Shown in pieces: positions 1 to 64,000 of a stretch of DNA of 64,000 nt (its first letter is position 1; every line of letters begins with the position of its first letter). The translations under genes were made by a program, and so were the position numbers. The notes below the pieces were generated by a model that saw nothing but the letters and a program-made list of their open reading frames with translations, was not told where the DNA came from and did no database searches. The DNA lies in contig CALHIR010000025.1 of assembly GCA_938030705.1 (NCBI GenBank), positions 1-64,000 of the forward strand. Direction: 5' to 3'. Source of the DNA: Candidatus Poseidoniaceae archaeon (GTDB lineage: Archaea > Thermoplasmatota > Poseidoniia > Poseidoniales > Poseidoniaceae).

Positions 1-628
<628 letters not shown>

Positions 629-637
629 GGCTCAACG

Positions 638-1036
638 ATGACGACGCATCCAAACGGCTCCGGCGGTGTCGCTCCCAAGCGACGGATGACGCGACAGAAG
701 CGCGCCATCGCGGAGAACGTGTTGAACCGTTGCGACCATCCAACGGCGCAGGAGATTCATCGTGATCTGGACGGCCAGGGCATTGGTTTGGCCACCGTGT
801 ACCGCAATCTCGCCTTACTGGCGGAGGAAGGCATCATCACGACGGTCGAGCACGAAGGCGAGGTCCGCTACGACTGCAACAACGAACCTCACGGCCATGC
901 TTCGTGCACAGCGTGCGGTTCACTCTGGGACATCCCCCTTCCACCAAGCAAAGGCGTCGGCAACGTGTCTGGGGCGCTGGCCACCATCACGGTGGTTGAG
1001 TTCTCGCTACGTGGGATGTGCCACGATTGTCAGTGA
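638..1036 (+). CDS. Fur-family metal/peroxide-responsive transcriptional regulator
   Basis: A 132-residue protein with the Fur layout. An N-terminal winged helix contains HPTAQEIHRDL (about 34-44) and the recognition-helix signature TVYRNLALL (about 53-61). The C-terminal dimerisation domain has a HGH motif at 85-87 and two CxxC zinc pairs at about 90/93 and 128/131. The start ATG lies 9 bases after the katG stop. The katG-fur order points to a PerR/FurA-like repressor acting on katG, as in the linked furA-katG pairs of mycobacteria (there fur comes first). Whether it senses iron, manganese or peroxide cannot be told from the sequence. Its stop abuts the end of a convergent SDR gene. Confidence 0.9.
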   Translation: MTTHPNGSGGVAPKRRMTRQKRAIAENVLNRCDHPTAQEIHRDLDGQGIGLATVYRNLALLAEEGIITTVEHEGEVRYDCNNEPHGHASCTACGSLWDIPLPPSKGVGNVSGALATITVVEFSLRGMCHDCQ

Positions 1037-1711
1037 TCACCACGGCAAAGCCTGGCCTGCGTAATCGACGAATCGACCGGTAAGCTCGAGTGTTTGCTCC
1101 TCAATGCGCGCCATGATTCCGTTCACGCTCTCATCTGCTTGAATCGGCGCGTTGGGCCCACCCATGTCGGTTTCTACCCACCCCGGATGCATTAACAAGA
1201 GGCTAACGCCCTTGGCTCGCAACTCGTTCTTCATGGCCGTTGTGAACATGTTCAAGGCTGTTTTTGAAGCACGATAGGCATATGATTTTCCGCTCGAACA
1301 ATCGGCGATGGAACCCATCAGGCTGGTGATCATGAGTACCGTCCCTCCGGCGTTCGTGAGCCGTGGAAGGGCATGCTGCGTCACCCGAACTGGAGCGATG
1401 GCGTTCACTTCCATGACGGTGGAAACGATATCAAAATCAATCTCAGCGATGCTTGACCACCGCCCGTCAGAAACACCGGCGTTGTTGACCAAGAGGTCGA
1501 GTGTCGGCCCCAAGCAGGCCATCGCAGATGCCACGTCCTGATCGTTCCGAACATCCAATCGGTGCAAGACAAGTCCGGGGTGGTTGAGGTTTGCAAGCGC
1601 CCCTTTGTCGTGGCGGTAGGTTGCATGGACCTCGTAATTTCTGTCAAGCAACTGTTGAGCGATTTCAAATCCAATTCCTCGGTTAGCACCCGTCACCATC
1701 GCTGTTGGCAT
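1037..1711 (-). CDS. Short-chain dehydrogenase/reductase (SDR)
   Basis: A 224-residue classical SDR. Visible motifs are the nucleotide-binding TGANRGIG (7-14), NNAG (76-79), catalytic Ser in MITSLMG (about 130) and the YxxxK pair Tyr146/Lys150 in SYAYRASK. These are the family's NAD(P)-binding and proton-relay residues. The sequence is closest in style to the C-factor/carbonyl reductase-like SDRs that begin with an almost immediate Rossmann glycine motif. The substrate is unknown. It converges on the fur gene with no intergenic space; the start ATG follows a short AT-rich stretch. Confidence 0.9.
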   Translation of the reverse strand: MPTAMVTGANRGIGFEIAQQLLDRNYEVHATYRHDKGALANLNHPGLVLHRLDVRNDQDVASAMACLGPTLDLLVNNAGVSDGRWSSIAEIDFDIVSTVMEVNAIAPVRVTQHALPRLTNAGGTVLMITSLMGSIADCSSGKSYAYRASKTALNMFTTAMKNELRAKGVSLLLMHPGWVETDMGGPNAPIQADESVNGIMARIEEQTLELTGRFVDYAGQALPW

Positions 1712-1749
1712 AAACGTGGAACATCAGTATCGGTCTATGGTTTTCCTTC

Positions 1750-2406
1750 TTAGAAATCATAGTATTCCTTTTCACCCTCTTCCTGGGCCTCTTCCTTTTT
1801 CTTAATGGCCTGCCATTGAAGGTATGCGCTCAAGAACATGCCAACCAATGCGAGGTAAGCATCAGGAGCCGAGACACCATCCAATCGCTCAACCGGCCAG
1901 CCTAAACCAACGTAGACGGCCAACATCATGCCCAATGTTCCGACCATTCCAGCCATGAGCGCAGGAACCAAGCGTCGAAACGACATGCTCAGGAAAAAAG
2001 CGGTGAGTGTAAGGACGCCAGAGAGAAAGGCATCGCCTTCGAAATCCATATCGAATTGTGTACCGGTGTTGATGAGGTTGGTGATGATGAGAAACACCAG
2101 GGCGGCGGCAAGAAAACGCATCGCTATTTGGGCGACGCTCACAGAAATGACACCCACGCCCGCTGCTGCGATCAAGCGAAATTGCCCTTCACTGAGGGGC
2201 GGATTTGCGCCCAAGAATTCGTAGACCTCTCCTACAAGCCCGAACCCCACTAAAAAGCCAACAATTCCCACCGTCAACGGAATTCGTTTGCTGCCCTCAA
2301 CGAACAAGAGCAAGGAGATGATGAATAAGGGGATGGCGTAAAGGAGCCCGCCGGCCACCAGTTGGTCGAGAACTCCGATGCTAAGTTCCGTAGCATCAGG
2401 CGTCAT
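1750..2406 (-). CDS. Multi-pass membrane protein, unknown function
   Basis: 218 residues with about six hydrophobic segments, for example around residues 15-35, 41-60, 78-112, 128-145 and 150-170. The tail is highly charged and cytoplasmic in character (KKKEEAQEEGEKEYYDF). No catalytic motif or family was recognised. It lies in the same direction as the GIDE-like membrane protein upstream and could be co-transcribed with it; the spacing to that gene's stop side is about 30 bases in coding direction. Function unassigned. Confidence 0.75.
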   Translation of the reverse strand: MTPDATELSIGVLDQLVAGGLLYAIPLFIISLLLFVEGSKRIPLTVGIVGFLVGFGLVGEVYEFLGANPPLSEGQFRLIAAAGVGVISVSVAQIAMRFLAAALVFLIITNLINTGTQFDMDFEGDAFLSGVLTLTAFFLSMSFRRLVPALMAGMVGTLGMMLAVYVGLGWPVERLDGVSAPDAYLALVGMFLSAYLQWQAIKKKEEAQEEGEKEYYDF

Positions 2407-2437
2407 ACGCTCACATCAGTAAAAAAAATATCATGCT

Positions 2438-3772
2438 TCATGCCAAACCAAGGAGGGACAATCCCCCGAGCAAGAGCAAAATTGGCGGCACCATCATTTC
2501 AAAGCCAGAGCGTGATTTTCCGATGTTGGAGAGTTCCGAGCCCCGCAGCAGCGTGCACTTTGTACCGGGAGCATCTTCGTTACCCCAGACCTCAATGGTG
2601 CTGTTTCCAAGGGTTCCATCCGCCTGCGGGTCGGCTTGAAGTTCAGATGCGTCACGAGGCTTGGTAGCTCCAAGAATATAGACTGGGTCTCCAGAACGCA
2701 GACCGTACAACGTCCATCGATGCCCCTTGACCGTCACGCCGCGCAAAAGCCCTGCGACGGCGGACGACATGAGTTGCTTACCAAGTGATTGTGCAAAGGC
2801 ACCCTCCCATCGTTTGAGGAATTGTCCGTAATCGGTTCGCTTGAACGACTCGAGGTTGACCTTGATGCCTCCCGTCCCGTCCTGTAGGATAAACGGCACA
2901 CCGCCGCTATCACTTCGAACGGTAACCCAACTGCATTCTTCCTTGGTGTTTCCCTCGCTGTCCTCGACCTTTCGGCATTGTTTCTGTTCGTATGTCCAGT
3001 GGTACCCAATCATGTTTGGCATCGACATGGACTGATTGGAATCAACGTGGACCACCATGGTGCCTGCAGCCCACGGCCGAACTTGCCCAACCAATTCGGG
3101 GTAGCCAACGGCAGCGGAGCGAACAAGGGAGGTTGGCGTGTCAATCATTTGTCGAAGGGCCTTTGCCCGGTAAAAATTCACCAAGGTCAACACCAAGCCC
3201 ATACCAGCGATGATCAAGGCTGGCAGGGCGCCGATTTCTTCGTCCTGCATCCCCAGGCCTCCCACCACCAACAACAGAATTGCGGCCGCTCCCGCAAAGA
3301 CGAGGTGGAGGGTCATGGTAGCGGGTTGTGGGGTGCCGATTTTCGCAGGGTGTTCGGGAAGCGGACTCCCGTCACCGTGAGGCCCGTACATGTTGTCATG
3401 GTTCCATGTTTGGGGCCCTGGCGCAGGAAGAATCCAGTCGTTTGGGTCGTTCGTAGGCACAAGGGTGCTTTGTTGAAGGAACCAATTTTCCATCGTATAC
3501 CCGCTTTCATCCGCCTTTGCTTGCAAATCAGCGGGCGAAATGGATTCTTTTCGCAATCGGTGTAGGCCGGCCGACATGCTCCCTGGTGAAATGAAGGCCA
3601 TCATGGTCAAACCAATGACGGAAAGGCCGAGGCTGAACGGATCGGTCATGGCCGCAACAACGCCGTAACCGGTGATGATGAGCCCAAGGACCCAGACAAC
3701 CCAACCTACGAAGGTATAGGGAAAGGTTAGCTTGAAGCCGCCGCCGATGAAGTCGATGTTGTGTTGGTTCAT
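2438..3772 (-). CDS. Membrane protein with GIDE-like (MUL1/BAM-type) domain
   Basis: 444 residues from the chosen ATG at 3772; an upstream in-frame extension to 3868 looks non-coding. Hydrophobic pairs lie at about 20-65 and 156-200, with a last one at 426-443. Between them, residues about 215-400 resemble the GIDE domain: ELVGQVRPW, a long hairpin with two Cys, FILQDGTGGIKVN, and GLRSGDPVYILGATKPRD. In eukaryotes GIDE/BAM precedes the RING of the mitochondrial E3 ligase MUL1. No RING or other zinc motif is visible here, so this is not evidence of ligase activity. The topology suggests the domain sits between the second and last membrane segments. Function otherwise unknown. Confidence 0.65.
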   Translation of the reverse strand: MNQHNIDFIGGGFKLTFPYTFVGWVVWVLGLIITGYGVVAAMTDPFSLGLSVIGLTMMAFISPGSMSAGLHRLRKESISPADLQAKADESGYTMENWFLQQSTLVPTNDPNDWILPAPGPQTWNHDNMYGPHGDGSPLPEHPAKIGTPQPATMTLHLVFAGAAAILLLVVGGLGMQDEEIGALPALIIAGMGLVLTLVNFYRAKALRQMIDTPTSLVRSAAVGYPELVGQVRPWAAGTMVVHVDSNQSMSMPNMIGYHWTYEQKQCRKVEDSEGNTKEECSWVTVRSDSGGVPFILQDGTGGIKVNLESFKRTDYGQFLKRWEGAFAQSLGKQLMSSAVAGLLRGVTVKGHRWTLYGLRSGDPVYILGATKPRDASELQADPQADGTLGNSTIEVWGNEDAPGTKCTLLRGSELSNIGKSRSGFEMMVPPILLLLGGLSLLGLA

Positions 3773-3871
3773 AGCATTCCTAACGGTAAGCCGACCATAA
3801 CCTTGTTTGCCGGGCAGGGCCGATGGATTTCTTTGTTCGCCACAACATGTTGTTGCGGAAACTTGCACCCC

Positions 3872-5998
3872 TCAACGGTTCAGGATGGGAAGGAAGGCAT
3901 TCGCAGCCTTCTCACAAGCATTCGCCACGTCGTCGAGACGCTGGAGAACCCTGTACATGTGCATCGCAGCCAACGGCGAATCATCTCCGTTGGAGAACAC
4001 GTAGGCGGCCGCTCTTGCTTCCACACCATCAGCTTCATGTTCCTTAAGGTTCACTTGTCGAATCAATTCAGCCAGTTTGTCCTCGGCAGCCTTGGTCTGG
4101 CCGCTGATTGAGAAGTCGCGCAGCGCTTCAACAGCATCTTCGTATTTCGCCACCGTTTCAGAAACGGCTTTGGCCATTTCCTTGAGGTTCTGCTTGGCCC
4201 GATCATCATCGAAGAGCGGTCGGAATGCCAACTGCTCGGCGACGTTTTGCGCGTAGTCAGCGATGCGATCCTGTCGGCTGACCATGTAGAGGAAATCATC
4301 CAGCGAAACATGGACGCCTAGCCGCATATCGTTCATGGCCAAGTGCCGCACCTCCGATTTGATATTGTCTGCCTTGAGTTCGGTATCAATGGTCAACTGA
4401 ATGGTGTCGGTAGCATCTTCGCCATCACAAGCCGCATTCACTGCCGCCAACATATGTTCAACGGTCTCTTCAACGGCTTGGGCGTGGTCGTGGAACAACT
4501 CAAACGGCGTCACTGGATGGCCGTCGCCACCAACATCAGAAAGAGCATCCTCAACATGGATTTCGGAACCACTCTTCCAAATAGCGACTCCAACCGCTAT
4601 GAAGGCGAGGGGCAATATCACGATCATGTTGAGAGCATCTCCGCCGGAGGCAACAAACAACACGACAGCGCCAAAGGCGGCAGCAGGAACGCTTGCCACC
4701 CAAGACGCAGCGATTTTCCCAAAGACACGGAAGTCAACCGCCTTGGCACCACCTGCAAGGCCAACGCCAACCACGGCGCCAACCAAAGTATGCGTGGTTG
4801 AGACAGGCACGGCGAGGAAGGGCATAGAGAAGACCAGAATGGTGGTTGCCGCACCAAATTCCGCGGCAAATCCACGGGTGGGGGTGATGTCGGTAATCTT
4901 CTTTCCAATGGTCTCCATGACGCGCCAGCCCCATGTCAGGACACCGACCGCAATACCGGCTGAGCCGAGGAGGACCAACCAGAGTGGAATTTCAGCTTTG
5001 GCGGCCAATTGGCCAGTCTCACTGCTGAGGACCTGCCACACGGCCGCCATCGGGCCGATAGCGTTGGAACGGTCGTTGGCGCCGTGGGCGAAAGCGACAT
5101 AGGCCGCGGTGATGATTTGCAACCACACGAATATGCGCTCTACGCCCTTGAATCCACGCTTTTCTTCATTAATATCGATTCGTTGAAGCACCATGTAGAG
5201 GACCAGACTCGAGACGGCACCGATGGCCGCAGCAAGCAAGATTGAGTTGATGGGAATCCAAGCATTTGAAGCCCAGGGATCAAAAACACCGTTTTCCTTA
5301 ACGGGTAACCAGTCGTTCTTATCCTCAATCCAATCGTTGGAAGCAGCCTTTGAGATGAATCCCTTGAGGGCTTTGTACTGAAGGGCCAGGCCAAGAACAA
5401 AGAATGTGGGAAAGGCAAGCACAGGAGCAAGCCACAACGACCGCTCAACAGGGTTATCATTATCAAGAATGAGCTTCTTGATGATGATAAAGGAGAAAAA
5501 TCCAATCAAGCCACCCATTAACGGGCTGGCGACCCACGACAGGACGACTTTACGAACCACTTCCCAATCGATGAGGTCGGTTGAGTATTTTACCTCGAGG
5601 ATGAGCCCCACGCCGAGGATGCCACCAATAATGGAGTGAGTGGTCGACACGGGGAGGCCATAGCGCGTAGCGATGGTGAGCCACGTAGCCGCCGCCATCA
5701 TGGCGGCGATGAAACCGAGTGCAATATCGGTGGAAAAGACATCATCAACCATCGGGTCTGTGAAATCCACACTAAGAATACCTTTGCGAACGGTATCGGT
5801 AACCGCATCACCCGCAAAGAACGCCCCTGCGAATTCAAACACCGCCGCGATGATCACCGCTTGCTTAAGCGTGAGAGCACGGGAACCAACCGAAGTTCCC
5901 ATGGCATTAGCCACATCGTTTGCACCGATGTTCCAGGCCATGTAGGCACAGACAATCAAAGCTAATCCAATCAAGACAACCGTCAGTGGTTCCATGAA
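3872..5998 (-). CDS. PiT-family inorganic phosphate transporter fused to a C-terminal PhoU-like (DUF47) domain
   Basis: 708 residues from ATG 5998; a TTG at 6016 would add six residues. The PiT signature occurs twice, as NIGANDVANAMG near residue 22-33 and as AHGANDRSNAIGPMAA near 305, the inverted-duplication hallmark of sodium- or proton-coupled phosphate symporters. About ten or more membrane helices end near residue 480. The last ~220 residues are soluble and helical and begin PVTPFELFHDHAQAVEE, matching the DUF47/PhoU-like domain usually encoded by a separate gene next to pit. The fusion suggests in-cis regulation of transport. It is divergent from an AbrB-PhoU gene across a palindromic promoter. 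Confidence 0.93.
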   Translation of the reverse strand, partial: FMEPLTVVLIGLALIVCAYMAWNIGANDVANAMGTSVGSRALTLKQAVIIAAVFEFAGAFFAGDAVTDTVRKGILSVDFTDPMVDDVFSTDIALGFIAAMMAAATWLTIATRYGLPVSTTHSIIGGILGVGLILEVKYSTDLIDWEVVRKVVLSWVASPLMGGLIGFFSFIIIKKLILDNDNPVERSLWLAPVLAFPTFFVLGLALQYKALKGFISKAASNDWIEDKNDWLPVKENGVFDPWASNAWIPINSILLAAAIGAVSSLVLYMVLQRIDINEEKRGFKGVERIFVWLQIITAAYVAFAHGANDRSNAIGPMAAVWQVLSSETGQLAAKAEIPLWLVLLGSAGIAVGVLTWGWRVMETIGKKITDITPTRGFAAEFGAATTILVFSMPFLAVPVSTTHTLVGAVVGVGLAGGAKAVDFRVFGKIAASWVASVPAAAFGAVVLFVASGGDALNMIVILPLAFIAVGVAIWKSGSEIHVEDALSDVGGDGHPVTPFELFHDHAQAVEETVEHMLAAVNAACDGEDATDTIQLTIDTELKADNIKSEVRHLAMNDMRLGVHVSLDDFLYMVSRQDRIADYAQNVAEQLAFRPLFDDDRAKQNLKEMAKAVSETVAKYEDAVEALRDFSISGQTKAAEDKLAELIRQVNLKEHEADGVEARAAAYVFSNGDDSPLAAMHMYRVLQRLDDVANACEKAANAFLPILNR

Positions 5999-6040
5999 TC
6001 TGCCAGCGTGACTCAATACTTATAGTAGCGGGCGTATATT

Positions 6041-6057
6041 CTATATAGGCCTATATC
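6041..6057. promoter_or_regulatory. Divergent promoter with perfect 14-bp palindrome between pit-phoU and abrB-phoU
   Basis: The 70-base gap between the phosphate transporter (start 5998) and the AbrB-PhoU gene (start 6069) holds the perfect palindrome ATATAGGCCTATAT at 6043-6056, within a run of TATA-like elements (TATATT at 6035-6040, CTATATAG at 6041-6048). A TATA-like box at 6041 is about 28 bases from the phoU start, so that mRNA may be leaderless. Because the site is symmetric and central, a dimeric regulator binding there could block both promoters. The AbrB-domain protein encoded next door is the obvious candidate (inference). Confidence 0.55.
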
Positions 6058-6068
6058 GTAAGAAAAGC

Positions 6069-7112
6069 ATGGCACTCGGCCCCGGTGAGCACGACGTTCG
6101 AAAACTGCAGGCAACCGGTGGAAGCACGTTCACCTTGAGCCTTCCAAAGCCTTGGGTTTTACACAATCAACTTGAACCTCGCTCATCGCTGAAAGTTGAT
6201 TGGCGACCAAGTGGGGCGCTGCGAATCACCCCGCTTGAGCAATATCAACGAGTTGAGCGCCACGTGCGCATCAATCTCAATGACATTCCAGAAAATAGCC
6301 TCCATGACCATCTTATGGGCGCCTACATTTCGGGCGCCGACGTTATTTTTGTGCACCATTCAGAACGCGATTCAGTTCAAACCCAAACGATTCGACGCTT
6401 TCTCCGTTCCACCCGCGGTTTTGAGATCGTCGAGGAAAACCCGACCACCACGGAACTGAGGTGTTTGCTCAATCCAGGCGACATGCCTCTTCACGCCAGC
6501 CTCAAGCGCATGTACCTCCTTGTCTCCTCGTTGGTTCGCGATTTGCAAGAAGTGTTTTCTGGCGGGGATATTGATTTTCTCTCCGACCACGAAGAACGAG
6601 AAAGCGAAGTTGACGGCTTGTTGTATCTTGTCGAGCGTCAAATCCGTATCGTTTTCGAGTCGTACCAAGCCGCCTCACGCCTGAATGTGTCTCGTGGCCA
6701 GGCCCTTGAATACGCTAACCTTGCACGGTGTCTTGAACGCATGATGGACCACGTCAACAATTTGACTCTCTTTATCATTGACCATACCGAACATATCCCT
6801 CAACTCAACTCGACGCCACCCATCCAAAATCTATCGCTTTGGCAAGAATCGCTCAAGGAATTGATGATCAACATCCGCACCCAAGACTCCCATCGAATTG
6901 AAGCGGCTCGCCATCAACTCAAGGTGCTGCAAACCGAATTGAAGGCGTATGAAGGCGCCATTTTCGATGCTAAAAAGAAAAACCGTCAGTTAGCAGCATC
7001 GCTGTCCATTTCTGAATCGGTGCGAAGACTATGCGCTTACTCGAGAGATTTTGGCGAGGTTCTCCTCAACATGAAACTCTCTTTTCTTATGCAGGAAGTC
7101 CGAGACAAATGA
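6069..7112 (+). CDS. Phosphate-uptake regulator: AbrB/SpoVT-like N-terminus plus PhoU-like helical region
   Basis: 347 residues. The first ~50 residues (VRKLQATGGSTFTLSLPKPW, then LKVDWRPSGALRITP) match the archaeal AbrB-type swapped-hairpin DNA-binding domain found in PhoU-family regulators. Residues about 140-345 are helical and PhoU-like. Archaeal proteins of this type are annotated as phosphate uptake regulators. The gene is divergent from a phosphate transporter that carries its own PhoU-like domain, so phosphate sensing and transport appear locally coupled. The start lies 12 bases beyond a palindrome that could be its own operator. The downstream tRNA-Leu gene is on the opposite strand. 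Confidence 0.85.
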   Translation: MALGPGEHDVRKLQATGGSTFTLSLPKPWVLHNQLEPRSSLKVDWRPSGALRITPLEQYQRVERHVRINLNDIPENSLHDHLMGAYISGADVIFVHHSERDSVQTQTIRRFLRSTRGFEIVEENPTTTELRCLLNPGDMPLHASLKRMYLLVSSLVRDLQEVFSGGDIDFLSDHEERESEVDGLLYLVERQIRIVFESYQAASRLNVSRGQALEYANLARCLERMMDHVNNLTLFIIDHTEHIPQLNSTPPIQNLSLWQESLKELMINIRTQDSHRIEAARHQLKVLQTELKAYEGAIFDAKKKNRQLAASLSISESVRRLCAYSRDFGEVLLNMKLSFLMQEVRDK

Positions 7113-7128
7113 CCCGTCATCAGGGGAA

Positions 7129-7212
7129 TGCAGGAGGCAGGATTCGAACCTGCGAACCGTTACGGACTGGGACCTCATCCCAGCGCCTTTGACCAAGCTG
7201 GGCGACTCCTGC
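7129..7212 (-). tRNA. tRNA-Leu (anticodon GAG)
   Basis: Read on the minus strand. It has a 7-bp acceptor stem (GCAGGAG with CTCCTGC), an anticodon stem CTGGG/CCCAG enclosing loop ATGAGGT (anticodon GAG), a long class II variable arm expected of tRNA-Leu, and a T arm with GGTTCGAATCC. The discriminator base is A. CCA is not encoded, since the next bases read TTC. It lies between the convergent PhoU-like and nitroreductase genes. Confidence 0.95.
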
Positions 7213-7259
7213 GCCGACCTTCGCTCTGTCCTCGCGTATATCAACACCGCGACCTTTCT

Positions 7260-7937
7260 TCAAGCCTGCTCGTCGAAGAACACGGCCACTTCGTCAAGCG
7301 ATTTCCGGTGTATATCAGGAACTTCAGCCCCTTCTGCGGGGTAGCCAACGGGCATCACGAGCATGGCTTCTTCGTGTTTTGGACGTTCGAGAATATCACG
7401 GAGGAAACCCATCGGCGAGGGCGTGTGCGTAAGGGTTACGAGACCCATACGATGAATGGATTGAATGAACATGCCCGCTGCAATTCCACAGGATTCTGTG
7501 GCGTAGTACGTTGGGCCCCAATCACCGTTGGGCCGTTGGCGTTTTTTTTGCTTGAACAGCACCACGACCCAGGGAGCATCGGTCAGGTGGGGTTTGATGG
7601 CATCGGTTCCCAGTGGAGCAAGCACTTCCGACCAAGCCTCAGGCATGCGTTTCGAGTAGGTTTTCCGCTCTTCTTCTTCCGCAGCCTCACGAATTTTATG
7701 CTGCAGTTCATCGTTTCGAATCGCCACCCATGTCCACGGTTGGAGGTGGGCCCCATTGGGCGCGGTTGAGCCCGATAAAATGGCGAGTTCAACCAACCTG
7801 CGAGGTACGTCTCGCGTTGAGAAATGGCGCGTTGTGCGTCGTTGAGCGAGTTCAGCATGGTTTGCTTCCGCCAGGGCGACCATGTCCGCAGCCGACCGTT
7901 CGGCCCATTGGAGAGGAAGGAAAGGGTGGTCGTCCAT
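7260..7937 (-). CDS. Nitroreductase-family flavoprotein, iodotyrosine-deiodinase-like
   Basis: 225 residues from ATG 7937. The nitroreductase fold is recognisable from RRTTRHFS near the N terminus (FMN phosphate contacts), GSTAPNGAHLQPWTWV, and ATESCGIAAGMFIQSIHRMGL followed by VTLTHTPSPMGFLRDIL. The last block is characteristic of the iodotyrosine deiodinase (IYD) subgroup, which performs FMN-dependent reductive dehalogenation of halotyrosines. Homologues exist in bacteria and some archaea. The real substrate here is unknown. The gene follows a small membrane protein and a SOUL-family gene on the same strand, probably as one unit. Confidence 0.88.
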   Translation of the reverse strand: MDDHPFLPLQWAERSAADMVALAEANHAELAQRRTTRHFSTRDVPRRLVELAILSGSTAPNGAHLQPWTWVAIRNDELQHKIREAAEEEERKTYSKRMPEAWSEVLAPLGTDAIKPHLTDAPWVVVLFKQKKRQRPNGDWGPTYYATESCGIAAGMFIQSIHRMGLVTLTHTPSPMGFLRDILERPKHEEAMLVMPVGYPAEGAEVPDIHRKSLDEVAVFFDEQA

Positions 7938-7948
7938 GGTATGCACCT

Positions 7949-8164
7949 TCAGATCCAGTCGTAAACGCCGTTGAGAAGATAGAGGCAAAAGCCGAGCGGT
8001 ACGGCGTACAGCGAAAACCGCCACAGTGAATACACCCACGGTCGGTCGCCAATGACGTCTTCGACTTTCTCACCAACGGCTTCGCCGACACTCGCCACAA
8101 GTTCCTCGGCAAGGACGTCCTGCATGGGTTGGTCATGGGTCGGTGTGTATGTATGGTTTTTCAC
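7949..8164 (-). CDS. Small single-pass membrane protein
   Basis: 71 residues with a GTG start at 8164 that overlaps the stop of the SOUL gene as GTGA, so translation is probably coupled. Residues 1-45 are polar (DVLAEELVASVGEAVGEKVE) and about 46-69 form one hydrophobic segment (SLWRFSLYAVPLGFCLYLL). No family was recognised. The tight packing between two recognisable genes on the same strand is the main support for it being real. Confidence 0.55.
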   Translation of the reverse strand: MKNHTYTPTHDQPMQDVLAEELVASVGEAVGEKVEDVIGDRPWVYSLWRFSLYAVPLGFCLYLLNGVYDWI

Positions 8165-8694
8165 GAATCCGCTGCTTCGGTCCCCATTACTTCGATATGG
8201 AGTTCATTGCGACGTCTGAAGGGGAGTGTGGTCCACGGATTTTCATAGACGGCCAAGACGGCAGGCCCTGTCGATTTCAGATGTTCTCGTTTGATCGCCG
8301 CCCGTAATTTTTCCTCTATCTTCGAGATTTTCCCAGGCGTTGTCCGCCCGGAAAAGGACAGTACAGCCATCCTCTTTTCGGCTTGCTCCACCAATTGAAC
8401 ACCTTGGTCGTGCGGAGAGGGAAGGGTTTCGATGATGTAGGCCGATGGCATGGTGAACGCCAACCACCCTGCACCAGCGTCGTCCCACATGCTGACCGGA
8501 GCTGTCATAGCGATGGATTCCCCGGTTTGATTTCCACCGAAGATGTAGCGTGCTACTCGACGAAAACCTCCGGACGCCGCCCCACCTGCATTCGTTTGAA
8601 CTCGGGCTTGGATGTTGGGGTGATAACGGCGGATTTCAAAATCGCCGAACGACCGCACAAGGTCGTACGTTGGCTCTTCAAGTTGGGACGCCAC
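8161..8694 (-). CDS. SOUL-family haem-binding protein
   Basis: 177 residues from a GTG at 8694; a longer frame to 8772 would overlap the upstream ATPase gene by 62 bases. SOUL features include YDLVRSFGDFEIRRYHP near the N terminus, GGFRRVARYIFGGN, and SIAMTAPVSM, followed by a conserved FTMPSAY strand and the C-terminal RRNELHIEV. SOUL/HBP proteins bind haem or porphyrins in eukaryotes and appear in many bacteria and archaea; the physiological role is unclear. It sits upstream of the small membrane protein and the nitroreductase. Confidence 0.88.
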   Translation of the reverse strand: MASQLEEPTYDLVRSFGDFEIRRYHPNIQARVQTNAGGAASGGFRRVARYIFGGNQTGESIAMTAPVSMWDDAGAGWLAFTMPSAYIIETLPSPHDQGVQLVEQAEKRMAVLSFSGRTTPGKISKIEEKLRAAIKREHLKSTGPAVLAVYENPWTTLPFRRRNELHIEVMGTEAADS

Positions 8695-8710
8695 GCTTTT
8701 TCCACCTCTC

Positions 8711-11173
8711 TCATTGGTTTGAGGTGTTGTGTTCGCTTGGCCAACGTCCACGCAAACGCAGCCAGGCTTCACTGCAGAACATCAAGCCGTACACCGAAGC
8801 GAGCCATAGTGTCGGTCTCCCCCACGTGGTGAGCGATGAACCGTCCGGCAGTACGCCGCTTTGGAAGGCGAGCAGACAACACAGCCATACGAGGGTGGCG
8901 CCGTGAACAATCCACCGCACGGCACTGAGCAGTTCCCTCGAGGTTGCTTTCATCTCGGTCAGTTCGGCTTTCGTGAGAATGGCCGATACACCGACGATTT
9001 TGTCGAGCGCTGACCCGCCATTCCAACGCATCCGTCCAAGTTGGAACCGAGTAAGGTACTCAATTCCGGAGAACAGCGTGACCCAGACCACCACCACTTC
9101 GAGGAAGGGCTCAGCTCCCCTCAAATCGAGCGACCCCCACACCGTCCAACCAAGCAGCACCCAGAGCCAAACAATCAGAAGCATCTGGAACGTGTGTGCA
9201 AATTTGCTGAGTTTCTGAAGGAGCTCCGTATCGTGCCCCAGCACCCACTCGAGCACCAACACACCCACCGCTGCGAGACAGGTCGTGGCGCTGACCAGAA
9301 GCCACCATCCGGAGAGGTCTGCGTCTCGCCATGCCAGCATCAGAGCACCCATCACCCATCCGAGAACCATGACGGTCGCCACGTTGGTCGCTGCCTGCAT
9401 GGTGTAGAGGGGGTCTCTCCCGTCCCGGAGCACGGCCAGGCCCCCCATGAGTTTGACTTCAAAGGCTGAATCGTCAACGATTCCATGGCCTGCAGCCGCC
9501 ATGCCACCCGCCGATTTGATGCGTGCTGCCTCAACGATGCTTGCAGCGGCCCCGTGTTCCCATGAATCAGCACCGCTCCACGAAGATCCTCTGCTGGCGG
9601 CGTGGGCCGCTCCGGCACCACGGGAGCGTCCTCCTCTGGACGAACGGGTCTTGGCCCACGCCCGTATTTCGGGGGTGATGATCTCCTCAACTTGATCTTC
9701 GTTCAGCGGCGCGCCGTGATCGGTGTAGAGCCATCGGCACTGGATAGGAACAGGATTTGGATCAACGTCAGGAGCGACCATTTGGAATTGACCGGGGCCC
9801 AGCGTGGGAAGTTGGGCCACCAAATCTTGGTCCCCCCCGCTTTCTTTGAGCAGATGGCGCACCTTCTCGACGTCTTGGGGTTGGGTAAAACGACCGATGA
9901 AGGTGGTGTTGGCTTGGGCCAGGATTTTGTAATCAACGTCGCTGACGTTTTGCGTCGCCAACACGCATGCTACCCCGTATTTTCTGGCTTGCTTGAAGAT
10001 GAGTTTGATGAGGTCCTTTGCCGGAGGATTACGTGGATGAGGTGGCAGATAAGGCGCCACTTCATCCATGAAGAAGAGCAGTTTGAGTTCACCGTCAGCG
10101 GGTTGTTGTGTCAGCATCCAATCATAGAGTTCACGAGATAATTCTTGGACGAAGTACTGCTTTTGATTTTCATCCTGGATGGTGTTGAGGTAGACGATGT
10201 TGAGGGGGATTTTTCCCGGGATGGCCGGTTCAACAAAGGCATCGATGTCGATAGGAACGCCGTTGGAGAAGAGCAGTTGGTTGACGCCGGAAGAAAAAGC
10301 CGCTAACCGGCGAGCAAGGTCGTTCCGGGTGGTTTTCGGCAAACGCTCTTCAAAATCGGTCAACCGATGCTCGAGCATCACTTCTTTCCATGTGGGGGGG
10401 TCCATTCGGTCTTCTTCGTCTTCGGCGAAACAATCGGGATAGAGGTGTCGAATGAACTCTTGATGAGGTTCTCGAACCACGCGGGCCAAGGCTTGGAAAT
10501 CTCCGACATCTAATCCGCAACGCGTGCCTTCAACGAGGATTTCGTAAAGGAAAGGCTTGACGGTTTTTCCCTGTGTTTTCTCCACGTCAAAACCGGCAAG
10601 GTTAGCAAACCCAGCAGCGACCATGTCCCATGCCGTGATGGCTTCTTCTTGGTCCAAATCGGCCGGAGGGGCGCGAAACGGGTCGATGCAGAGGGGCAAG
10701 CCTTTGCTTCGAAGCGGTGTCCAAATTCGAACTTCGCAAACGTCAAGCAACCGTTTCGCTCGTGCGACAAGTCCGCCCTTCTCTTCGAGTTCTTCCAAGT
10801 CAATACCGAGGGCCAACCGAGCAAGGTCGCCCTGCGGGTCGATGATGAGGGAAGGAATACCTGCTAAAGCCGCCTCTTCAATCAGGGCTTTGGCCATGAC
10901 CGTTTTCCCTGAACCCGTTGAACCCAACATGGCGCCGTGCCGGGCGAGCACCTGTGGTGCGATATCAATCGGCTCTCCTGTATCTCTTCTCGTCCCCAAG
11001 AACAGCCCTTTTGGCTTGTATTGGTGAGACGAGGACGAAGCGGGGGGCGGGGTTTCTTCCGGAAGGGTTTGATCGGTGAACAGGTCGTCCACAAGGCCGC
11101 CAAACGGCAACCCTTCCAAGGCGTCCGACTCGGACGAAGGGGACGGGTCAACACCCTCGTCTGGAGACACCAT
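8711..11173 (-). CDS. HerA/DUF87-like ATPase with C-terminal membrane domain
   Basis: 820 residues from ATG 11173. A low-complexity N terminus (1-52) is followed by a HerA-type domain. Walker A is GSTGSGKT (84-91), then LIIDPQGDLARL, Walker B LKLLFFMDEVAPYLPP (about 375-390), and the sensor stretch VACVLATQNVSDVDYK. These are the marks of the FtsK-HerA superfamily of DNA-pumping ATPases. Unusually, after a Ser/Gly/Arg-rich linker the last ~220 residues hold about six hydrophobic segments (TVMVLGWVMGALML, WLLVSATTCLAAVGVLVL, and others). That would tether the ATPase to the membrane. No NurA partner is visible nearby. The target (DNA or protein) is unknown. Confidence 0.85.
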   Translation of the reverse strand: MVSPDEGVDPSPSSESDALEGLPFGGLVDDLFTDQTLPEETPPPASSSSHQYKPKGLFLGTRRDTGEPIDIAPQVLARHGAMLGSTGSGKTVMAKALIEEAALAGIPSLIIDPQGDLARLALGIDLEELEEKGGLVARAKRLLDVCEVRIWTPLRSKGLPLCIDPFRAPPADLDQEEAITAWDMVAAGFANLAGFDVEKTQGKTVKPFLYEILVEGTRCGLDVGDFQALARVVREPHQEFIRHLYPDCFAEDEEDRMDPPTWKEVMLEHRLTDFEERLPKTTRNDLARRLAAFSSGVNQLLFSNGVPIDIDAFVEPAIPGKIPLNIVYLNTIQDENQKQYFVQELSRELYDWMLTQQPADGELKLLFFMDEVAPYLPPHPRNPPAKDLIKLIFKQARKYGVACVLATQNVSDVDYKILAQANTTFIGRFTQPQDVEKVRHLLKESGGDQDLVAQLPTLGPGQFQMVAPDVDPNPVPIQCRWLYTDHGAPLNEDQVEEIITPEIRAWAKTRSSRGGRSRGAGAAHAASRGSSWSGADSWEHGAAASIVEAARIKSAGGMAAAGHGIVDDSAFEVKLMGGLAVLRDGRDPLYTMQAATNVATVMVLGWVMGALMLAWRDADLSGWWLLVSATTCLAAVGVLVLEWVLGHDTELLQKLSKFAHTFQMLLIVWLWVLLGWTVWGSLDLRGAEPFLEVVVVWVTLFSGIEYLTRFQLGRMRWNGGSALDKIVGVSAILTKAELTEMKATSRELLSAVRWIVHGATLVWLCCLLAFQSGVLPDGSSLTTWGRPTLWLASVYGLMFCSEAWLRLRGRWPSEHNTSNQ

Positions 11174-11264
11174 GGGAGGCCGAACTTGGTTAGGGGTCTT
11201 CAAAGGCGCGACGAGGAGAGAGGCCAAAACGCACACTCAAGGAGGAGAAGGCCCACGCCGGGGC

Positions 11265-12359
11265 ATGAAACGCATCCCCATGGCTCGCCCTTCTTGGGAC
11301 GATGAGATGCGTGCTGCAGCAATGGACACCCTCGACTCGCTTTATTGGGTCAAAGGACCTCAAGGCAAGGCGTTTGGCTCAGAATTTTCTCAGTATTGTG
11401 GGGCGGTTCAAGGAACGCCGTGCCAAAGCGGTTCAGTCGCCCTTTGGGGCGCCTTGCGTCTCCTCGGCATAGGGCCGGGTGACGAGGTTCTCGTCCCTTC
11501 CTTGACCTACATCGCTACGGCAACGTGCGTTTCCCTTGTCGGGGCCACGGCCATTTTCGTGGATGTCGAACCCGACCATTGGTGCGTTGACCTCGTTTCT
11601 CTCGAGGCAGCCCGAACCCCTCAAACCAAAGCAGTCATCGCCGTTCACTTGTTCGGCCAAATGTGCGACGATGCGCTCGTCGATTGGTGCAATCAGCACG
11701 ACATCGCCTACATTGAAGACGCTGCGCAGGCCCATGGAGCAGCCTCCTCCGCCGGGGTAAAAGCGGGGGGTGTTGGCGATGTTGCTTGCTTCTCCTTCTT
11801 CCCTTCAAAGAACCTCGCTGTTGGCGGTGAGGGCGGGATGATGATGACCCGCAGAGAAGACCTTGCGGCCAGAATGGATGCGCTGGTGAACCATGGCCGC
11901 GACGCCCGATTGGAATCTCATGAATTGGGTTCAAATCTTCGCATGTCCGAAGTAAGCGCCGCGATCGGGCGGGTCCAACTTCAACGCTTGGAGGGTTGGT
12001 TGGCACGCCGTCGAGCGATTGCACAACGCTATCACGAAGCCTTCTCATCGCTTTCAGGCCTGAGCGTTCCTACCGTACGAAACGGAACGCAACACGCATG
12101 GCACCAATATTGCCTCTTGGCCGATGATCCGAAACATCTCCGCGAGGTCCTTGACAAAGCCGGCGTTGATTCACGCATTTACTACGCCACCCCCTGCCAT
12201 CGACAACAGGTCTATGCGAACCATCCACAGCACGAGGAAATTTTTCCGGTGACCGACGACATCGCCCAACGTTTGGTGGCCATCCCCGTCCACCATCAGA
12301 TGACGGATGGCGAAGTTGATCGCGTGATCAAAGCGGTCCAAGCCTCAATCCATTCTTGA
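11265..12359 (+). CDS. DegT/DnrJ/EryC1/StrS-family PLP aminotransferase
   Basis: 364 residues from ATG 11265. Family marks are the SGSVALWGAL entry loop, GDEVLVPSLTY, IEDAAQAHGA, and the PLP-binding lysine in CFSFFPSKNLAVGGEGG (Lys182). DegT enzymes transaminate keto-sugar nucleotides for surface glycans. A purine-rich GGAGGAG lies at 11241-11247, rather far (17 bases) from this ATG, so the exact start is uncertain. It diverges from the HerA-like ATPase and its end overlaps the convergent CYTH gene by 15 bases. Glycosyltransferases elsewhere in the window fit a role in surface sugars (inference). Confidence 0.9.
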   Translation: MKRIPMARPSWDDEMRAAAMDTLDSLYWVKGPQGKAFGSEFSQYCGAVQGTPCQSGSVALWGALRLLGIGPGDEVLVPSLTYIATATCVSLVGATAIFVDVEPDHWCVDLVSLEAARTPQTKAVIAVHLFGQMCDDALVDWCNQHDIAYIEDAAQAHGAASSAGVKAGGVGDVACFSFFPSKNLAVGGEGGMMMTRREDLAARMDALVNHGRDARLESHELGSNLRMSEVSAAIGRVQLQRLEGWLARRRAIAQRYHEAFSSLSGLSVPTVRNGTQHAWHQYCLLADDPKHLREVLDKAGVDSRIYYATPCHRQQVYANHPQHEEIFPVTDDIAQRLVAIPVHHQMTDGEVDRVIKAVQASIHS

Positions 12360-12917
12360 TGCAAGGGTCTCTGCAAGCGCGTGGTTTGACCATGAGGCCA
12401 AGCCGGTGATTTCTTTACCAGCCCAAGGAGGAAGAACCACCTCCATCAGGCTTGAGGGAAGTTCTACCTCTGCGAGGATGAGGCCTGCTAAGCCACCTTC
12501 AAATTCGTCCACTTCCCACACCAAACCATCACTGCCCGGCAAAACATAGCGTGTTTTTTGAATCGAGGGGAAGGGGCCACGTGCCAGAAGATTCAGCGCA
12601 TTTTCGTTCGTGATGACCCATTCCAATTCAATTGCCGTATCGTTGGAGACACGAGATTTGTAATTTAACACCCAATCTTCGTTCTGTTTTCGAAGTCGAG
12701 TGGTCCAGGCTTTGATGGAGGCAAGCAGTTCCGCTTCTTTTTCCGTCAAATCGGTGAACATTTGACCGTTGAACCGCAAAGCCCCTTGGTGGGCTTCAAG
12801 GAAACCACCTACGTTGTAATGCTGTTCAATGTGGAGAAGAACCGCACCCTCTCGCCAAGGCTTCGCTTCTCGGCCATCAACCAAGAATCGGCGCTCGATT
12901 TCGATGTGCTCATCCAT
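12345..12917 (-). CDS. CYTH-domain protein (triphosphate tunnel metalloenzyme)
   Basis: 190 residues from ATG 12917. It begins MDEHIEIERRFLV, the ExExR/K signature of CYTH proteins whose acidic residues bind metal. Other strands are TTRLRKQ, VLNYKSRV, and WEVDEFEGGLAGLILAEVEL near the C terminus. Members hydrolyse inorganic tripolyphosphate or act as class IV adenylate cyclases or thiamine triphosphatases; short bacterial-type forms like this are usually inorganic triphosphatases. The start overlaps the stop of the small membrane gene upstream by 8 bases, so it is likely translated with it and pyrF. Confidence 0.87.
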   Translation of the reverse strand: MDEHIEIERRFLVDGREAKPWREGAVLLHIEQHYNVGGFLEAHQGALRFNGQMFTDLTEKEAELLASIKAWTTRLRKQNEDWVLNYKSRVSNDTAIELEWVITNENALNLLARGPFPSIQKTRYVLPGSDGLVWEVDEFEGGLAGLILAEVELPSSLMEVVLPPWAGKEITGLASWSNHALAETLASRMD

Positions 12918-13161
12918 GGATGTCCTCTCCAACAATGCTCAGCGGTTGCGTCTGGACGGTGACGAATTGGACGTCCTCGATGAGTTCGGTGCCGGCCGGT
13001 CCGAGCGTGACCCGATCGATGTTGAAACGGTCATCGTTGAGGAGGGACGCGTCCCCTCGGGCGAGGCGCTGTTCAAGTTGGCGTGATGTGGAAAAGGCAC
13101 GCCAAATCAGCCATGCAGGAAACAACAGGCTCAGCGAAGCCAAGGCCATTTCCAGTAACAT
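12910..13161 (-). CDS. Small membrane-anchored protein between pyrF and the CYTH gene
   Basis: 83 residues from ATG 13161, preceded on its strand by the purine-rich GGTGAGGAG. One hydrophobic segment (LEMALASLSLLFPAWLIW, about residues 3-20) is followed by a soluble ~60-residue tail (QRLARGDASLLNDDRFNIDRV and on). No known family. It fits exactly between the pyrF stop (13166) and the CYTH start, overlapping the latter by 8 bases, which supports it being a real gene. Confidence 0.6.
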   Translation of the reverse strand: MLLEMALASLSLLFPAWLIWRAFSTSRQLEQRLARGDASLLNDDRFNIDRVTLGPAGTELIEDVQFVTVQTQPLSIVGEDIHG

Positions 13162-13165
13162 CTCC

Positions 13166-13966
13166 TCACCCGTTCCGTTTGAGCAAACCATCCCAGGAAG
13201 CTCGTGCGTAAGCAGCGGCTGCGTGTTGTGGGTCGTCGGCTTTGTGGATGCCTGAACCTACGATGATACAGTCTGAACCGGCCACGACCGCCTCGGTGGG
13301 GTCGCCGTAGCGCTGACCCATTTCCCCATCACCAACAGCCAGGTTCACGCCAGGCGTCCAGATCATCTTTTCTTCACCAACAGCGGTCCGAAGCGTTTGC
13401 AGTTCGGTAGGCCTTGACCCGTTTCCAATAAAGCCGAACACGCCCGCGTGAGCAGCGCCCTTTGCCACCACTTCTTCAGTATAAGCGGGATGAAGCAAAT
13501 TCCCTCGACTTGACATTTGCGCCAGGAGAAGAACGCCTCCGGAACGCCCCACGTCACTCCATCCTGCTTGCAAACCGTCGACCACATCGGGGCCACTGAT
13601 GAGGTGAGCCGTGACCAAATCGGACCAGGAACGAATGTCATAGATGCCCGCCATTTGCGCCCGACTGATTTTTCCGATGTCTGCAAATTTACGGTCTTCA
13701 AAGATGAGTAAGTTCGCCTCATGAGCGGCCCTGCAAAATTCGGACCATGATTCACGCGTCCAATCATCAACCAAGTCCACGTGCGTTTTGAGCGCAGCCA
13801 CGTGTTCACCCACCTCGTCGATGAGGCGGAACAAGCCCGCCATGGTGTTTCTGTCAGCGGCAAGACAGACCAAAGATTGCTTGGTCGTGGCCACTTCCAT
13901 GTAGCGTTTAGCCAATGGCGATGTCGCCTTTTGCCAACGCTCACCCCACGCCTCACTCGGCTCCAT
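13166..13966 (-). CDS. pyrF: Orotidine-5'-phosphate decarboxylase
   Basis: 266 residues. The catalytic charged network is visible in LLIFEDRKFADIGK (Asp-Lys-Asp), preceded by LKTHVDLVDD, the substrate-ribose binding strand. The C-terminal phosphate loop is in AVVAGSDCIIVGSGIHKA. This enzyme converts OMP to UMP, the last step of de novo pyrimidine synthesis. The form resembles the longer eukaryote/bacterial subgroup rather than the ~210-residue euryarchaeal one. It is divergent from the CocE-like lipoprotein gene with about 100 bases between starts. Confidence 0.92.
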   Translation of the reverse strand: MEPSEAWGERWQKATSPLAKRYMEVATTKQSLVCLAADRNTMAGLFRLIDEVGEHVAALKTHVDLVDDWTRESWSEFCRAAHEANLLIFEDRKFADIGKISRAQMAGIYDIRSWSDLVTAHLISGPDVVDGLQAGWSDVGRSGGVLLLAQMSSRGNLLHPAYTEEVVAKGAAHAGVFGFIGNGSRPTELQTLRTAVGEEKMIWTPGVNLAVGDGEMGQRYGDPTEAVVAGSDCIIVGSGIHKADDPQHAAAAYARASWDGLLKRNG

Positions 13967-14063
13967 GGTAGAGGCTGTGGGCCCCCCGTCCTCAATGGTT
14001 GTGGCGGTCAGCGATTCAAGAATGAAACATCATGTTCATGATGCACCCGTTCTTCCGAGGACC

Positions 14064-15830
14064 ATGCGACAGGCGGTTCTCCTAACCCTTCTGTTGTTGC
14101 TGATGCCGCTTTCAGGGTGCTTTGGTCAAACCGAATCATCATCCAAGAGCGAACCGGACGAGATGTACCCCTCCATTTGGGACCGCCACACGCTGGAGTG
14201 GAATTGGACCGGCTCCTATGCGCGTGTTCTTGAGGACGGACCGCACGAACCGCTGCCCGTTCAGGAGGCCTTCATCGAAGTGGACACGACGGGAACGTGG
14301 GAAGGGGGTCCGAACACCGCAGAAGTCCATCTTTCCTACTGGCTTCCCTCCAACACCGAAGCTGGCGAAAAAGTCCCGGTCATCGCCATCGTCAGCCCCT
14401 ATTTCGACTACGGTTCCCCCGGCAGCCAATCCAGTCCAACCAACGTGGTTGGGGGTGGACGCGGCGAGTTCATTTACGACAATTTCATTCCCCACGGCTA
14501 CGCCTTGGCTCAAGTTGCTGTGTTTGCGACCGAAGAAAGCACCGGGTGTTTTGACTACCGTGGCGACGGCGAGGGCCAAGGTATTCACGAGGCCGTAGAA
14601 TGGCTTGGGACGCAAAATTGGAGCAACGGCCACGTGGCCATTTACGGCAAATCCTACGAGGGCGCAACCGCATGGGAAGCCGCCGCCCAAGGCAGCGAGT
14701 ACCTCAAAACCATCGTGCCCATTTCCGGCACGACAGCCCTTGGCCCCCTGCTGTACAAAAACGGCAGTGCCGAGGCCCGCAGTCAAGTGATGCACTCAAA
14801 TTACGGCGGGTCCATTCTCGACTATGATGGCGACGACCTCGACAACATGTGCGCTGACGTGCTCGAGGGCTTCCTCGCTGGCCCGACGCGGTACGGTCTC
14901 GGGGAACTGGACCCCTACATGGACAACTACTACGACGAGCGAAGCCACATTGACAAGGCCCTCGGGAAATACAACGGGAGCATCTACTGGGTGCAGGGCA
15001 TGCAAGATTGGAACGTGGATCCCCACCAAGTCTTCGGAGGCCCACCCGGTACGCATTGGTACCAGACCTACATCGACGCCGGATACGAGGTCGGCGGTAT
15101 GCTCGGGCAGTGGGAGCACAACTATCCCGACCAGTGGACCAAACACAACAACCAGGAGTCGGGGTATGGGGGCGAAGCCATCCACAACATGACCCGCTGG
15201 GATTGGGGTCAAGACCTGTTTGAGTGGATGGAATACTACCTCAAAGGCATCGGAGAACGCCCCGCCCTTCACGCTCAAATCCAGCGAAACGACGGCGAAT
15301 GGCGCGTGGAGGAGACATGGCCTCCACTTGACGCAGAATGGCAACCCGCCACCTGTTCAGCAAGCGGTTCAGTTGGCTCATCTTCGACCGTGGTCATGAC
15401 CTGTGATGCGATGTCGATGGACCATGATGCCCACATCAGCGGCCTACCGACGCTCCACCTTGACGTAACGCCGAGCTTTGATGGCGGGCAAATCTTTGCT
15501 GAACTCCGAGACGCTGAGACCGGCTTGCGTTTCGGCCACGCCACCATGGATGTCAGGTATCACGCAGGCGGCTATGACGCTCAAACCGTCGTGCCATTTG
15601 CTCCCATCACGATGCTGATGGAATTTCAGGGAATGGACGTCATTCTCCCAGCTGGGCACGCACTCGAGATCGTTTTGACGCAGTCAGGCGAGGATTACCT
15701 CCCACCTGCTTGTTCGAACGCATGCCCGATCACCGTTGATTCGGGTACACTCACCTTGCCCACCATCGATCGAGATGGCTCAAACATTCTCATCACTCCG
15801 CAAGGTGAGGATGCCGCCAACAACCAATGA
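14064..15830 (+). CDS. CocE/NonD-family hydrolase, predicted lipoprotein (X-Pro-peptidase-like)
   Basis: 588 residues from ATG 14064. A signal peptide (MRQAVLLTLLLLLMPLSGC) ends in a lipobox LSGC with Cys19, so the protein is probably membrane-anchored outside the cell. The alpha/beta hydrolase nucleophile is Ser197 in YGKSYEGATAW. The family's hallmark blocks YDNFIPHGYALAQVAVF and the C-terminal jelly-roll (LDVTPSFDGGQIFAELRD and later strands) follow. CocE/NonD enzymes cleave esters or X-Pro dipeptides, in line with a scavenging peptidase or acylase of a marine heterotroph (inference). The acidic, Ser-rich segment after the lipobox is a typical linker. Confidence 0.88.
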   Translation: MRQAVLLTLLLLLMPLSGCFGQTESSSKSEPDEMYPSIWDRHTLEWNWTGSYARVLEDGPHEPLPVQEAFIEVDTTGTWEGGPNTAEVHLSYWLPSNTEAGEKVPVIAIVSPYFDYGSPGSQSSPTNVVGGGRGEFIYDNFIPHGYALAQVAVFATEESTGCFDYRGDGEGQGIHEAVEWLGTQNWSNGHVAIYGKSYEGATAWEAAAQGSEYLKTIVPISGTTALGPLLYKNGSAEARSQVMHSNYGGSILDYDGDDLDNMCADVLEGFLAGPTRYGLGELDPYMDNYYDERSHIDKALGKYNGSIYWVQGMQDWNVDPHQVFGGPPGTHWYQTYIDAGYEVGGMLGQWEHNYPDQWTKHNNQESGYGGEAIHNMTRWDWGQDLFEWMEYYLKGIGERPALHAQIQRNDGEWRVEETWPPLDAEWQPATCSASGSVGSSSTVVMTCDAMSMDHDAHISGLPTLHLDVTPSFDGGQIFAELRDAETGLRFGHATMDVRYHAGGYDAQTVVPFAPITMLMEFQGMDVILPAGHALEIVLTQSGEDYLPPACSNACPITVDSGTLTLPTIDRDGSNILITPQGEDAANNQ

Positions 15831-16055
15831 TTCCGTCGGCGATGTGCTTTGCCGACATTTCGCTCATTTTGAGCAAATTTGAGCATATGTGCGAAAAAAT
15901 CGCTCCTGTGCGCGCAAATGTTTACAGATGCATAATCAAGGGCGCAGGGTTGAAGAGCATAAAGTCAAATTTAGAGGCTTTTTTTGAGCAAATGAAATCA
16001 TCTTATGCATAAATTCTAAGCGTATGTTTCATATACCGTCCTCATAGCGACGCGT
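15831..16055. promoter_or_regulatory. glnA upstream region with repeated TTTTGAGCAAAT and a TATA-like box
   Basis: A 225-base AT-rich gap. The 12-mer TTTTGAGCAAAT occurs at 15867-15878 and again at 15982-15993; the first copy lies in a small inverted repeat GCTCATTTTGAGC (15863-15875) and is followed by a third near-copy, TTTGAGCATAT. The box TTTCATATAC at 16027-16036 is about 29 bases before the first glnA ATG. The same core, TTCATATAC, recurs before the polyubiquitin-like gene. A short frame here (15827-16012) has no coding character. Nitrogen-responsive binding sites are a plausible reading (inference). Confidence 0.45.
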
Positions 16056-17075
16056 ATGATACCCATGATGGATAAAGCGAAACTGGAGTACATTTGGCTC
16101 GACGGATACGAACCCACACAGAACATGCGCAGCAAAACCATGGTCCGGTCGGACTTTGGTGGCACGGTTGAAGAATGCCCGATTTGGATGTTTGATGGTT
16201 CCTCCACCAAGCAAGCCGACGGCAGTGCTTCAGACTGCCTCTTGAAGCCCGTGAACATCTTCCCAGACCCTCAGCGTGTGAACGGATACCTCGTGATGTG
16301 CGAAGTTCTGAACCCCGACGGCACCCCCCACCCAAGCAACGGACGCGCAACCATCGACGACGATGACAACGATTTCTGGTTCGGCTACGAGCAGGAATAC
16401 TTCATCATGGACGTTGAAACTCAACTTCCTCTTGGCTTCCCCGTTGGCGGCTATCCCGGGCCACAAGGACTCTACTACTGTTCGGTTGGCGGAAGAAACA
16501 CGCACGGACGTGCCCTCGTTGAGGAACACGCCGATCTCTGTCTTGAAGCCGGCATCAACTTTGAAGGCATCAATCAAGAAGTGGCCTGCGGCCAGTGGGA
16601 ATTCCAAGTCTTCGCCAAGGGCGCCAAGCAAGCAGGCGACGAACTTTGGGTCGCTCGCTATCTCCTTGACCGATTGACGGAAAGCTACGGCTACTACATT
16701 GAATACCACCCCAAACCGGTCAAGGGCGACTGGAACGGTTCAGGCATGCACGCCAACTTCTCCAACGGCGCCATGCGCGACCAAGGTGGCAAAGAGCTCT
16801 TTGACAGCATTTGCGAAGCCTTCGGCCAAAACATCGAGAAGCACATGGCCGTTTACGGTGCACACAACGAAGAGCGGTTGACCGGTCTGCACGAGACGCA
16901 ATCCATTGACCAGTTCTCGTACGGTGTCTCCGACCGTGGGGCTTCCATCCGTGTCCCCGCTTCCGTTCCCACTGATGGCTGGGTTGGTCGTTTGGAAGAC
17001 CGTCGACCGGCGTCCAACGGCGACCCCTACAAGATCGGTGCTGTGATCATCTCGACCACGAAGTCGGTCTGCTGA
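16056..17075 (+). CDS. glnA: Glutamine synthetase, type II (eukaryote-like GSII)
   Basis: 339 residues; the ATG at 16068 would give 335. It has the compact GSII form: YIWLDGYEPTQNMRSKTM near the start, ECPIWMFDGSSTKQADG (about 47-63), LKPVNIFPDP, the glutamate/metal block EQEYFIMD, GVACGQWEFQ-like VACGQWEFQVF, and GSGMHANFSNG. The enzyme makes glutamine from glutamate, ammonia and ATP. Most archaea carry the longer GSI, so a GSII suggests acquisition from bacteria or a lineage-specific replacement (inference). Its TATA-like box is about 29 bases upstream, which fits a leaderless mRNA starting near the first ATG. Confidence 0.93.
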   Translation: MIPMMDKAKLEYIWLDGYEPTQNMRSKTMVRSDFGGTVEECPIWMFDGSSTKQADGSASDCLLKPVNIFPDPQRVNGYLVMCEVLNPDGTPHPSNGRATIDDDDNDFWFGYEQEYFIMDVETQLPLGFPVGGYPGPQGLYYCSVGGRNTHGRALVEEHADLCLEAGINFEGINQEVACGQWEFQVFAKGAKQAGDELWVARYLLDRLTESYGYYIEYHPKPVKGDWNGSGMHANFSNGAMRDQGGKELFDSICEAFGQNIEKHMAVYGAHNEERLTGLHETQSIDQFSYGVSDRGASIRVPASVPTDGWVGRLEDRRPASNGDPYKIGAVIISTTKSVC

Positions 17076-17078
17076 TGC

Positions 17079-17357
17079 TTACGCTTTGGCTTCTCGCTTG
17101 CGTAAGCGTCGAACGCCAACGAGCACGGTGATGATGACGACCAAGGTGAACACGTTCGCCACGATCATCGCCAAGGATTCGACCAGAATTCCGTAGACGA
17201 GCCACAACGATAAGGCGACCGTGACCACACTGAACGTGGTCAAGGAAATCCCTTCGTGCCGTTCGTGAACCCAGACGTCTCGAATTTGTGGAATCCACGC
17301 AACGATTCCCAATCCACCGGCAACAAGGCCGATGGCTTCAATCCACATCGCTGCCAT
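17079..17357 (-). CDS. SemiSWEET/PQ-loop membrane transporter
   Basis: 92 residues from ATG 17357. Three hydrophobic helices with the PQ motif in GIVAWIPQIRDVW (first helix), then GISLTTFSVVTVALSLWLVYG and a third helix ending in VGVRRLRKREAKA. This is the three-helix half-transporter that dimerises to move sugars in SemiSWEETs. Substrate unknown. It is the last gene of a minus-strand run with the NERD and HAD genes and converges on glnA. Confidence 0.85.
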   Translation of the reverse strand: MAAMWIEAIGLVAGGLGIVAWIPQIRDVWVHERHEGISLTTFSVVTVALSLWLVYGILVESLAMIVANVFTLVVIITVLVGVRRLRKREAKA

Positions 17358-17382
17358 GGTGTGGGCCCCGTTGCAAAGCGTT

Positions 17383-18315
17383 TCAAGGCTTCTCAAGGGT
17401 TTGACCTAATCCATCGTTCAGCGACGGCGTGGAGAGGTTGAGTGAAGCCACGGTTGACCACGGAATGTCTTCAGGACTTTTTTGTCCGACGACATGCATT
17501 TTCAGGGATTTTCCGAACGGTAATTTTGCTTCAATATGGCGCTCGCCAGCGTGGAGGTTGAGTTGACTCGGCGGGGCCGTGAACAGCGAGAGAAAACCTC
17601 TGGGATGGACCACTGAACCTTTCAATGGCGCCTTTCGACCTTCTTGCCATTCGGCGATAGCATCACCCAATCCTAAGTCCAAGACATCGCCTTTGCACAT
17701 CAATCCGCCGTTTAATTCGACCTCATCCCAGGTGCCAAAGCCCTGCAAGGTTTCCAACAAGGCTTCGTTGAGTTCCCCGGGGTTTTCGTCTTCAAGCAGG
17801 CCGATGAACCCCGCTTCGTCTTTGACAATGCTGCCCAATTCCATCACGTTGGGTGGCCAGTCCAAGTTGCGGTTGGTGAAGGCCAGCACGACCCTTACAT
17901 CCACCTCATCGTCGTTGCCAACCCGTTCGTTGTGCATGGCAACAAGCATTCTGGCCTTACGAGCAATGCGCTGGTTGACCGTGCTGTGGTTGTGGGTGGT
18001 TCCGTTTTTCCGATGTTGAATAAATTCCTCTTCGGCGTTGATTTCAAACGAACCGGACCAGTGTTTTTGTTCAACGACCAACATGGTGTTTCCGCCGACA
18101 AGCACCAGGTCGATTTCTCGCTTTCCTCCTTGCTCGGCATCGGGGATACGAACCGATTCAAAGACGTGCCAACCGTTTTTCTTTCCAGCCGCACGGCTGA
18201 TCTTCGCCAGTCGCTGCTCCGCTAATTCCCCTGCTCGGTGGATTTCATCCGGTGGGTGATGACGCCGTCGTTCTCGCCACCATGAAAATCGCTGAGAGAG
18301 TTTCATGATGTTCAC
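17383..18315 (-). CDS. NERD-domain (nuclease-related) protein
   Basis: 310 residues from GTG 18315 (GTGA overlap with the HAD stop); an ATG at 18306 is an alternative. The NERD core is visible: GELAEQRLAKI, then KREIDLVLVGGNTMLVVEQKHWSG (Asp and Glu-x-Lys of the restriction-like active site), then a helix with RIARKARMLVAMHN. The C-terminal ~120 residues are not recognised. NERD proteins are predicted nucleases of the PD-(D/E)xK type; cellular roles are mostly unknown. Translational coupling to the HAD phosphatase suggests co-expression only. Confidence 0.82.
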   Translation of the reverse strand: MNIMKLSQRFSWWRERRRHHPPDEIHRAGELAEQRLAKISRAAGKKNGWHVFESVRIPDAEQGGKREIDLVLVGGNTMLVVEQKHWSGSFEINAEEEFIQHRKNGTTHNHSTVNQRIARKARMLVAMHNERVGNDDEVDVRVVLAFTNRNLDWPPNVMELGSIVKDEAGFIGLLEDENPGELNEALLETLQGFGTWDEVELNGGLMCKGDVLDLGLGDAIAEWQEGRKAPLKGSVVHPRGFLSLFTAPPSQLNLHAGERHIEAKLPFGKSLKMHVVGQKSPEDIPWSTVASLNLSTPSLNDGLGQTLEKP

Positions 18316-19100
18316 CGCAGGAGTTCATCCACGCTGTTGACGATGATGGTGGGCCGTTGTTCTGCCCCGTTGGGAAGCGCTTCCACATCGGCTTGCGTCG
18401 CTTCTCCTGAAAGAACCAGAATCCCGACAACACCCGCCCGCGTGGCCATAGCCATGTCTGTATACAATCGGTCGCCAACCATGGCGCAACGCCCGGGCTT
18501 CAAGCCGAGCGCATCGATCTTGTGAAGGATCATCCCGGCGTTGGGTTTGCCCGTAATGTGGACCGGGTCAACGCCCGTGGTCGCCTTGAACATGGCCAGA
18601 TAAGCACCGACATCCGGTAAGCCACCATCGGGGCTGGGGCACACCATGTCGGGGTGGCTGGCGACGAGCGGCACGCCTGCATGCATGTGAATACTGGCTT
18701 GAGCGATTTTTTCATAGGTCAATTCGGTATCGTAGCCTAACACCACAAACTCCGGGTTTGCACTTCGGGTTTCCACACCAATGGCTTCCAACATGCTTCG
18801 CATGCCCTCAGTGCCAACCAACCATGTCTTCGTGATGCTGTTCTTTTGCAGCCATGCGAGCAGGTCGTGGGTCGAAAGCAACACGTCTTCTTCGGTCGCT
18901 TCTAACCCAAGCGCATGGAGTTTCGTGAGGTATTGAGTTACGGATTTTGAGGAATTGTTGGAGAGGAAATAGCGTTGAACGCCCTGTTCTTTGCAACGCT
19001 CGAGAAAGGCTTCAGCTCCTTCAATCAGGTCGCCGCCGAGGTAGATGGTACCGTCAAGGTCAAGGAACACGGCGTCAATGCCCGAGAGGGTGGCGTCCAT
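18312..19100 (-). CDS. HAD-superfamily phosphatase, class IIA (NagD/4-nitrophenylphosphatase-like)
   Basis: 262 residues. HAD motifs in order: FLDLDGTIYLGG (nucleophile and acid Asp), YFLSNNSSKS (motif II), GKPNAGM (Lys of motif III), and MVGDRLYTDMAMATRAG (motif IV). The C2A cap lies between motifs II and III. Family members dephosphorylate small metabolites such as 2-phosphoglycolate or nucleotides. It starts 9 bases after the geranylgeranyl reductase stop and overlaps the NERD gene, forming one likely operon. Confidence 0.9.
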   Translation of the reverse strand: MDATLSGIDAVFLDLDGTIYLGGDLIEGAEAFLERCKEQGVQRYFLSNNSSKSVTQYLTKLHALGLEATEEDVLLSTHDLLAWLQKNSITKTWLVGTEGMRSMLEAIGVETRSANPEFVVLGYDTELTYEKIAQASIHMHAGVPLVASHPDMVCPSPDGGLPDVGAYLAMFKATTGVDPVHITGKPNAGMILHKIDALGLKPGRCAMVGDRLYTDMAMATRAGVVGILVLSGEATQADVEALPNGAEQRPTIIVNSVDELLR

Positions 19101-19109
19101 GGTGCGACC

Positions 19110-20489
19110 TTAGAACATCAAGGTCTTGAACATGAACCATGGAGAATGGAGGTTTTCCTGCGCTTCTTTGCTGGCGATCATTTCCGTCATCATTTCTTGA
19201 ATGGCTGGTTTCTTTGACGCTTTCCCAACAAACCAGTTCAAAAGCCAAGCTCGCCGGCTCATTTTTTGCATGCGGAAAGAATTGGTTAATTCAGGGCCCA
19301 GTGCTTTCCAAAGGGCTTCTTGGTAGGCCTCCGGAGATTTCCCTTCCATGATGTGGTTCGCAGCCATTTCACCGCTTACCAATGCGTTGCCAACCCCCTC
19401 GCCACTGAACGGGTCAACCAGCGATGCAGCATCGCCGACCAGGAAGATGCCGTTGCTGGAGGAACGACGTGGTTGTTTGCTGGCTTTTTTCCTCGGTGAG
19501 CCGAACGGAAGTTGCCATCCTTTTCCAGTCCCTGCGATCATGGTCGCTTCAGCAAACCGTTCTTTGAACAAGGGGTGTTCAGCAATGACTTCGGCTTGGA
19601 GGGCTTTGAGTTTCTTGGATTGTTTATCGAGCAAGGACATGACCATGCCAATGCCGACGTTCACCACGCCTTCCGCTACCGGGAAGAGCCAGAAATAACC
19701 GGGGATGATGGTGTCCACGAAGTGAATTTCAATATCACCGACATTGGCTTCACAGCCCTTGACACCGCGCCAGTATTCGCGGTAGCCCGCACAGTAGTGG
19801 TCGCGGTCCATCATGGGTTCTTCGTAGGTCGCTTCGAGCATGGATTTGGCGACAGGACAACGATACCCCGCAGCACCGACGATGTTGGGGGCGTGGAATT
19901 CCAATTCTTCCCCGTTTCGTCCGCCCACACGCACCACCACGCCACGAGCGTGGCGTAATGCGCCGCTGCCCTTCCCCGGGTCTTCGCCGCCCTTTCCGTC
20001 GTCGTACAGCACGTCTCGAACATCGCCGCCTTGAATCACCGCTCCGCCGGCGTCCCGAACGAGTTTCTGGACTTGGTCAAAGAGGAGGTGGTCAAATTGC
20101 TGTCGAGGCAGCGAGTATCCGGCTTCTAATCGCTGGACATCTTCCTCAGGAAGCGCCACACGAACGCTGTGGCCTTTGGGTGAGGAAAAGACAATTCCCG
20201 TCACTCGGAAGTGAGGGGTTGATTCCAACATCTCCTTAACGCCAAGAGCTTTCACATGGCTGAGTGATTTTCCACCCACGGCATCGCCGCAGATTTTGTC
20301 CCGAGGCCACGTCTCTTTTTCGATGAGCAAGACGCGTTGTCCTTCCATCGCCAAATAACCAGCAGCGGCGGAACCCCCCGGGCCTCCACCCACCACGATG
20401 CTGTCGAAGGATTCGCCGGATTTTGGGGCTGGGCCGGATTCAATGGGTTGCTTCCACACAACGTCCGCTCCGGTTCGTGGCTCGCCCAT
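19110..20489 (-). CDS. Geranylgeranyl reductase-family FAD oxidoreductase
   Basis: 459 residues. N-terminal FAD Rossmann motif VVGGGPGGSAAAGYLA (about 32-47), then LLIEKETWPRDKICGDAVGG with the conserved Cys-Gly-Asp, and the second FAD motif GIFLVGDAASLVDPFSGEGVGNAL. In archaea such enzymes saturate the isoprenoid chains of membrane lipids; related forms act on chlorophyll or quinone side chains. The gene is first in a minus-strand unit with HAD and NERD genes and divergent from an EamA transporter. The presence of a fatty-acyl-type acyltransferase elsewhere in this window makes the lipid context interesting. Confidence 0.88.
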   Translation of the reverse strand: MGEPRTGADVVWKQPIESGPAPKSGESFDSIVVGGGPGGSAAAGYLAMEGQRVLLIEKETWPRDKICGDAVGGKSLSHVKALGVKEMLESTPHFRVTGIVFSSPKGHSVRVALPEEDVQRLEAGYSLPRQQFDHLLFDQVQKLVRDAGGAVIQGGDVRDVLYDDGKGGEDPGKGSGALRHARGVVVRVGGRNGEELEFHAPNIVGAAGYRCPVAKSMLEATYEEPMMDRDHYCAGYREYWRGVKGCEANVGDIEIHFVDTIIPGYFWLFPVAEGVVNVGIGMVMSLLDKQSKKLKALQAEVIAEHPLFKERFAEATMIAGTGKGWQLPFGSPRKKASKQPRRSSSNGIFLVGDAASLVDPFSGEGVGNALVSGEMAANHIMEGKSPEAYQEALWKALGPELTNSFRMQKMSRRAWLLNWFVGKASKKPAIQEMMTEMIASKEAQENLHSPWFMFKTLMF

Positions 20490-20581
20490 GGTTTTACTGG
20501 GCCATGGGCGCTCTTTGAGGCTATGGATGGATGAGGCTCAAACACCATCACCCTCATGACCCGCAGGCCACTGCGAAGAGC

Positions 20582-21562
20582 ATGAATGGCGAAACCGTCC
20601 AAGCGACCACGTCGTTCCAACCTCAACGGCGAAAGGCCGCCATGGTGTTGTTGAGCGTGACCCTCATTTGGGGCGCCACCTTCATTTGGATGAAACAAGC
20701 CCTCAACGCCTTGGAGGTTGAACTCGAAACCTTCGGGACGTTTCCCGTGGTCGCCCTCCTCGTTGCACTCCGTTTCCTCATCGCCATGGTGCTCGTCCTC
20801 GCCTTTTTTCCAAAAGCCAGAGCCGGCCTCCGTTCTCCGTCCATTTGGAAAGGAGGAGGGGTTCTTGGAGGGCTCATGCTCGTCGGTTTCGTCAGTCAAA
20901 TGGTGGCCTTGAACGACATCAATCCATCAACATCAGCATTTCTGACGTCGCTGTACGTTGTCATGACGGCCTTGTTGACCATGCGTATGAGCGAGCACCC
21001 TCCGCGGAGGGCACTTTACTGGGGCGTGTTGATGGCTACGGTGGGCGCCGGGTTCATCGAAGGCCCCCCGCATCTTTCCTGGGGCTGGGGTGAAATTGTC
21101 ACGGTGGTCTGTGCCCTGTTCTTTGCCTTGCACATCATTTTCACGCAGAAATTGACCCTTGAACTCGACCCGCTTATGTTGACCCTGACCTCGTTCATCG
21201 TGGTGGGCTTTGGTTCACTTGCTCTCGCTCTCGTAGGGGGGGGAGGTCAAACCGTTGGCATGATCGCCGATGTCCTGAGCAGAGAGGGCGTCATCCTTCC
21301 AGTCTTTTTGCTAGGCCTGGGGGGTTCGTTCTTCTGTTTGGTTGCGTTGAACATGTACCAACGGCACATGCATCCAGTGCAGGCCGCCATCATTTACGCC
21401 TTTGAGCCCGTTTGGGCTACAGTGTTCGGTTTGGGGATTGGACTTGTCAGTTGGTCTTGGTGGATTCTGTTTGGTGGTGGCGTGCTTTTGTTAGGGAACA
21501 TTCTGGTGGAAATAACATCCCCCGACGAGGATTCTCAGCCTTCACCTGAACCTTCACCGTAG
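20582..21562 (+). CDS. EamA/DMT-superfamily transporter
   Basis: 326 residues from ATG 20582; an ATG at 20531 would add 17 polar residues. About ten hydrophobic helices in two EamA repeats: VTLIWGATFIWMKQAL opens the first and ALFFALHIIFTQKLTLELDP the second, with YAFEPVWATVFGLGIG in the ninth-helix region, a family signature. Such proteins move amino acids, nucleotides or drugs; the substrate cannot be predicted. It is followed after about 45 bases by a Cys/Met metabolism enzyme, so a metabolite exporter is possible (inference). Confidence 0.87.
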   Translation: MNGETVQATTSFQPQRRKAAMVLLSVTLIWGATFIWMKQALNALEVELETFGTFPVVALLVALRFLIAMVLVLAFFPKARAGLRSPSIWKGGGVLGGLMLVGFVSQMVALNDINPSTSAFLTSLYVVMTALLTMRMSEHPPRRALYWGVLMATVGAGFIEGPPHLSWGWGEIVTVVCALFFALHIIFTQKLTLELDPLMLTLTSFIVVGFGSLALALVGGGGQTVGMIADVLSREGVILPVFLLGLGGSFFCLVALNMYQRHMHPVQAAIIYAFEPVWATVFGLGIGLVSWSWWILFGGGVLLLGNILVEITSPDEDSQPSPEPSP

Positions 21563-21606
21563 AATGGTTGAAGGGGCGGTTTTCGTTGGTTGAACCGGAG
21601 AAGCGT

Positions 21607-22785
21607 ATGGGTGAGAAAAAACAACCGTCGCGTTTCGCCACCGATGCCGTTCACAGTGGCACGCAACACATCGGTGATGCGGTTAACACACCCATCTTCC
21701 AATCGTCAACGTACAAACTGACGGATGAACGCTATGCTGGTTGGGCGGCAGGAGCCCAACATACCCTCCTCTACGCTCGCCTTTCCACGGTGAACTCGGA
21801 CGCAGTCGCTCAAAAATTAACGGCCTTGGAACAAGGCGAGGACGCTGAAACGTTTGCTTCGGGCATGGCCGCCATCTCGACCACACTGATGTCGTTGCTC
21901 AACCAGGGCGACCACATGGTGGCGAGCGCCGACGTCTACGGTGGCACTTACGGCCTCTTGACAGAAGAACTTCCTCGGTTCGGCATCTCCACGACCATGG
22001 CCGATATGCGGGACGCTTCGTCCTATGAAGCCGCCATCCAAGAGAACACCAAAATTCTCTACATTGAGACACTGACCAATCCCGTCCTCAAGGTCTGCGA
22101 TATTGAAGCGATGGCGGATGTGGCAAAACGGTACAATCTCTTGCTCATCATCGACAACACCTTCGCTTCTCCCTGGGGTTGCAAACCGCTGACCATGGGC
22201 GTTGACCTTGTCATCCATTCCACCACCAAGTACCTCGGTGGTCATTCAGACATCATTGGAGGGGCCGTTATTGGTTCCAAGGAACTGATCGCACAAATTT
22301 TCATGCGCAAGGTTCACTTCGGTGGGAGCCCTGACCCGCACAGTTGTTATTTGCTTGAGCGGGGCATGCGAACCCTTGACGTTCGAATGCCTCGGATTTG
22401 TCAAAACGCTGAAACATTGGCTCAGCGGCTTGAACAACACGTTGCCATTGAGCGAGTTTATCATACCGCCATGGAGAGCCACCCCGATTTTGAGGTGGCC
22501 AAACGCATCATGCCAAACGGTTCTGGGATGATTGCCTTCGTCGTCAAGGGTGGCGACGAGGCCGCTTTGAAATTCATGGGTCAACTGGATCTCATCTACG
22601 AGGCAACCAGTCTCGGTGGTGTGGAATCGCTCATCGAATGCCCGTTCAATTCCAGCCATATGTTTGTGCCAGAAGACGTGCGTGTCGAAGCGGGCGTGGT
22701 CCCTGGCTTTGTCCGTTTGAGTGTTGGCATCGAAGATGTTGAGGACCTCTGGGCCGATCTTGAAGGGGCTCTTTCCTCCTCGTAA
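21607..22785 (+). CDS. Cys/Met metabolism PLP enzyme (cystathionine gamma-synthase/lyase family)
   Basis: 392 residues from ATG 21607. Family landmarks are AVHSGTQHIGDAVNTPIFQSS, YARLSTVNSDAV, FASGMAAISTTLMSLL, YGGTYGLL, LIIDNTFASPWGCKPL, and HSTTKYLGGHSD with the PLP-binding Lys, ending in the FVRLSVGIEDVEDL motif. It could be cystathionine gamma-synthase, gamma-lyase, or methionine gamma-lyase; residues that separate these are not decisive by eye. Role is in transsulfuration or methionine/cysteine interconversion. Confidence 0.9.
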   Translation: MGEKKQPSRFATDAVHSGTQHIGDAVNTPIFQSSTYKLTDERYAGWAAGAQHTLLYARLSTVNSDAVAQKLTALEQGEDAETFASGMAAISTTLMSLLNQGDHMVASADVYGGTYGLLTEELPRFGISTTMADMRDASSYEAAIQENTKILYIETLTNPVLKVCDIEAMADVAKRYNLLLIIDNTFASPWGCKPLTMGVDLVIHSTTKYLGGHSDIIGGAVIGSKELIAQIFMRKVHFGGSPDPHSCYLLERGMRTLDVRMPRICQNAETLAQRLEQHVAIERVYHTAMESHPDFEVAKRIMPNGSGMIAFVVKGGDEAALKFMGQLDLIYEATSLGGVESLIECPFNSSHMFVPEDVRVEAGVVPGFVRLSVGIEDVEDLWADLEGALSSS

Positions 22786-22800
22786 AAGGGGCGTCGGGCA

Positions 22801-24549
22801 TCAAGAACTTCCTGTTGTTGTTTTGAGGTCCTGGAACGACGATCTCCATGCGTCTTGAAGTTCAGCGACCTCTTCTTCTTCCGCCGCAATCAATTGCTTT
22901 CCAATCGACCAGAGTTCGGTGGTCGGAACGGCCCACACTCCACCCCGGTCGCGAGCGTTGTTTTCGAAATGCCATTCCTGTCCACCCGAACGGCCCACCG
23001 CTACCAGCCAAGCCCACGCTGCGGCTGCTTCGTCCAACGAGGCGTGTCGCGCTGTCGCTTTTCGTTCAACGGAGCCCATGCCTTGGGTCAGGCCGGCCAC
23101 GATGTACGCGTGAATGAGGCCCGCGGCCATTCCTGCGCTTTCTTGCGAAGGGAAGCGAGCTTTCTGTTGAGCGAGGGCTTTGGCTTTGTCCAAACCCTTG
23201 AGGAATTTCCCAAACGGTTTCGGGGCGTCTCGCTGTTCTTTCCAGATGGTGTCCGCGTCGCCGCCTTCCAGGCCGAGAATGGCCAAAGCCTCACAGCCAT
23301 GAGTGGGCCAAAAGGCAGCGAGGACATCGCCGCATGAGGCGGTTTTCATGATACGAATGCACCGTTCTTCGCGCTGTTCAGGGCTCCCTTTGGCCTCAAT
23401 ACGCAACCCAATGCTCTCTTCTTTAGGATCGGCGATGGCGAGGCGGAGGATTTCTGCGGCGAGCAACCGTTCTTCGCTTGAACCACCGAAGGATGCTAAC
23501 GCGTCTTCGAGGTCATGGATGTCATCGCCATCAAGCCACCTTTCCCCGACGAGAAGCCCCTCGTCGATGCTTTCCATCACGGTCTGTTTCATGGCCGAGG
23601 CCACGATACCCTCGTTCATGGTGAGTCCCTGCCAGGCGTCGATCACCTTCTTGATTCCGTCAAGGCATGTTTGGGGGAGCGCCTTGTCTTCCGGCCACCC
23701 TTCCGGCGTCCAGTGAGCGTCCATGGTGAGGATGGAGGGGAGAAGGGGCGGGAGCATGGACAAAGCGAGATGGTGAACAAACGGAGCATCCTTCTTCGAG
23801 AAGGTTTCAACAGCGTCAAGGCCCAAACCGACCACAGGGCCATGATGGAAGCGCAAGGCAATGTGGCCGATGTCCGAAGCGTGGCCTTCAACGACGCTCT
23901 TGGGGTCCAATCCCTCCGTCGTCCACACGGTACGCCCTTCGATTTTGGTGCTCATCAAATCAAACCTCGAGCGCTTGAGGACATCGCTCAACCATTCTTC
24001 GGGAGGGTTGGGGTTGGGTCCGGTACAAACGAACCCTCCATCCCAACTGAAGAAATGCATGCCTCGGCGAGCGTGGTCCTCCCACGGAAGCATACGCAAC
24101 GTGAGGTTGGCATAGTTTTGGATGCCTGCAAGGTAGCCAGGTTTCCCATCACCTCGGCGGACATACGACCCCGAACCAAATGACGAGGAATTGAACTGAC
24201 CCACCATCGTGAATTGTTCATCGTGAGATGCATGAAGGGAGCCTGCGAAGGCTTTGGATACATCGTCACCTCGCTTGGCCATCATTCGCTTTTGCAACCA
24301 TTTCAAATCGTCCTTTTTCTTGATGATTCGTTCGATTTCAGCAAGCGTTTTTGTCACCGGGTCGGTGCGCCCCCATCGTAGTTTTCCGGAGAACATCATG
24401 GCTGGCAGGTGGCTGCGAGGGTTTTCCCGGAATTGACCCAACTCACGAGCGAGTTTTTTCGCCGTCGCTTCATTGGCTTGTTTGGTGCCCCGCATCCTCG
24501 CCTTGGTCTTTTTTTGACCGGGAAATTCGACTTTTGACGGCGCTGCCAT
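22801..24549 (-). CDS. Hypothetical protein, 582 residues, lineage-specific
   Basis: No known family was recognised. The N terminus is very basic (PGQKKTKARMRGTKQANEATAKKLA), followed by a soluble, mixed alpha/beta sequence with many Trp, Gly and His residues (WDGGFVCTGPNPNPPEEWL, HIALRFHHGPVVGLGLDAVETF). There is a helical Ala-rich second half (about 300-500) and a Ser/Thr tail. No signal peptide or membrane segment. Codon use looks like its neighbours and the frame is intact, so it is probably real. It converges with the Cys/Met gene, and its start is divergent from the PqqB-like gene. Confidence 0.75.
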   Translation of the reverse strand: MAAPSKVEFPGQKKTKARMRGTKQANEATAKKLARELGQFRENPRSHLPAMMFSGKLRWGRTDPVTKTLAEIERIIKKKDDLKWLQKRMMAKRGDDVSKAFAGSLHASHDEQFTMVGQFNSSSFGSGSYVRRGDGKPGYLAGIQNYANLTLRMLPWEDHARRGMHFFSWDGGFVCTGPNPNPPEEWLSDVLKRSRFDLMSTKIEGRTVWTTEGLDPKSVVEGHASDIGHIALRFHHGPVVGLGLDAVETFSKKDAPFVHHLALSMLPPLLPSILTMDAHWTPEGWPEDKALPQTCLDGIKKVIDAWQGLTMNEGIVASAMKQTVMESIDEGLLVGERWLDGDDIHDLEDALASFGGSSEERLLAAEILRLAIADPKEESIGLRIEAKGSPEQREERCIRIMKTASCGDVLAAFWPTHGCEALAILGLEGGDADTIWKEQRDAPKPFGKFLKGLDKAKALAQQKARFPSQESAGMAAGLIHAYIVAGLTQGMGSVERKATARHASLDEAAAAWAWLVAVGRSGGQEWHFENNARDRGGVWAVPTTELWSIGKQLIAAEEEEVAELQDAWRSSFQDLKTTTGSS

Positions 24550-24637
24550 ATCGTTCCCTCACCAGGAGGGGCTTGGTGGTGGGGTTTGAGACCTTCGCGT
24601 GAAAGGGCTCATGTTCACCCTCGGGGTGGTCTCCCTC

Positions 24638-25489
24638 ATGCCGACGGTCACCTTGCTTGGAATCGCCCAAGACGGCGGGCGCCCTCAGCCCGGTTGTCAA
24701 CGAGCATGTTGCGCCGACCTCGGCCCAGAGGATGTCCAGCACCCAGTCAGTCTGGGAATCGTCGACGAACATGGCGAAGGCCACCTCATCGAAGCGACCC
24801 GAGCTCTTGGCGAACAACTCCGCAGGTGGGGGCACCCTACAATGCGCTCGGTGTTGCTTACCCATGCGCACTTTGGGCACGTGGACGGGTTGGGGTTGTT
24901 TGGCCGTGAGACCTTGAACGCCTCCGGTCTCCGCCTCTATGTTTCTCCATCCATGGAGTTGCTGATCGAGCGGACCCCGCAGTGGTCCTTGTTGCTTGAA
25001 CAAGGCGTCTTTTCCGTGCAACCCATTTCATCCGGGACCGTTCATCCGTTATCCGGTCATGTTCGGGTTGAACCGATTGCCGTCCCGCATCGCGCAGAGC
25101 TCTCTGACATGCACGCCTTTGTTGTTCGAGGGCCGAACCGCTCCCTCCTTTTCCTCCCCGACCACGATCGATGGAAGGACACGCTGGACCATCACGGCGC
25201 GGCCACCATTCGTGAATGGTTGGCTCAGTTAGGCGTTGATGTTGCGTTGGTCGACGGCACGTTTTGGAACAGCGATGAACTCTCGGGACGTTCGCAACTG
25301 GAGGTCCCCCATCCTCCCGTGGCCGAGACATTGGAACGCTTGGGTCCACGAACTGAAGACGACCCCGACATCATTTTCATTCATCTCAATCACACCAACC
25401 CGCTCTATAACGAAACATCAGCACAACATCAGGCGGTGCTGGAAATGGGCTGGAAGGTTGGTCAGCAGGGCATGACCTTCACGCTGTGA
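24638..25489 (+). CDS. PqqB-like metallo-beta-lactamase-fold protein
   Basis: 283 residues from ATG 24638; GTG 24599 and ATG 24611 are in frame upstream. It opens with VTLLGIAQDGGRPQPGCQRACC, close to the PqqB-type start with its conserved Cys, and carries the metal-binding variant THAHFGHVDGLGLFG plus a late FLPDHDRW Asp/His. PqqB-like proteins are MBL-fold hydroxylases or hydrolases; in cofactor PQQ synthesis PqqB acts on the peptide precursor. No other pqq genes are visible, so a different substrate is likely. The end overlaps the convergent symporter gene by 11 bases. Confidence 0.82.
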   Translation: MPTVTLLGIAQDGGRPQPGCQRACCADLGPEDVQHPVSLGIVDEHGEGHLIEATRALGEQLRRWGHPTMRSVLLTHAHFGHVDGLGLFGRETLNASGLRLYVSPSMELLIERTPQWSLLLEQGVFSVQPISSGTVHPLSGHVRVEPIAVPHRAELSDMHAFVVRGPNRSLLFLPDHDRWKDTLDHHGAATIREWLAQLGVDVALVDGTFWNSDELSGRSQLEVPHPPVAETLERLGPRTEDDPDIIFIHLNHTNPLYNETSAQHQAVLEMGWKVGQQGMTFTL

Positions 25490-27587
25490 GCGGGGTCATC
25501 CCGCTGGGTTGGAACACCAGCATCGTTAACGTGACCGTAACCGTTTCGCTGTTGTCGTTGCCAATTGGATTGCCTTCGTTGGTGTTGAGGGCCACGTCCA
25601 TGGTCATCGTTCCCATCATTTCAGGAGCCTTTCCAAGCATGGTGAGGATGTCGATGAGTTCGCTTTCCGTTCCGTTCAGCGTGTAATCGCCCAACCCTTC
25701 GTTGGCGAATTGGTTGAGGTCGGTGTTCGGCCGGATGCTGCCAACCACGGTGGTGGTGTCGCAGGCCGTGGTGGATTTCATGCTGTCATCGCTTTCCGAA
25801 AACGGGCCGGCCAGCCCACTGTAATCGGGCGTCGTCACTACTTCATCGCACACGGACGTGATGGTTTCACCGGTGTCAGAATAGGTAATGCTGAGTTCCG
25901 CGATCAACACGGCCGTCATGGTTTCGTCGATCATGACTTCGAAGGTTTGCGTGTCGCCATCGGAGAGCGTCAGGGTTTCCGATTGGGTCCATTCACTGAC
26001 CGTGTAGGTCAATTGATACGGGGTATTACCGGAAGAGGCCGAATCCTCGGGGGCCATGGTTTGGTACGTCCCCTCCAGGGCGCCAAAGAGCACCAGGATG
26101 ACCACGGCACCGATGGTAGCGGTGCGTTGCGTTGGGAGGCGGTACCGTCCAAGCGGGCTGGGGTTGGAAGCCTCGCGCTTCCAACAGAGGATAAAGTGGG
26201 TGGCAAAGGCCGAACTCATGGCGGGAATGGACGGGAAAATATCCTCGCCATAGCCGCTAAAACTCCATACAATGACCGCACTCAACGCTGCAATCATCAT
26301 CCAAATCGTGTGTTCTGTATCCGGTTCGTATCCCATCATGCGAATGAGCAGCAACGGGACGAAGATGCCGCCCAGGCCGTAAACGGCGAGGACGACCAGA
26401 GCAAAGACGGAATCACCGAATCCAGGAAATTGTTGGCCGACCAGAGCGATGAGGGTGACAAGGACGGCGATGACCAGAGTGACGATTTTGGTGGTTTTGT
26501 GCTCTTGACTCCATTCGGGTTTGACGTCGTCGGTGATGGCCGCCGTACACGCCAATACTTGGCTGTCGGCGGTGGACATGGTTGCGGCGAAGATGGAGGC
26601 GAGGATCACGCCGGCGAGGAAGGGGTTGAGCACTTCCATGGCGAGCAGCGGTAAACCGTCCTGCGCTTGCGAAGCATCGAGGTCGAGGAAAATAGCTCGA
26701 CACGCCAGACCGATGATAAACATCAGTGCGATGAAAGGCGTTTGCCAGACGAAGAACCAGATCGCTGCTTGCTTCCGGTCTTTGTCGTCTTTCAACGTCA
26801 TGACACGGGATACGACTTGAGGTTGACCTGCTACACCAAGCCCGCCGAGGAAAAAGGCCCCAATCCATAACGTGACACCGAAGGTAAGGTCGGCAGGGAA
26901 GAGGTTGACCATGCCGGGGTCAACGTCCTTCAGCGTGTTGTGCAGCCCGGAGAAGCCACCAACCTCTGAAACGGCCACATAACATAGAATGGTCGAACCG
27001 ACGATCATCACACAGGATTGTGCAGCATCGGTCCAAATCGACGCCCGAATGCCGCCTGCGTAGCAGTAGGCGACAACCAGGACAAAGCCAATGAGGATAC
27101 CAACCACCTCCGACCAACCGAGCATGGCCCGGAGGGCGACACCACCCGCTACAAGTTGTGCCGCGGCGTAGATGGCGAGAAACACAACCGACAGGACGGC
27201 AGCAAGTTTTGCCTCGGGCGCTCCGGTGGTTTTGGAAACCAAGGAGGACAGGGAACGGACGCCACGCTCATTCCCTTCCTTTTGGATAAATTTGTAGAGC
27301 CAAATCCATGCGACAGCTTGCCCGAGGGTCGAAACCAAACCAATCCAGATACCTGAATAGCCCTGCACGAAAATGAACCCGATGAAGCCGATGAACATGT
27401 AGCCGGAGTTCCACGTACTCACGGCGCTGAGGGCTGCGAGGGCGGGATGCATGCCCCGGCCGGCCACGAGGTAGTCGTCCGTGGTGTCCTGTTTGACCCG
27501 CATGGAGGCAAGGCCAACGCCCGCAAAGAACCCCATGAACAGGAGGAACGAAAGAAGCAAGACGATTTCGTCGGACAGACCAAACAT
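25479..27587 (-). CDS. Sodium:solute symporter (SSS/PutP-like) with C-terminal extracellular extension
   Basis: 702 residues. The first ~510 residues are an SSS transporter with about 13 hydrophobic helices. DDYLVAGRGMHPALAALSAVSTWNSGYMF near residue 38-66 and AYCYAGGIRASIWTDAAQS near 177-195 are typical sodium-site and substrate-site blocks. After the last helix (TIGAVVILVLFGALEGTYQ) comes about 170 residues of Thr/Ser-rich beta-type sequence with paired Cys (TSVCDEVV, STTACDTTTVV). That part is likely outside the cell and is not part of the usual family. The start has a GAGGTGA Shine-Dalgarno inside dph5, whose stop it abuts. Confidence 0.87.
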   Translation of the reverse strand: MFGLSDEIVLLLSFLLFMGFFAGVGLASMRVKQDTTDDYLVAGRGMHPALAALSAVSTWNSGYMFIGFIGFIFVQGYSGIWIGLVSTLGQAVAWIWLYKFIQKEGNERGVRSLSSLVSKTTGAPEAKLAAVLSVVFLAIYAAAQLVAGGVALRAMLGWSEVVGILIGFVLVVAYCYAGGIRASIWTDAAQSCVMIVGSTILCYVAVSEVGGFSGLHNTLKDVDPGMVNLFPADLTFGVTLWIGAFFLGGLGVAGQPQVVSRVMTLKDDKDRKQAAIWFFVWQTPFIALMFIIGLACRAIFLDLDASQAQDGLPLLAMEVLNPFLAGVILASIFAATMSTADSQVLACTAAITDDVKPEWSQEHKTTKIVTLVIAVLVTLIALVGQQFPGFGDSVFALVVLAVYGLGGIFVPLLLIRMMGYEPDTEHTIWMMIAALSAVIVWSFSGYGEDIFPSIPAMSSAFATHFILCWKREASNPSPLGRYRLPTQRTATIGAVVILVLFGALEGTYQTMAPEDSASSGNTPYQLTYTVSEWTQSETLTLSDGDTQTFEVMIDETMTAVLIAELSITYSDTGETITSVCDEVVTTPDYSGLAGPFSESDDSMKSTTACDTTTVVGSIRPNTDLNQFANEGLGDYTLNGTESELIDILTMLGKAPEMMGTMTMDVALNTNEGNPIGNDNSETVTVTLTMLVFQPSGMTPLTA

Positions 27588-28478
27588 TCACTCACCTCGC
27601 TTCCAACGAAGGACGGCCTTCTCTTCAACCTCACCCGTGCCTGCGGGAAAGACAAGACAGTTTAGACGACCGCCTTTTTCTTCGGAGAGGACGCCGAGGG
27701 TGGTGGCCACGATGGCTTGCTCGGGTGTACCCATGTCAGCACACAAGATTACGGGAATGTCGTCGAAGTTTTGTTGGAGGTAGCGTTTCGTCGCCATCTG
27801 CTGGAAGGCGAGACGGGCGTCATCCTCAGCGGGCGGTTCATCCGCCGTTTCCTGTAATTTTTCCCACATGAGGCGCATGGAGTGAACGGCATCTACCGGC
27901 TGCATGGGGCGTTGGTCGCCGGTCCCCAATCCCGTGGGGTCCAAATCCAACAGGGCCAGCGTGTGGAGATTTTGTTCCCAATTCGAAGCCACGACCTCCA
28001 GGGGGGAAGTCGCAATCCACCGGCCGTAGGGGTAGGTGAGCGTGGTTTGACGTCCGAATTTGTAGTTTGATAGACCGACGGCCCCGGTGACGACCGACGT
28101 GATGGAAATGCCATGAAAGACACGACATTCAACGCCAAACTCTCGAGCACGAAGCTGGAGGTCAACGTGGGTTGTTGCTTGGAGCGGATCGCCCACCACC
28201 AGAAGCGCCACAAGCGACGCTTTGGCGAGGGCGAAAAGCTCGTCGGGTTCTTCAACTTCAGGCCGCATGACGCGTTGAACGGGGCCGATGACCGCTTCAA
28301 GACGAACCAATTCCTCTTCTGGCCAGAGCGCCGTGTAGGCTTCGTAGCGTCGGTGTTTGGCTTGGGTCGCCGCATGAATGGCTTCTTGCGTCATCCCTTC
28401 CAGATGCCCCATCCCCATGCCGACCAACAACAACCCCGTTTCAGGAAGGGAAGGGGATTGGGAATCACTGGCCGCCAT
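27588..28478 (-). CDS. dph5: Diphthine synthase
   Basis: 296 residues from ATG 28478; an ATG at 28517 is also in frame. It belongs to the tetrapyrrole-methylase fold: LLVGMGMGHLEGMTQEAIHA at the N terminus, ALLVVGDPLQATTHVDLQLRA, the VFHGISITSVVTGAVGLSNYKFG block and TYPYGRWIATSP. These are the Dph5 signatures for SAM-dependent methylation of the modified histidine of elongation factor 2. In archaea and eukaryotes Dph5 is universal. It is divergent from trm5, with starts at most 38 bases apart, and just upstream of the symporter gene. Confidence 0.95.
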   Translation of the reverse strand: MAASDSQSPSLPETGLLLVGMGMGHLEGMTQEAIHAATQAKHRRYEAYTALWPEEELVRLEAVIGPVQRVMRPEVEEPDELFALAKASLVALLVVGDPLQATTHVDLQLRAREFGVECRVFHGISITSVVTGAVGLSNYKFGRQTTLTYPYGRWIATSPLEVVASNWEQNLHTLALLDLDPTGLGTGDQRPMQPVDAVHSMRLMWEKLQETADEPPAEDDARLAFQQMATKRYLQQNFDDIPVILCADMGTPEQAIVATTLGVLSEEKGGRLNCLVFPAGTGEVEEKAVLRWKRGE

Positions 28479-28515
28479 GCTCAAACCTCCGAGACGCTTG
28501 GACAGGGCGAGGGCC

Positions 28516-29607
28516 ATGCGTCATTTGAGCGTGCCGAGCGAGCAGACACAGGCGTGGTTGCAGCGATGCAAGGCCAACGGCTGGCTCGCTCAGTCCGGCG
28601 TGGTCGAGGTCGACGAACGCCACCGCGGTCTTCCTCTCAACGAGGCTGCACCGGCAGAAGGCGATGATTGTTGGGAGGGTTTCCTCCATGTCGAGATTGA
28701 ACCAAGAACACGAGGGCCGACCCACTGGACACACCATCTTCCCGCCCCCCTTCAGGCCCTTCCTGAATCCACGTGGCCGAGTTCGTATGAAACGCAAGGC
28801 GACGTCCTTATTTTCAAACTGGATGAGGCGTCAGAACCCCATGCACACGCCATCGCAGAGGCCATGCTAAAACAGATGCCCAACGTTCGTATTGTATGCG
28901 CGGATGCGGGAGTCAAAGGAGATTTCCGCGTACGTGATCTCACGCCCCTTTTGAGCCGCGACGGAAGCACAGTGTCGGCAACCAGGGTTCGAGAACACGA
29001 CCAAGTGGTCGATGTTGACCCCGGTGAAGCGTATTATTCCGCAAGGCTTGCTCAACAACGCAAGAACACCTACGATGAAGTGCAAGCGTTCCAGCAGCAT
29101 TTGGGCCGCCCCGTGGTCGTTGCCGACCCTTACGCCGGTGTCGGTCCAGCCTTTGTCTTAATGTTGAAGCACACCGGCCTTCTCCAAGGGTATTTGGCTG
29201 GAGACTTGAACCCTAAAGCCGTTGATTTAATGCGAAAAAACATCGCCCGGTGGACACGAAAGAACAGCACCAATTTCAACCCGTCCACCGTGGTGTGCAA
29301 AGATGCCCGAGCGTGGAAGAATGAGCCGGAACTCAGCGGGCGAGCGGACGTGATTTTGGTCAACTTGCCCCACGACAGTTTTGAACACCTTCCCGACCTG
29401 TTTCCGCTCTTTGTACCTCAGGGCGAAGGTTTGCTGCGCGGGTGGGCCATCATCGAGCGAACCTCGCTTGATGGACGAGTTGAGCAGTTGGAATCACTGG
29501 TCAGGGCGGCCGGCGGTACACCCCACGACGCCCACGTCTTGGAAATCAAAGACTTCTCTACGACCCGTTGTTTTGTTCTGTTTCAGACCCTTATTGCATG
29601 GGATTGA
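28516..29607 (+). CDS. Trm5/Tyw2-family tRNA (guanine-37-N1)-methyltransferase
   Basis: 363 residues from ATG 28516. An N-terminal region (LSVPSEQTQAWLQRCKANGWL), a middle domain with REHDQVVDVDPGEAYYSARLAQQR, and a SAM-binding Rossmann domain with VVVADPYAGVGPAFVLMLKH and LAGDLNPKAVDLMRKNI. The VILVNLPHDSFEHLPDLF block carries the NLP motif of Trm5, which methylates G37 of tRNA and prevents frameshifting. Some archaeal paralogues act in wyosine synthesis; the two are hard to separate by eye. It diverges from dph5 and is followed 12 bases later by a small zinc ribbon gene. Confidence 0.9.
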   Translation: MRHLSVPSEQTQAWLQRCKANGWLAQSGVVEVDERHRGLPLNEAAPAEGDDCWEGFLHVEIEPRTRGPTHWTHHLPAPLQALPESTWPSSYETQGDVLIFKLDEASEPHAHAIAEAMLKQMPNVRIVCADAGVKGDFRVRDLTPLLSRDGSTVSATRVREHDQVVDVDPGEAYYSARLAQQRKNTYDEVQAFQQHLGRPVVVADPYAGVGPAFVLMLKHTGLLQGYLAGDLNPKAVDLMRKNIARWTRKNSTNFNPSTVVCKDARAWKNEPELSGRADVILVNLPHDSFEHLPDLFPLFVPQGEGLLRGWAIIERTSLDGRVEQLESLVRAAGGTPHDAHVLEIKDFSTTRCFVLFQTLIAWD

Positions 29608-29619
29608 AGCGTTCACTTG

Positions 29620-29769
29620 ATGAAGCACCGCTTGCTGGCCCATGCCATGAAGACCGTCGTAAAGTGCGAATGCGGGGCAAGCATCGACATCGCCGGCGCA
29701 ACACCGCGAAAAGACGGCATCAAAGTTTGGTGTCGTGTGTGCGGAACCGTCACCGTTCACCAACGTTGA
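29620..29769 (+). CDS. Small zinc-ribbon protein, 49 residues
   Basis: A short frame, ATG 29620 or 29647, ends at 29769. The protein reads MKTVVKCECGASIDIAG, then a middle loop, then VWCRVCGTVTVHQR, that is, CxC near the N terminus and CxxC about 25 residues later. Four cysteines at this spacing make a plausible zinc knuckle. It begins 12 bases after the trm5 stop and ends about 80 bases before guaA, in the same direction. The function is unknown. Support is the intact frame, Cys pattern and operon-like spacing. Confidence 0.6.
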   Translation: MKHRLLAHAMKTVVKCECGASIDIAGATPRKDGIKVWCRVCGTVTVHQR

Positions 29770-29848
29770 AGGGGCCACGAGCGACTTCACGCTGGGTCAT
29801 CGGCATGTTCATGGTCGTTCCTCAACCACATCCAAGCGAGTGAGCGAC

Positions 29849-30442
29849 ATGTCTGAAACCCCTCTCGTGATTGATGTTGTTGACAACGGTGGCCAATGGA
29901 CTCACCGTGAATGGCGCATGCTTCGCTACCTCAAGGTCGACACCCAGATCATCGACAACACCACGCCCGTGGATGAACTTCGTCAACTGGACGGCCTTAT
30001 CCTCTCGGGGGGCGCGGCGCGGGTAGGCCTGACCGGTGAACTCGGCAACTGCGGGGCGTTCCTTGAACTCGACATCCCCATTCTCGGCATCTGCGCAGGC
30101 CATCAATTCATGGCGCGCCACTACGGTGGCGATGCCCGCGAATCACCTGAGCCGGAATTCGGAGCGATGGAAATTGAATTGGTCAACGGCGGCGGGATGA
30201 TTTTTGCAGAGACAAACCCAACACAAACGGTGTGGGAGTCACACAACGATGAGGTTCACGTCGTTCCCGACGGCTTCTTCATCACCGCCAGCAGCCCATC
30301 GTGCAAGGTCCAAGGCATGGAAAACGAGGCTGGCGACCGTTTTGGTCTGCAATTCCACCCCGAAGTGAACGATTCGGAATTCGGGAAGGAGATGTTTGAG
30401 AATTTTGTGGCCGTGTGCCGAACTCGCCGGGATGAATCCTAA
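29849..30442 (+). CDS. guaAA: GMP synthase, glutamine amidotransferase subunit A
   Basis: 197 residues from ATG 29849. It has the class I glutamine amidotransferase triad: Cys in ILGICAGHQFMARHYGG, and His and Glu in LQFHPEVNDSEFG. IDVVDNGGQWTHREWRMLRYL is the archaeal variant of the N-terminal block. In archaea the amidotransferase and the ATP-pyrophosphatase of GMP synthase are separate genes; only the amidotransferase is present here. It hydrolyses glutamine to deliver ammonia for XMP to GMP. Confidence 0.92.
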   Translation: MSETPLVIDVVDNGGQWTHREWRMLRYLKVDTQIIDNTTPVDELRQLDGLILSGGAARVGLTGELGNCGAFLELDIPILGICAGHQFMARHYGGDARESPEPEFGAMEIELVNGGGMIFAETNPTQTVWESHNDEVHVVPDGFFITASSPSCKVQGMENEAGDRFGLQFHPEVNDSEFGKEMFENFVAVCRTRRDES

Positions 30443-30487
30443 AGCCGGACATTGGTTATGTACTGTTGACATGGATAGGTTGGTGCC

Positions 30488-31561
30488 ATGTCAGACAAGA
30501 GCAAGCGAGACCTCGGCCAGTTTTTCACACGAGATTCTGTTTGGCTGCGCTCTCACATACGAACCCACATCGAAACCCTTCGTGAACGGTATACCGTGTG
30601 CGTTGACCCGTTTGCAGGCGACGGCCATCTTCTTGAAGTGGCCGAAGAATTGGGGTTTCATGTTCGTGGCCATGATATTGACGAGAGCATATGTGCCTCC
30701 AAGGAATGGGGAGATCCAAACGATTCTATTCGCCGAGTTATCGTTCATGATGGAGCCTTTGTCCTGACCAATCCACCTTACCTCGCCAAAAATTCGGCTA
30801 AGCGAATGAAGTCCTCCATGGTTGAGTATTTTTCTCCGGGGTTCATACCCACGCTTGACGATTCACGGTTGAATGTTTTAGATGACTTATTCAAACTGGC
30901 CATTGAGCAAACCATAACAAAATACGATGATTCAATTTGGATCGTCCCTGAATCTGGCATTCAGGATTTGGATGACTTGCCGCATTGGAAAGACCGACTT
31001 CATTCGGTTACGATTCTCGAGGATAATCCGTTCGATGATACAGAACACCCCGTCTGCGTCATGATTTTCTCAACATCAAACCCCCTAAAAGAGGTGTGGA
31101 AAAACGACACGCTCCTCGGCACATACGATGAGATTCGGCGCGTTCACAATCAAACTGCAAAAGGGCCATCCAATTTGACCCACATGAAATTCAACGCACC
31201 CGATGGAACGCTCGGCTACCGAGCTGTCGACGGAACCCGAGAAGACGGAAGCATGCGCATCAAATTCTGTCGGGGCGAGGAATTGGGTTATGACCGTAGC
31301 AATATCAAAGTGAGCAGCCGGCATTTAACCTACATTGAAATTGAACTTGAAGGCGACCTGCTCGACAGAATCATTGCGGATGCGAATCAACGCATCAATG
31401 CTTATCGGGAAGCCACGCATGATGTCTTTTTGACGGCCTTCATGGGAAACACAAAAACAGGCGAACGGCGCAGACGTCTTGACTACAAACTCGCTCGAAA
31501 AATCTTCAACGAAGCGTTTAGAAGCCAAATCAATAAAGGTGGACTGAGGGATTACGGTTGA
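30488..31561 (+). CDS. DNA N6-adenine methyltransferase-like protein, probable restriction-modification M subunit
   Basis: 357 residues. SAM-binding motif I is in VCVDPFAGDGHLLEVAEELG (about 37-56), and the catalytic motif IV NPPY occurs in FVLTNPPYLAKNSAKR (about residue 97-100). This is the gamma-type order (I before IV) with a C-terminal target-recognition-like part. The start DKSKRDLGQFFT is a common opening of such enzymes. The gene is visibly more AT-rich than its neighbours and overlaps the next gene by four bases, consistent with a mobile restriction-modification module. Confidence 0.82.
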   Translation: MSDKSKRDLGQFFTRDSVWLRSHIRTHIETLRERYTVCVDPFAGDGHLLEVAEELGFHVRGHDIDESICASKEWGDPNDSIRRVIVHDGAFVLTNPPYLAKNSAKRMKSSMVEYFSPGFIPTLDDSRLNVLDDLFKLAIEQTITKYDDSIWIVPESGIQDLDDLPHWKDRLHSVTILEDNPFDDTEHPVCVMIFSTSNPLKEVWKNDTLLGTYDEIRRVHNQTAKGPSNLTHMKFNAPDGTLGYRAVDGTREDGSMRIKFCRGEELGYDRSNIKVSSRHLTYIEIELEGDLLDRIIADANQRINAYREATHDVFLTAFMGNTKTGERRRRLDYKLARKIFNEAFRSQINKGGLRDYG

Positions 31562-32103
31562 CTGCGAAATTCAAACACATTATTCCGGGCAAAAAAATGA
31601 CCAAAGAATGGCGAACAAAAATCATCGGCGGTGGAAAGCCAATGGGGGGAGCAATCTCATCAAGAGCAGAAGAATGGCAAAGAATGTGCTTGGAAAGAAT
31701 TACAGGCGAAGAATGCACCAAAACAAATCTACGACTAAATCTTGAAACGCATAAACTCAAGAAAGTCACTCGACCGAGCAACGAACCTGATGAATTTGAA
31801 TGGACGGAGGATTTTGATGGCGAATTTTTTGTCGGAAAAACGAGATACCTCGTCAATTTCAAAATGATCGTTGGGACAGGTGGCGTGCAAACTCGTTCAA
31901 TGAGAGAGGTTTACCATTTCATCAAGTGCCAAGAATCTTATCTGAAATCATCAGGCGATAAGCACACGAAATTTCTAAACATCCTTGATGGAGACAGTGT
32001 CGGTGCAAAAATGGCCCCTATGAGAAAGGCGTGTTCGAAAACAGGCTCGAAGAAAATTTTCATCGGTGATACCCATGAAATTAAGAAAATTTGGAAATTT
32101 TAA
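31558..32103 (+). CDS. Predicted restriction endonuclease partner of the adjacent methyltransferase
   Basis: 181 residues from a TTG at 31558 that overlaps the methyltransferase stop; ATG 31597 is an alternative. No recognised family. The sequence is basic and Lys-rich. FEWTEDFDGEFFVG followed by RYLVNFKMIVG could be the D...xK core of a PD-(D/E)xK nuclease, but this is weak. The role is proposed mainly from its position: a tight overlap with a DNA methyltransferase, the same unusual AT-rich composition, and no homology to housekeeping genes. Confidence 0.5.
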   Translation: MTAKFKHIIPGKKMTKEWRTKIIGGGKPMGGAISSRAEEWQRMCLERITGEECTKTNLRLNLETHKLKKVTRPSNEPDEFEWTEDFDGEFFVGKTRYLVNFKMIVGTGGVQTRSMREVYHFIKCQESYLKSSGDKHTKFLNILDGDSVGAKMAPMRKACSKTGSKKIFIGDTHEIKKIWKF

Positions 32104-32178
32104 ACACGCGAGACCCTTGCGTGAGAGGGGAATTGCGCAGGAATAGAGTTAATATGGACAGAACGGCACACTGACTTG

Positions 32179-35100
32179 ATGTCCACTCTGCGTAGAACGA
32201 CTCCCGGCCTGCTTGTGACCCTGCTTTTGCTTACGGCACTGTCTCCAATTGCCACGGTCCAAGCCGTTCCCGATGAGGCATCAGAGTACTATTACGGGGT
32301 CGAATACGACTGGTCAAGCCTTGACAGCGACCTGCAAAACGTAACCGGCTTGGACATCCAAACATTGTTCACCGAAATCATGGCGGACGCCGATGATGCA
32401 GGGTTCAACCTCGACCTTGGTCAGTTGACCACAGGCGCATCCAATGTTTACGTCCACCAAACCGAGGACATCACGCCTCAAACCATCCAGGACTTGGACG
32501 GCAACGACGTTCAAGTATGGAGCCGCACCAGCGACGTGGTACTTCGCCACGGCCTGTTGTCCAACGCCGTCATCATGACCGACTGGTCGGAGACGACCTT
32601 CGGCAGCGAGCCCACCGGCTTTGACATCGACGTCATCGCCGAAGCAGAGAACGTCCTGACCGTTGACATGCTCTACACCGAATACCTCAACGACCAGTAC
32701 CAACTCGTCGGCGCAGACATGGACATTGACATGACCGTTGGCAACGACATGAACCTCGGCATCGACATCACCCTCGAGGGTGACGGCGAGGAGCTCAATG
32801 TTGACTTCGACACCGGCATGGACTTCAGCTACTCCATTGCTTCTCAAGCCGAGTGGCGACTTGGCAACCCCAGCCCCATCTACGTCACCGCTGCCTCCAA
32901 CGACCGAACCGTTTGGGAATGCGTTGAGGAAGGCGACACCGTGGGTGTTGACGATGGTTGGGACGATGCCGAGGTCTACGACATGTGCGGCATGATCGAC
33001 GGCTCCTACATCGGCTCGGCCGACTACAACGTCTACCTGACGGGCCTACCCATGGAAGAGTTTGGCTTCGATGCAGGTCAGTTTGACATCAGCATTAGCG
33101 ACGAACTCACCAGCGAAGGCGACTACGAAGGCGAGGCCAACATGGACGATGTCTCGTTCAGCATGCGCACCGACGAACCACTCGAGGTCAACCTTGGAGA
33201 CGGTAACACGCTCGATGTCACGGCCTGTGATACATGCCCGCCTGGCAACCCTGTCATGTTCATCATGATGGGCAATGTCTTGCTTCACGCCAGCGAATCC
33301 TTTGGCGAAGCGGTGACTGAAGACTTTGAGGCCGAACTCGAAGACTCGGTGGGTGAACTCATCGAAGACTGGTTTGGCATTGACGACGATGGCGACATGG
33401 AGGAGTACGACGATAGCGATAACTGGTTCATGTGCGACAGCGGTGAGATGATTGAATCTTGGAACGTCAATGACGGTGATGAAGATTGCAAGGACGGTTC
33501 GGACGAAGACGACCTCTACCTGCGTGGCGGTACCACCCAAGATTGGAATACCGGCGAGGAACACTACGCCTTCAACGGCCGTGTAGATGCTACCAGCCTC
33601 GGTCTTGAATCCGATGCAACCATTGAATGTTATAGCGAATGGGATGGCTACATGGAGTTGCCAGTTGGCGATGTCAACGACGGCTATGACGACTGCGATG
33701 ACGGCTCGGATGAGTACGACAACGGTCTCACCAGCACCTATGTCTGCTTGGATGGTTCCGAGATTTCCTTTGAACTCGTTAACGACGGCACGGCGGACTG
33801 CGCTGACGCTTCCGATGAACCCGTGGACAACGAAGGCGACTGGTACAACTGCGCCGATTACAACGGCGCCGTGCCCTGGCAGTGGGTCAACGACGGTACT
33901 GCGCAGTGCGATGACGGCAGCGACGAATACAATGCCGCCGAGAGTGATGACTTCTATTGCGAAGACTGGTCGACCGTTTCCTTTGATCTCGTGAACGACG
34001 GCACCGAAGACTGTGCTGACGGCTCGGACGAAGGCGAGGGCATCTACTTCCTGATGGACGTCTACATGAATGACGGCGAGGGCGGTGTGATCGCTTCCGG
34101 CGATGACCTTCTGCTCTGCGCTGCCTATCACTGCGACGTGTCCTTTAGCGTTGATTCGGGCTACATTCAGGTCGGTACCGAGGTACCAGCCGATATGGAA
34201 TACGGTGAGAACACGATGTGTGCCGGTGGAAGCATCGCTGCTCCCGACGGCACATCGCTGGTCTCCGCTGTTGAAAATTGCGACTCGACATGGACTGGAC
34301 CCGAAATCCGAGACTGGGAGAGCAACATGAACAACGAGGGTGACAACACCCTCCGTGTCACGGCGGGTGCAGGCACCTGGAGCGGTGAATACGACGACAT
34401 CACGATGCATTGGGCCGTTTCCGATGCCGATGGCGCGGTTGTTGACCAGGGCAGCGTTGCTTTCAGCGATGAGTCCGAGGTCTACGCCGAGAACATGGTT
34501 GACATTGCTGGTGAGGGCGAATACTGTCTCTCCGTTGAATTGGTAGAGAACGGCGAGACCGAGCCCTTTGACGCCTACGAAGACTGCATGACCGTTGAAG
34601 ACGGCCCCGAAGTCAGCGAGCGCATGGAAAAGATTGTCGGCGCATTGGCCGATTCTGGCCTCAGCAACGTGCTGGAGAACTTCGGCAGCAACCTTGAGAT
34701 GACCTTCCAAGAACTTGACGAGAACTACGAAGTGCCCGTCTTCCCCTACGCCGACGGCATGTGGGCGCCTCTTTGGAGCAACGAGCACGCCACCATCGTT
34801 GGTGTTGGCGTGTACGCTTGGGATGAGGACGGCAACGGCTACGTCATCGCTGGACCGGAAACGACCGGCTACAGCCAGGACCTGCCCATGACCTTCGCCA
34901 GCATCCGCTACATCACCGGTGTTCCCGCACAGGAAGCCCAGGAGGCGATGGCTGAATTTGATGACCTCGAAGACATCGTTGATGTGGAAAATCACGACCT
35001 TACCGAACTGGCCAATGACCTCGAAGCCGCTGGTGCCGACACGTCCGACCTTGGTCTGGGAGACGAAACCACCGATGACGGTGAGGACACGCCTCCAACC

Positions 35101-35214
35101 GCTGAGGAAGTTGCCGAAGACGCAGGTCTTCTGCCCTTTGTATCTCCACTCACAGTCATCGCACTCATCGGCCTTGCCGCTGTTGCAGGTAACCGACGAA
35201 GCGAGAACGAGTGA
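32179..35214 (+). CDS. Large secreted protein with LDL-receptor-A-like acidic repeats and C-terminal membrane anchor
   Basis: 1011 residues from ATG 32179. There is a signal peptide (TTPGLLVTLLLLTALSPIATVQA). About residues 415-625 hold five repeats ending in a calcium-site-like motif: NDGDEDCKDGSDE, NDGYDDCDDGSDE, NDGTADCADASDE, NDGTAQCDDGSDE and NDGTEDCADGSDE, each preceded by one Cys about 18 residues earlier. This is the second half of an LDL-receptor class A module. The protein is extremely acidic. The C terminus LLPFVSPLTVIALIGLAAVAGNRRSENE is a single hydrophobic segment plus basic tail, as in sorted archaeal surface proteins. It overlaps the next gene as GTGA. Confidence 0.85.
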   Translation: MSTLRRTTPGLLVTLLLLTALSPIATVQAVPDEASEYYYGVEYDWSSLDSDLQNVTGLDIQTLFTEIMADADDAGFNLDLGQLTTGASNVYVHQTEDITPQTIQDLDGNDVQVWSRTSDVVLRHGLLSNAVIMTDWSETTFGSEPTGFDIDVIAEAENVLTVDMLYTEYLNDQYQLVGADMDIDMTVGNDMNLGIDITLEGDGEELNVDFDTGMDFSYSIASQAEWRLGNPSPIYVTAASNDRTVWECVEEGDTVGVDDGWDDAEVYDMCGMIDGSYIGSADYNVYLTGLPMEEFGFDAGQFDISISDELTSEGDYEGEANMDDVSFSMRTDEPLEVNLGDGNTLDVTACDTCPPGNPVMFIMMGNVLLHASESFGEAVTEDFEAELEDSVGELIEDWFGIDDDGDMEEYDDSDNWFMCDSGEMIESWNVNDGDEDCKDGSDEDDLYLRGGTTQDWNTGEEHYAFNGRVDATSLGLESDATIECYSEWDGYMELPVGDVNDGYDDCDDGSDEYDNGLTSTYVCLDGSEISFELVNDGTADCADASDEPVDNEGDWYNCADYNGAVPWQWVNDGTAQCDDGSDEYNAAESDDFYCEDWSTVSFDLVNDGTEDCADGSDEGEGIYFLMDVYMNDGEGGVIASGDDLLLCAAYHCDVSFSVDSGYIQVGTEVPADMEYGENTMCAGGSIAAPDGTSLVSAVENCDSTWTGPEIRDWESNMNNEGDNTLRVTAGAGTWSGEYDDITMHWAVSDADGAVVDQGSVAFSDESEVYAENMVDIAGEGEYCLSVELVENGETEPFDAYEDCMTVEDGPEVSERMEKIVGALADSGLSNVLENFGSNLEMTFQELDENYEVPVFPYADGMWAPLWSNEHATIVGVGVYAWDEDGNGYVIAGPETTGYSQDLPMTFASIRYITGVPAQEAQEAMAEFDDLEDIVDVENHDLTELANDLEAAGADTSDLGLGDETTDDGEDTPPTAEEVAEDAGLLPFVSPLTVIALIGLAAVAGNRRSENE

Positions 35215-36134
35215 ATCAAAAGGAAGAACGGAGAGGGGCAGCCGTGTTGCCACGGCCATCTCCTCACCGTGCCTTTGGCATCATCCGTTTGTCCGTGACC
35301 GTCCTCTTGGCAATTCACGTGTTCATCTCCGCTTGGCTGGTGGCCACAGCTGAAGGTGTCTACACCGAAGGCAAACCCGCTCCAACCGAGGCGCACTCAT
35401 TGATTGCAATCGATAAAGATCAAACCATTATCGACGTAGAGATCAAACAGGCTACGGCTTTTTTCTTCTATGCGCTAGAACGAGACAGCGACGCATCGGT
35501 TCCAGTGAACGATACGACGCCTCCAGATGAGTCAGGCAGCGGTGATGAATCGGAGGCCGAAGACGAGCAAGGAAGGGATGAAGACCGAGCATGGCTCTCC
35601 ATTGGCCGACAATCGATCAAATTCGGATTGGTCTTTCTCGTTCTTAGCGAGGTGCTGATGTTGTCGTCCTTTGTCTGGCGTCATCACGTTCGTTCGTTGG
35701 CCTTCCTGTGCACGCTGGTCGCGTTTTCGGTTGTTTTCCCAGCCTGCTACATGTTGGAGTTGAGCGGTGGCGGCGATGACGAAGAGGATTCTACGGCTAC
35801 CAACACCCCGGGGGCAAACATTGAGACGGTTTCCTTCGTGCATACCAACGCCTCCTCGGACTTCTCATTGATTTGGTTGGGAGTCCAACTAGAGGCCGAT
35901 TTTTCGGGTTATGATCTGGGATTGGTTGAGCCAAACAACCGGACCTCGGTCGCTCAACAGGTTCCCGCAAACGGAAGTAAAGATGCGAATTCATTCATCG
36001 CCTTTGAGTCTACATTTGAGATTGAGTTAGGAAAAAACCTCAACGCACTCCTTCTTTTGCCGTTCATGTGGTACCTATTGCCTGCTTTATCAATCGGAAA
36101 AAACGCCCCTACCATCAACGAAGAAGATGAGTAA
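35211..36134 (+). CDS. Membrane protein, unknown, partner of the LDLa-like surface protein
   Basis: 307 residues from GTG 35211, which overlaps the preceding stop (GTGA). Hydrophobic segments lie at about 23-46 (IIRLSVTVLLAIHVFISAWLV), 137-155, 161-182 and 280-297. The first extracytoplasmic loop contains a long acidic stretch (DESGSGDESEAEDEQGRDEDR) and a second loop lies between residues ~185 and ~280. No family recognised. The stop/start coupling suggests it is made together with the upstream surface protein and may help anchor or export it (inference). Confidence 0.72.
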   Translation: MNQKEERRGAAVLPRPSPHRAFGIIRLSVTVLLAIHVFISAWLVATAEGVYTEGKPAPTEAHSLIAIDKDQTIIDVEIKQATAFFFYALERDSDASVPVNDTTPPDESGSGDESEAEDEQGRDEDRAWLSIGRQSIKFGLVFLVLSEVLMLSSFVWRHHVRSLAFLCTLVAFSVVFPACYMLELSGGGDDEEDSTATNTPGANIETVSFVHTNASSDFSLIWLGVQLEADFSGYDLGLVEPNNRTSVAQQVPANGSKDANSFIAFESTFEIELGKNLNALLLLPFMWYLLPALSIGKNAPTINEEDE

Positions 36135-36138
36135 AGGT

Positions 36139-36213
36139 GGCGCCCACTCCGGGAATTGAACCCGGGTCGCAGGAATGACAATCCTGCATGATAACCTCTA
36201 CACCAAGCGGGCA
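36139..36213 (-). tRNA. tRNA-Asp (anticodon GTC), with encoded CCA
   Basis: On the minus strand the 7-bp acceptor stem GCCCGCT pairs with AGTGGGC (one G-U), the anticodon stem CAGGA/TCCTG holds the loop TTGTCAT (anticodon GTC), and the T arm reads CCGGGTTCAATTCCCGG. The discriminator is G at 36142, followed by CCA at 36139-36141. A TATA-like CTTAAATA on this strand (36241-36248) lies about 28 bases before the 5' end. Confidence 0.95.
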
Positions 36214-36240
36214 GTTTCAAGCCTTCCGGGTCGCAACCGC

Positions 36241-36248
36241 TATTTAAG
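36241..36248. promoter_or_regulatory. Bidirectional TATA-like box between tRNA-Asp and the GPPT/S-repeat gene
   Basis: TATTTAAG read on the plus strand lies about 26 bases before ATG 36267. Read as CTTAAATA on the minus strand, it lies about 28 bases before the tRNA-Asp 5' end. One near-symmetric element at the expected archaeal TATA distance in both directions suggests a shared promoter core. Confidence 0.45.
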
Positions 36249-36266
36249 CCGCGCCTTGTGGGTTAA

Positions 36267-37676
36267 ATGGGTGCCACCATGGCTAAACCGAAAACTTCTG
36301 CAGAAAAAGCACGGGAGGATGAAGAACAATCCCAACTTGATAACATGCTGGGCGGCGCATTTGGGGGCATTGAATCGCTCGAGGCGCCGACAGGGGATGT
36401 CGACACACCAACCGAAACCATCGAAGAACCGGATTCAGAATTACCAGCCGACGCGACCGAGGGCCCGACCGGCCCCCCCACAGGCCCACCTACGGGTCCA
36501 CCTTCAGGCCCTCCATCCGGCCCCCCGACAGGTCCACCTTCAGGCCCTCCATCCGGTCCTCCGACAGGACCGCCCTCGGGTCCTCCATCCGGCCCCCCAT
36601 CAGGTCCCCCTGTGCCTTCACCCGACGATACCGGTCAGGAAGCATCACCGGTTGAAGTTGAACAAAAACCCGAAACAACCGAGCCGGAACAAGCCGAACC
36701 TGAAGCACTTGAGCCCGAAACAACCGAGCCGGAAACACCTGAGAACGTGATTGCCGAAGAAGGCGCGGGCCAAACCTCTGAGCCCGAGGCGATTGAAACC
36801 GAACCTCCTGCGAATGATGAAGCAGAAACGCTCGACGAAGCCCCCGAGAAGGCTTCCGTAGCAGAAGAACACCCCCCCTCGACCAAACCGGCGGAGACCC
36901 CCTCTTCCCCCGGTGCCCTCGACCAAACGGCCCTCGACCTTCTTGCTGAAAAGGAAGCGGAACTTGAACGTCTTCACATGGAAAACGCTCGCCTTCGCCA
37001 ATCCGTGGTCGGGGCAACGGAAGTCATTGAAGAATTGGAAGAGCCGCCCATGCCACCGCTGGTGGAAGACAACATTGTCATCCCTGCTTACATCGTTTCA
37101 GACTTTGTCCGCCTTGGCCGCCAACTCGATCGGGAACATTTGGTCAGGGCCACCATGGGCTCTTTGGCGATGATTCATCCAGAGCAACCCGGCGTAATGA
37201 TTTCTACACGCCACATGGTCACGCTCCCCCGAATGAACGAGCGCAGCCTTTGTGCAGCCCCCCTCGGGTCCACTTCCCCACGAGGCGCCCCTTCCGATTG
37301 GCACGCCCTTGAAGTCGTGCTCGCCTCGGTCTCCATGGTCACCGGGGGTCCTGCTGCGGTGATTCACATGCACGGGCCGCATACCACCGCCGCCAGTTGC
37401 GAGAAAGACCTCGTTTTGCTCACGCCTATCGATGAACTTGGAAAACAACACATCGGCAAGATCATCATTGTTGATCCGGACCCTGAACACCCGGAAGACT
37501 ACCTCCGCCAAGTGGCCGAAGCGCTCAATCAAGGTGGAATGCGGTGTGTCGTAGTTCGCGGCAACGGCGCTTATGCTGTCGGTGCGGACTTTGACCAAGC
37601 CTGGGCTAACGCAGCTATGGTGGAACACAGCATGCAGATCCACCTCCTTGCGCGACAAGCGAACCTGAAAACTTGA
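36267..37676 (+). CDS. Class II aldolase/adducin-fold protein with long (GPPT/S)n and acidic linker
   Basis: 469 residues; ATG 36279 is the alternative start. N-terminal charged segment, then twelve GPPT/GPPS units (about 69-115), an acidic Glu/Pro/Thr-rich linker to ~215, a coiled-coil-like stretch (LLAEKEAELERLHMENARLRQ, 225-245), and a C-terminal domain of ~200 residues. That domain has VMISTRHMVTLPRMNE, AAVIHMHGPHTTAAS (His367/His369) and RGNGAYAVGADFDQAWANAAMVEH. These match class II aldolase folds, but the usual third zinc ligand (His of the HG motif) is Asn433 here. It may therefore be inactive as an aldolase or structural. It shares a TATA-like element with tRNA-Asp. Confidence 0.75.
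   Translation: MGATMAKPKTSAEKAREDEEQSQLDNMLGGAFGGIESLEAPTGDVDTPTETIEEPDSELPADATEGPTGPPTGPPTGPPSGPPSGPPTGPPSGPPSGPPTGPPSGPPSGPPSGPPVPSPDDTGQEASPVEVEQKPETTEPEQAEPEALEPETTEPETPENVIAEEGAGQTSEPEAIETEPPANDEAETLDEAPEKASVAEEHPPSTKPAETPSSPGALDQTALDLLAEKEAELERLHMENARLRQSVVGATEVIEELEEPPMPPLVEDNIVIPAYIVSDFVRLGRQLDREHLVRATMGSLAMIHPEQPGVMISTRHMVTLPRMNERSLCAAPLGSTSPRGAPSDWHALEVVLASVSMVTGGPAAVIHMHGPHTTAASCEKDLVLLTPIDELGKQHIGKIIIVDPDPEHPEDYLRQVAEALNQGGMRCVVVRGNGAYAVGADFDQAWANAAMVEHSMQIHLLARQANLKT
36462..36611 (+). repeat. Tandem 12-bp repeat coding for (Gly-Pro-Pro-Thr/Ser)n
   Basis: About twelve consecutive 12-base units code GPPT or GPPS inside the aldolase-fold gene. Third positions vary between units (ggcccacct, ggtccacct and similar), so the array is not a perfect young expansion. 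The period is four residues, unlike the three-residue collagen pattern, and should give an extended, rigid linker. Confidence 0.9.
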
Positions 37677-37679
37677 CGA

Positions 37680-37818
37680 CTTCATATACTCTGAAGAGTG
37701 TATGATTTCGGAAGTGAGTGCAGTGTCCGGTTTCAGTTGTGATGGCGACAAATTTCTCTGTTGGGAGAAAGAAGTCGTTTCTTCATATACTCTGGGACAA
37801 TCACTCTATCAAAGGTGA
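37680..37818 (+). promoter_or_regulatory. Duplicated promoter and SD ahead of the polyubiquitin-like gene
   Basis: The 14-mer CTTCATATACTCTG occurs at 37680-37693 and again at 37781-37794, exactly 101 bases apart. The first copy is half of an imperfect inverted repeat, CATATACTC / GAGTGTATG (37683-37704). Each copy contains the TATA-like core TTCATATAC also found before glnA. The second copy is 43 bases before ATG 37825, and AAGGTGA at 37812-37818 is a clear Shine-Dalgarno. Tandem promoters, or an operator plus promoter, are likely. Confidence 0.55.
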
Positions 37819-37824
37819 ACACAC

Positions 37825-38679
37825 ATGGACCAAAATACGAAATTTGACGTTGAAATTGCAGACGCATCTGGACATTCTACCGTTCAGATGACACAGACCG
37901 AAATTGCCGAGAAGGCCTCCCAAACCCAGGGCTCCTGGGTGTTCGTGAACAACCAACTTGTCAGCGCCGCTGACATCGCTGACATGAATTTGGAAGCAGG
38001 CAGCCGCATTCGTTTGATGCCTGGCCTCGTTGGTGGCCAAGACGCCCCTACCTTCGATGTGGAAATCGCCGACGCAACCGGGCACTCCACCGTGCAAATG
38101 ACCCAAGACGAACTCGTCGAGAAAGCCGGCCAGACCCAAGGCTCTTGGGTGTTCATCAACAACCAACTCGTCAGCACTGCAGAACTTGCCAACATGAACT
38201 TGGACGCAGGGAGCCGCATTCGCTTGATGCCCGGCCTTGTTGGTGGCCAGCACCCCCTTACCTTCGTCGTTCAAATCACCGACCAATCTGGCCATTCCGA
38301 AGTTGTCATGACCAAGGCTCAGATTGTTGACAAGGCTACCCAAAACAACGAGTTGTGGGTCTTCGTGAACAACCAACTCGTCAACACCAATGACCTTGCT
38401 GAGATGAACATGGAAGCAGGCAGCAGCGTTCGTATGGCACCCGGTATCATCGGTGGCCAGGACGCCCCTACCTTCGACGTGGAAATTGCTGACGCAACCG
38501 GCCACTCTACCGTGCAGATGACCCAAGACGAACTGGTGGAAAAAGCCGACCAAACCCAGGGATCCTGGGTTTTCGTGGATAACCAACTCGTCAGCACCGC
38601 TGAAATCGCCAACATGAACTTGGAAGCAGGCAGCCGCATTCGCTTGATGCCCGGCTTGATCGGTGGACGTGCCTGCTGA
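37825..38679 (+). CDS. Polyubiquitin-like protein: four tandem beta-grasp-like repeats each ending in Gly-Gly
   Basis: 284 residues built of four units: 1-71, 72-141, 142-211, 212-281, then a three-residue tail RAC. Units 2-4 are exactly 70 residues. Each begins with a strand pair (TFDVEIADATGHSTVQMT), a short helix (QDELVEKA), then WVFxNNQLVSTAELANMNL and AGSRIRLMPGLVGG. The second half parallels ubiquitin's IFAGKQLEDGRTLSDYNI and STLHLVLRLRGG in order, spacing and the terminal Gly-Gly. Like eukaryotic polyubiquitin, the last unit is capped by extra residues. No Lys is conserved at ubiquitin chain sites. No protease, E1 or E2 gene lies nearby. The beta-grasp fold and processing into monomers are inferences. 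Confidence 0.85.
   Translation: MDQNTKFDVEIADASGHSTVQMTQTEIAEKASQTQGSWVFVNNQLVSAADIADMNLEAGSRIRLMPGLVGGQDAPTFDVEIADATGHSTVQMTQDELVEKAGQTQGSWVFINNQLVSTAELANMNLDAGSRIRLMPGLVGGQHPLTFVVQITDQSGHSEVVMTKAQIVDKATQNNELWVFVNNQLVNTNDLAEMNMEAGSSVRMAPGIIGGQDAPTFDVEIADATGHSTVQMTQDELVEKADQTQGSWVFVDNQLVSTAEIANMNLEAGSRIRLMPGLIGGRAC
38038..38667 (+). repeat. Tandem 210-bp coding repeats, units 2-4 of the polyubiquitin-like gene
   Basis: Units at 38038-38247, 38248-38457 and 38458-38667, with a 213-base first unit at 37825-38037. Units 2 and 4 are nearly identical in protein yet differ at many third positions (for example GATGTGGAAATCGCC against GACGTGGAAATTGCT). Unit 3 is clearly divergent in sequence but keeps the GG end and spacing. 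This points to old duplication kept by selection, not a fresh expansion or assembly artefact. Confidence 0.92.
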
Positions 38680-38684
38680 ATCCC

Positions 38685-38888
38685 ATGATGGGCGATTGGT
38701 CATTCGGCGAAGAAGCGATTCTCATTGAGAACCTCGAACTCGGCCATGATATCGAGTTGATTTCCGATGTACTCATGAGAGCCCCTTCGGACGTCGCCTT
38801 GAGGATGATTCATCTCTATCAAAACGGCTCCCTTGTCGTGATGGCTGAGGCTACTTTTGATACGCTGGTCAAACGGATTGGGGAATGA
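38685..38888 (+). CDS. Small helical protein, possibly Myb/SANT-like, following the polyubiquitin-like gene
   Basis: 67 residues; ATG 38688 is an equivalent start. It begins 5 bases after the polyubiquitin-like stop. DWSFGEEAILIENLELGHDI, then ELISDVLMRAPSDVALRM, has the W...E...L / I...L.R...V..R spacing of a single SANT/Myb or similar helix-turn-helix unit, followed by a strand-rich end (GSLVVMAEATFDTLVKRI). This resemblance is weak. Position makes co-translation with the polyubiquitin-like gene likely. Confidence 0.6.
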   Translation: MMGDWSFGEEAILIENLELGHDIELISDVLMRAPSDVALRMIHLYQNGSLVVMAEATFDTLVKRIGE

Positions 38889-38934
38889 AAGGTTGAAAAC
38901 GGGATGCGAAGTCGCGAGCATTGGAGAGAGAACT

Positions 38935-39084
38935 ATGGTTGAACTCGTTGACTACAAGTGCGCCAACTGCGGAAACCTCGAATCGTTCCACCGAGAGCGA
39001 AACGGGATCAGCTGCAAGGCTTGCGGTTCCCGCATTTTCATGAAACTCCGCCGCCACGGCACCAAGCGCCTGAACGCTGAGTGA
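38935..39084 (+). CDS. rpoP: DNA-directed RNA polymerase subunit P (Rpo12) zinc ribbon
   Basis: 49 residues from ATG 38935. MVELVDYKCANCGN and ISCKACGSRIFMKLRRHGTKRL give the two CxxC pairs and basic tail typical of archaeal RpoP/eukaryotic Rpb12, a small zinc-binding subunit of RNA polymerase. In other archaea rpoP often follows rpl37Ae. Here it sits between the polyubiquitin-like unit and an RFC-like ATPase, all in the same direction. Confidence 0.88.
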   Translation: MVELVDYKCANCGNLESFHRERNGISCKACGSRIFMKLRRHGTKRLNAE

Positions 39085-39132
39085 GCCAAATCGCTCGCAG
39101 AGTTCAAAGACCATGGACCGGTCTTGTCGTTC

Positions 39133-40290
39133 ATGACCGTGTGGCTTGAGCATTACAAGCCCGTGCTGTTTGACGACCTGTTGACCTCAGAGCAAGTCAT
39201 TGACGCTCTCAAACATTTGGCCCTCCAAGCCAACCCTCCTCATCTTCTTCTCTCTGGCCCGTCCGGTTGTGGGAAAACGGCCGCGCTTCAACTGGTCTGC
39301 CGCCAAGTTCTCGGCCCTTCATGGCGTGCGACCACGCATATCTTGCAAGCTCGTGATTTGCACAAAACGTCAGGGGCCATGGCCAAGTTTGAGGGCTTTC
39401 TTCGTCCGGAAGGAGCTGGTTCGGAAGATACGCTCGCCGGCCGCACCAGTCTCGACGCTTTCGACCACAGCATCAGTGCCAGTGCTGACGCTTCACCCCC
39501 GCCGGCCGGAGAGGAATCCGCTGCTCCTCAAGCGGGGTCCTTCGCAGCGGTCTCCCGTATCATCATCATCGAGGATGCTGACTACTTGGGCCATGCACGC
39601 CAATCGTATCTCCGTCGGATGATGGAGGAGAGCAGCCGAAGTGCCCGCTTCCTCTTCACAACGCACACCCCCTCTCGGATTATCGAAGCCCTGCGAAGCA
39701 GAACACAACACGTTCGCATGCCCTCGCTCACCCGTTTGCAAATCGAACAACGACTCGAGTACATCGCGGGGGAGGAAAACCTCCAACCTGCAGCAGGTGT
39801 ATTGGGCGATATCGCCCACGTGGCAAACGGCAATTTGCGAAAAGCGGTCTTCACCTTCCAACTTCTTGCCCAGCGTCATCTGCTCAACGACCGGAAAAAT
39901 GTCCAGATGCTCATGGCCAACTCAAGCCGACGAGAAGTCCAGTTGGTTCTCGAGGAAGCCCTTCGGGGCCGGGTCCACGAATGGAAATGGGAGCGCCAGG
40001 GTGAGAAAAACACGCGCGTACTCAAAGGGGCCATGGGGGCACTCGACCAGATGATGGCCAACCACGACCTTGACGGCAGGGGGATGGTCGACCGACTGCA
40101 TCACTTCCTTGTCGCAGGCCGCACTCATTATCCAGAACCCCTCTTGGCGGATCTATTGGTCGCCGTTTCCGCCTGCGACCTGAACCTGCAACGGTCGGCT
40201 CAACAACGGATTCAACTTGAGGAATTACTCCACCGTTTTGCAGAGGTTGGGGAGAAACACCTCCGCTCCACACCAACGCAACCGTCTTGA
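39133..40290 (+). CDS. Replication factor C small-subunit-like AAA+ ATPase
   Basis: 385 residues from ATG 39133; TTG 39124 is also in frame. It opens WLEHYKPVLFDDLLTSEQVI, typical of RfcS. Walker A GPSGCGKT is at 42-49 and Walker B IIIIEDAD at 143-150, reading EDAD where RFC small subunits have DEAD. An extra Ala/Ser/Pro-rich insertion (about 92-138) lies between them. The arginine-finger box reads RSRTQHVRM where SRC is usual. The C-terminal collar is present. The protein would belong to the clamp loader that loads PCNA; its unusual motifs suggest a paralogue with altered ATPase role. Confidence 0.82.
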   Translation: MTVWLEHYKPVLFDDLLTSEQVIDALKHLALQANPPHLLLSGPSGCGKTAALQLVCRQVLGPSWRATTHILQARDLHKTSGAMAKFEGFLRPEGAGSEDTLAGRTSLDAFDHSISASADASPPPAGEESAAPQAGSFAAVSRIIIIEDADYLGHARQSYLRRMMEESSRSARFLFTTHTPSRIIEALRSRTQHVRMPSLTRLQIEQRLEYIAGEENLQPAAGVLGDIAHVANGNLRKAVFTFQLLAQRHLLNDRKNVQMLMANSSRREVQLVLEEALRGRVHEWKWERQGEKNTRVLKGAMGALDQMMANHDLDGRGMVDRLHHFLVAGRTHYPEPLLADLLVAVSACDLNLQRSAQQRIQLEELLHRFAEVGEKHLRSTPTQPS

Positions 40291-40313
40291 AAGGTCGCAC
40301 ATCAGCCCTTGTT

Positions 40314-40390
40314 GGGCGTGTAGCACAGCTGGATAATGCATCGGCCTCCTAAGCCGAAGATCGCGGGTTCGAATCCTGCCACGCCCGCCA
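40314..40390 (+). tRNA. tRNA-Arg (anticodon CCT), with encoded CCA
   Basis: The acceptor stem GGGCGTG pairs with CACGCCC (40380-40386). The anticodon stem TCGGC/GCCGA holds the loop CTCCTAA (anticodon CCT). The T arm is CGGGTTCGAATCCTG. Discriminator G at 40387 is followed by CCA at 40388-40390. Confidence 0.95.
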
Positions 40391-40443
40391 TTTTTTGGAT
40401 AAGAGCCATAATCAGGCGCACCCCCCCAAGGCTTGGGGATGAC

Positions 40444-41955
40444 ATGGCCGACGAAGCCTTTGATGCCAATGCGGTTCTCCCAGATCCCTACGGCCAAGGA
40501 TTCGCTCGGGTTGAAAATCCGATAGAACGAACCGTCGAAAAATGGCAACAGCAAGAGATGCTGCGGCTGCGGTTTGGAAAACTTGCCCGCCACCCTGCGA
40601 CCATGACCATTCGTTTGTTTTTCGGTGCAAGCGTTGCGATTGTAGCCTTGCTTTCCGTAATTCTACCAACCCTTGCTCCAGCCAATCCAGGTTATGTGGT
40701 TCTGTTTTGGTTACTTCCGTTGTTGATTGGGACGGTACCGCCCCTCCTCGCCGGTGAATCCATGTGGCAGGCCATTCAAGCCCGTATTTCTCTCCGAGAA
40801 ATCGATGAACAAGGCCACGGGGGGAAACTTTCCCTCCGTTCACAACCAGGAATGGACCGGATTTTAGAGGGGTTGACCGATGTTCGGCGGCACAACACGG
40901 TCAACATCCTGTTGGCCTTTAGCACCGTGTCATTGCTCGGGTTGGGCACGGCTTTGCAACAAGACTCCTTGGTTTGGAATCTTTCATTTTTGGTCTCGAT
41001 GACCCTCGGTTTTGCTCATTCCTTCCATTCCTTTTTCACATCGGATTCTGTTCGTCAGCAAGGCGACCAGATGCCATGTTTGGTTCACCACGCCCCGACC
41101 CATCACCCAACTCAACTCGGTTCAATTTTGGGTGAGTTAATTGTGCTGCACCTGGACCCTGACCTCTTTCTTGACTGGCGCTCTTGGCTTGATGATTTCA
41201 GAAAAAGCGTGCTGCCTGGATACGATAAAGACCAGTCGTGGGAGCGCGTGCTCTACATTCTCCACCTCAACGCCAAAGGTGATTTGAGCGACAGTATTGC
41301 CATGGGTGAACTGAGTGAATTCATTCGTCCTGACGCCATCAACGACGTCCTGTTGGATGAGGAAGCGAAATTTAACTGGCGGTCTCTGCAGCGTTTATTG
41401 GCCCATGCACGCGTCTGGCAACCCAGCGCTTTCCGACTGCTTGAACGGCTCCAACTGGACCTTCTCTCCGGCACACCTGCCATGCTTCGCTCACCGTGGC
41501 GGATGGACGTTGCACTCGACCCAGAATGCGATGAAGGAACCGGGCACCTGTTCATCGCGCTCAACAACCAAACCTTTCAGCAAACCGTGGCGAGGATAGA
41601 GGTTATTTGCCCGGGCGGGGAACCCTTTGCCCGAGATCATCGGTTCGATCTTCAAGCCTGTCCCCCCCCTCGTCAGGCGGTCAGTTTGAACGCCGAGGGC
41701 GAAGACGATGCTTTGGATTGGGTTCCTCGCTACCTCCAGCAAGGCGTTGTTCTTTGGCTCGGCGTGGCATGGCCTGAGCACGACCAAACCGAGCGATACG
41801 TGCAAGTGATTTTGCGGGATGAGGACGGCGTGGTCATCGAATCCCGCGTCCTGCGCACCATCGTGAAACGAAAATCAAGTTTCCAATTACGGAAAAAGAA
41901 CAACGCCCTTGAACGCGCTCGAGCTTGGGCCACACGCCCTCTGCCCAAGGCCTGA
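40444..41955 (+). CDS. Membrane protein with large cytoplasmic C-terminal part, unknown
   Basis: 503 residues from ATG 40444. Two pairs of hydrophobic segments occur early: about 57-80 (TMTIRLFFGASVAIVALLSV) with 86-106, and about 155-200 (VNILLAFSTVSLLGLGTAL and NLSFLVSMTLGFAHSF). The remaining ~300 residues are soluble, with helical repeats around 230-360 and a beta-rich Cys-poor end (LFIALNNQTFQQTVARIEV). No family recognised. It follows tRNA-Arg by 53 bases and precedes the flavoprotein by 99 bases. Confidence 0.72.
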   Translation: MADEAFDANAVLPDPYGQGFARVENPIERTVEKWQQQEMLRLRFGKLARHPATMTIRLFFGASVAIVALLSVILPTLAPANPGYVVLFWLLPLLIGTVPPLLAGESMWQAIQARISLREIDEQGHGGKLSLRSQPGMDRILEGLTDVRRHNTVNILLAFSTVSLLGLGTALQQDSLVWNLSFLVSMTLGFAHSFHSFFTSDSVRQQGDQMPCLVHHAPTHHPTQLGSILGELIVLHLDPDLFLDWRSWLDDFRKSVLPGYDKDQSWERVLYILHLNAKGDLSDSIAMGELSEFIRPDAINDVLLDEEAKFNWRSLQRLLAHARVWQPSAFRLLERLQLDLLSGTPAMLRSPWRMDVALDPECDEGTGHLFIALNNQTFQQTVARIEVICPGGEPFARDHRFDLQACPPPRQAVSLNAEGEDDALDWVPRYLQQGVVLWLGVAWPEHDQTERYVQVILRDEDGVVIESRVLRTIVKRKSSFQLRKKNNALERARAWATRPLPKA

Positions 41956-42054
41956 AACGCCCGCCCAGCACCGCAGGCCCCCAGTTTCTGCTTGTGGTGG
42001 AAGCGCGCACCTTATGGCGGTCCTCTGCTTCGCCAGCCACAGGGGAGTTTCAGA

Positions 42055-43674
42055 ATGGAAGCATGGGATGTCATTGTGCTTGGAGACGGGCCCGCTGCAC
42101 TTCATGCCGCTGCCGAAGCAGCGAAATCCGGTGCAAGCACCTTGATGATGTCAGCAACCGGTTTGGGTAACCCGGGAACGAGTTCGCTCGAAGGTTTATC
42201 CGCCCCCATCCAGGAATCAAATAACCGCAGCCACCGGGAAGACACGATTCGCTGCGGTGCTTTCCTTTCCGATCAAGACGTGGTCGCTGAAACCACAGCC
42301 GGCGCCATCAAGGTCGTTGATTTGCTCGAGCGACGCGGCCTCAATTTCCGACGAGACCAACAAGGTCTGCCAATGGTGCGAAAGGCTCCCGGCCACCAGC
42401 AACCACGCACCGTGGATGCTGGAAGTGCAACGGCGCTCGGCCTCCAACAACTCGGTGAAGAGCAGTGCATGCGCCATGGTGTTATCCGCCGCGGTGACCA
42501 AGTCCCGTTGACCCTTGTCCATACCAACCAGTCCGTGGAAGGGTTGGTGGCTGTTGACATGGTGAACGGAAAGGTCATCGGTCTCCAATGCAAGGCGCTT
42601 ATCGTCGCTGACGAGGGCTTTGAAGGCGCTTTTTCCTCTGGCGTGGTGGGCCTTGGCATGGACATGGTCTTCCGAACAGGTGTCGCTCTGCGAGACATGG
42701 AATTCATGACCCATCATCCACTGACCATCAAAGGCACCAACCTGTTCCTGCCCTCGGGTCTTCTTCTCGATGGGGCCCAATTGCACGAAGCCTCGGGCCC
42801 CGCCATCGATGTTGGTGGTCAATCCTCACTGGAAATCGTGGCCTCACTCTCAGCGGCCGTCAATCCCGTTTTGGACGCTCGAAACATGGGACTCAGTGCT
42901 TCATGGTGGGGCTCCCTCTTCCGCTTGGTCAAGCAGCGAACGGGCATTGACATGAACCGGCAAACCGTGCCGTTGGAGCCCGCTGTGGGCCATACCTTGG
43001 GGGGACTTCCCGTAGATGGAAACGGCCGATGTGTGGTTGGCGCATGGTCTCGCTGGTTCACCGGCCTTTATGCGGCCGGTGGTGCAGCCTGTACGGGCCT
43101 TCACGGTGCAGCACCGTTGGTAGGAAACCGTCTTCTCGACACCCTCGTTTCAGGGACAGCGGCTGGAAAGCACGCTGGAGAATGGGTTACAAGCCGCAAG
43201 TTCAGCACCACCACCGGCCTTGAGACGGCGCTGGAAGAGGCCGAAGCTGATGTTTCGGCCATGATGGAATCCGGTGAGGCCACGCACGTGGTCCGCTGCG
43301 GCACGGTGATGGCCAACCTCCACAGTGCACTCGCCTCAACCCCCACCTTCTCGTCCGACTCCATGACCAACCTCCAAAACAAATTGGAACAGATCAGCGT
43401 CACGGCCGAATCGCTTCACATCGACCAGCCATCATTGATTGCGAACACCAACCTCCTCGAAGTCTTGCGAACGCAAGCCGCCGTGCGGATGGTCTTGGCA
43501 TCCGTCCAGAGCGGGTTGGCTCGAGAGGAATCCAGAGGGTCGTTTACCCGAGAAGATTTCCCGGAAGCCAACGATGCCTTCCTCCATCACATCACCGTTG
43601 ACCAAGAAGGCAACACTGGTACGCTTGCGGTCAAGAAAGGAGCGGGCGGCCACTGGGTTCTCCCTCCACAATGA
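42055..43674 (+). CDS. FAD-dependent succinate dehydrogenase/fumarate reductase-like flavoprotein
   Basis: 539 residues from ATG 42055. FAD site MEAWDVIVLGDGPAALHAAAEAAKSG at the N terminus and the C-terminal FAD block TGLYAAGGAACTGLHGAAPLVGNRLLDTLVSGTAAG are clear. DMEFMTHHPLTIKGTNLFLPSG corresponds to the active-site FxxHPT region, and the helical C-terminal domain is present. The block that supplies the proton-shuttle arginine of SdhA/FrdA (usually in an RD..SR context) is not recognisable: the matching place reads SLSAAVNPVLDARNMG. It may be a divergent SdhA or another flavoprotein oxidase. It overlaps the HIT gene (ATGA). Confidence 0.75.
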   Translation: MEAWDVIVLGDGPAALHAAAEAAKSGASTLMMSATGLGNPGTSSLEGLSAPIQESNNRSHREDTIRCGAFLSDQDVVAETTAGAIKVVDLLERRGLNFRRDQQGLPMVRKAPGHQQPRTVDAGSATALGLQQLGEEQCMRHGVIRRGDQVPLTLVHTNQSVEGLVAVDMVNGKVIGLQCKALIVADEGFEGAFSSGVVGLGMDMVFRTGVALRDMEFMTHHPLTIKGTNLFLPSGLLLDGAQLHEASGPAIDVGGQSSLEIVASLSAAVNPVLDARNMGLSASWWGSLFRLVKQRTGIDMNRQTVPLEPAVGHTLGGLPVDGNGRCVVGAWSRWFTGLYAAGGAACTGLHGAAPLVGNRLLDTLVSGTAAGKHAGEWVTSRKFSTTTGLETALEEAEADVSAMMESGEATHVVRCGTVMANLHSALASTPTFSSDSMTNLQNKLEQISVTAESLHIDQPSLIANTNLLEVLRTQAAVRMVLASVQSGLAREESRGSFTREDFPEANDAFLHHITVDQEGNTGTLAVKKGAGGHWVLPPQ

Positions 43675-44129
43675 AGAAGGACATCGGGGCCAACCGATTG
43701 GTTATGGCCACGCTGTTTGAGAAGATTCTCTCCGGCGACATCCCCTCCCATCGTGTAGCGAAGGGCGAAGGATGGTACGCCTTTCTTGACATCTTTCCTC
43801 GCCGAGAAGGTCACACGCTGGTGATTCCAAACCGGGGCGTGCAACGCCTCGCCGATTTGACGCCGACAGAACACACCCAACTCATGGAAGGGGTCATTCG
43901 TGTGCAATACGTGCTTGGTCAGCGCTTTGGCACCACGGATTTCACGGTTTGTGTACATGACGGGCCGCTCGCCGGGCAAGAAGTTCCTCATGTCCACATC
44001 CATGTCCTCCCAAGAACCGAAAACGACGGCGGCTCTACCCTCGTAGCCATGTGGCCCCGAACAGAACATGGGGAATCGAACCATGAGGCTCTCGCCTCAC
44101 TTGCAGCAAGCCTTCAGGAAGTGAAGTGA
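43671..44129 (+). CDS. HIT-family nucleotide hydrolase/transferase
   Basis: 152 residues from ATG 43671 (ATGA with the flavoprotein stop); ATG 43704 starts at the conserved MATLFEKILSGDIPSHRV. The histidine triad is GQEVPHVHIHVLPR, preceded by FLDIFPRREGHTLVIPNR. HIT proteins hydrolyse AMP-lysine, AMP-NH2, dinucleoside polyphosphates or related nucleotides. The gene overlaps the acyltransferase start (TGATG), so three genes appear translationally linked. Confidence 0.92.
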   Translation: MKKDIGANRLVMATLFEKILSGDIPSHRVAKGEGWYAFLDIFPRREGHTLVIPNRGVQRLADLTPTEHTQLMEGVIRVQYVLGQRFGTTDFTVCVHDGPLAGQEVPHVHIHVLPRTENDGGSTLVAMWPRTEHGESNHEALASLAASLQEVK

Positions 44130-45721
44130 TGGCAGAAAAAATCGCCGCCGAAGAAGAAATGGTGCACAACGGCGAACCCCTCCCCGTCCTTTCTGCCTCT
44201 GCAAAGAAGATGAAAATTGACAAACTGCTCAACGCTCCGCTGCCTACCTACGACTCTTCCGTCCCCGGCTCGTTTCTTTGGACCAAAATCGCCTTCTGGA
44301 TGTGCCGCCGAGTCTCCAGTGTACAATTTCGAACCACAGCCTCTTCCTCGACAACCTCCCTTCAGGTCGCCAGCCCCGGAGCCATGTGTTGCGGTTGGCA
44401 CACCAACGGCCTGATGGACCCGCTTGGCATCTTCCTCAATCACCCCAAAGAATTCGTTGTTGGCGCTCGCCATGATTTGGTCACCCGGCCGCTTCTGGGG
44501 TGGTGGACCCGCCGCCTGGCTGTTCAACCCGTTGTGCGGAAGGCCGAACTTCTCCGAGGCGGTTGCACCGAAGAGGAAGCACTTCACCTCAACGGGCGTT
44601 CGCTTCTTGCTCTGTCAAGCGGCGTTGCGCACGGGTTTGGGTGCGTCCTGTTTCCCGAAGGAACAAGCCACAGCCAGTCTTCCATGCTTCGATTCAAAAC
44701 CGGGCCGGTTCGGACGGTGCTCGCGGCGGCAGCTCTTGCCAAGGCCAAGGATCTCCCTCTCCCTCACTTGGTTCCTGTCGGTCTCCACTTCAGGCGGAGA
44801 GAACGGTTTCGCACAGACCAATACGTCGAATTTGGCGACCCCATCGTCTTGGACGACGACATGATCCCAGCGGCCATGGTCGAGGCCGTGAGCGATGGCG
44901 GTTGGGTGGAGCCCCCGGTGGAAATCGTGCACCAAATCAGAGATCAACTCCAGGACCGCCTGCCCAGCATGACGCCAAACACGTCCACATGGGAAGAGCA
45001 CCGTGCCCTCCACCTGGTCGCTCACGTGCAAGCCCGAGCGAAGGGAGAGCATCTCCCCAATTGGCCGTCTGAGGTTCATGCTGCTCGGAACGCCCGGGAC
45101 GAGTGGCCGGGCCATCATGCGACGTTTCCTCCTGAGCCGCTGTCAGGCGAGCGATTTGAACGCGCTTCTGAGGCCGCTGAAATGCTGGAAGCAAAAGGGT
45201 TGGACGGACGCGACCTCGGCCGGGAAGGCAGGGTGTTGCGACGGGCGAAAATCAGTCACCTTCCGTCCGCTATCCTCTCTCTTGCGATTTTCTTTGTGCT
45301 GTTACCGTTCTCTTTGACCTCCCTGGGCCTTCAGGTCGCTTTAGGGCGCTTGCTAGGCGATTCAACCGATGAGGGCCTTGACGCAAGAACCAGCTACCAG
45401 TTTTTGGCGGCCTTTTTCGGCTCCCTCCTCGTATGGCCCGTGGTCGCCTTGGGATGGACATCGTTGGTTTGGTTCAATCACGGGGCCATCGGCGACCTTC
45501 TGGGATGGGCCGACGCGTGGTTATACCTCGGCACGGCTTCGCCAGCAGCAGGCCTTTTCTTGGTCTATCTTTTCTGTTTTCCAGTGTTCTGGGCCAGCGG
45601 AAAATCCTTCGCAGGGGCGTGGGATGTGTGGGTCGACACGAGGAAGTCATGGGTGCGTTGGCGCTTCCCATCTGATGAGAAATCGCGCCTGAAAACCCTC
45701 CTTTCTGAACTCACTCCCTAA
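44129..45721 (+). CDS. Glycerolipid acyltransferase (PlsC/Gpt2-like), membrane-bound
   Basis: 530 residues from ATG 44129; GTG 44126 gives one more. The acyltransferase block I reads HTNGLMDPLG (His91, Asp97), the His-x5-Asp form seen in yeast Gpt2/Sct1-type GPATs rather than the His-x4-Asp of bacterial PlsC. Block III is CVLFPEGTSHS. A C-terminal hydrophobic region has about three or four helices (AILSLAIFFVLLPFSLTSL, FLAAFFGSLLVWPVVALG). Such enzymes put fatty acyl chains on glycerol phosphate or DHAP. In an archaeon this implies ester lipid or storage-lipid chemistry, or another acyl acceptor (inference). Confidence 0.82.
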   Translation: MAEKIAAEEEMVHNGEPLPVLSASAKKMKIDKLLNAPLPTYDSSVPGSFLWTKIAFWMCRRVSSVQFRTTASSSTTSLQVASPGAMCCGWHTNGLMDPLGIFLNHPKEFVVGARHDLVTRPLLGWWTRRLAVQPVVRKAELLRGGCTEEEALHLNGRSLLALSSGVAHGFGCVLFPEGTSHSQSSMLRFKTGPVRTVLAAAALAKAKDLPLPHLVPVGLHFRRRERFRTDQYVEFGDPIVLDDDMIPAAMVEAVSDGGWVEPPVEIVHQIRDQLQDRLPSMTPNTSTWEEHRALHLVAHVQARAKGEHLPNWPSEVHAARNARDEWPGHHATFPPEPLSGERFERASEAAEMLEAKGLDGRDLGREGRVLRRAKISHLPSAILSLAIFFVLLPFSLTSLGLQVALGRLLGDSTDEGLDARTSYQFLAAFFGSLLVWPVVALGWTSLVWFNHGAIGDLLGWADAWLYLGTASPAAGLFLVYLFCFPVFWASGKSFAGAWDVWVDTRKSWVRWRFPSDEKSRLKTLLSELTP

Positions 45722-45759
45722 AGGGTGCATTCAAACGGGATGAAGTACTGGAAGGCTAC

Positions 45760-46395
45760 ATGACGCCTGACGAGACCGTTGACCTACTCAAGCAATGGCT
45801 CAATGACGAACGCCTTCAGGCCAAAGCACAGAATGACCCGCGGGCCCACGCCCATTTTCTGGTTCGTTATCCAAGCGGCAAGCAGGGCCATATGTTTGCT
45901 ATCGTCGTGCCCAAAGACAGGGATTTGGTCGCCGTGTCTAGCATGACTCGAGTCGATGAAGGCCAACAGAAAGAAATGAAAGACCACATGGACGACGAAG
46001 ACAGCGATTGGGCAGAATGGATCCATGAAAGTCGCCTTCATCTCATACGCACCGGCGTGGACTGGGTGATTCACATGGGGCACAAAGACGACAAGAAACC
46101 CGGGCCTCTTCAAGCGTTTAACGTGAGCCTTCCCATTTGGTTTGACGGCCTGACAAAACATGAATTCATGAACAGCCTTCGTCGTTTGTGGCTTGCCAAA
46201 CTCGCCTTGATTCACGAAATCAAATATTCCTACGGCCCAGGTGTCGGGAAAGCCGGCCCTGTCGATGATTGGGCGAAATCGAAACCGATGAATGACGGAC
46301 AGCAGTCGGCCAAAGAATCTCGTCCGACAGCAGAAATTGAATTTGACGAAAAGATGTCGTTTGGTTCAGGATTTGACCCCACAGAATGGGCTTAA
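45760..46395 (+). CDS. Hypothetical soluble protein, 211 residues
   Basis: It starts with a helix TPDETVDLLKQWLNDERL, then a strand-rich middle (AHFLVRYPSGKQGHMFAIVVPKDRDLVAVSSMTRV) and a helix MNSLRRLWLAKLALIHEIKYSY. The overall pattern (N-terminal helix, five-stranded sheet, helix) recalls small archaeal DUF2299-like chaperone-fold proteins, but this is only a weak resemblance. The C-terminal ~50 residues are polar and likely disordered. No signal peptide. A 138-base gap separates it from the large surface protein. Confidence 0.65.
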   Translation: MTPDETVDLLKQWLNDERLQAKAQNDPRAHAHFLVRYPSGKQGHMFAIVVPKDRDLVAVSSMTRVDEGQQKEMKDHMDDEDSDWAEWIHESRLHLIRTGVDWVIHMGHKDDKKPGPLQAFNVSLPIWFDGLTKHEFMNSLRRLWLAKLALIHEIKYSYGPGVGKAGPVDDWAKSKPMNDGQQSAKESRPTAEIEFDEKMSFGSGFDPTEWA

Positions 46396-46533
46396 TTTGG
46401 CAGAATTCCACCATCTTGCCTCCACGGTATCACCTACGATACCCATGCCGCAAACCCACGAAACATGACCGATAGGGAGCGCGGTTAAGTATGATTAGAG
46501 ACACGAAAAAATGTTGAAGTCCGGGGTATACCT

Positions 46534-49500
46534 ATGAACCAGAAAATCAAATCCGTTAGCCTAGCGTCCATCATGGTCCTTTCCGTGATGTCCTCGCTCC
46601 TTATCGCCTCCGTGTCGGTCAGTGCCAGCACGGTGGTCATCACCGAAGCCATCCAGATTGTAGATGGCGGGACATCGTCCGATTCACAGACCGCCGTCGG
46701 TTCTGACAGTTCCGGCAACGTGCACGTTGTTTGGACCCGAAACAACCTCCACCTCTATTATTCCATGATTTCGCCCCGTGGCGAGACGCTAATTGATGCG
46801 ACCCAAATCACCAACGCCGGACTTCACAAGATTTGGCATCCTGATCTCGCCGTCGACGAATTTGACCGAATTCACGTCGTTTGGGCGGACAAAGCCGGTC
46901 AACATGCCATCATGTACACCGCCCTTTCCCCTTGGTCTGCTCCCATGGACGGCATGGCCTCCGACGACGGCACCATCACCGCCATCGACGATTCCATCAT
47001 CTCGCGCCGCTCCCAAAACCGAGACTGGCCTGCCCTTGACATCGATAGCCAAAACAACGTCCACATTGTTTGGCAAGACAACTACGACGAACTTGGCCGT
47101 TTCTTCAATCAGCCCCAAATCTACTACTCCATGATTCAGCCCGACATTGGCTCTGGTGCCATCATCACCCTCTTTGATGACACCCTCTTGACGCCCATCA
47201 TCGGCCACAAAGGTCACCCCGATGTGGTCGTTGACGCCAACGATTACGTCCAAATCGCTTGGGACGACACCCGTGGCGGAAAGGTGGAACTGGCCTTTAT
47301 CGTCGATACCTCGGGCTCCATGTATTCCGAGTGGGCTGACATCTGCACCGTTATTTACGGCGGCAACTTTGCCTCCGGACCTTATTTCCAAGGCATCAAA
47401 CCCATGCTTGAAGAAGGCAACATGACCGTTTACGAGACCATCTATGGTTTGGGCAACACCCTCCCCGGTGCAGCAAGCTCAGGAAACTGTCAGGGCTACA
47501 ACCAGAATACCGGCCCTCGAACCACGCCGCTCGGCCAAACCCCCGGCGACGACTCCGGCGGTATCCGCAAACTTCCCGGAACCATCTACAACGGCAACAC
47601 GTACTCCGGTTATTCCGGTGAAGACTGGGGCCCAGGTTCTAACTGGGCCTGTTTGTCGTGGAAGGACTCTGCTGGAAACGTTCCCGGCAACCCTCCTACG
47701 CAATCGGACCACCGCTGGAACCCCAACGCCACCAAGATCGTGATTCCTGTTTCAGATGAAGGTCCAAAGGACGGCGACCCGTCTCAGCAAGCCGATGACA
47801 AAGCAGCCATCCAAGAAGCACACGACAACTGTTTGTTGGCTGGCGTGATTCCAGTCGGTCTCTACGGTCAAGGCTACGGCGGTGCAGGCAACATCCAGTC
47901 TCACTTCATGGATCTGGTGCAGTGCCCCAACGGCATCGTTTCGACCCAAACTCGAAACTGCCCCGGCAACACCCTTGCCAACACCGACGCCGGCGGGCAA
48001 GCCTACGAATTCCCTTCAGGCTCGGGTACCAACCAAATGGCCCTTCTCGTCGAAGCCATGGTCTACATTTCAACCAACAATTCGCGTGAAATCTACATGT
48101 CGGTCCTCGACCCCTATGCCAAGATGAACAATGACCCCAGTTTCACTCCTGGATTGCCCGGCCACTCTGCACAGGGCGGCAACTACGCAGAAGACACCGG
48201 TGCTGGTGCTGACGGCCACTTGGTGGTCGTCAACGACACCCGCGTCACCATCGACGACGCTTACTCATTCCACCCCTCCATCGGCGTTGACCAGCAAGGC
48301 AACACCCACATTGCGTGGATGGACGGCCGCGACTATGGTTTCGAGAAGGACGTGAACTACGAGGTGTACTACACCAAACTTCGCCTCCAAGGTGCCGGCG
48401 CTTGGGACGGGGCAGATGAAGGCCTCTCCACCTACGCCATCAAGAAGATCAACGACACCCCCATCTCCAACGTGGAAGGCAAGAACGGCCTGCCCCCTGC
48501 CTCGCCTTATGCAGGCAACTCCGTCTTCCCGTCCTTGTTGACCGACGACCAGAACAACATCCACATTGCGTGGGTTGATTCCGGCAACCTTTCGGCGAAC
48601 GAAGAGATTCTCTACACCCGATTGAACCAAACCGACCTGACCGGCGATGGCCTCACGGCCCTTGACCCCTGGGAAGCCGTGGCAGTGACCTCTTGGAATT
48701 CCAACAAACTCGGGCCAAACAGCGGCCGTCAACCGGCCATCGGTATGCCGCCGGCCTTCTCGAACGACTTGGGAAGCGGCGCACACATTGCGTGGTCCGA
48801 CACCAACAAGTGCGGTGATGACGGTAACAACAATCGGTTCACCATCTGTTATTCCCACGTTCTGACCGGCCAAGTGGACGTTGATTTTGACGAAGGCGAG
48901 ACCTTCTATCACGTCATTGAACCCGGACAACAGACCATCTACAACATGACGATGAACAACTCAACACCCGGTCCCAAGGACCTGGTCGCTGACACCTACG
49001 GCTTGAACATCTCTGGCGTACCGATGAACTGGACAGCGAACCTCTACTTCGCCTCCAACCACTCGAGCATCTTCCCAGACACACCGATTTTCCTCGAAGG
49101 CGGTGAAGACATTCGGTTCTATATGCGAGTGCAGGCCCCGTCCATCTACCAAGCAAACGGGGACGAATTAGCTGAAATCCGTATTACGGCACAGTCCTAC
49201 AAGGACCCAGCCATTCAGAACGACATCATCACGCTGACCTTGATGGACGTGGTTCACGGCATCAACCTCGACACCTCGCACAGCATGGCGGATATTGAGC
49301 AGGGCGACACCGCCATCTTCTCCATTACCATCACCAACACGGGTAACGTGCACGACGCCTTTGTCTTCTGGGATCCTAACAGTCTCGAAGGGCAGCAAGA
49401 ATGGCTCCTCCCGTTCGGCTGGCAAGTGAACTTCCCGATTCGGGTGGAATTGGACCCTGGCCAATCGGTCACCAAGAACCTCGAAGTCTTCGTTCCGACC

Positions 49501-51564
49501 ACGGAAGACCCCGGGGCCTTCGTCATTTACGTGAAGGGCTGGTCAGAGGGCGAACCCATCAAGTCAGTGGAAAAAGGCACCTATGACATCCTTGAATTGG
49601 GTGTGTTCGTGTCCATCCGTTCCACCGGCAACATCGTGTTTGCTGTGGACGACCGCTCTGAACAAATCAAGCCAGGTGAGTGCGCAGACTACAACATCAA
49701 CGTGACCAAGAATTTCGATTCCGGTGAACTCGTGTTCGCAACCCCAGGTGCTCCAGAAGCCAAGCCAGACGGCATCGCTATGGATGCATGGCGAGAAGAA
49801 AACTGGGTCGTCATCGTTGACTTCGCCAACGCCACAGGTTCAGCTGACGCTGGCGACGGGCTCGGCGATCCTATTGCCTGGACCATTCCAGGTACAGCCG
49901 ATAAGATCACCAAGCGTGTCACCGTCCATGTTTGTGCTCCTGAAAACGCCACGGCCGGTCTCGGCCCTGCCATCACACTGAAGGGCTACCTGGACGGCTA
50001 TCCACGTATTTCGGATTCGGCCATCTTGTCCACCAACGTTGAGCACGTGTTTGCTCTCGATGCGGGCGTTGATCCCGATGTTGGCACCTCGATGAACGTG
50101 AACCCCGGCGAAAAGATTTCGCTGCCGATCACGGTCACCAACGACGGAAACGGTCCTGACCGCTTTGACTTCCGTCTCGCACGGGTCACCGATGCATTCG
50201 GCGTCGATGTCATCTGGGACATCGAAATTCCTCGAGAGACGTTGCAGGAACTCTCCCCTGACACCTATCAAGCCTTTGAGGTCATGATGAACGTGCCAAA
50301 CAGAGTCCCAGCAGGCGAATACACCGTTGTGTTGCAAGCCTTCTCAGAGGAAGTCTATCCCGATGCCAGCGGCCGAGAAACGCGGATTCGAGACACCATC
50401 GTTTTGGCGGTGTCCGTTGACGAGTTCCACGACATGCAAATCTCGATGGATTCAACCGTTGACAATGCCGTGAAGACTTCTGCCCCAGGAAAGATCGTTC
50501 GGTTCACGTTCAACGTGACCAACAACGGCAACGTTCCGGATGTTCCAACTCTAAACAACCACACCGCTCAGCGAGACGGCGATTCTCTCCTCTGGAATGA
50601 GTTGCCCGGCATGAGCGTGCTCAGCTCCTGGGATGTGGACTGGTTCATCATGCGGCAGGTCAGCGCTGACCTCATCGTGGAGGAATCCTGCATGTACATG
50701 CAATCCACGGCCTCCTCTTTCCCAGAGGATGCTTGCGTTTACCTCGAAGATATCGACGAATGGCGTCTTCCCGAGATGGCCCCGTACGAAACCATCACCA
50801 CCGTTGCTGCAGTGAAGATTGGCACGGACGCCAAGCTTGACACACGAAACATTGGCCTGAAGGTCGTATCAATGTACGGCGATATGGAAAACGACGGCGA
50901 CCATGACGATTCTCCAGAATGGGATGGCGACAACTATGATTCAAACGAATTCATTGTCACCCTCCGATTGCGAGCACCAAACCTTGAGATCAAGGAAATC
51001 ATCATGCCCCCTTCCACCTCAAGCGAAGTGGACACGACGATTCCAATCGGCATCATCTTGCAGAACACAGGTAACGTCCATGCGACCGACATCGAAATCG
51101 TGCTTTGTGAATACGATGACGTGAACGATGCCGACATCATGAAGGAAATCCGTGAAAACGGATGCGAGGAAGAGCGTGTGGTCATGCGTCAAGTGGTCGG
51201 TGCCCTGTTGGCTCCAGACGACACCGAGGATGCGAAGGAAATCGAACTCTACCTGCTCTACCCGGTTACCGCCGGAAGCAAGGGGGTTTACGTGGTGGTT
51301 GACCCGATGAACGAAATCGTTGAGTCCGATGAGAAAGACAACGTCAGGCCCATTCCAGAAGCTCTTGAGTCCAACAGCCCCATGATCGACTTGGCAAAAG
51401 AGGTCGTTGGAAAGACCGCCTTGCCGTTCGCCGTCATCGTGCTGACCATTGCCCTCCTGGGTGTGGTCTACTTGGTCGGTAAGGGCCGACGCGATGAAGT
51501 GAACAAGCGACTTGCTGAACAATCCTCGTTGGTCACTGTGCTGGCAGACGAAGAAAACCTCTGA
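46534..51564 (+). CDS. Very large secreted surface protein with vWA domain and CARDB/NEW3-type repeats
   Basis: 1676 residues. Signal peptide (SLASIMVLSVMSSLLIASVSVSAS). Residues about 40-250 and 590-790 contain BNR/beta-propeller-like repeats (NVHVVWTR, NVHIVWQD, NIHIAWVD). A von Willebrand A-like domain is inserted between them, starting VELAFIVDTSGSM with the DxSxS MIDAS site (near residue 249). The second half holds several immunoglobulin-like modules with ITITNTGNVHDAFVF-type and ITVTNDGNGPDRF motifs. A single C-terminal membrane helix (ALPFAVIVLTIALLGVVYLV) and basic tail anchor it. Likely an adhesive or S-layer-associated protein. Confidence 0.85.
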   Translation: MNQKIKSVSLASIMVLSVMSSLLIASVSVSASTVVITEAIQIVDGGTSSDSQTAVGSDSSGNVHVVWTRNNLHLYYSMISPRGETLIDATQITNAGLHKIWHPDLAVDEFDRIHVVWADKAGQHAIMYTALSPWSAPMDGMASDDGTITAIDDSIISRRSQNRDWPALDIDSQNNVHIVWQDNYDELGRFFNQPQIYYSMIQPDIGSGAIITLFDDTLLTPIIGHKGHPDVVVDANDYVQIAWDDTRGGKVELAFIVDTSGSMYSEWADICTVIYGGNFASGPYFQGIKPMLEEGNMTVYETIYGLGNTLPGAASSGNCQGYNQNTGPRTTPLGQTPGDDSGGIRKLPGTIYNGNTYSGYSGEDWGPGSNWACLSWKDSAGNVPGNPPTQSDHRWNPNATKIVIPVSDEGPKDGDPSQQADDKAAIQEAHDNCLLAGVIPVGLYGQGYGGAGNIQSHFMDLVQCPNGIVSTQTRNCPGNTLANTDAGGQAYEFPSGSGTNQMALLVEAMVYISTNNSREIYMSVLDPYAKMNNDPSFTPGLPGHSAQGGNYAEDTGAGADGHLVVVNDTRVTIDDAYSFHPSIGVDQQGNTHIAWMDGRDYGFEKDVNYEVYYTKLRLQGAGAWDGADEGLSTYAIKKINDTPISNVEGKNGLPPASPYAGNSVFPSLLTDDQNNIHIAWVDSGNLSANEEILYTRLNQTDLTGDGLTALDPWEAVAVTSWNSNKLGPNSGRQPAIGMPPAFSNDLGSGAHIAWSDTNKCGDDGNNNRFTICYSHVLTGQVDVDFDEGETFYHVIEPGQQTIYNMTMNNSTPGPKDLVADTYGLNISGVPMNWTANLYFASNHSSIFPDTPIFLEGGEDIRFYMRVQAPSIYQANGDELAEIRITAQSYKDPAIQNDIITLTLMDVVHGINLDTSHSMADIEQGDTAIFSITITNTGNVHDAFVFWDPNSLEGQQEWLLPFGWQVNFPIRVELDPGQSVTKNLEVFVPTTEDPGAFVIYVKGWSEGEPIKSVEKGTYDILELGVFVSIRSTGNIVFAVDDRSEQIKPGECADYNINVTKNFDSGELVFATPGAPEAKPDGIAMDAWREENWVVIVDFANATGSADAGDGLGDPIAWTIPGTADKITKRVTVHVCAPENATAGLGPAITLKGYLDGYPRISDSAILSTNVEHVFALDAGVDPDVGTSMNVNPGEKISLPITVTNDGNGPDRFDFRLARVTDAFGVDVIWDIEIPRETLQELSPDTYQAFEVMMNVPNRVPAGEYTVVLQAFSEEVYPDASGRETRIRDTIVLAVSVDEFHDMQISMDSTVDNAVKTSAPGKIVRFTFNVTNNGNVPDVPTLNNHTAQRDGDSLLWNELPGMSVLSSWDVDWFIMRQVSADLIVEESCMYMQSTASSFPEDACVYLEDIDEWRLPEMAPYETITTVAAVKIGTDAKLDTRNIGLKVVSMYGDMENDGDHDDSPEWDGDNYDSNEFIVTLRLRAPNLEIKEIIMPPSTSSEVDTTIPIGIILQNTGNVHATDIEIVLCEYDDVNDADIMKEIRENGCEEERVVMRQVVGALLAPDDTEDAKEIELYLLYPVTAGSKGVYVVVDPMNEIVESDEKDNVRPIPEALESNSPMIDLAKEVVGKTALPFAVIVLTIALLGVVYLVGKGRRDEVNKRLAEQSSLVTVLADEENL

Positions 51565-51572
51565 GCAAGTGT

Positions 51573-52319
51573 TTACTTGGACCTCGGTCCAAGGTACCAG
51601 CGGAGCTCCGTATCAAGCGGAGCGGCGATGACTTGGCCTGACCGACGAGCGATTTGCTTCTCGAGGCGTGTGCGCAAGGTAGTGATGACCTCACCAACAT
51701 CGGGATGGCCAGCGAGCTCTTGCTGTACCAGCGAGGTCAGATCAATTCGATTCCCTGTCGCTTCCACCATGCTCTGAATGATGCTTCGCTCCTCATAGGA
51801 CGTGAAATCGGTTTCAACTGCCGCAGAAACGCGCTGACGAACATGCTGGTGCAACGAGATGAGGGCGTCCCTCTGGGCGTCCAATTCTTCCATGACCGAA
51901 GCGAGCGTACGCATGTGCGATAGCCCCTCGGCCACGGCGATCTTCTTCCGCCCGCTCAAAGACTCGGCAATTGGAATCGAAGCCTCAGGGAGGTTGGTGG
52001 ACAATCGCATTGGACCGCCTGCGGGAAGTTTTCTCTCCTCACAGCGAAACAAATCCGGTCCAATATCCACCTGGATCGAGATGGCTCGCTCAACAGCGTA
52101 GATGGTTCGGGGCGGGCCTCCCTTTTCTGAGGGAACTTTGTTTTTGGACACCATGCCTCCCTTCTCCAATTCCTTGAGATGTTTGACCACTGCGGGTTGG
52201 CTCACACCGATCAATTCGGACAATTGCATCGGGTAGTGAGGTTCCCGAGCCAACCGCTCGAGGATTTGTCGCCGTGTTTTGTTTTGCAAGAGATACAAGG
52301 CCTGATCGAGTTCGGTCAT
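51573..52319 (-). CDS. ArsR-like winged-helix transcriptional regulator
   Basis: 248 residues from ATG 52319. The N-terminal winged helix reads LLQNKTRRQILERLAREPHYPMQLSELIGVSQPAVVKHLKELEKGGMV, with a wing (GGPPRTIYAVERAISIQVDI). The C-terminal ~150 residues are helical (ASVMEELDAQRDALISLHQHVRQR) and may form a dimerisation or sensing region. This long ArsR-like class is common in euryarchaea. The regulated gene is unknown. It converges on the giant surface protein gene with an 8-base gap. Confidence 0.85.
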   Translation of the reverse strand: MTELDQALYLLQNKTRRQILERLAREPHYPMQLSELIGVSQPAVVKHLKELEKGGMVSKNKVPSEKGGPPRTIYAVERAISIQVDIGPDLFRCEERKLPAGGPMRLSTNLPEASIPIAESLSGRKKIAVAEGLSHMRTLASVMEELDAQRDALISLHQHVRQRVSAAVETDFTSYEERSIIQSMVEATGNRIDLTSLVQQELAGHPDVGEVITTLRTRLEKQIARRSGQVIAAPLDTELRWYLGPRSK

Positions 52320-52373
52320 ACTTCTCAACCCGAGGTTGGGTAGTGCCCCCTCCTCTATGAACACACCGTTTCT

Positions 52374-53417
52374 TCATTGGTCGTCCCAATCTTTCCAAGC
52401 CTTGCTGGGTGCTGCGGATTCGGTTTTGCTCGTTTTCCGTGCAGGTGCGGCCGATTTTCGCTCAACCGCTTGGGGTTCTGCCAACGGCACACCTTCATCC
52501 CAAGAGGCGATAGCGGCGGCGTTTGCAGCATCTTGGATGGCTTCTTCCGCACTGGTTGTTTGATATCGTTCGGTTTTGGCATGCTCGTGTGCCCCCTCAA
52601 CGTCCCCTCGCATCAACGCATAGACTTGCTCTGTGGTCAGCAGGCTGCCGGCCGCCACGTCGTTTAACCCGTCAACGAATTCATCGGAGGGCTGATGTTC
52701 AGCCGTATCGGCAAAGGGCGGTGCGACCGCCGGTTGGGACGGTACGGTGGCGTCCGGTTGGTTGAACAGCGTGGGGTGGTCGGGGTTAAGGTCGGTAATG
52801 GGAATCAACTTCCCGTCTTCACCTACCATCATGACACGAGGGCTTCGGCTCGGTTTGGAGGCAAAATACACAATGAGCGCTAGGGGGGTGGTCAATACGC
52901 CCAAACAGCACATGGCGCCGCCCAACAACAAGCTTGTTGAGCCAAAGAGCTCATCTCGCATCTCATCGACGGAGATGAGCCATCCCGTGGTTTCTTTTGT
53001 GCACTCGGAACATTCGATGACCAACGCGTGCTCGCCAGAGGCGTTGATGTCCCAAGAAGCAAGTTCCACCAAGCCCACGCCATCGCTGGTCATGGGTTGA
53101 AAATCAAGCAAGCATTTCTTTTCTTCCAAGGGCTCGCCGACCAGGGAAGACCCTTCGACTTTGTACAAACGAACCGTTTTTTCGGCGCCGTCATCGGTTT
53201 GGTAGAATCGGTAGCATTCCTCGTCCAATATTCCCGTTGTAAACGTCCCGTTGCCGTCGTAAGCGCCTTGGTGTTGTTCACGAGGGTCCATCACGTCGCT
53301 GATGGTCGAGGCTTGACTTTGCATCAAAATGGCTCCAAGCAACAGCATGACGCCACCTGCAATGGCAAGGCGAAACGCCCAAGGCGAACGCTTGGCAGGC
53401 TCGGGTGCTTGCATCAT
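52374..53417 (-). CDS. Two-helix membrane protein with disordered tail, unknown
   Basis: 347 residues; ATG 53414 is an equivalent start. First membrane helix at about 15-33 (FRLAIAGGVMLLLGAILM), then a ~120-residue extracytoplasmic domain with six Cys, including ECSECT, and a second helix about 158-185 (LLLGGAMCCLGVLTTPLALIVYF). The remaining ~160 residues are Pro/Ala/Glu-rich and probably disordered, ending KAWKDWDDQ. No family recognised. It lies between the ArsR-like gene and top6A on the same strand. Confidence 0.7.
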   Translation of the reverse strand: MMQAPEPAKRSPWAFRLAIAGGVMLLLGAILMQSQASTISDVMDPREQHQGAYDGNGTFTTGILDEECYRFYQTDDGAEKTVRLYKVEGSSLVGEPLEEKKCLLDFQPMTSDGVGLVELASWDINASGEHALVIECSECTKETTGWLISVDEMRDELFGSTSLLLGGAMCCLGVLTTPLALIVYFASKPSRSPRVMMVGEDGKLIPITDLNPDHPTLFNQPDATVPSQPAVAPPFADTAEHQPSDEFVDGLNDVAAGSLLTTEQVYALMRGDVEGAHEHAKTERYQTTSAEEAIQDAANAAAIASWDEGVPLAEPQAVERKSAAPARKTSKTESAAPSKAWKDWDDQ

Positions 53418-53459
53418 GTCTTTCCAGACCCTCTTCCTCCATAAGGCTCGCTGATGGCG

Positions 53460-54557
53460 TCATGCAAGTCCCAATTCTGCCAGTTTTTCCGGCAGATAGG
53501 TATCGGTGACGAAATCTAAACCGTATTTTGCAAGGGATTGTTGTTCAGCCTTCTTGCCGAGTTCAAGCATCATGTTGATCTGTTCTTGCCACCATCCATC
53601 GGCGAACCTCGGATCAGAAAGTTCGGCCTTCAGCGCATCAATATCTCTCGGTGAGAGGTCATCGCTTGGCAAGTCGTAGGCTTCGATATCGCCAGCGGTT
53701 ATGCCGAGGTAACTGGCTGATGGGGTGGCTAAATACTCGGAAATGTGCGCCGTCTTGATGGCCCCATAAGCGATGGAGGCGAAGATGCGGAAGGACCACG
53801 GGTCGCCGTCGAGGAAGACGACGACAGGCAAATCCCATTCTTCGCTCATCCGCTTGAGGATACGGCGGGTTGAACGAGCTGGTTGCCCTTTGAGGTGGAC
53901 CAAGCCACAGTTGAACGCCTCATCAAATCCGTTTTCAATAAGGCGGTCAAACATACCACCGGTCTCGATGGCCATGATGAAACTGATGTCATGTTCAAGC
54001 AATTCGATCTTCTCTTCCTCTACGTTGTAGGGTACGCCGTACCCCGAATCACCCACGTCGTCTCTGGCGTTGATCCGCATCCATTCGCCTCGCCGGTTGC
54101 GCTCACGAAGGGTCAAGTTTCCAATCATCCGGGCACCGTCTTCTTCAGGTCGGAGTTTGAAATCTTCACGCAAGCATTTTGTGACGACTTCCAAGTCCTC
54201 AGCGAGGTTGTTTGACTCGTTTTGTGAAGAGAATTTTCCAAGCCCCCACCCTTCTGAAATGTAATACATTTCTCTCAAGGTGGACGATTTTCCAGCGTCG
54301 ATCATTCCCTCAATGAATTCAACCACGTGGAGGGCTCGCAACAATTGCTTGGCTGAGCCAAGGCTTGTCGCATCTCGGACAGACCGTTTCTTGCCGTACT
54401 TGTAGACGCCCAATTTTTCATCAAAGCCGATGTTGCTCTTCGTTCGAACGGGCAGGGTCATCGTCGGAGGCTCGCCCTTGACGATCTTGTCGTACATTTC
54501 TGCCACGACTTCGTGCAGGGCTATCTTGGTCTCTTCAGGCGTATGGCTCGCTGACAT
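53460..54557 (-). CDS. top6A: DNA topoisomerase VI subunit A
   Basis: 365 residues. The catalytic-tyrosine block STLREMYYISEGWG (Tyr98/Tyr99) lies in the winged-helix CAP domain, and the Toprim metal site is VVVFLDGDPWSFRIF followed by the ALKAEL helix. It cuts DNA strands together with subunit B, changing linking number by two. The start overlaps the top6B stop by one base (TGATG), the usual archaeal top6B-top6A order. Spo11-related, essential in euryarchaea. Confidence 0.97.
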   Translation of the reverse strand: MSASHTPEETKIALHEVVAEMYDKIVKGEPPTMTLPVRTKSNIGFDEKLGVYKYGKKRSVRDATSLGSAKQLLRALHVVEFIEGMIDAGKSSTLREMYYISEGWGLGKFSSQNESNNLAEDLEVVTKCLREDFKLRPEEDGARMIGNLTLRERNRRGEWMRINARDDVGDSGYGVPYNVEEEKIELLEHDISFIMAIETGGMFDRLIENGFDEAFNCGLVHLKGQPARSTRRILKRMSEEWDLPVVVFLDGDPWSFRIFASIAYGAIKTAHISEYLATPSASYLGITAGDIEAYDLPSDDLSPRDIDALKAELSDPRFADGWWQEQINMMLELGKKAEQQSLAKYGLDFVTDTYLPEKLAELGLA

Positions 54558-56644
54558 CAGGCATCACTCCCATAGCCCATCAGGGTTTGTTGTCCACCGC
54601 TCTTGGGCGTTTCATCCTCTTGTGAAGGAGGGGCGGCCGGGTCGGTTTCTTCTTCCTCGGCCCCCTTCTCTGAAGGTTCTTCGTCGTCTTCTCCTTCTTC
54701 TCCTCGAGATTCTTGCCGGCGAATTTCTTCCAGCAGTTTTTCATCCATCTTGGAGGCTCCAATGACTTCCTGGCTTCCTCGGTAAAAGACATCGGTCTCC
54801 GTCCAATCTCCTTTCTCAAGGCCGGATAGCGAGTACGTGATGGTGTAGGTGTGACCCGGTTCTAGGGTGTCGAGTTTCCAAGCCCAAACCCCAGTCGCTT
54901 CTTTGCGGCCACCCGTTTGGTTGCCTTCCATGACGGCGCCTTCCCGTTCCGGCCATGAGGCCAGCAAGGTGTAGGCCCGTGCTCTGGAGGTGTAGTTGAA
55001 CAGCGTGATCGAGACATCAGTTTGCTTCGTTTCCTTGTTCCAAACGGTGGCGCTCTCGGCGATAACGGCCCCCATGATTCGGGTGATGGAGCCAGCGAGG
55101 TCGGGCACGGGTCGATTGAGAATGGCCGCCGATTTGGCGGCAATGGCGGGAATGATGTCGTTGACCAACTCAAACTTCTCTTGCACTTTGACCATCTTTT
55201 TCTTCTTCTCAAGGTGCTTGCGAAGTCCGCGCCCCATCTCCAACATGGCCTTTCGAACCTCATCCATCACTTCGGCATTATCGGCCAGCGCCTCTTTGGC
55301 TTCCGAAGTGAATTGGACGTTGGTGCTGGCAAGGTGAACCAAAATGGCGGCAGGGCCCTTGGGGACGCCTCGTCCACCCGCTTGATCAAGACCGTATTGG
55401 CGCCAATCCACCGATTCAATGGCCTTCGTCAGCAAGCACCCGCCTTGTTGGTACATCAACGGCACACGGTTAGCGAAGCGGAGCACTTCCACCGGCTTGT
55501 CGGCCGCCATACCATCGCCGAAGATGAGGCCGACTTCGACCTGGTAGGGGTTGCCCTGAGAGACGGTCGGCACCCGCGTCATCGTCGTAACAAACCGAGA
55601 ATCGATGGTTTTTGACAGTCCCTTCTTGATCAACAACTCCTCAATGGGCGAAAGGCAATTCGTCGGCGGGTTCAGCAGCTTGACGACCTTCCCGTTGAGT
55701 TGACGTTCGCCTTGGAAGGCCTCCAATAACGCCCGAATATGGTCCGGTTTCATCGATTTTGGTTTCGCCTTCTCTTCAATTTCCGCTGCCGCCAAGAGTT
55801 CCTTGGCTGCACGGGAAGAGACCCCTGAGAAATTTTTGTAGAGAAAGGAAGTCATTCGAGTGTCCGTGGATTCCGTGCACATGCGCTGAAGCGTACCGAG
55901 GTGAATGCCGTGCGGGTGAGGCTTGATGCTCTCAACTTTTCGAGGGAGACGTTCGGTGACTCGGGCCCAGTGATGCACCTCGCCATCGGGGTCGACAAAG
56001 GTAATTTCGGCGTGGGGGTTGACGATACTCGTCATCCGCAGGTACTGGTAAACGCTCTGGCGGCCTCGCTGATATTTGGCTTTCATTCGGCAGGTAATTT
56101 CGAGGCCGTGTTCCTTTAGTGTTCCATCGGCGTTCTCCCAAAGTTCCCGCCCTTCATTGGTCTTCGTCGCCTTGTTTTTGCGAGTATCCAAGCCAATGTC
56201 AACCGTTGCAGCTGAAGTTTCCGTGGCGATTTTCGACCGAACATGTGTTTTCCGCCCGGTGGTCAGTTGGCTGTACATGACGACGCCGGTAATGCCGATG
56301 CCTTGCTGGCCACGTGATTGTCGTATGGCGTGGAACCGTGAACCAAACAGCAACTGCCCGAAGACTTTCTCGATGCTGCGCTTTGGGATACCGGGCCCGT
56401 TATCTTCTGTCTGAAGTTCGATGATGTTCTTCTTATCGTCGATTTTGGTGATCTTGACTTTGATCTCGGGGAGGATTCTCGCTTCTTCACACGCGTCCAG
56501 GGAGTTGTCAACGGCCTCCTTGACCGCTGTGATAAGGGAGCGAGTCAAGGAATCGAAGCCAAGAAAGTGTTTGTTCTTCTCAAAAAATTCTGAAATAGCG
56601 ACTTGCTTCTGATTTTTTGCCATGCGTTCTGCTGTGCCTGCCAT
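54557..56644 (-). CDS. top6B: DNA topoisomerase VI subunit B
   Basis: 695 residues. The GHKL ATPase is clear: VKEAVDNSLDACEEARILP (N box), TEDNGPGIP (G1 box), and RQSRGQQGIGITGVVMYSQLTTG (G2 region). A helix-two-turn-helix and transducer domain follow. The C terminus has an Ig-like region and an acidic, Glu/Ser/Pro tail (GEEGEDDEEPSEKGAEEEETD), longer than in many archaea. A strong Shine-Dalgarno, GGGGGAGGTGAAC, precedes the ATG on the minus strand. Subunit B clamps DNA with ATP and gates the A subunit. Confidence 0.97.
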   Translation of the reverse strand: MAGTAERMAKNQKQVAISEFFEKNKHFLGFDSLTRSLITAVKEAVDNSLDACEEARILPEIKVKITKIDDKKNIIELQTEDNGPGIPKRSIEKVFGQLLFGSRFHAIRQSRGQQGIGITGVVMYSQLTTGRKTHVRSKIATETSAATVDIGLDTRKNKATKTNEGRELWENADGTLKEHGLEITCRMKAKYQRGRQSVYQYLRMTSIVNPHAEITFVDPDGEVHHWARVTERLPRKVESIKPHPHGIHLGTLQRMCTESTDTRMTSFLYKNFSGVSSRAAKELLAAAEIEEKAKPKSMKPDHIRALLEAFQGERQLNGKVVKLLNPPTNCLSPIEELLIKKGLSKTIDSRFVTTMTRVPTVSQGNPYQVEVGLIFGDGMAADKPVEVLRFANRVPLMYQQGGCLLTKAIESVDWRQYGLDQAGGRGVPKGPAAILVHLASTNVQFTSEAKEALADNAEVMDEVRKAMLEMGRGLRKHLEKKKKMVKVQEKFELVNDIIPAIAAKSAAILNRPVPDLAGSITRIMGAVIAESATVWNKETKQTDVSITLFNYTSRARAYTLLASWPEREGAVMEGNQTGGRKEATGVWAWKLDTLEPGHTYTITYSLSGLEKGDWTETDVFYRGSQEVIGASKMDEKLLEEIRRQESRGEEGEDDEEPSEKGAEEEETDPAAPPSQEDETPKSGGQQTLMGYGSDA

Positions 56645-56786
56645 GGGCGTTCACCTCCCCCGGTCCTCCTCCGTCTTGATGACGTCGGGCCGACAGATGA
56701 CCTTCTCCGTTCTTTGAGGGATTATAATCTCCTTAGGCGTTACAGCATGAACATTGCCGAAATCGGGACACAATTTCAACTTCCAC

Positions 56787-58775
56787 TCAAGCGAACAGGC
56801 TCGGTGTCCAGATGCTGATGTGCCCGGTGAACGCTGAGGCAGCGACCGTTAACGGGCTGGCGAGGTAGAGTTTCCCCGGTCCAGAGCGGCCTTGGAAGTT
56901 TCGATTGATGGCGGATACGGTCACTTGCTCGGGCGTAATGGAGACGCCGGGCCCAGCCCCGATGCAGGCGCCACAACCTGGGTCAATGAGTTTCACACCG
57001 ACTTCCAAAAAGAGGTCATGCCATCCCATCTGTTCGGCCAAGTCTTTGACCTGACCAGAACCGTATTGAATGTAGAAATCCACGCCCTCTTTCACTTTGA
57101 GGCCTGCATCGCTGGCAGCCTTGCACACCTCAGCGTAATAGGCGATGTCGTCGGCTTTGCCCGCCGTACAGGAGCCACCGTAGGCGATGTCGACGGCCAC
57201 TTGCCCAATATCGGCGATGTTGGCTCCGTTGGTGGGGTCGCTTGGAATGCCTTGGTTGGGGTCGCCGGGATGAGCCACCATTGGTACGATGGTGGAGAGG
57301 TCAATCGTGTGGACGCCCCCGTCGTAATGAGCGCCCTCGTCTGGAGCGGCTATTCGGGTGCGTTGCTCTTTCTCGGAGAGGTGCGGTTGTGATTTGAGCA
57401 TCCACGCAAGGAGCGCATCGTCGGCTTCGCAGATGCCGGTGCGGCCGGAACATTCGGTGGCCATGTTGCACAGCGTTGCTCGCTCGTCGATTGAAAGCGA
57501 GGCAAGTCCAGGGCCGCCGAATTCCATGCTTCGGTTCAACGTCAATTCCTTTCGTGCGTGGTCGGCCAGAATAGCGAGGATGACGTCTTTGGCGGTGCAG
57601 CCGTGGTGAAGTTTACCGACGAGCTCAAATCGGATGGATTCAGGAACCTTCACGAACGTGAAACCAGCGCTGACGAGGTTGGCATATTCGGTGGCACCAA
57701 CGCCCCACGTGAGGGCGTTTGAGGCACCGCCCATACACGTGTGGGAATCGGTTGCCTGAATGAAATCACCGATCTCAATGAATTCTTCACGAGCCACTTG
57801 GTGGCAGATACCTGGTGAGACCCCGTCAACGGCAGAATAGTCCCGTACACCCGTGTGTTGCTGGAAGGCAATTTGTAGGTCCCGGAGGGTCTGGACTTTG
57901 TGCATGAACGGCACAAATTTCGGGTTGTGCTGGGCGTAAAGCAAGTGGTCTTCGAAGACCGCAAATTTGCTGGGGTTGGGCAGCGTGTACGTTTCGCCGT
58001 ACTCCTCTTGGAGGAAGGTGTGGACCTGCGCCGTGGTGAATTCGTGGGAATAGCCGCCCTGAACTTGTGCAATCACCGGGTCGCCGGGTTTGACACACTG
58101 TCCCTCAGGCTGACTCACCAAGTTTCGACTGATGATGTGCTCAGCCATGGTCATGGGCCGTGGTGGCGTGTTGAGGGGGGCGAGTTCAAGCTCGCCGGAC
58201 TTCAAGGCCTGTGCAAACGGGAACAGACCGCCGTGCTCTACAATGAGTTGTGTGACCGGGTCGTATTTTGCGGTGAAGGTTGACAACGGAATCGATTCAC
58301 CGTCTTGCAATTGCTTGAGCATGCTGTGGTCGCCCATCAACTGCCCGAGGTTGATGTTGTTTCGTTCGTGAATGGGAGCGAAGGAGGCAGCGATGACGAT
58401 GCTGATACCAGCCCAACGCTCGCATTGGGCGGCCGTTTCCCGGCTTGAACCGGTGCCTTTGCGCTGGCCTGAAACGATGACCTCGAAATTACCGTCCTTG
58501 AGGGCGTTTTCACGGAACACGCGCAAACCGTTGTGCATCAAGCCAGCGTAAGCGTTCTTGGCAATTTCAGCCGGGTCGTGGTCAAAACACACCCAAGCGG
58601 GCGTCATCACGTCGGTGTTGATGTCGTCAAGGAGGTCGTCGACGGTCAAATCTTCCATGCGGAGGTCAAGCCCGTCGTAGAGTTGTTTTTTGATGAGGTC
58701 CAAGTCCTTCGTCAAGAAAAGAACCCGTTTTCCGGGCGTTAGGGCGATGTGTTCTGCCGGTTTGTTGTCTCCCAT
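56787..58775 (-). CDS. Aconitase-superfamily hydratase with N-terminal swivel domain (LeuD-LeuC order)
   Basis: 662 residues. The swivel domain comes first, with the small-subunit signature FEVIVSGQRKGTGSSRE (about 97-113). The large-subunit part then follows: GVSPGICHQVAREEF, ATDSHTCMGGASNALTWGVG (Cys347), and LIDPGCGACIGAGPGVS (the other Fe-S cysteines near 605). Small-before-large order matches AcnB, but the AcnB HEAT-like domain is absent. The product could be aconitase, isopropylmalate isomerase or homoaconitase. A downstream isocitrate/isopropylmalate dehydrogenase at the window edge fits either the TCA cycle or leucine pathway. A GGGGGAGG precedes the start. Confidence 0.87.
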   Translation of the reverse strand: MGDNKPAEHIALTPGKRVLFLTKDLDLIKKQLYDGLDLRMEDLTVDDLLDDINTDVMTPAWVCFDHDPAEIAKNAYAGLMHNGLRVFRENALKDGNFEVIVSGQRKGTGSSRETAAQCERWAGISIVIAASFAPIHERNNINLGQLMGDHSMLKQLQDGESIPLSTFTAKYDPVTQLIVEHGGLFPFAQALKSGELELAPLNTPPRPMTMAEHIISRNLVSQPEGQCVKPGDPVIAQVQGGYSHEFTTAQVHTFLQEEYGETYTLPNPSKFAVFEDHLLYAQHNPKFVPFMHKVQTLRDLQIAFQQHTGVRDYSAVDGVSPGICHQVAREEFIEIGDFIQATDSHTCMGGASNALTWGVGATEYANLVSAGFTFVKVPESIRFELVGKLHHGCTAKDVILAILADHARKELTLNRSMEFGGPGLASLSIDERATLCNMATECSGRTGICEADDALLAWMLKSQPHLSEKEQRTRIAAPDEGAHYDGGVHTIDLSTIVPMVAHPGDPNQGIPSDPTNGANIADIGQVAVDIAYGGSCTAGKADDIAYYAEVCKAASDAGLKVKEGVDFYIQYGSGQVKDLAEQMGWHDLFLEVGVKLIDPGCGACIGAGPGVSITPEQVTVSAINRNFQGRSGPGKLYLASPLTVAASAFTGHISIWTPSLFA

Positions 58776-59017
58776 GCCTCCCCCTCAGGTCTGTTCAAGG
58801 GCCATTCGTTCATAATCGGTTCGGGCAACATTTGTTCGGCACGCAATCCAAACTCTTCCGGATGAAAGCGGACACACATGGCGCGTCATGAGTGACAGCA
58901 CACACCGCTGGTGGAACGGCTCGGATTGGCAAAAGGTCTGAATGCTTGGAATTGAATCCAAGGGCACCCTCCATCTCGGCCCAAAACGCTCAAAGAGGCC
59001 GGAGCGAAGGTAGGTGC

Positions 59018-60253
59018 ATGAGCGCCCGCCGCCTCTTTGCCGCAGTGCGGGATCTCGATCCGCCAGGGGGCGGTGCGGAGCGTTCTTTGGCTGCCCTCTT
59101 GAACGGTATTGCGGTGCCGGGACCAACCCTGGAAACCGCCCCAACCTACGTACCAATGACGCCCGCCGCCGACGCTCCGACACATCCTCCATGGACGGTT
59201 CATGCCTTTGCGAGCAAAGACCGAGGCGACCCAATCGGTCTGCTTCACGCCCAAGTGGACTTCACCACCACCGACCTCCCGATCGAGGGTTTCTGGTCGA
59301 AAGTGGCCTGGGGCTTGCGAGAACGAAAGGGTGGGATGAGGCGCAGAAAGTGGGCCCATAACCTCCACATCGGCCGACGGAGTCCACAATTTGCTGCTCG
59401 TGTTGGTGCATGGTTGGACAGGCAGGAGCATGCGGGCGGTATCGGCCTGACCCAACTCGAGTGGGCGCCGGGCGCTGCCCAAGCTTTCACCGCCCGGGGC
59501 ATACCTTACATCATGTTCGTTCGGGATGATACGGCGTTTCGCCTCGAGGAACGGTTTCGGCCCGTGATGGAGGGGGCCGCTCTCGTGTGTGCGGCAGGCG
59601 AAGGCTTGCTCGCTGATATTCGCTCCCGGTTTGCCATTCAAAAAGGCCACAGCGTGCCGCTGCCGATCGATTTTGCTGGCCGTTTCGGGAGCATGGAGGA
59701 CGTGAACGCCTTGAGATCGGTCGAGCAGGCAAAGCGACCCGATGGAGCACCGCCCACCATTGGGATCATGGTCGTCACTCCGGAGAAGGGGTTACGGATG
59801 TATCAACGACTCTTACCGAAGTTGTTTGAGCGCTGGCCGGAGGCAGAAGTCCACATCGCAGGCGGGAGTGCCTACCCCCAAGAACTCGCTCATCACCCCA
59901 ACGCGCGTGTGTTGGGGCACGTGGACGCTGCGACCTTCTTTGCCAGCATTGATCTGCACCTCATTCTCTTCGAGACCACCGGATCGTGGGGGCGCGTCAT
60001 TGGCGAAGCTGGTCTGTTCGGGGTCCCAAGCGTCACCTCGGACGTAGGCTCGCAAAAGGAAGCCTTGGGCAAAGGAGGTATTCTGGTGGACGACGGCCAT
60101 GACGCTGATGCTGTCATCGATGCCTTGAGGGCCGTGTATGACGACCGAGAGCGGTACGGTGCCTTGGCGCGAGAGCACATTCGAATGGTTGACCACCGAC
60201 GATCCGTGGCGGCCTTCCGCAGTGGACTTGAGGAACTGTTCGAAGACCTCTGA
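59018..60253 (+). CDS. Glycosyltransferase, GT-B fold family
   Basis: 411 residues from ATG 59018. The opening RLFAAVRDLDPPGGGAERSLAALL carries the PGGGAE glycine loop of GT4-type enzymes; IMVVTPEKGLRMYQRLLPKL and HIAGGSAYPQEL form the start of the second Rossmann domain, and FETTGSWGRVIGEAGLFGVPSVTSDVGSQKEAL is the sugar-nucleotide binding motif with conserved Glu residues. Acceptor unknown. A 242-base spacer separates it from the divergent aconitase gene; no small gene or RNA was recognised there. Confidence 0.88.
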   Translation: MSARRLFAAVRDLDPPGGGAERSLAALLNGIAVPGPTLETAPTYVPMTPAADAPTHPPWTVHAFASKDRGDPIGLLHAQVDFTTTDLPIEGFWSKVAWGLRERKGGMRRRKWAHNLHIGRRSPQFAARVGAWLDRQEHAGGIGLTQLEWAPGAAQAFTARGIPYIMFVRDDTAFRLEERFRPVMEGAALVCAAGEGLLADIRSRFAIQKGHSVPLPIDFAGRFGSMEDVNALRSVEQAKRPDGAPPTIGIMVVTPEKGLRMYQRLLPKLFERWPEAEVHIAGGSAYPQELAHHPNARVLGHVDAATFFASIDLHLILFETTGSWGRVIGEAGLFGVPSVTSDVGSQKEALGKGGILVDDGHDADAVIDALRAVYDDRERYGALAREHIRMVDHRRSVAAFRSGLEELFEDL

Positions 60254-60364
60254 GCCGCGACGGTTGCGTCCATTGGACCTCAATTTCCCACGGCGGCATA
60301 AGGTGAAATCACAAGATGATGAGCTAGGCCATGGCCCGAATAGGTGATTCACTCGATGAGGTGT

Positions 60365-60979
60365 TCAGGCGCTGCCTTCTCTTCTCTCATCTTCAAAGAC
60401 GGAGTCTCGAGCCCGTTGCATGGCTTCGTCACTCGTGAACCAGAACGTTGGCGTTTCACCGAGGTCAGCATCCCATCGTTGGACTGCACGTGCAAACATT
60501 TCGCCCTCCGTGTATCTTTCGCACCACTTGAGGTACCAGTCTGCTTGAGCCATCATGGCATCGTCACCTGCAGCGGTCCGCTTCAGCGTTTCTGCTTGCA
60601 AGGCGATCATCATCGCCCAGTTCGGAGAAAGGGCATAGGTAACATACGGATTGCGTTCCATGTCAACACTGCGCCACTCAGTCCAAAGAGAAAACACTTG
60701 ATCGTAGAGGTATCCAATCATCAAAACAGCGAACATCACCGAGAAGAAAATGACGGCCAAACCAATGTAGGTCGAGGGGATGGAAGCAATCGAATCTGAG
60801 AAGCAAAAACCAGCATCACACTGGGAAGAAAATCGCCACGACACATAGGGCCAAACAAGCAAGGTGATGGTTGTGCCCCAGAGCAGGAGGCTGACAACCG
60901 CCTGGCTCATTTGCATTCTCCAATATTGACGCATCACCCACTTTCGGAAAAATGAGCCACTTTCCGTAGCATCAGGCAT
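60365..60979 (-). CDS. Membrane protein, unknown
   Basis: 204 residues. Two hydrophobic helices, about 26-48 (VVSLLLWGTTITLLVWPYVSW) and 70-93 (TYIGLAVIFFSVMFAVLMIGYLY), with a Cys pair in the short loop (CDAGFC). The C-terminal ~110 residues are soluble and helical and contain Trp-rich stretches (MMAQADWYLKWCERYTEGE). No family recognised. It converges on the glycosyltransferase gene. Confidence 0.68.
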   Translation of the reverse strand: MPDATESGSFFRKWVMRQYWRMQMSQAVVSLLLWGTTITLLVWPYVSWRFSSQCDAGFCFSDSIASIPSTYIGLAVIFFSVMFAVLMIGYLYDQVFSLWTEWRSVDMERNPYVTYALSPNWAMMIALQAETLKRTAAGDDAMMAQADWYLKWCERYTEGEMFARAVQRWDADLGETPTFWFTSDEAMQRARDSVFEDERREGSA

Positions 60980-61341
60980 AGTATCAACTCATGCACAAGC
61001 CAACCCTTCAAGAACCCCACCGATGATTTTTGAGGAAAGAGACGGGTGTTTGACCCTCGAGCACGCTCCCACCCTCTGCCAAAACCAGTCATCACTCCTC
61101 GCCGGAGACATGAACTTGATTCATTCCGTTCGGGAGGCGTTTTGAACGGCCATCAAAGCGGCCCAAGCAAGACGCTCAATGGCGTCCACCTTCAACCGAA
61201 GCGATTGAATATGACTACCTTGGCATGGAATTGATTGACATGGCTGTTGGAAGACCTCTGAACGATTCGAGGCAACGCAATACAGCTCTGCGCTCTTGAC
61301 CAGCGTGTGGGCACACCATGAAGTTCAACTGAGGGTTTGAC
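60980..61341. other. 362-base spacer with possible gene remnant
   Basis: No convincing gene. One plus-strand frame is open from about 61114 to a TGA near 61297 and reads in part STEAIEYDYLGMELIDMAV, which looks protein-like but has no upstream start and no recognised family. It may be the tail of a decayed gene. A different short frame (61046-61234) lacks coding character. The region borders the AT-rich glycan genes, so deletion or insertion scars are plausible. Confidence 0.35.
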
Positions 61342-62181
61342 ATGCTTCGAGCGTTTTATTGGCGACTTAATCTTGGTCTTAAGAAAATAAAATCAAAGCG
61401 ACTTCGTCGTAAACTCGGCCACAACATCAAAGCCATCATCACGCACAGTGAAAACGGTTTATTCGCTGTCGATCCCGAGGACCTCGAGGTGGGCCAAAAG
61501 TTGCGTTTGGGTGGCTTTGGTATTGAAGAAGTGGAACGGTTGAAGAAATTCATTGATGATAAATCAAAAGTCTTGATCGTCGGAACTCACATTGGTTCAT
61601 TAGCCATACCCCTTTCACACCATTGCCATGAAGTAACGGCGATTGAAGCCAATCCGAAGACCTTCGAATTATTGGAAATAAATCTTCAACTCAACAACGT
61701 GAACAACATTACACCGCACAATATTTTTGCGAACGACGTCCCCGAAAAAGTGGAGTTTTTACTCAACACCGTCAATTCAGGCGGTAGCAAGAGGAAACCA
61801 AAAACGAGCAATTTCATGTATGATTTTGATAACCCAGATATCATCGAGTTGGAATCTCATAGACTTGATGACTATTTGCCCGACCATGATTATGATCTCG
61901 TTCTCTTGGACATCGAGGGGTCCGAATACTTTGCAATGAAAGGCATGGAAGACATTCTATCTCGGTGCAAAACATTGGTTGTTGAGTTCCTACCACACCA
62001 TCTCAGGAACGTCGCAGGTATTGACGTTGACACGTTCCTGTCGGTCTTACCTGGTCATTTTACCAACTTTAAACTGCCAGATAACAAACAAGAACACGAC
62101 ATTTCAGCAGTCAAAACCGTCCTTCAGAAAATGTACGACGCAAACATCGGCGAGGATGGAATCATCTTCACCTCGAATTAG
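61342..62181 (+). CDS. FkbM-family methyltransferase
   Basis: 279 residues. SAM-binding region VLIVGTHIGSLAIPLSHHC (about 75-93), then VTAIEANPKTFELLEINLQLN and the FkbM signature YDLVLLDIEGSEYFAMKGM (about 190-208) with VVEFLPHHLRNV. FkbM enzymes O-methylate sugars or other metabolites and often lie in surface-polysaccharide clusters. Base composition is more AT-rich than the window average, suggesting transfer. It is followed after 57 bases by a similarly AT-rich glycosyltransferase. Confidence 0.9.
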   Translation: MLRAFYWRLNLGLKKIKSKRLRRKLGHNIKAIITHSENGLFAVDPEDLEVGQKLRLGGFGIEEVERLKKFIDDKSKVLIVGTHIGSLAIPLSHHCHEVTAIEANPKTFELLEINLQLNNVNNITPHNIFANDVPEKVEFLLNTVNSGGSKRKPKTSNFMYDFDNPDIIELESHRLDDYLPDHDYDLVLLDIEGSEYFAMKGMEDILSRCKTLVVEFLPHHLRNVAGIDVDTFLSVLPGHFTNFKLPDNKQEHDISAVKTVLQKMYDANIGEDGIIFTSN

Positions 62182-62238
62182 AAATTAATTCTACCCCAAC
62201 GGCTCAACATTATAGCAACCAGCCCTTTCACATAACAC

Positions 62239-63474
62239 ATGGCTAACCGTCAAAGAAAGCGCCTTTTACTCGTGAAAGGCTCTTTTGAGCTGTTCGGCGG
62301 AGGAGAAAGAGATTTGATCAATAATCTCGAAGCCTATTCCAAATATTTTGACCTAAGTTTTGCAACATTACATCCGAATAAAGAACTCATTGAGAAATTA
62401 AATGAATTGAATATCCCCCTCTTTTCTCCAGTGAGCAATTGGTCTTACTCGCGTGGAATATTTTCAGAAATCTTCGCAAAATCCTCCAAAAACGCCTCTA
62501 AAAAATGGTACGGCATGCTTTCTTTAACAAAACAAGGCGTCGGTTTGAAGACATTATTTTCTAACATTGATGCCGTGAACATAACAACGGGAATGGCCTC
62601 GTTGGAAATCCTTCCACTGATACCGAACAACCTTCCAGTTCATACGCACATGCTTGAACCAAACCGAGGTTTACACAGCAACGATCTCCACTTTGATGTC
62701 GATGGGACGCCCAAACAAAACCTCAGATTAACAAATTTCTTTTTGGCAAAACAGAGAAGAAGAGATGAAAAATTCGTGGACCTCGCTTCCAAGCGAGGGA
62801 AAATCAGTGGTAATTCGAAAAACACATGCGAGAGAATCAAACAAGTCCACGGCGCAGAATCTGATTTTCTTTACCCCAGCATCGACCCGAAGCTTTGGCC
62901 GATAAAACCAACAAAAGATGAAGACTGGGCGTCCGTAAAAAAAGAATTTGACCTGGTCAAAAACCAGTACGTCATCACCATTGGTCATGCTATTTTTGCC
63001 AAAGGTCTGTGGAATATGATCACAAAACTGCGTCATTCTGATTTGCAAATTGTCCAACTCGGCGGAGGGGTCAATGAAAAACACATGGAGCACGCCAGAA
63101 AAAATAACGTAGCATTGAAACCTCTACCAAGGGTCTCCCAAGCGACCATTCGGGCGTTGATGAGAAACGCGAAGGCGATGGTGAGTCATGCCATCAACGA
63201 ACCCTTTGGCTTAACGCCTCCCGAAGCCTATTTCGTCGATTGCCCGGTCATCGTTTCCAATCAAGGGGGGTTCAGAGAAACCGTTGTTGATGGGAAAACA
63301 GGACGCTTGATGAATGAAGGTGATGACTGGATTTCAGCCATCGATGAAGGGCATAAAAACAGAAAAGAATGGTGTAAGGCTGGTCGAGAACACATCCAAA
63401 AAATCGATCTCACGCCAGAAACTCAAGCGAGGAAAGTTTTCGAATTATTCAATTCGTATTTTGAAGAGGAATGA
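62239..63474 (+). CDS. Glycosyltransferase family 4-like protein
   Basis: 411 residues. RLLLVKGSFELFGGGERDLINNL is the GT4 N-terminal loop. The second half has YVITIGHAIFAKGLWNMITKL, the LPRVSQATIRALMRNAKAMVSHAINEPFGLTPPEAYF motif with its conserved Glu-x7-Glu spacing, and VIVSNQGGFRETVVDGKTGRL. It is Lys/Asn-rich and AT-rich like the FkbM gene, consistent with recent acquisition for cell-surface glycan or lipid glycosylation (inference). Confidence 0.9.
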   Translation: MANRQRKRLLLVKGSFELFGGGERDLINNLEAYSKYFDLSFATLHPNKELIEKLNELNIPLFSPVSNWSYSRGIFSEIFAKSSKNASKKWYGMLSLTKQGVGLKTLFSNIDAVNITTGMASLEILPLIPNNLPVHTHMLEPNRGLHSNDLHFDVDGTPKQNLRLTNFFLAKQRRRDEKFVDLASKRGKISGNSKNTCERIKQVHGAESDFLYPSIDPKLWPIKPTKDEDWASVKKEFDLVKNQYVITIGHAIFAKGLWNMITKLRHSDLQIVQLGGGVNEKHMEHARKNNVALKPLPRVSQATIRALMRNAKAMVSHAINEPFGLTPPEAYFVDCPVIVSNQGGFRETVVDGKTGRLMNEGDDWISAIDEGHKNRKEWCKAGREHIQKIDLTPETQARKVFELFNSYFEEE

Positions 63475-63579
63475 CCACGAAAGAACTTGAATCATTCAGA
63501 TTACAATGGCTCGCAGTGGGCTTTGTCATAGCCGGCCCTATGATTGGGCATCTCATCTGAGGAAGCCCCTCAATTGACT

Positions 63580-64000
63580 TCAACGTTCGCTGAGTTTTGC
63601 TGCAAGACGAAGAGCGATGTTTTCACCCACGTCCGAGCAGGAGGCCGTACCACCAATGTCGTAGGTGAGCATCTTACCCTCTTTCAAGTGGTCCGCAACG
63701 CTCTCATCGATGAGGCGCCCGACGGCAATAAGGTCGTCGTCGTTGTTCTTTCGGCCCAAGTAATCCATCATCATCTGAATGGAGTTGATGGAGGCGATGG
63801 GGTTGACTTTGTTTTGTCCAGCGTGTTTTGGGGCGGAGCCGTGAACCGGTTCGAAGAAGGCGTGGTCGTCGCCAATGTTCCCTGATGCAGCCATGCCCAT
63901 GCCGCCTTGAAGAACAGCTCCAAGGTCGGTGGAGATATCGCCGAACATGTTGGAGGTGACCACGGTATCGTAGTGCTCTGGGGAACGGGTGATCCACTGC
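63580..64000 (-). CDS. Isocitrate/3-isopropylmalate dehydrogenase, C-terminal part cut by window end
   Basis: About 140 residues are visible; the reading frame stays open to base 64000 with no start. YDTVVTSNMFGDISTDLGAVLQGGMGMA and the NAD(P)-site block AFFEPVHGSAPKHAGQNKVNP are shared by isocitrate and isopropylmalate dehydrogenases. HGSAPKHAGQNKVNP is compatible with either. The substrate loop (SxN/SER motif) lies outside the window, so isocitrate versus isopropylmalate cannot be decided. An aconitase-superfamily enzyme occurs about 5 kb away on the same strand. Confidence 0.92.
   Translation of the reverse strand, partial: QWITRSPEHYDTVVTSNMFGDISTDLGAVLQGGMGMAASGNIGDDHAFFEPVHGSAPKHAGQNKVNPIASINSIQMMMDYLGRKNNDDDLIAVGRLIDESVADHLKEGKMLTYDIGGTASCSDVGENIALRLAAKLSER

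What the first reader, a model, noticed from the sequence alone, without database searches (positions are those of the whole stretch)
37825..38679. Archaeal polyubiquitin-like precursor: four GG-ended beta-grasp-like units plus a three-residue cap
Seen: four units of 71, 70, 70 and 70 residues, each ending ...MPGLVGG, APGIIGG or MPGLIGG, with a final RAC tail. The second half of each unit (WVFxNNQLVSTAELANMNL, AGSRIRLMPGLVGG) aligns in order and spacing with ubiquitin (LIFAGKQLEDGRTLSDYNI, STLHLVLRLRGG). Known: eukaryotic polyubiquitin is made as head-to-tail repeats with a short C-terminal cap and cut after GG; archaeal SAMPs are single beta-grasp units ending GG; bacterial multiubiquitin proteins exist. 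Inference: this is a tandem modifier precursor or a multivalent scaffold. Units 2 and 4 differ by many synonymous changes, so selection holds the protein.
Basis: partly seen in the sequence, partly recalled or inferred. Interest (0 to 1): 0.93.

Follow-up and report, generated by a model that had tools for sequence, protein, structure and literature searches.

The report
Archaeal polyubiquitin-like tag precursor
A marine archaeon has a gene for four repeated units, predicted to fold like ubiquitin and each ending in two glycines, that is likely cut into separate protein tags by a predicted protease encoded elsewhere in the same genome, much as our own cells are known to make ubiquitin.

Summary
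In detail: window 37825-38679 (+) encodes 284 residues, four units of 71/70/70/70 ending GLVGG/GLVGG/GIIGG/GLIGG plus a RAC cap. Arrays of one to four units occur across the order Poseidoniales. Every uncut unit read without a tail filter ends in glycine: 115 GG and 30 AG of 146, one cut. AG replaces GG in both units of one subclade, a real exception. AlphaFold gives a beta-grasp (pLDDT 79.5); most top fold matches are ubiquitin-like or MoaD, with modest scores. The surroundings give the best clue. The genome also encodes an E1-like enzyme overlapping, by ATGA, a protein with the JAMM protease motif. In 11 other genomes that pair shares a cluster with a unit gene; in three, two units are fused to the E1. 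Units and JAMM co-occur (82 both, 6 and 10 alone, 47 neither, of 145). Best reading: a polyubiquitin-like precursor, likely cut by JAMM and activated by the E1. Cleavage and conjugation are untested. It combines features of bacterial polyUbl operons, eukaryotic polyubiquitin and Caldiarchaeum ubiquitin. In two-unit genes, C-terminal halves are homogenised while N-terminal halves stay position-specific. I found no published description.

The parts
37825..38679 (+). Four-unit ubiquitin-like precursor ORF, 284 aa plus stop
   Evidence: homologous arrays
37825..38037 (+). Unit 1 (71 aa, ends MPGLVGG); predicted beta-grasp
   Evidence: AlphaFold; fold matches
38038..38247 (+). Unit 2 (70 aa, ends MPGLVGG)
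38248..38457 (+). Unit 3 (70 aa, ends APGIIGG), the most divergent unit
38458..38667 (+). Unit 4 (70 aa, ends MPGLIGG)
38668..38676 (+). Three-residue cap Arg-Ala-Cys after the last Gly-Gly
   Evidence: RAC is also the commonest cap in homologues
37781..37824 (+). Likely promoter and ribosome-binding region: TATA-like CTTCATATACTCTG (37781-37794) and AAAGGTGA before the ATG
   Evidence: read directly; function inferred
38685..38888 (+). Small ORF (67 aa, or 66 from a second ATG at 38688) starting 5 bases after the array's stop, likely co-transcribed; unknown function, found beside many Poseidonia arrays
   Evidence: no Pfam or NCBIfam match
38935..39084 (+). Zinc-ribbon RNA polymerase subunit P homologue, syntenic neighbour
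39130..40290 (+). Replication factor C small-subunit-like gene, syntenic neighbour
36267..37676 (+). Class II aldolase-domain gene with a Pro/Gly-rich N-terminal stretch, upstream neighbour

Best explanation
The gene encodes a head-to-tail precursor of four units, predicted to be ubiquitin-like beta-grasp folds, each ending in Gly-Gly and followed by a three-residue cap, that is likely cut after each Gly-Gly by a dedicated predicted JAMM metalloprotease so that the released units would be activated by the E1-like enzyme encoded next to that protease. Shown: the repeats, the terminal-glycine and cap pattern, variable unit number, purifying selection, the E1-JAMM gene pair in the same genome with its motif residues, its clustering or fusion with the units in related genomes, and the co-occurrence. 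Predicted: the fold of the unit. Inferred: cleavage after the glycine, adenylation of the freed tail by the E1, and transfer to proteins. A conserved partner protein (X; L117 in this genome) carries an invariant His-Pro...Cys pattern and may act as an E2-like carrier, but sequence tests did not show E2 homology. The JAMM could also remove the tag, making the modification reversible.
For: Terminal glycine in 145 of 145 uncut units read with an anchor that ignores the tail: 115 GG and 30 AG, 73 distinct ORFs. In a larger set of 122 distinct but redundant proteins, whose loci part was pre-filtered by a tail pattern, GG ends 277 of 285 detected units. No complete gene examined stops on the glycine: the five apparent cases are two contig ends and three off-by-one readings with one more residue, and of 120 proteins, 119 have GG and none ends there. 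Unit number: 4 in the window, 3 in L001-L004, 2 in L005, 1 in 74-aa genes with the same RAC cap. Fold: beta-beta-alpha-beta-beta-short helix-beta, pLDDT 79.5; most of the 50 rows listed by each search are ubiquitin, SUMO, ISG15 or MoaD type. Own genome: E1-like and JAMM ORFs overlapping by ATGA. JAMM alignment: E, HTH, S and D invariant in 7 of 7; E1 alignment: GxGGIG and two Cys invariant in 7 of 7. E1-JAMM adjacent in 43 of 43 loci, 36 distinct places. Unit gene in the same cluster in 11 genomes; two units fused to the E1 in G001 and G005, and in G015 by coordinates and frame. Co-occurrence 82/6/10/47 of 145 and 112/9/20/151 of 292.
Confidence: 0.72

Rival explanations
1. Uncut multivalent scaffold: the array stays intact, the glycines are a flexible linker, and the units present repeated binding surfaces.
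For: Paralogues with a unit-like domain followed by other domains and a degraded GG exist (P0057, P0059-P0061, P0064), and one subclade has AG in place of GG. Bacterial multi-ubiquitin-domain proteins are a known kind (PDB 8u38 listed; PMC1779556 passages).
Against: The terminal glycine is kept in 145 of 145 uncut units, in single-unit genes, and at the junction to fused domains. Units co-occur and cluster with an E1-like gene and a JAMM.
Confidence: 0.14
2. Sulfur carrier: units act like ThiS/MoaD/SAMP as thiocarboxylate donors for a metabolite or tRNA, released by JAMM and charged by the E1.
For: Weak matches to ThiS and SAMP1 models below cut-off; MoaD, TtuB and SAMP2 among fold matches; some databases name homologues 'sulfur carrier protein ThiS'; JAB-containing sulfur operons are known in bacteria (PMC1779556 passages).
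Against: The genome has a separate SAMP/MoaD-like protein ending PPVSGG and a separate UbaA-like E1 with a rhodanese-like C-terminal part (the rhodanese is by my reading of the sequence, not scanned). The clustered E1 ORF ends without such a part, and no sulfur gene was recognised among the ORFs of the clustered loci read (not all were domain-scanned).
Confidence: 0.1
3. Antiviral conjugation system comparable to bacterial Bil/E1-E2-JAB defence operons.
For: The E1 partially matches PADLOC 'E1-E2' models (best E 1.1e-11); the clustered version of the operon is patchy between genera.
Against: PADLOC gives nothing for the units, JAMM or X; in Poseidonia the array sits in a conserved locus beside RNA polymerase subunit P and RFC.
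Confidence: 0.15

Closest known systems
Eukaryotic polyubiquitin genes (UBB, UBC, UBI4; PMC11354881, passages)
   Same: Head-to-tail beta-grasp units each ending GG, cut at GG, variable unit number. A short cap and homogenisation between repeats are recalled.
   Different: Units here are far more diverged from one another, only the C-terminal half is homogenised, sequence similarity to ubiquitin is weak, one subclade uses AG, and the predicted processor is a JAMM.
Bacterial polyUbl operons (type 6e of Iyer et al. 2006, PMC1779556, passages)
   Same: One to three tandem Ub-like domains with an E1-like gene and JAB, plus further proteins; single-unit and fused versions exist.
   Different: By my reading of the passages, those families lack a conserved C-terminal glycine; here every uncut unit read ends in glycine, with a cap after the last. 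No Pfam multi-ubiquitin family was listed for this protein (that such a model exists is recalled).
Caldiarchaeum subterraneum ubiquitin CsUb with CsRpn11 (PMC6043591, abstract and passages)
   Same: Archaeal Ub-like precursor with residues after GG, cut exactly after GG by a JAMM-type protease; appears as a fold match (6fnn).
   Different: CsUb is a single unit, with an 87-aa precursor; here the precursor holds up to four.
Archaeal SAMPs with HvJAMM1 (PMC4443979, PMC4895103; search listing with abstract starts)
   Same: Archaeal Ub-like GG modifiers with a JAMM.
   Different: SAMPs are single units (recalled); this genome has its own SAMP-like protein ending on GG with no cap.

Membership tests
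Polyubiquitin-type precursor (functional kind) | Two or more head-to-tail beta-grasp units each ending GG | tested here: met
   for the window's gene (fold is predicted); AG in place of GG in 15 of 73 distinct homologous ORFs
Polyubiquitin-type precursor (functional kind) | C-terminal cap after the last unit | tested here: met
   RAC in the window; one or more residues in all complete genes examined
Polyubiquitin-type precursor (functional kind) | Unit number varies between relatives | tested here: met
   1 to 4 units; assembly collapse may affect some counts
Polyubiquitin-type precursor (functional kind) | Proteolytic release of monomers and conjugation to proteins | not testable with these tools
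   needs biochemistry
Ubiquitin family (Pfam PF00240) | Sequence match to the family model above its cut-off | tested here: not met
   not listed for the array; best E 0.099 in 1 of 29 units
ThiS/MoaD/SAMP1 (TIGR01683, PF02597, NF041918) | Match above the curated cut-off | tested here: not met
   30.1 vs 37.45 and 20.5 vs 60 bits, unit 1: 13.3 vs 22.5 bits
Lambda_tail_I (PF06805), a phage family reported to hold a Ub-like domain | Match above the curated cut-off | tested here: inconclusive
   24.0 vs 23.8 bits summed over repeats, with no single stretch passing
JAMM/MPN+ metalloprotease (L057 2106-2651) | Glu plus H[ST]Hx7SxxD | tested here: met
   invariant in 7 of 7; the Pfam Prok-JAB score itself is below cut-off
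E1-like/ThiF (L057 1474-2106) | ThiF-family adenylating domain above cut-off | tested here: met
   69.2 vs 28.1 bits; one search lists UBA1, MccB, ThiF and MoeB
E2 (UBC) for protein X | Detectable UBC homology or fold | tested here: inconclusive
   searches show none; model confidence in that part is low; invariant HP...C seen
Bacterial Bil/CBASS E1-E2 defence systems | System components recognised by PADLOC | tested here: inconclusive
   only the E1 domain matches, partially

The most novel reading that the evidence does not exclude
Poseidoniales archaea evolved their own polyubiquitin system, independent of eukaryotes: arrays of glycine-ended modifiers processed and activated by a dedicated E1-JAMM pair with a new carrier (X). 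Each array yields a mixed set of tags that share one homogenised C-terminal half, read by the same enzymes, but carry different position-specific N-terminal halves that would give different signals.
Probability: 0.42. Interest if true: 0.93.

Novelty: new variant of a known kind. Interest (0 to 1): 0.85.

Why it matters
Polyubiquitin genes are usually taken as a eukaryotic hallmark (recalled), and bacterial tandem versions are, by my reading of PMC1779556, without a conserved terminal glycine. A capped array with a glycine tail on every unit, together with its own E1 and JAMM, in abundant marine archaea would be an apparently separate invention of the same manufacturing trick. The E1, JAMM and unit are small, so cleavage and activation can be tested directly. 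The half-homogenised repeats also suggest a way to make several different signals from one gene.

Tried and rejected
E2 identity of protein X: Pfam scan of 17 members, PDB profile search, comparison with UBE2D2 and fold search of P0058 gave no E2 match. The P0058 model has low confidence there (mean pLDDT 66, about 45 around the Cys), so I keep E2 only as a guess.

My first count of GG was biased: loci were pre-filtered by a P-x-[LIM]-[VIS]-G tail pattern, which hid a subclade ending AG. A recount with an anchor that ignores the tail found it. GG invariance in alignment A6 is also by construction. can miss atypical units, such as the first domain of P0063.

The polyubiquitin E-values of 1e-12 are sums over nine identical repeats at 4 bits each and are not used as proof. 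Pfam and NCBIfam rows for P0001 with E near 1e-5 (MmgE_PrpD_C, ZPR1, Fibro_Slime) are below cut-off and rejected. Fisher p-values ignore relatedness, so only counts are given; the genome lists in those scripts were typed.

Papers: no description of a Poseidoniales or Marine Group II tandem modifier was found in the held open-licence library; most subscription papers, and bioRxiv preprints, are not held. PMC4327156 (passages) reports a UCH protease and RING E3s in one Marine Group II genome, but no tandem Ub label in the passages seen.

Full report
What is there. Window 37825-38679 (+) is a single open frame of 284 residues: units of 71, 70, 70 and 70 residues ending GLVGG, GLVGG, GIIGG and GLIGG, then Arg-Ala-Cys. 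Units 1 and 2 agree at 54 of 68 positions, against at most 13 in 2000 shuffles; units 2 and 4 differ mostly at synonymous sites (dN/dS 0.06), while unit 3 is divergent. The window lies in a genome close to Candidatus Poseidonia (G000, contig 25; record titles; order Poseidoniales), and one array was found there.

Relatives. A genome-contig scan gave five relatives, titled Poseidonia, Euryarchaeota archaeon or uncultured euryarchaeote: four with three units (one cut at a contig end) and one with two. A protein search gave 62 proteins, and a unit-profile search 184, of which the 120 listed were read. RAC is the commonest cap; others are LYC, NHC, LTA, F, LY and GLHF. Single-unit genes keep the cap (for example the 74-aa P0093 ending GGRAC), although collapsed repeats in metagenome assemblies may explain some of them. 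The residue after internal GG is mostly Gln.

The tail, for and against. With an anchor that does not involve the tail, 73 distinct ORFs in the fetched loci hold 146 units: 115 end GG, 30 end AG and one is cut by a contig end. The 30 AG units are in 15 ORFs of genus g11, both units of each (PALQAG, PALLAG or PSLQAG), still followed by one last residue; 12 of those 15 genomes have the JAMM (lists). I read it as a coordinated change of the penultimate residue: the last glycine stays, and known modifiers such as UFM1 and ATG8 end in a single glycine (recalled). In the larger but pre-filtered and redundant set, GG ends 277 of 285 detected units. The other eight are one contig end, two in proteins that look frame-shifted, and five in a paralogue branch where a unit is followed by other domains.

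Partners. The same genome has an E1-like ORF (L057, ThiF 69.2 bits against a 28.1 cut-off) whose stop overlaps the start of an ORF with the JAMM motif HTHx7SxxD. All seven aligned sequences share the JAMM motif residues, and the E1 nucleotide loop plus two cysteines. E1 and JAMM are adjacent in 43 of 43 loci examined, 36 distinct places; 33 of the 43 were picked as strong JAMM matches. A small gene follows the JAMM in many of them. The genome also has a second JAMM-motif protein (L058), a canonical E1 with a rhodanese-like C-terminal part (L056) and a capless SAMP-like protein ending PPVSGG (L059), so a separate sulfur-carrier set appears to exist.

Linkage. In this genome and most fetched relatives of its genus the array lies beside RNA polymerase subunit P and an RFC small subunit, away from E1-JAMM. 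In 11 other genomes (G001, G004, G005, G015, G024, G114, G131, G143, G196, G249, G298) a unit gene shares a cluster with E1-JAMM, in G298 with one gene between. In G001 and G005 two GG-ended units and the E1 form one protein, and by coordinates also in G015. In G196 and G249, of another family of the order, E1 and JAMM are one protein after a one-unit gene. In 16 of 17 P0058-like proteins one or two units head a further domain, X.

Co-occurrence. Among 145 genomes of the family: units 88, JAMM 92, both 82, neither 47. The specific E1 (over 79 bits; canonical ones at or below 45) is in 93, 91 of them with JAMM. Among 292 genomes of the class: units 121, JAMM 132, both 112, neither 151. Within genera g5, g9 and g10 one genome each has all three, while the sister genomes that the tables list have neither units nor JAMM. 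In a sample of 292 genomes of the phylum the JAMM matched 39, all in two families of this order. Shared ancestry inflates formal significance.

Protein X. A homologue of X without units is in the window's genome (L117, E 9e-42). X occurs in 60 of 292 class genomes, 58 of which have units or JAMM. In G001 a contig-edge fragment of X lies about 35 bases upstream of an E1-JAMM pair. X has an invariant His-Pro and Cys, reminiscent of E2 enzymes, but no test showed E2 homology.

Half-homogenised repeats. In 16 distinct two-unit genes of the set L001-L035, the C-terminal halves of the two units average 0.89 nucleotide identity within a gene, against 0.71 for the same position between genomes. In 11 of 16, unit 1's C-half is at least as close to its own partner as to any other genome's unit 1; for N-halves this is 0 of 16. 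The half carrying the tail is thus homogenised, as by gene conversion, while the first half stays position-specific. The effect is absent or weak in the g11 loci L031-L033 and L035, where both halves differ. I infer that the enzymes see one common face while the tags differ on the other.

How it likely works. JAMM would cut after each terminal glycine and remove the cap. The E1 would adenylate the freed tail and may pass it through its cysteines, perhaps via X, to proteins. JAMM could reverse the reaction. CsRpn11 from Caldiarchaeum is a precedent for a JAMM-type protease cutting a precursor after GG (PMC6043591, passages). All of these steps are inference here.

Novelty. Bacterial polyUbl operons (PMC1779556, passages) have one to three tandem units with E1 and JAB, but, as I read those passages, no conserved terminal glycine. 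Eukaryotic polyubiquitin and single-unit archaeal ubiquitin are the other neighbours. I class this as a new variant of a known kind. That it is unpublished rests on the searches only.

Noticed in passing
window 32176-35214 (+): A 1012-aa ORF with LDL-receptor class A repeats (Pfam PF00057, 53 bits, four stretches), unexpected to me in an archaeon.
   Followed up: partly
window 36267-37676 (+): A class II aldolase-domain protein whose N-terminal part holds a long Gly-Pro-Pro repeat (GPPTGPPSGPP...); homologues lie near the array in most fetched relatives.
   Followed up: no
window 38685-38888 (+): A 66-67 aa ORF 5 bases after the array's stop, found beside many Poseidonia arrays at 35-74% identity, with no family match.
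   Followed up: partly
window 37680-37693 and 37781-37794: An exact 14-base direct repeat CTTCATATACTCTG, TATA-like, twice upstream of the array's start.
   Followed up: no
L048, L120-L126, L128-L134: Two-unit arrays in which both units end AG instead of GG, still with one residue after the last glycine.
   Followed up: partly
P0056, P0057, P0059-P0064: Paralogues with one or two unit-like domains followed by other conserved domains; in P0057, P0059-P0061 and P0064 the GG is degraded; possible uncut scaffolds.
   Followed up: partly
L058 1054-1929: A second JAMM-motif protein (HTHPNAPAIPSGAD) in the window's genome, on another contig than the E1.
   Followed up: partly
L039 1172-2470, L044 2461-3783, L045 1216-2412, L112 4167-5378: A divergent protein near the clustered unit or E1-JAMM genes, with CxxC motifs near the N-terminus and a conserved Cys-Ile near the C-terminus.
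   Followed up: partly
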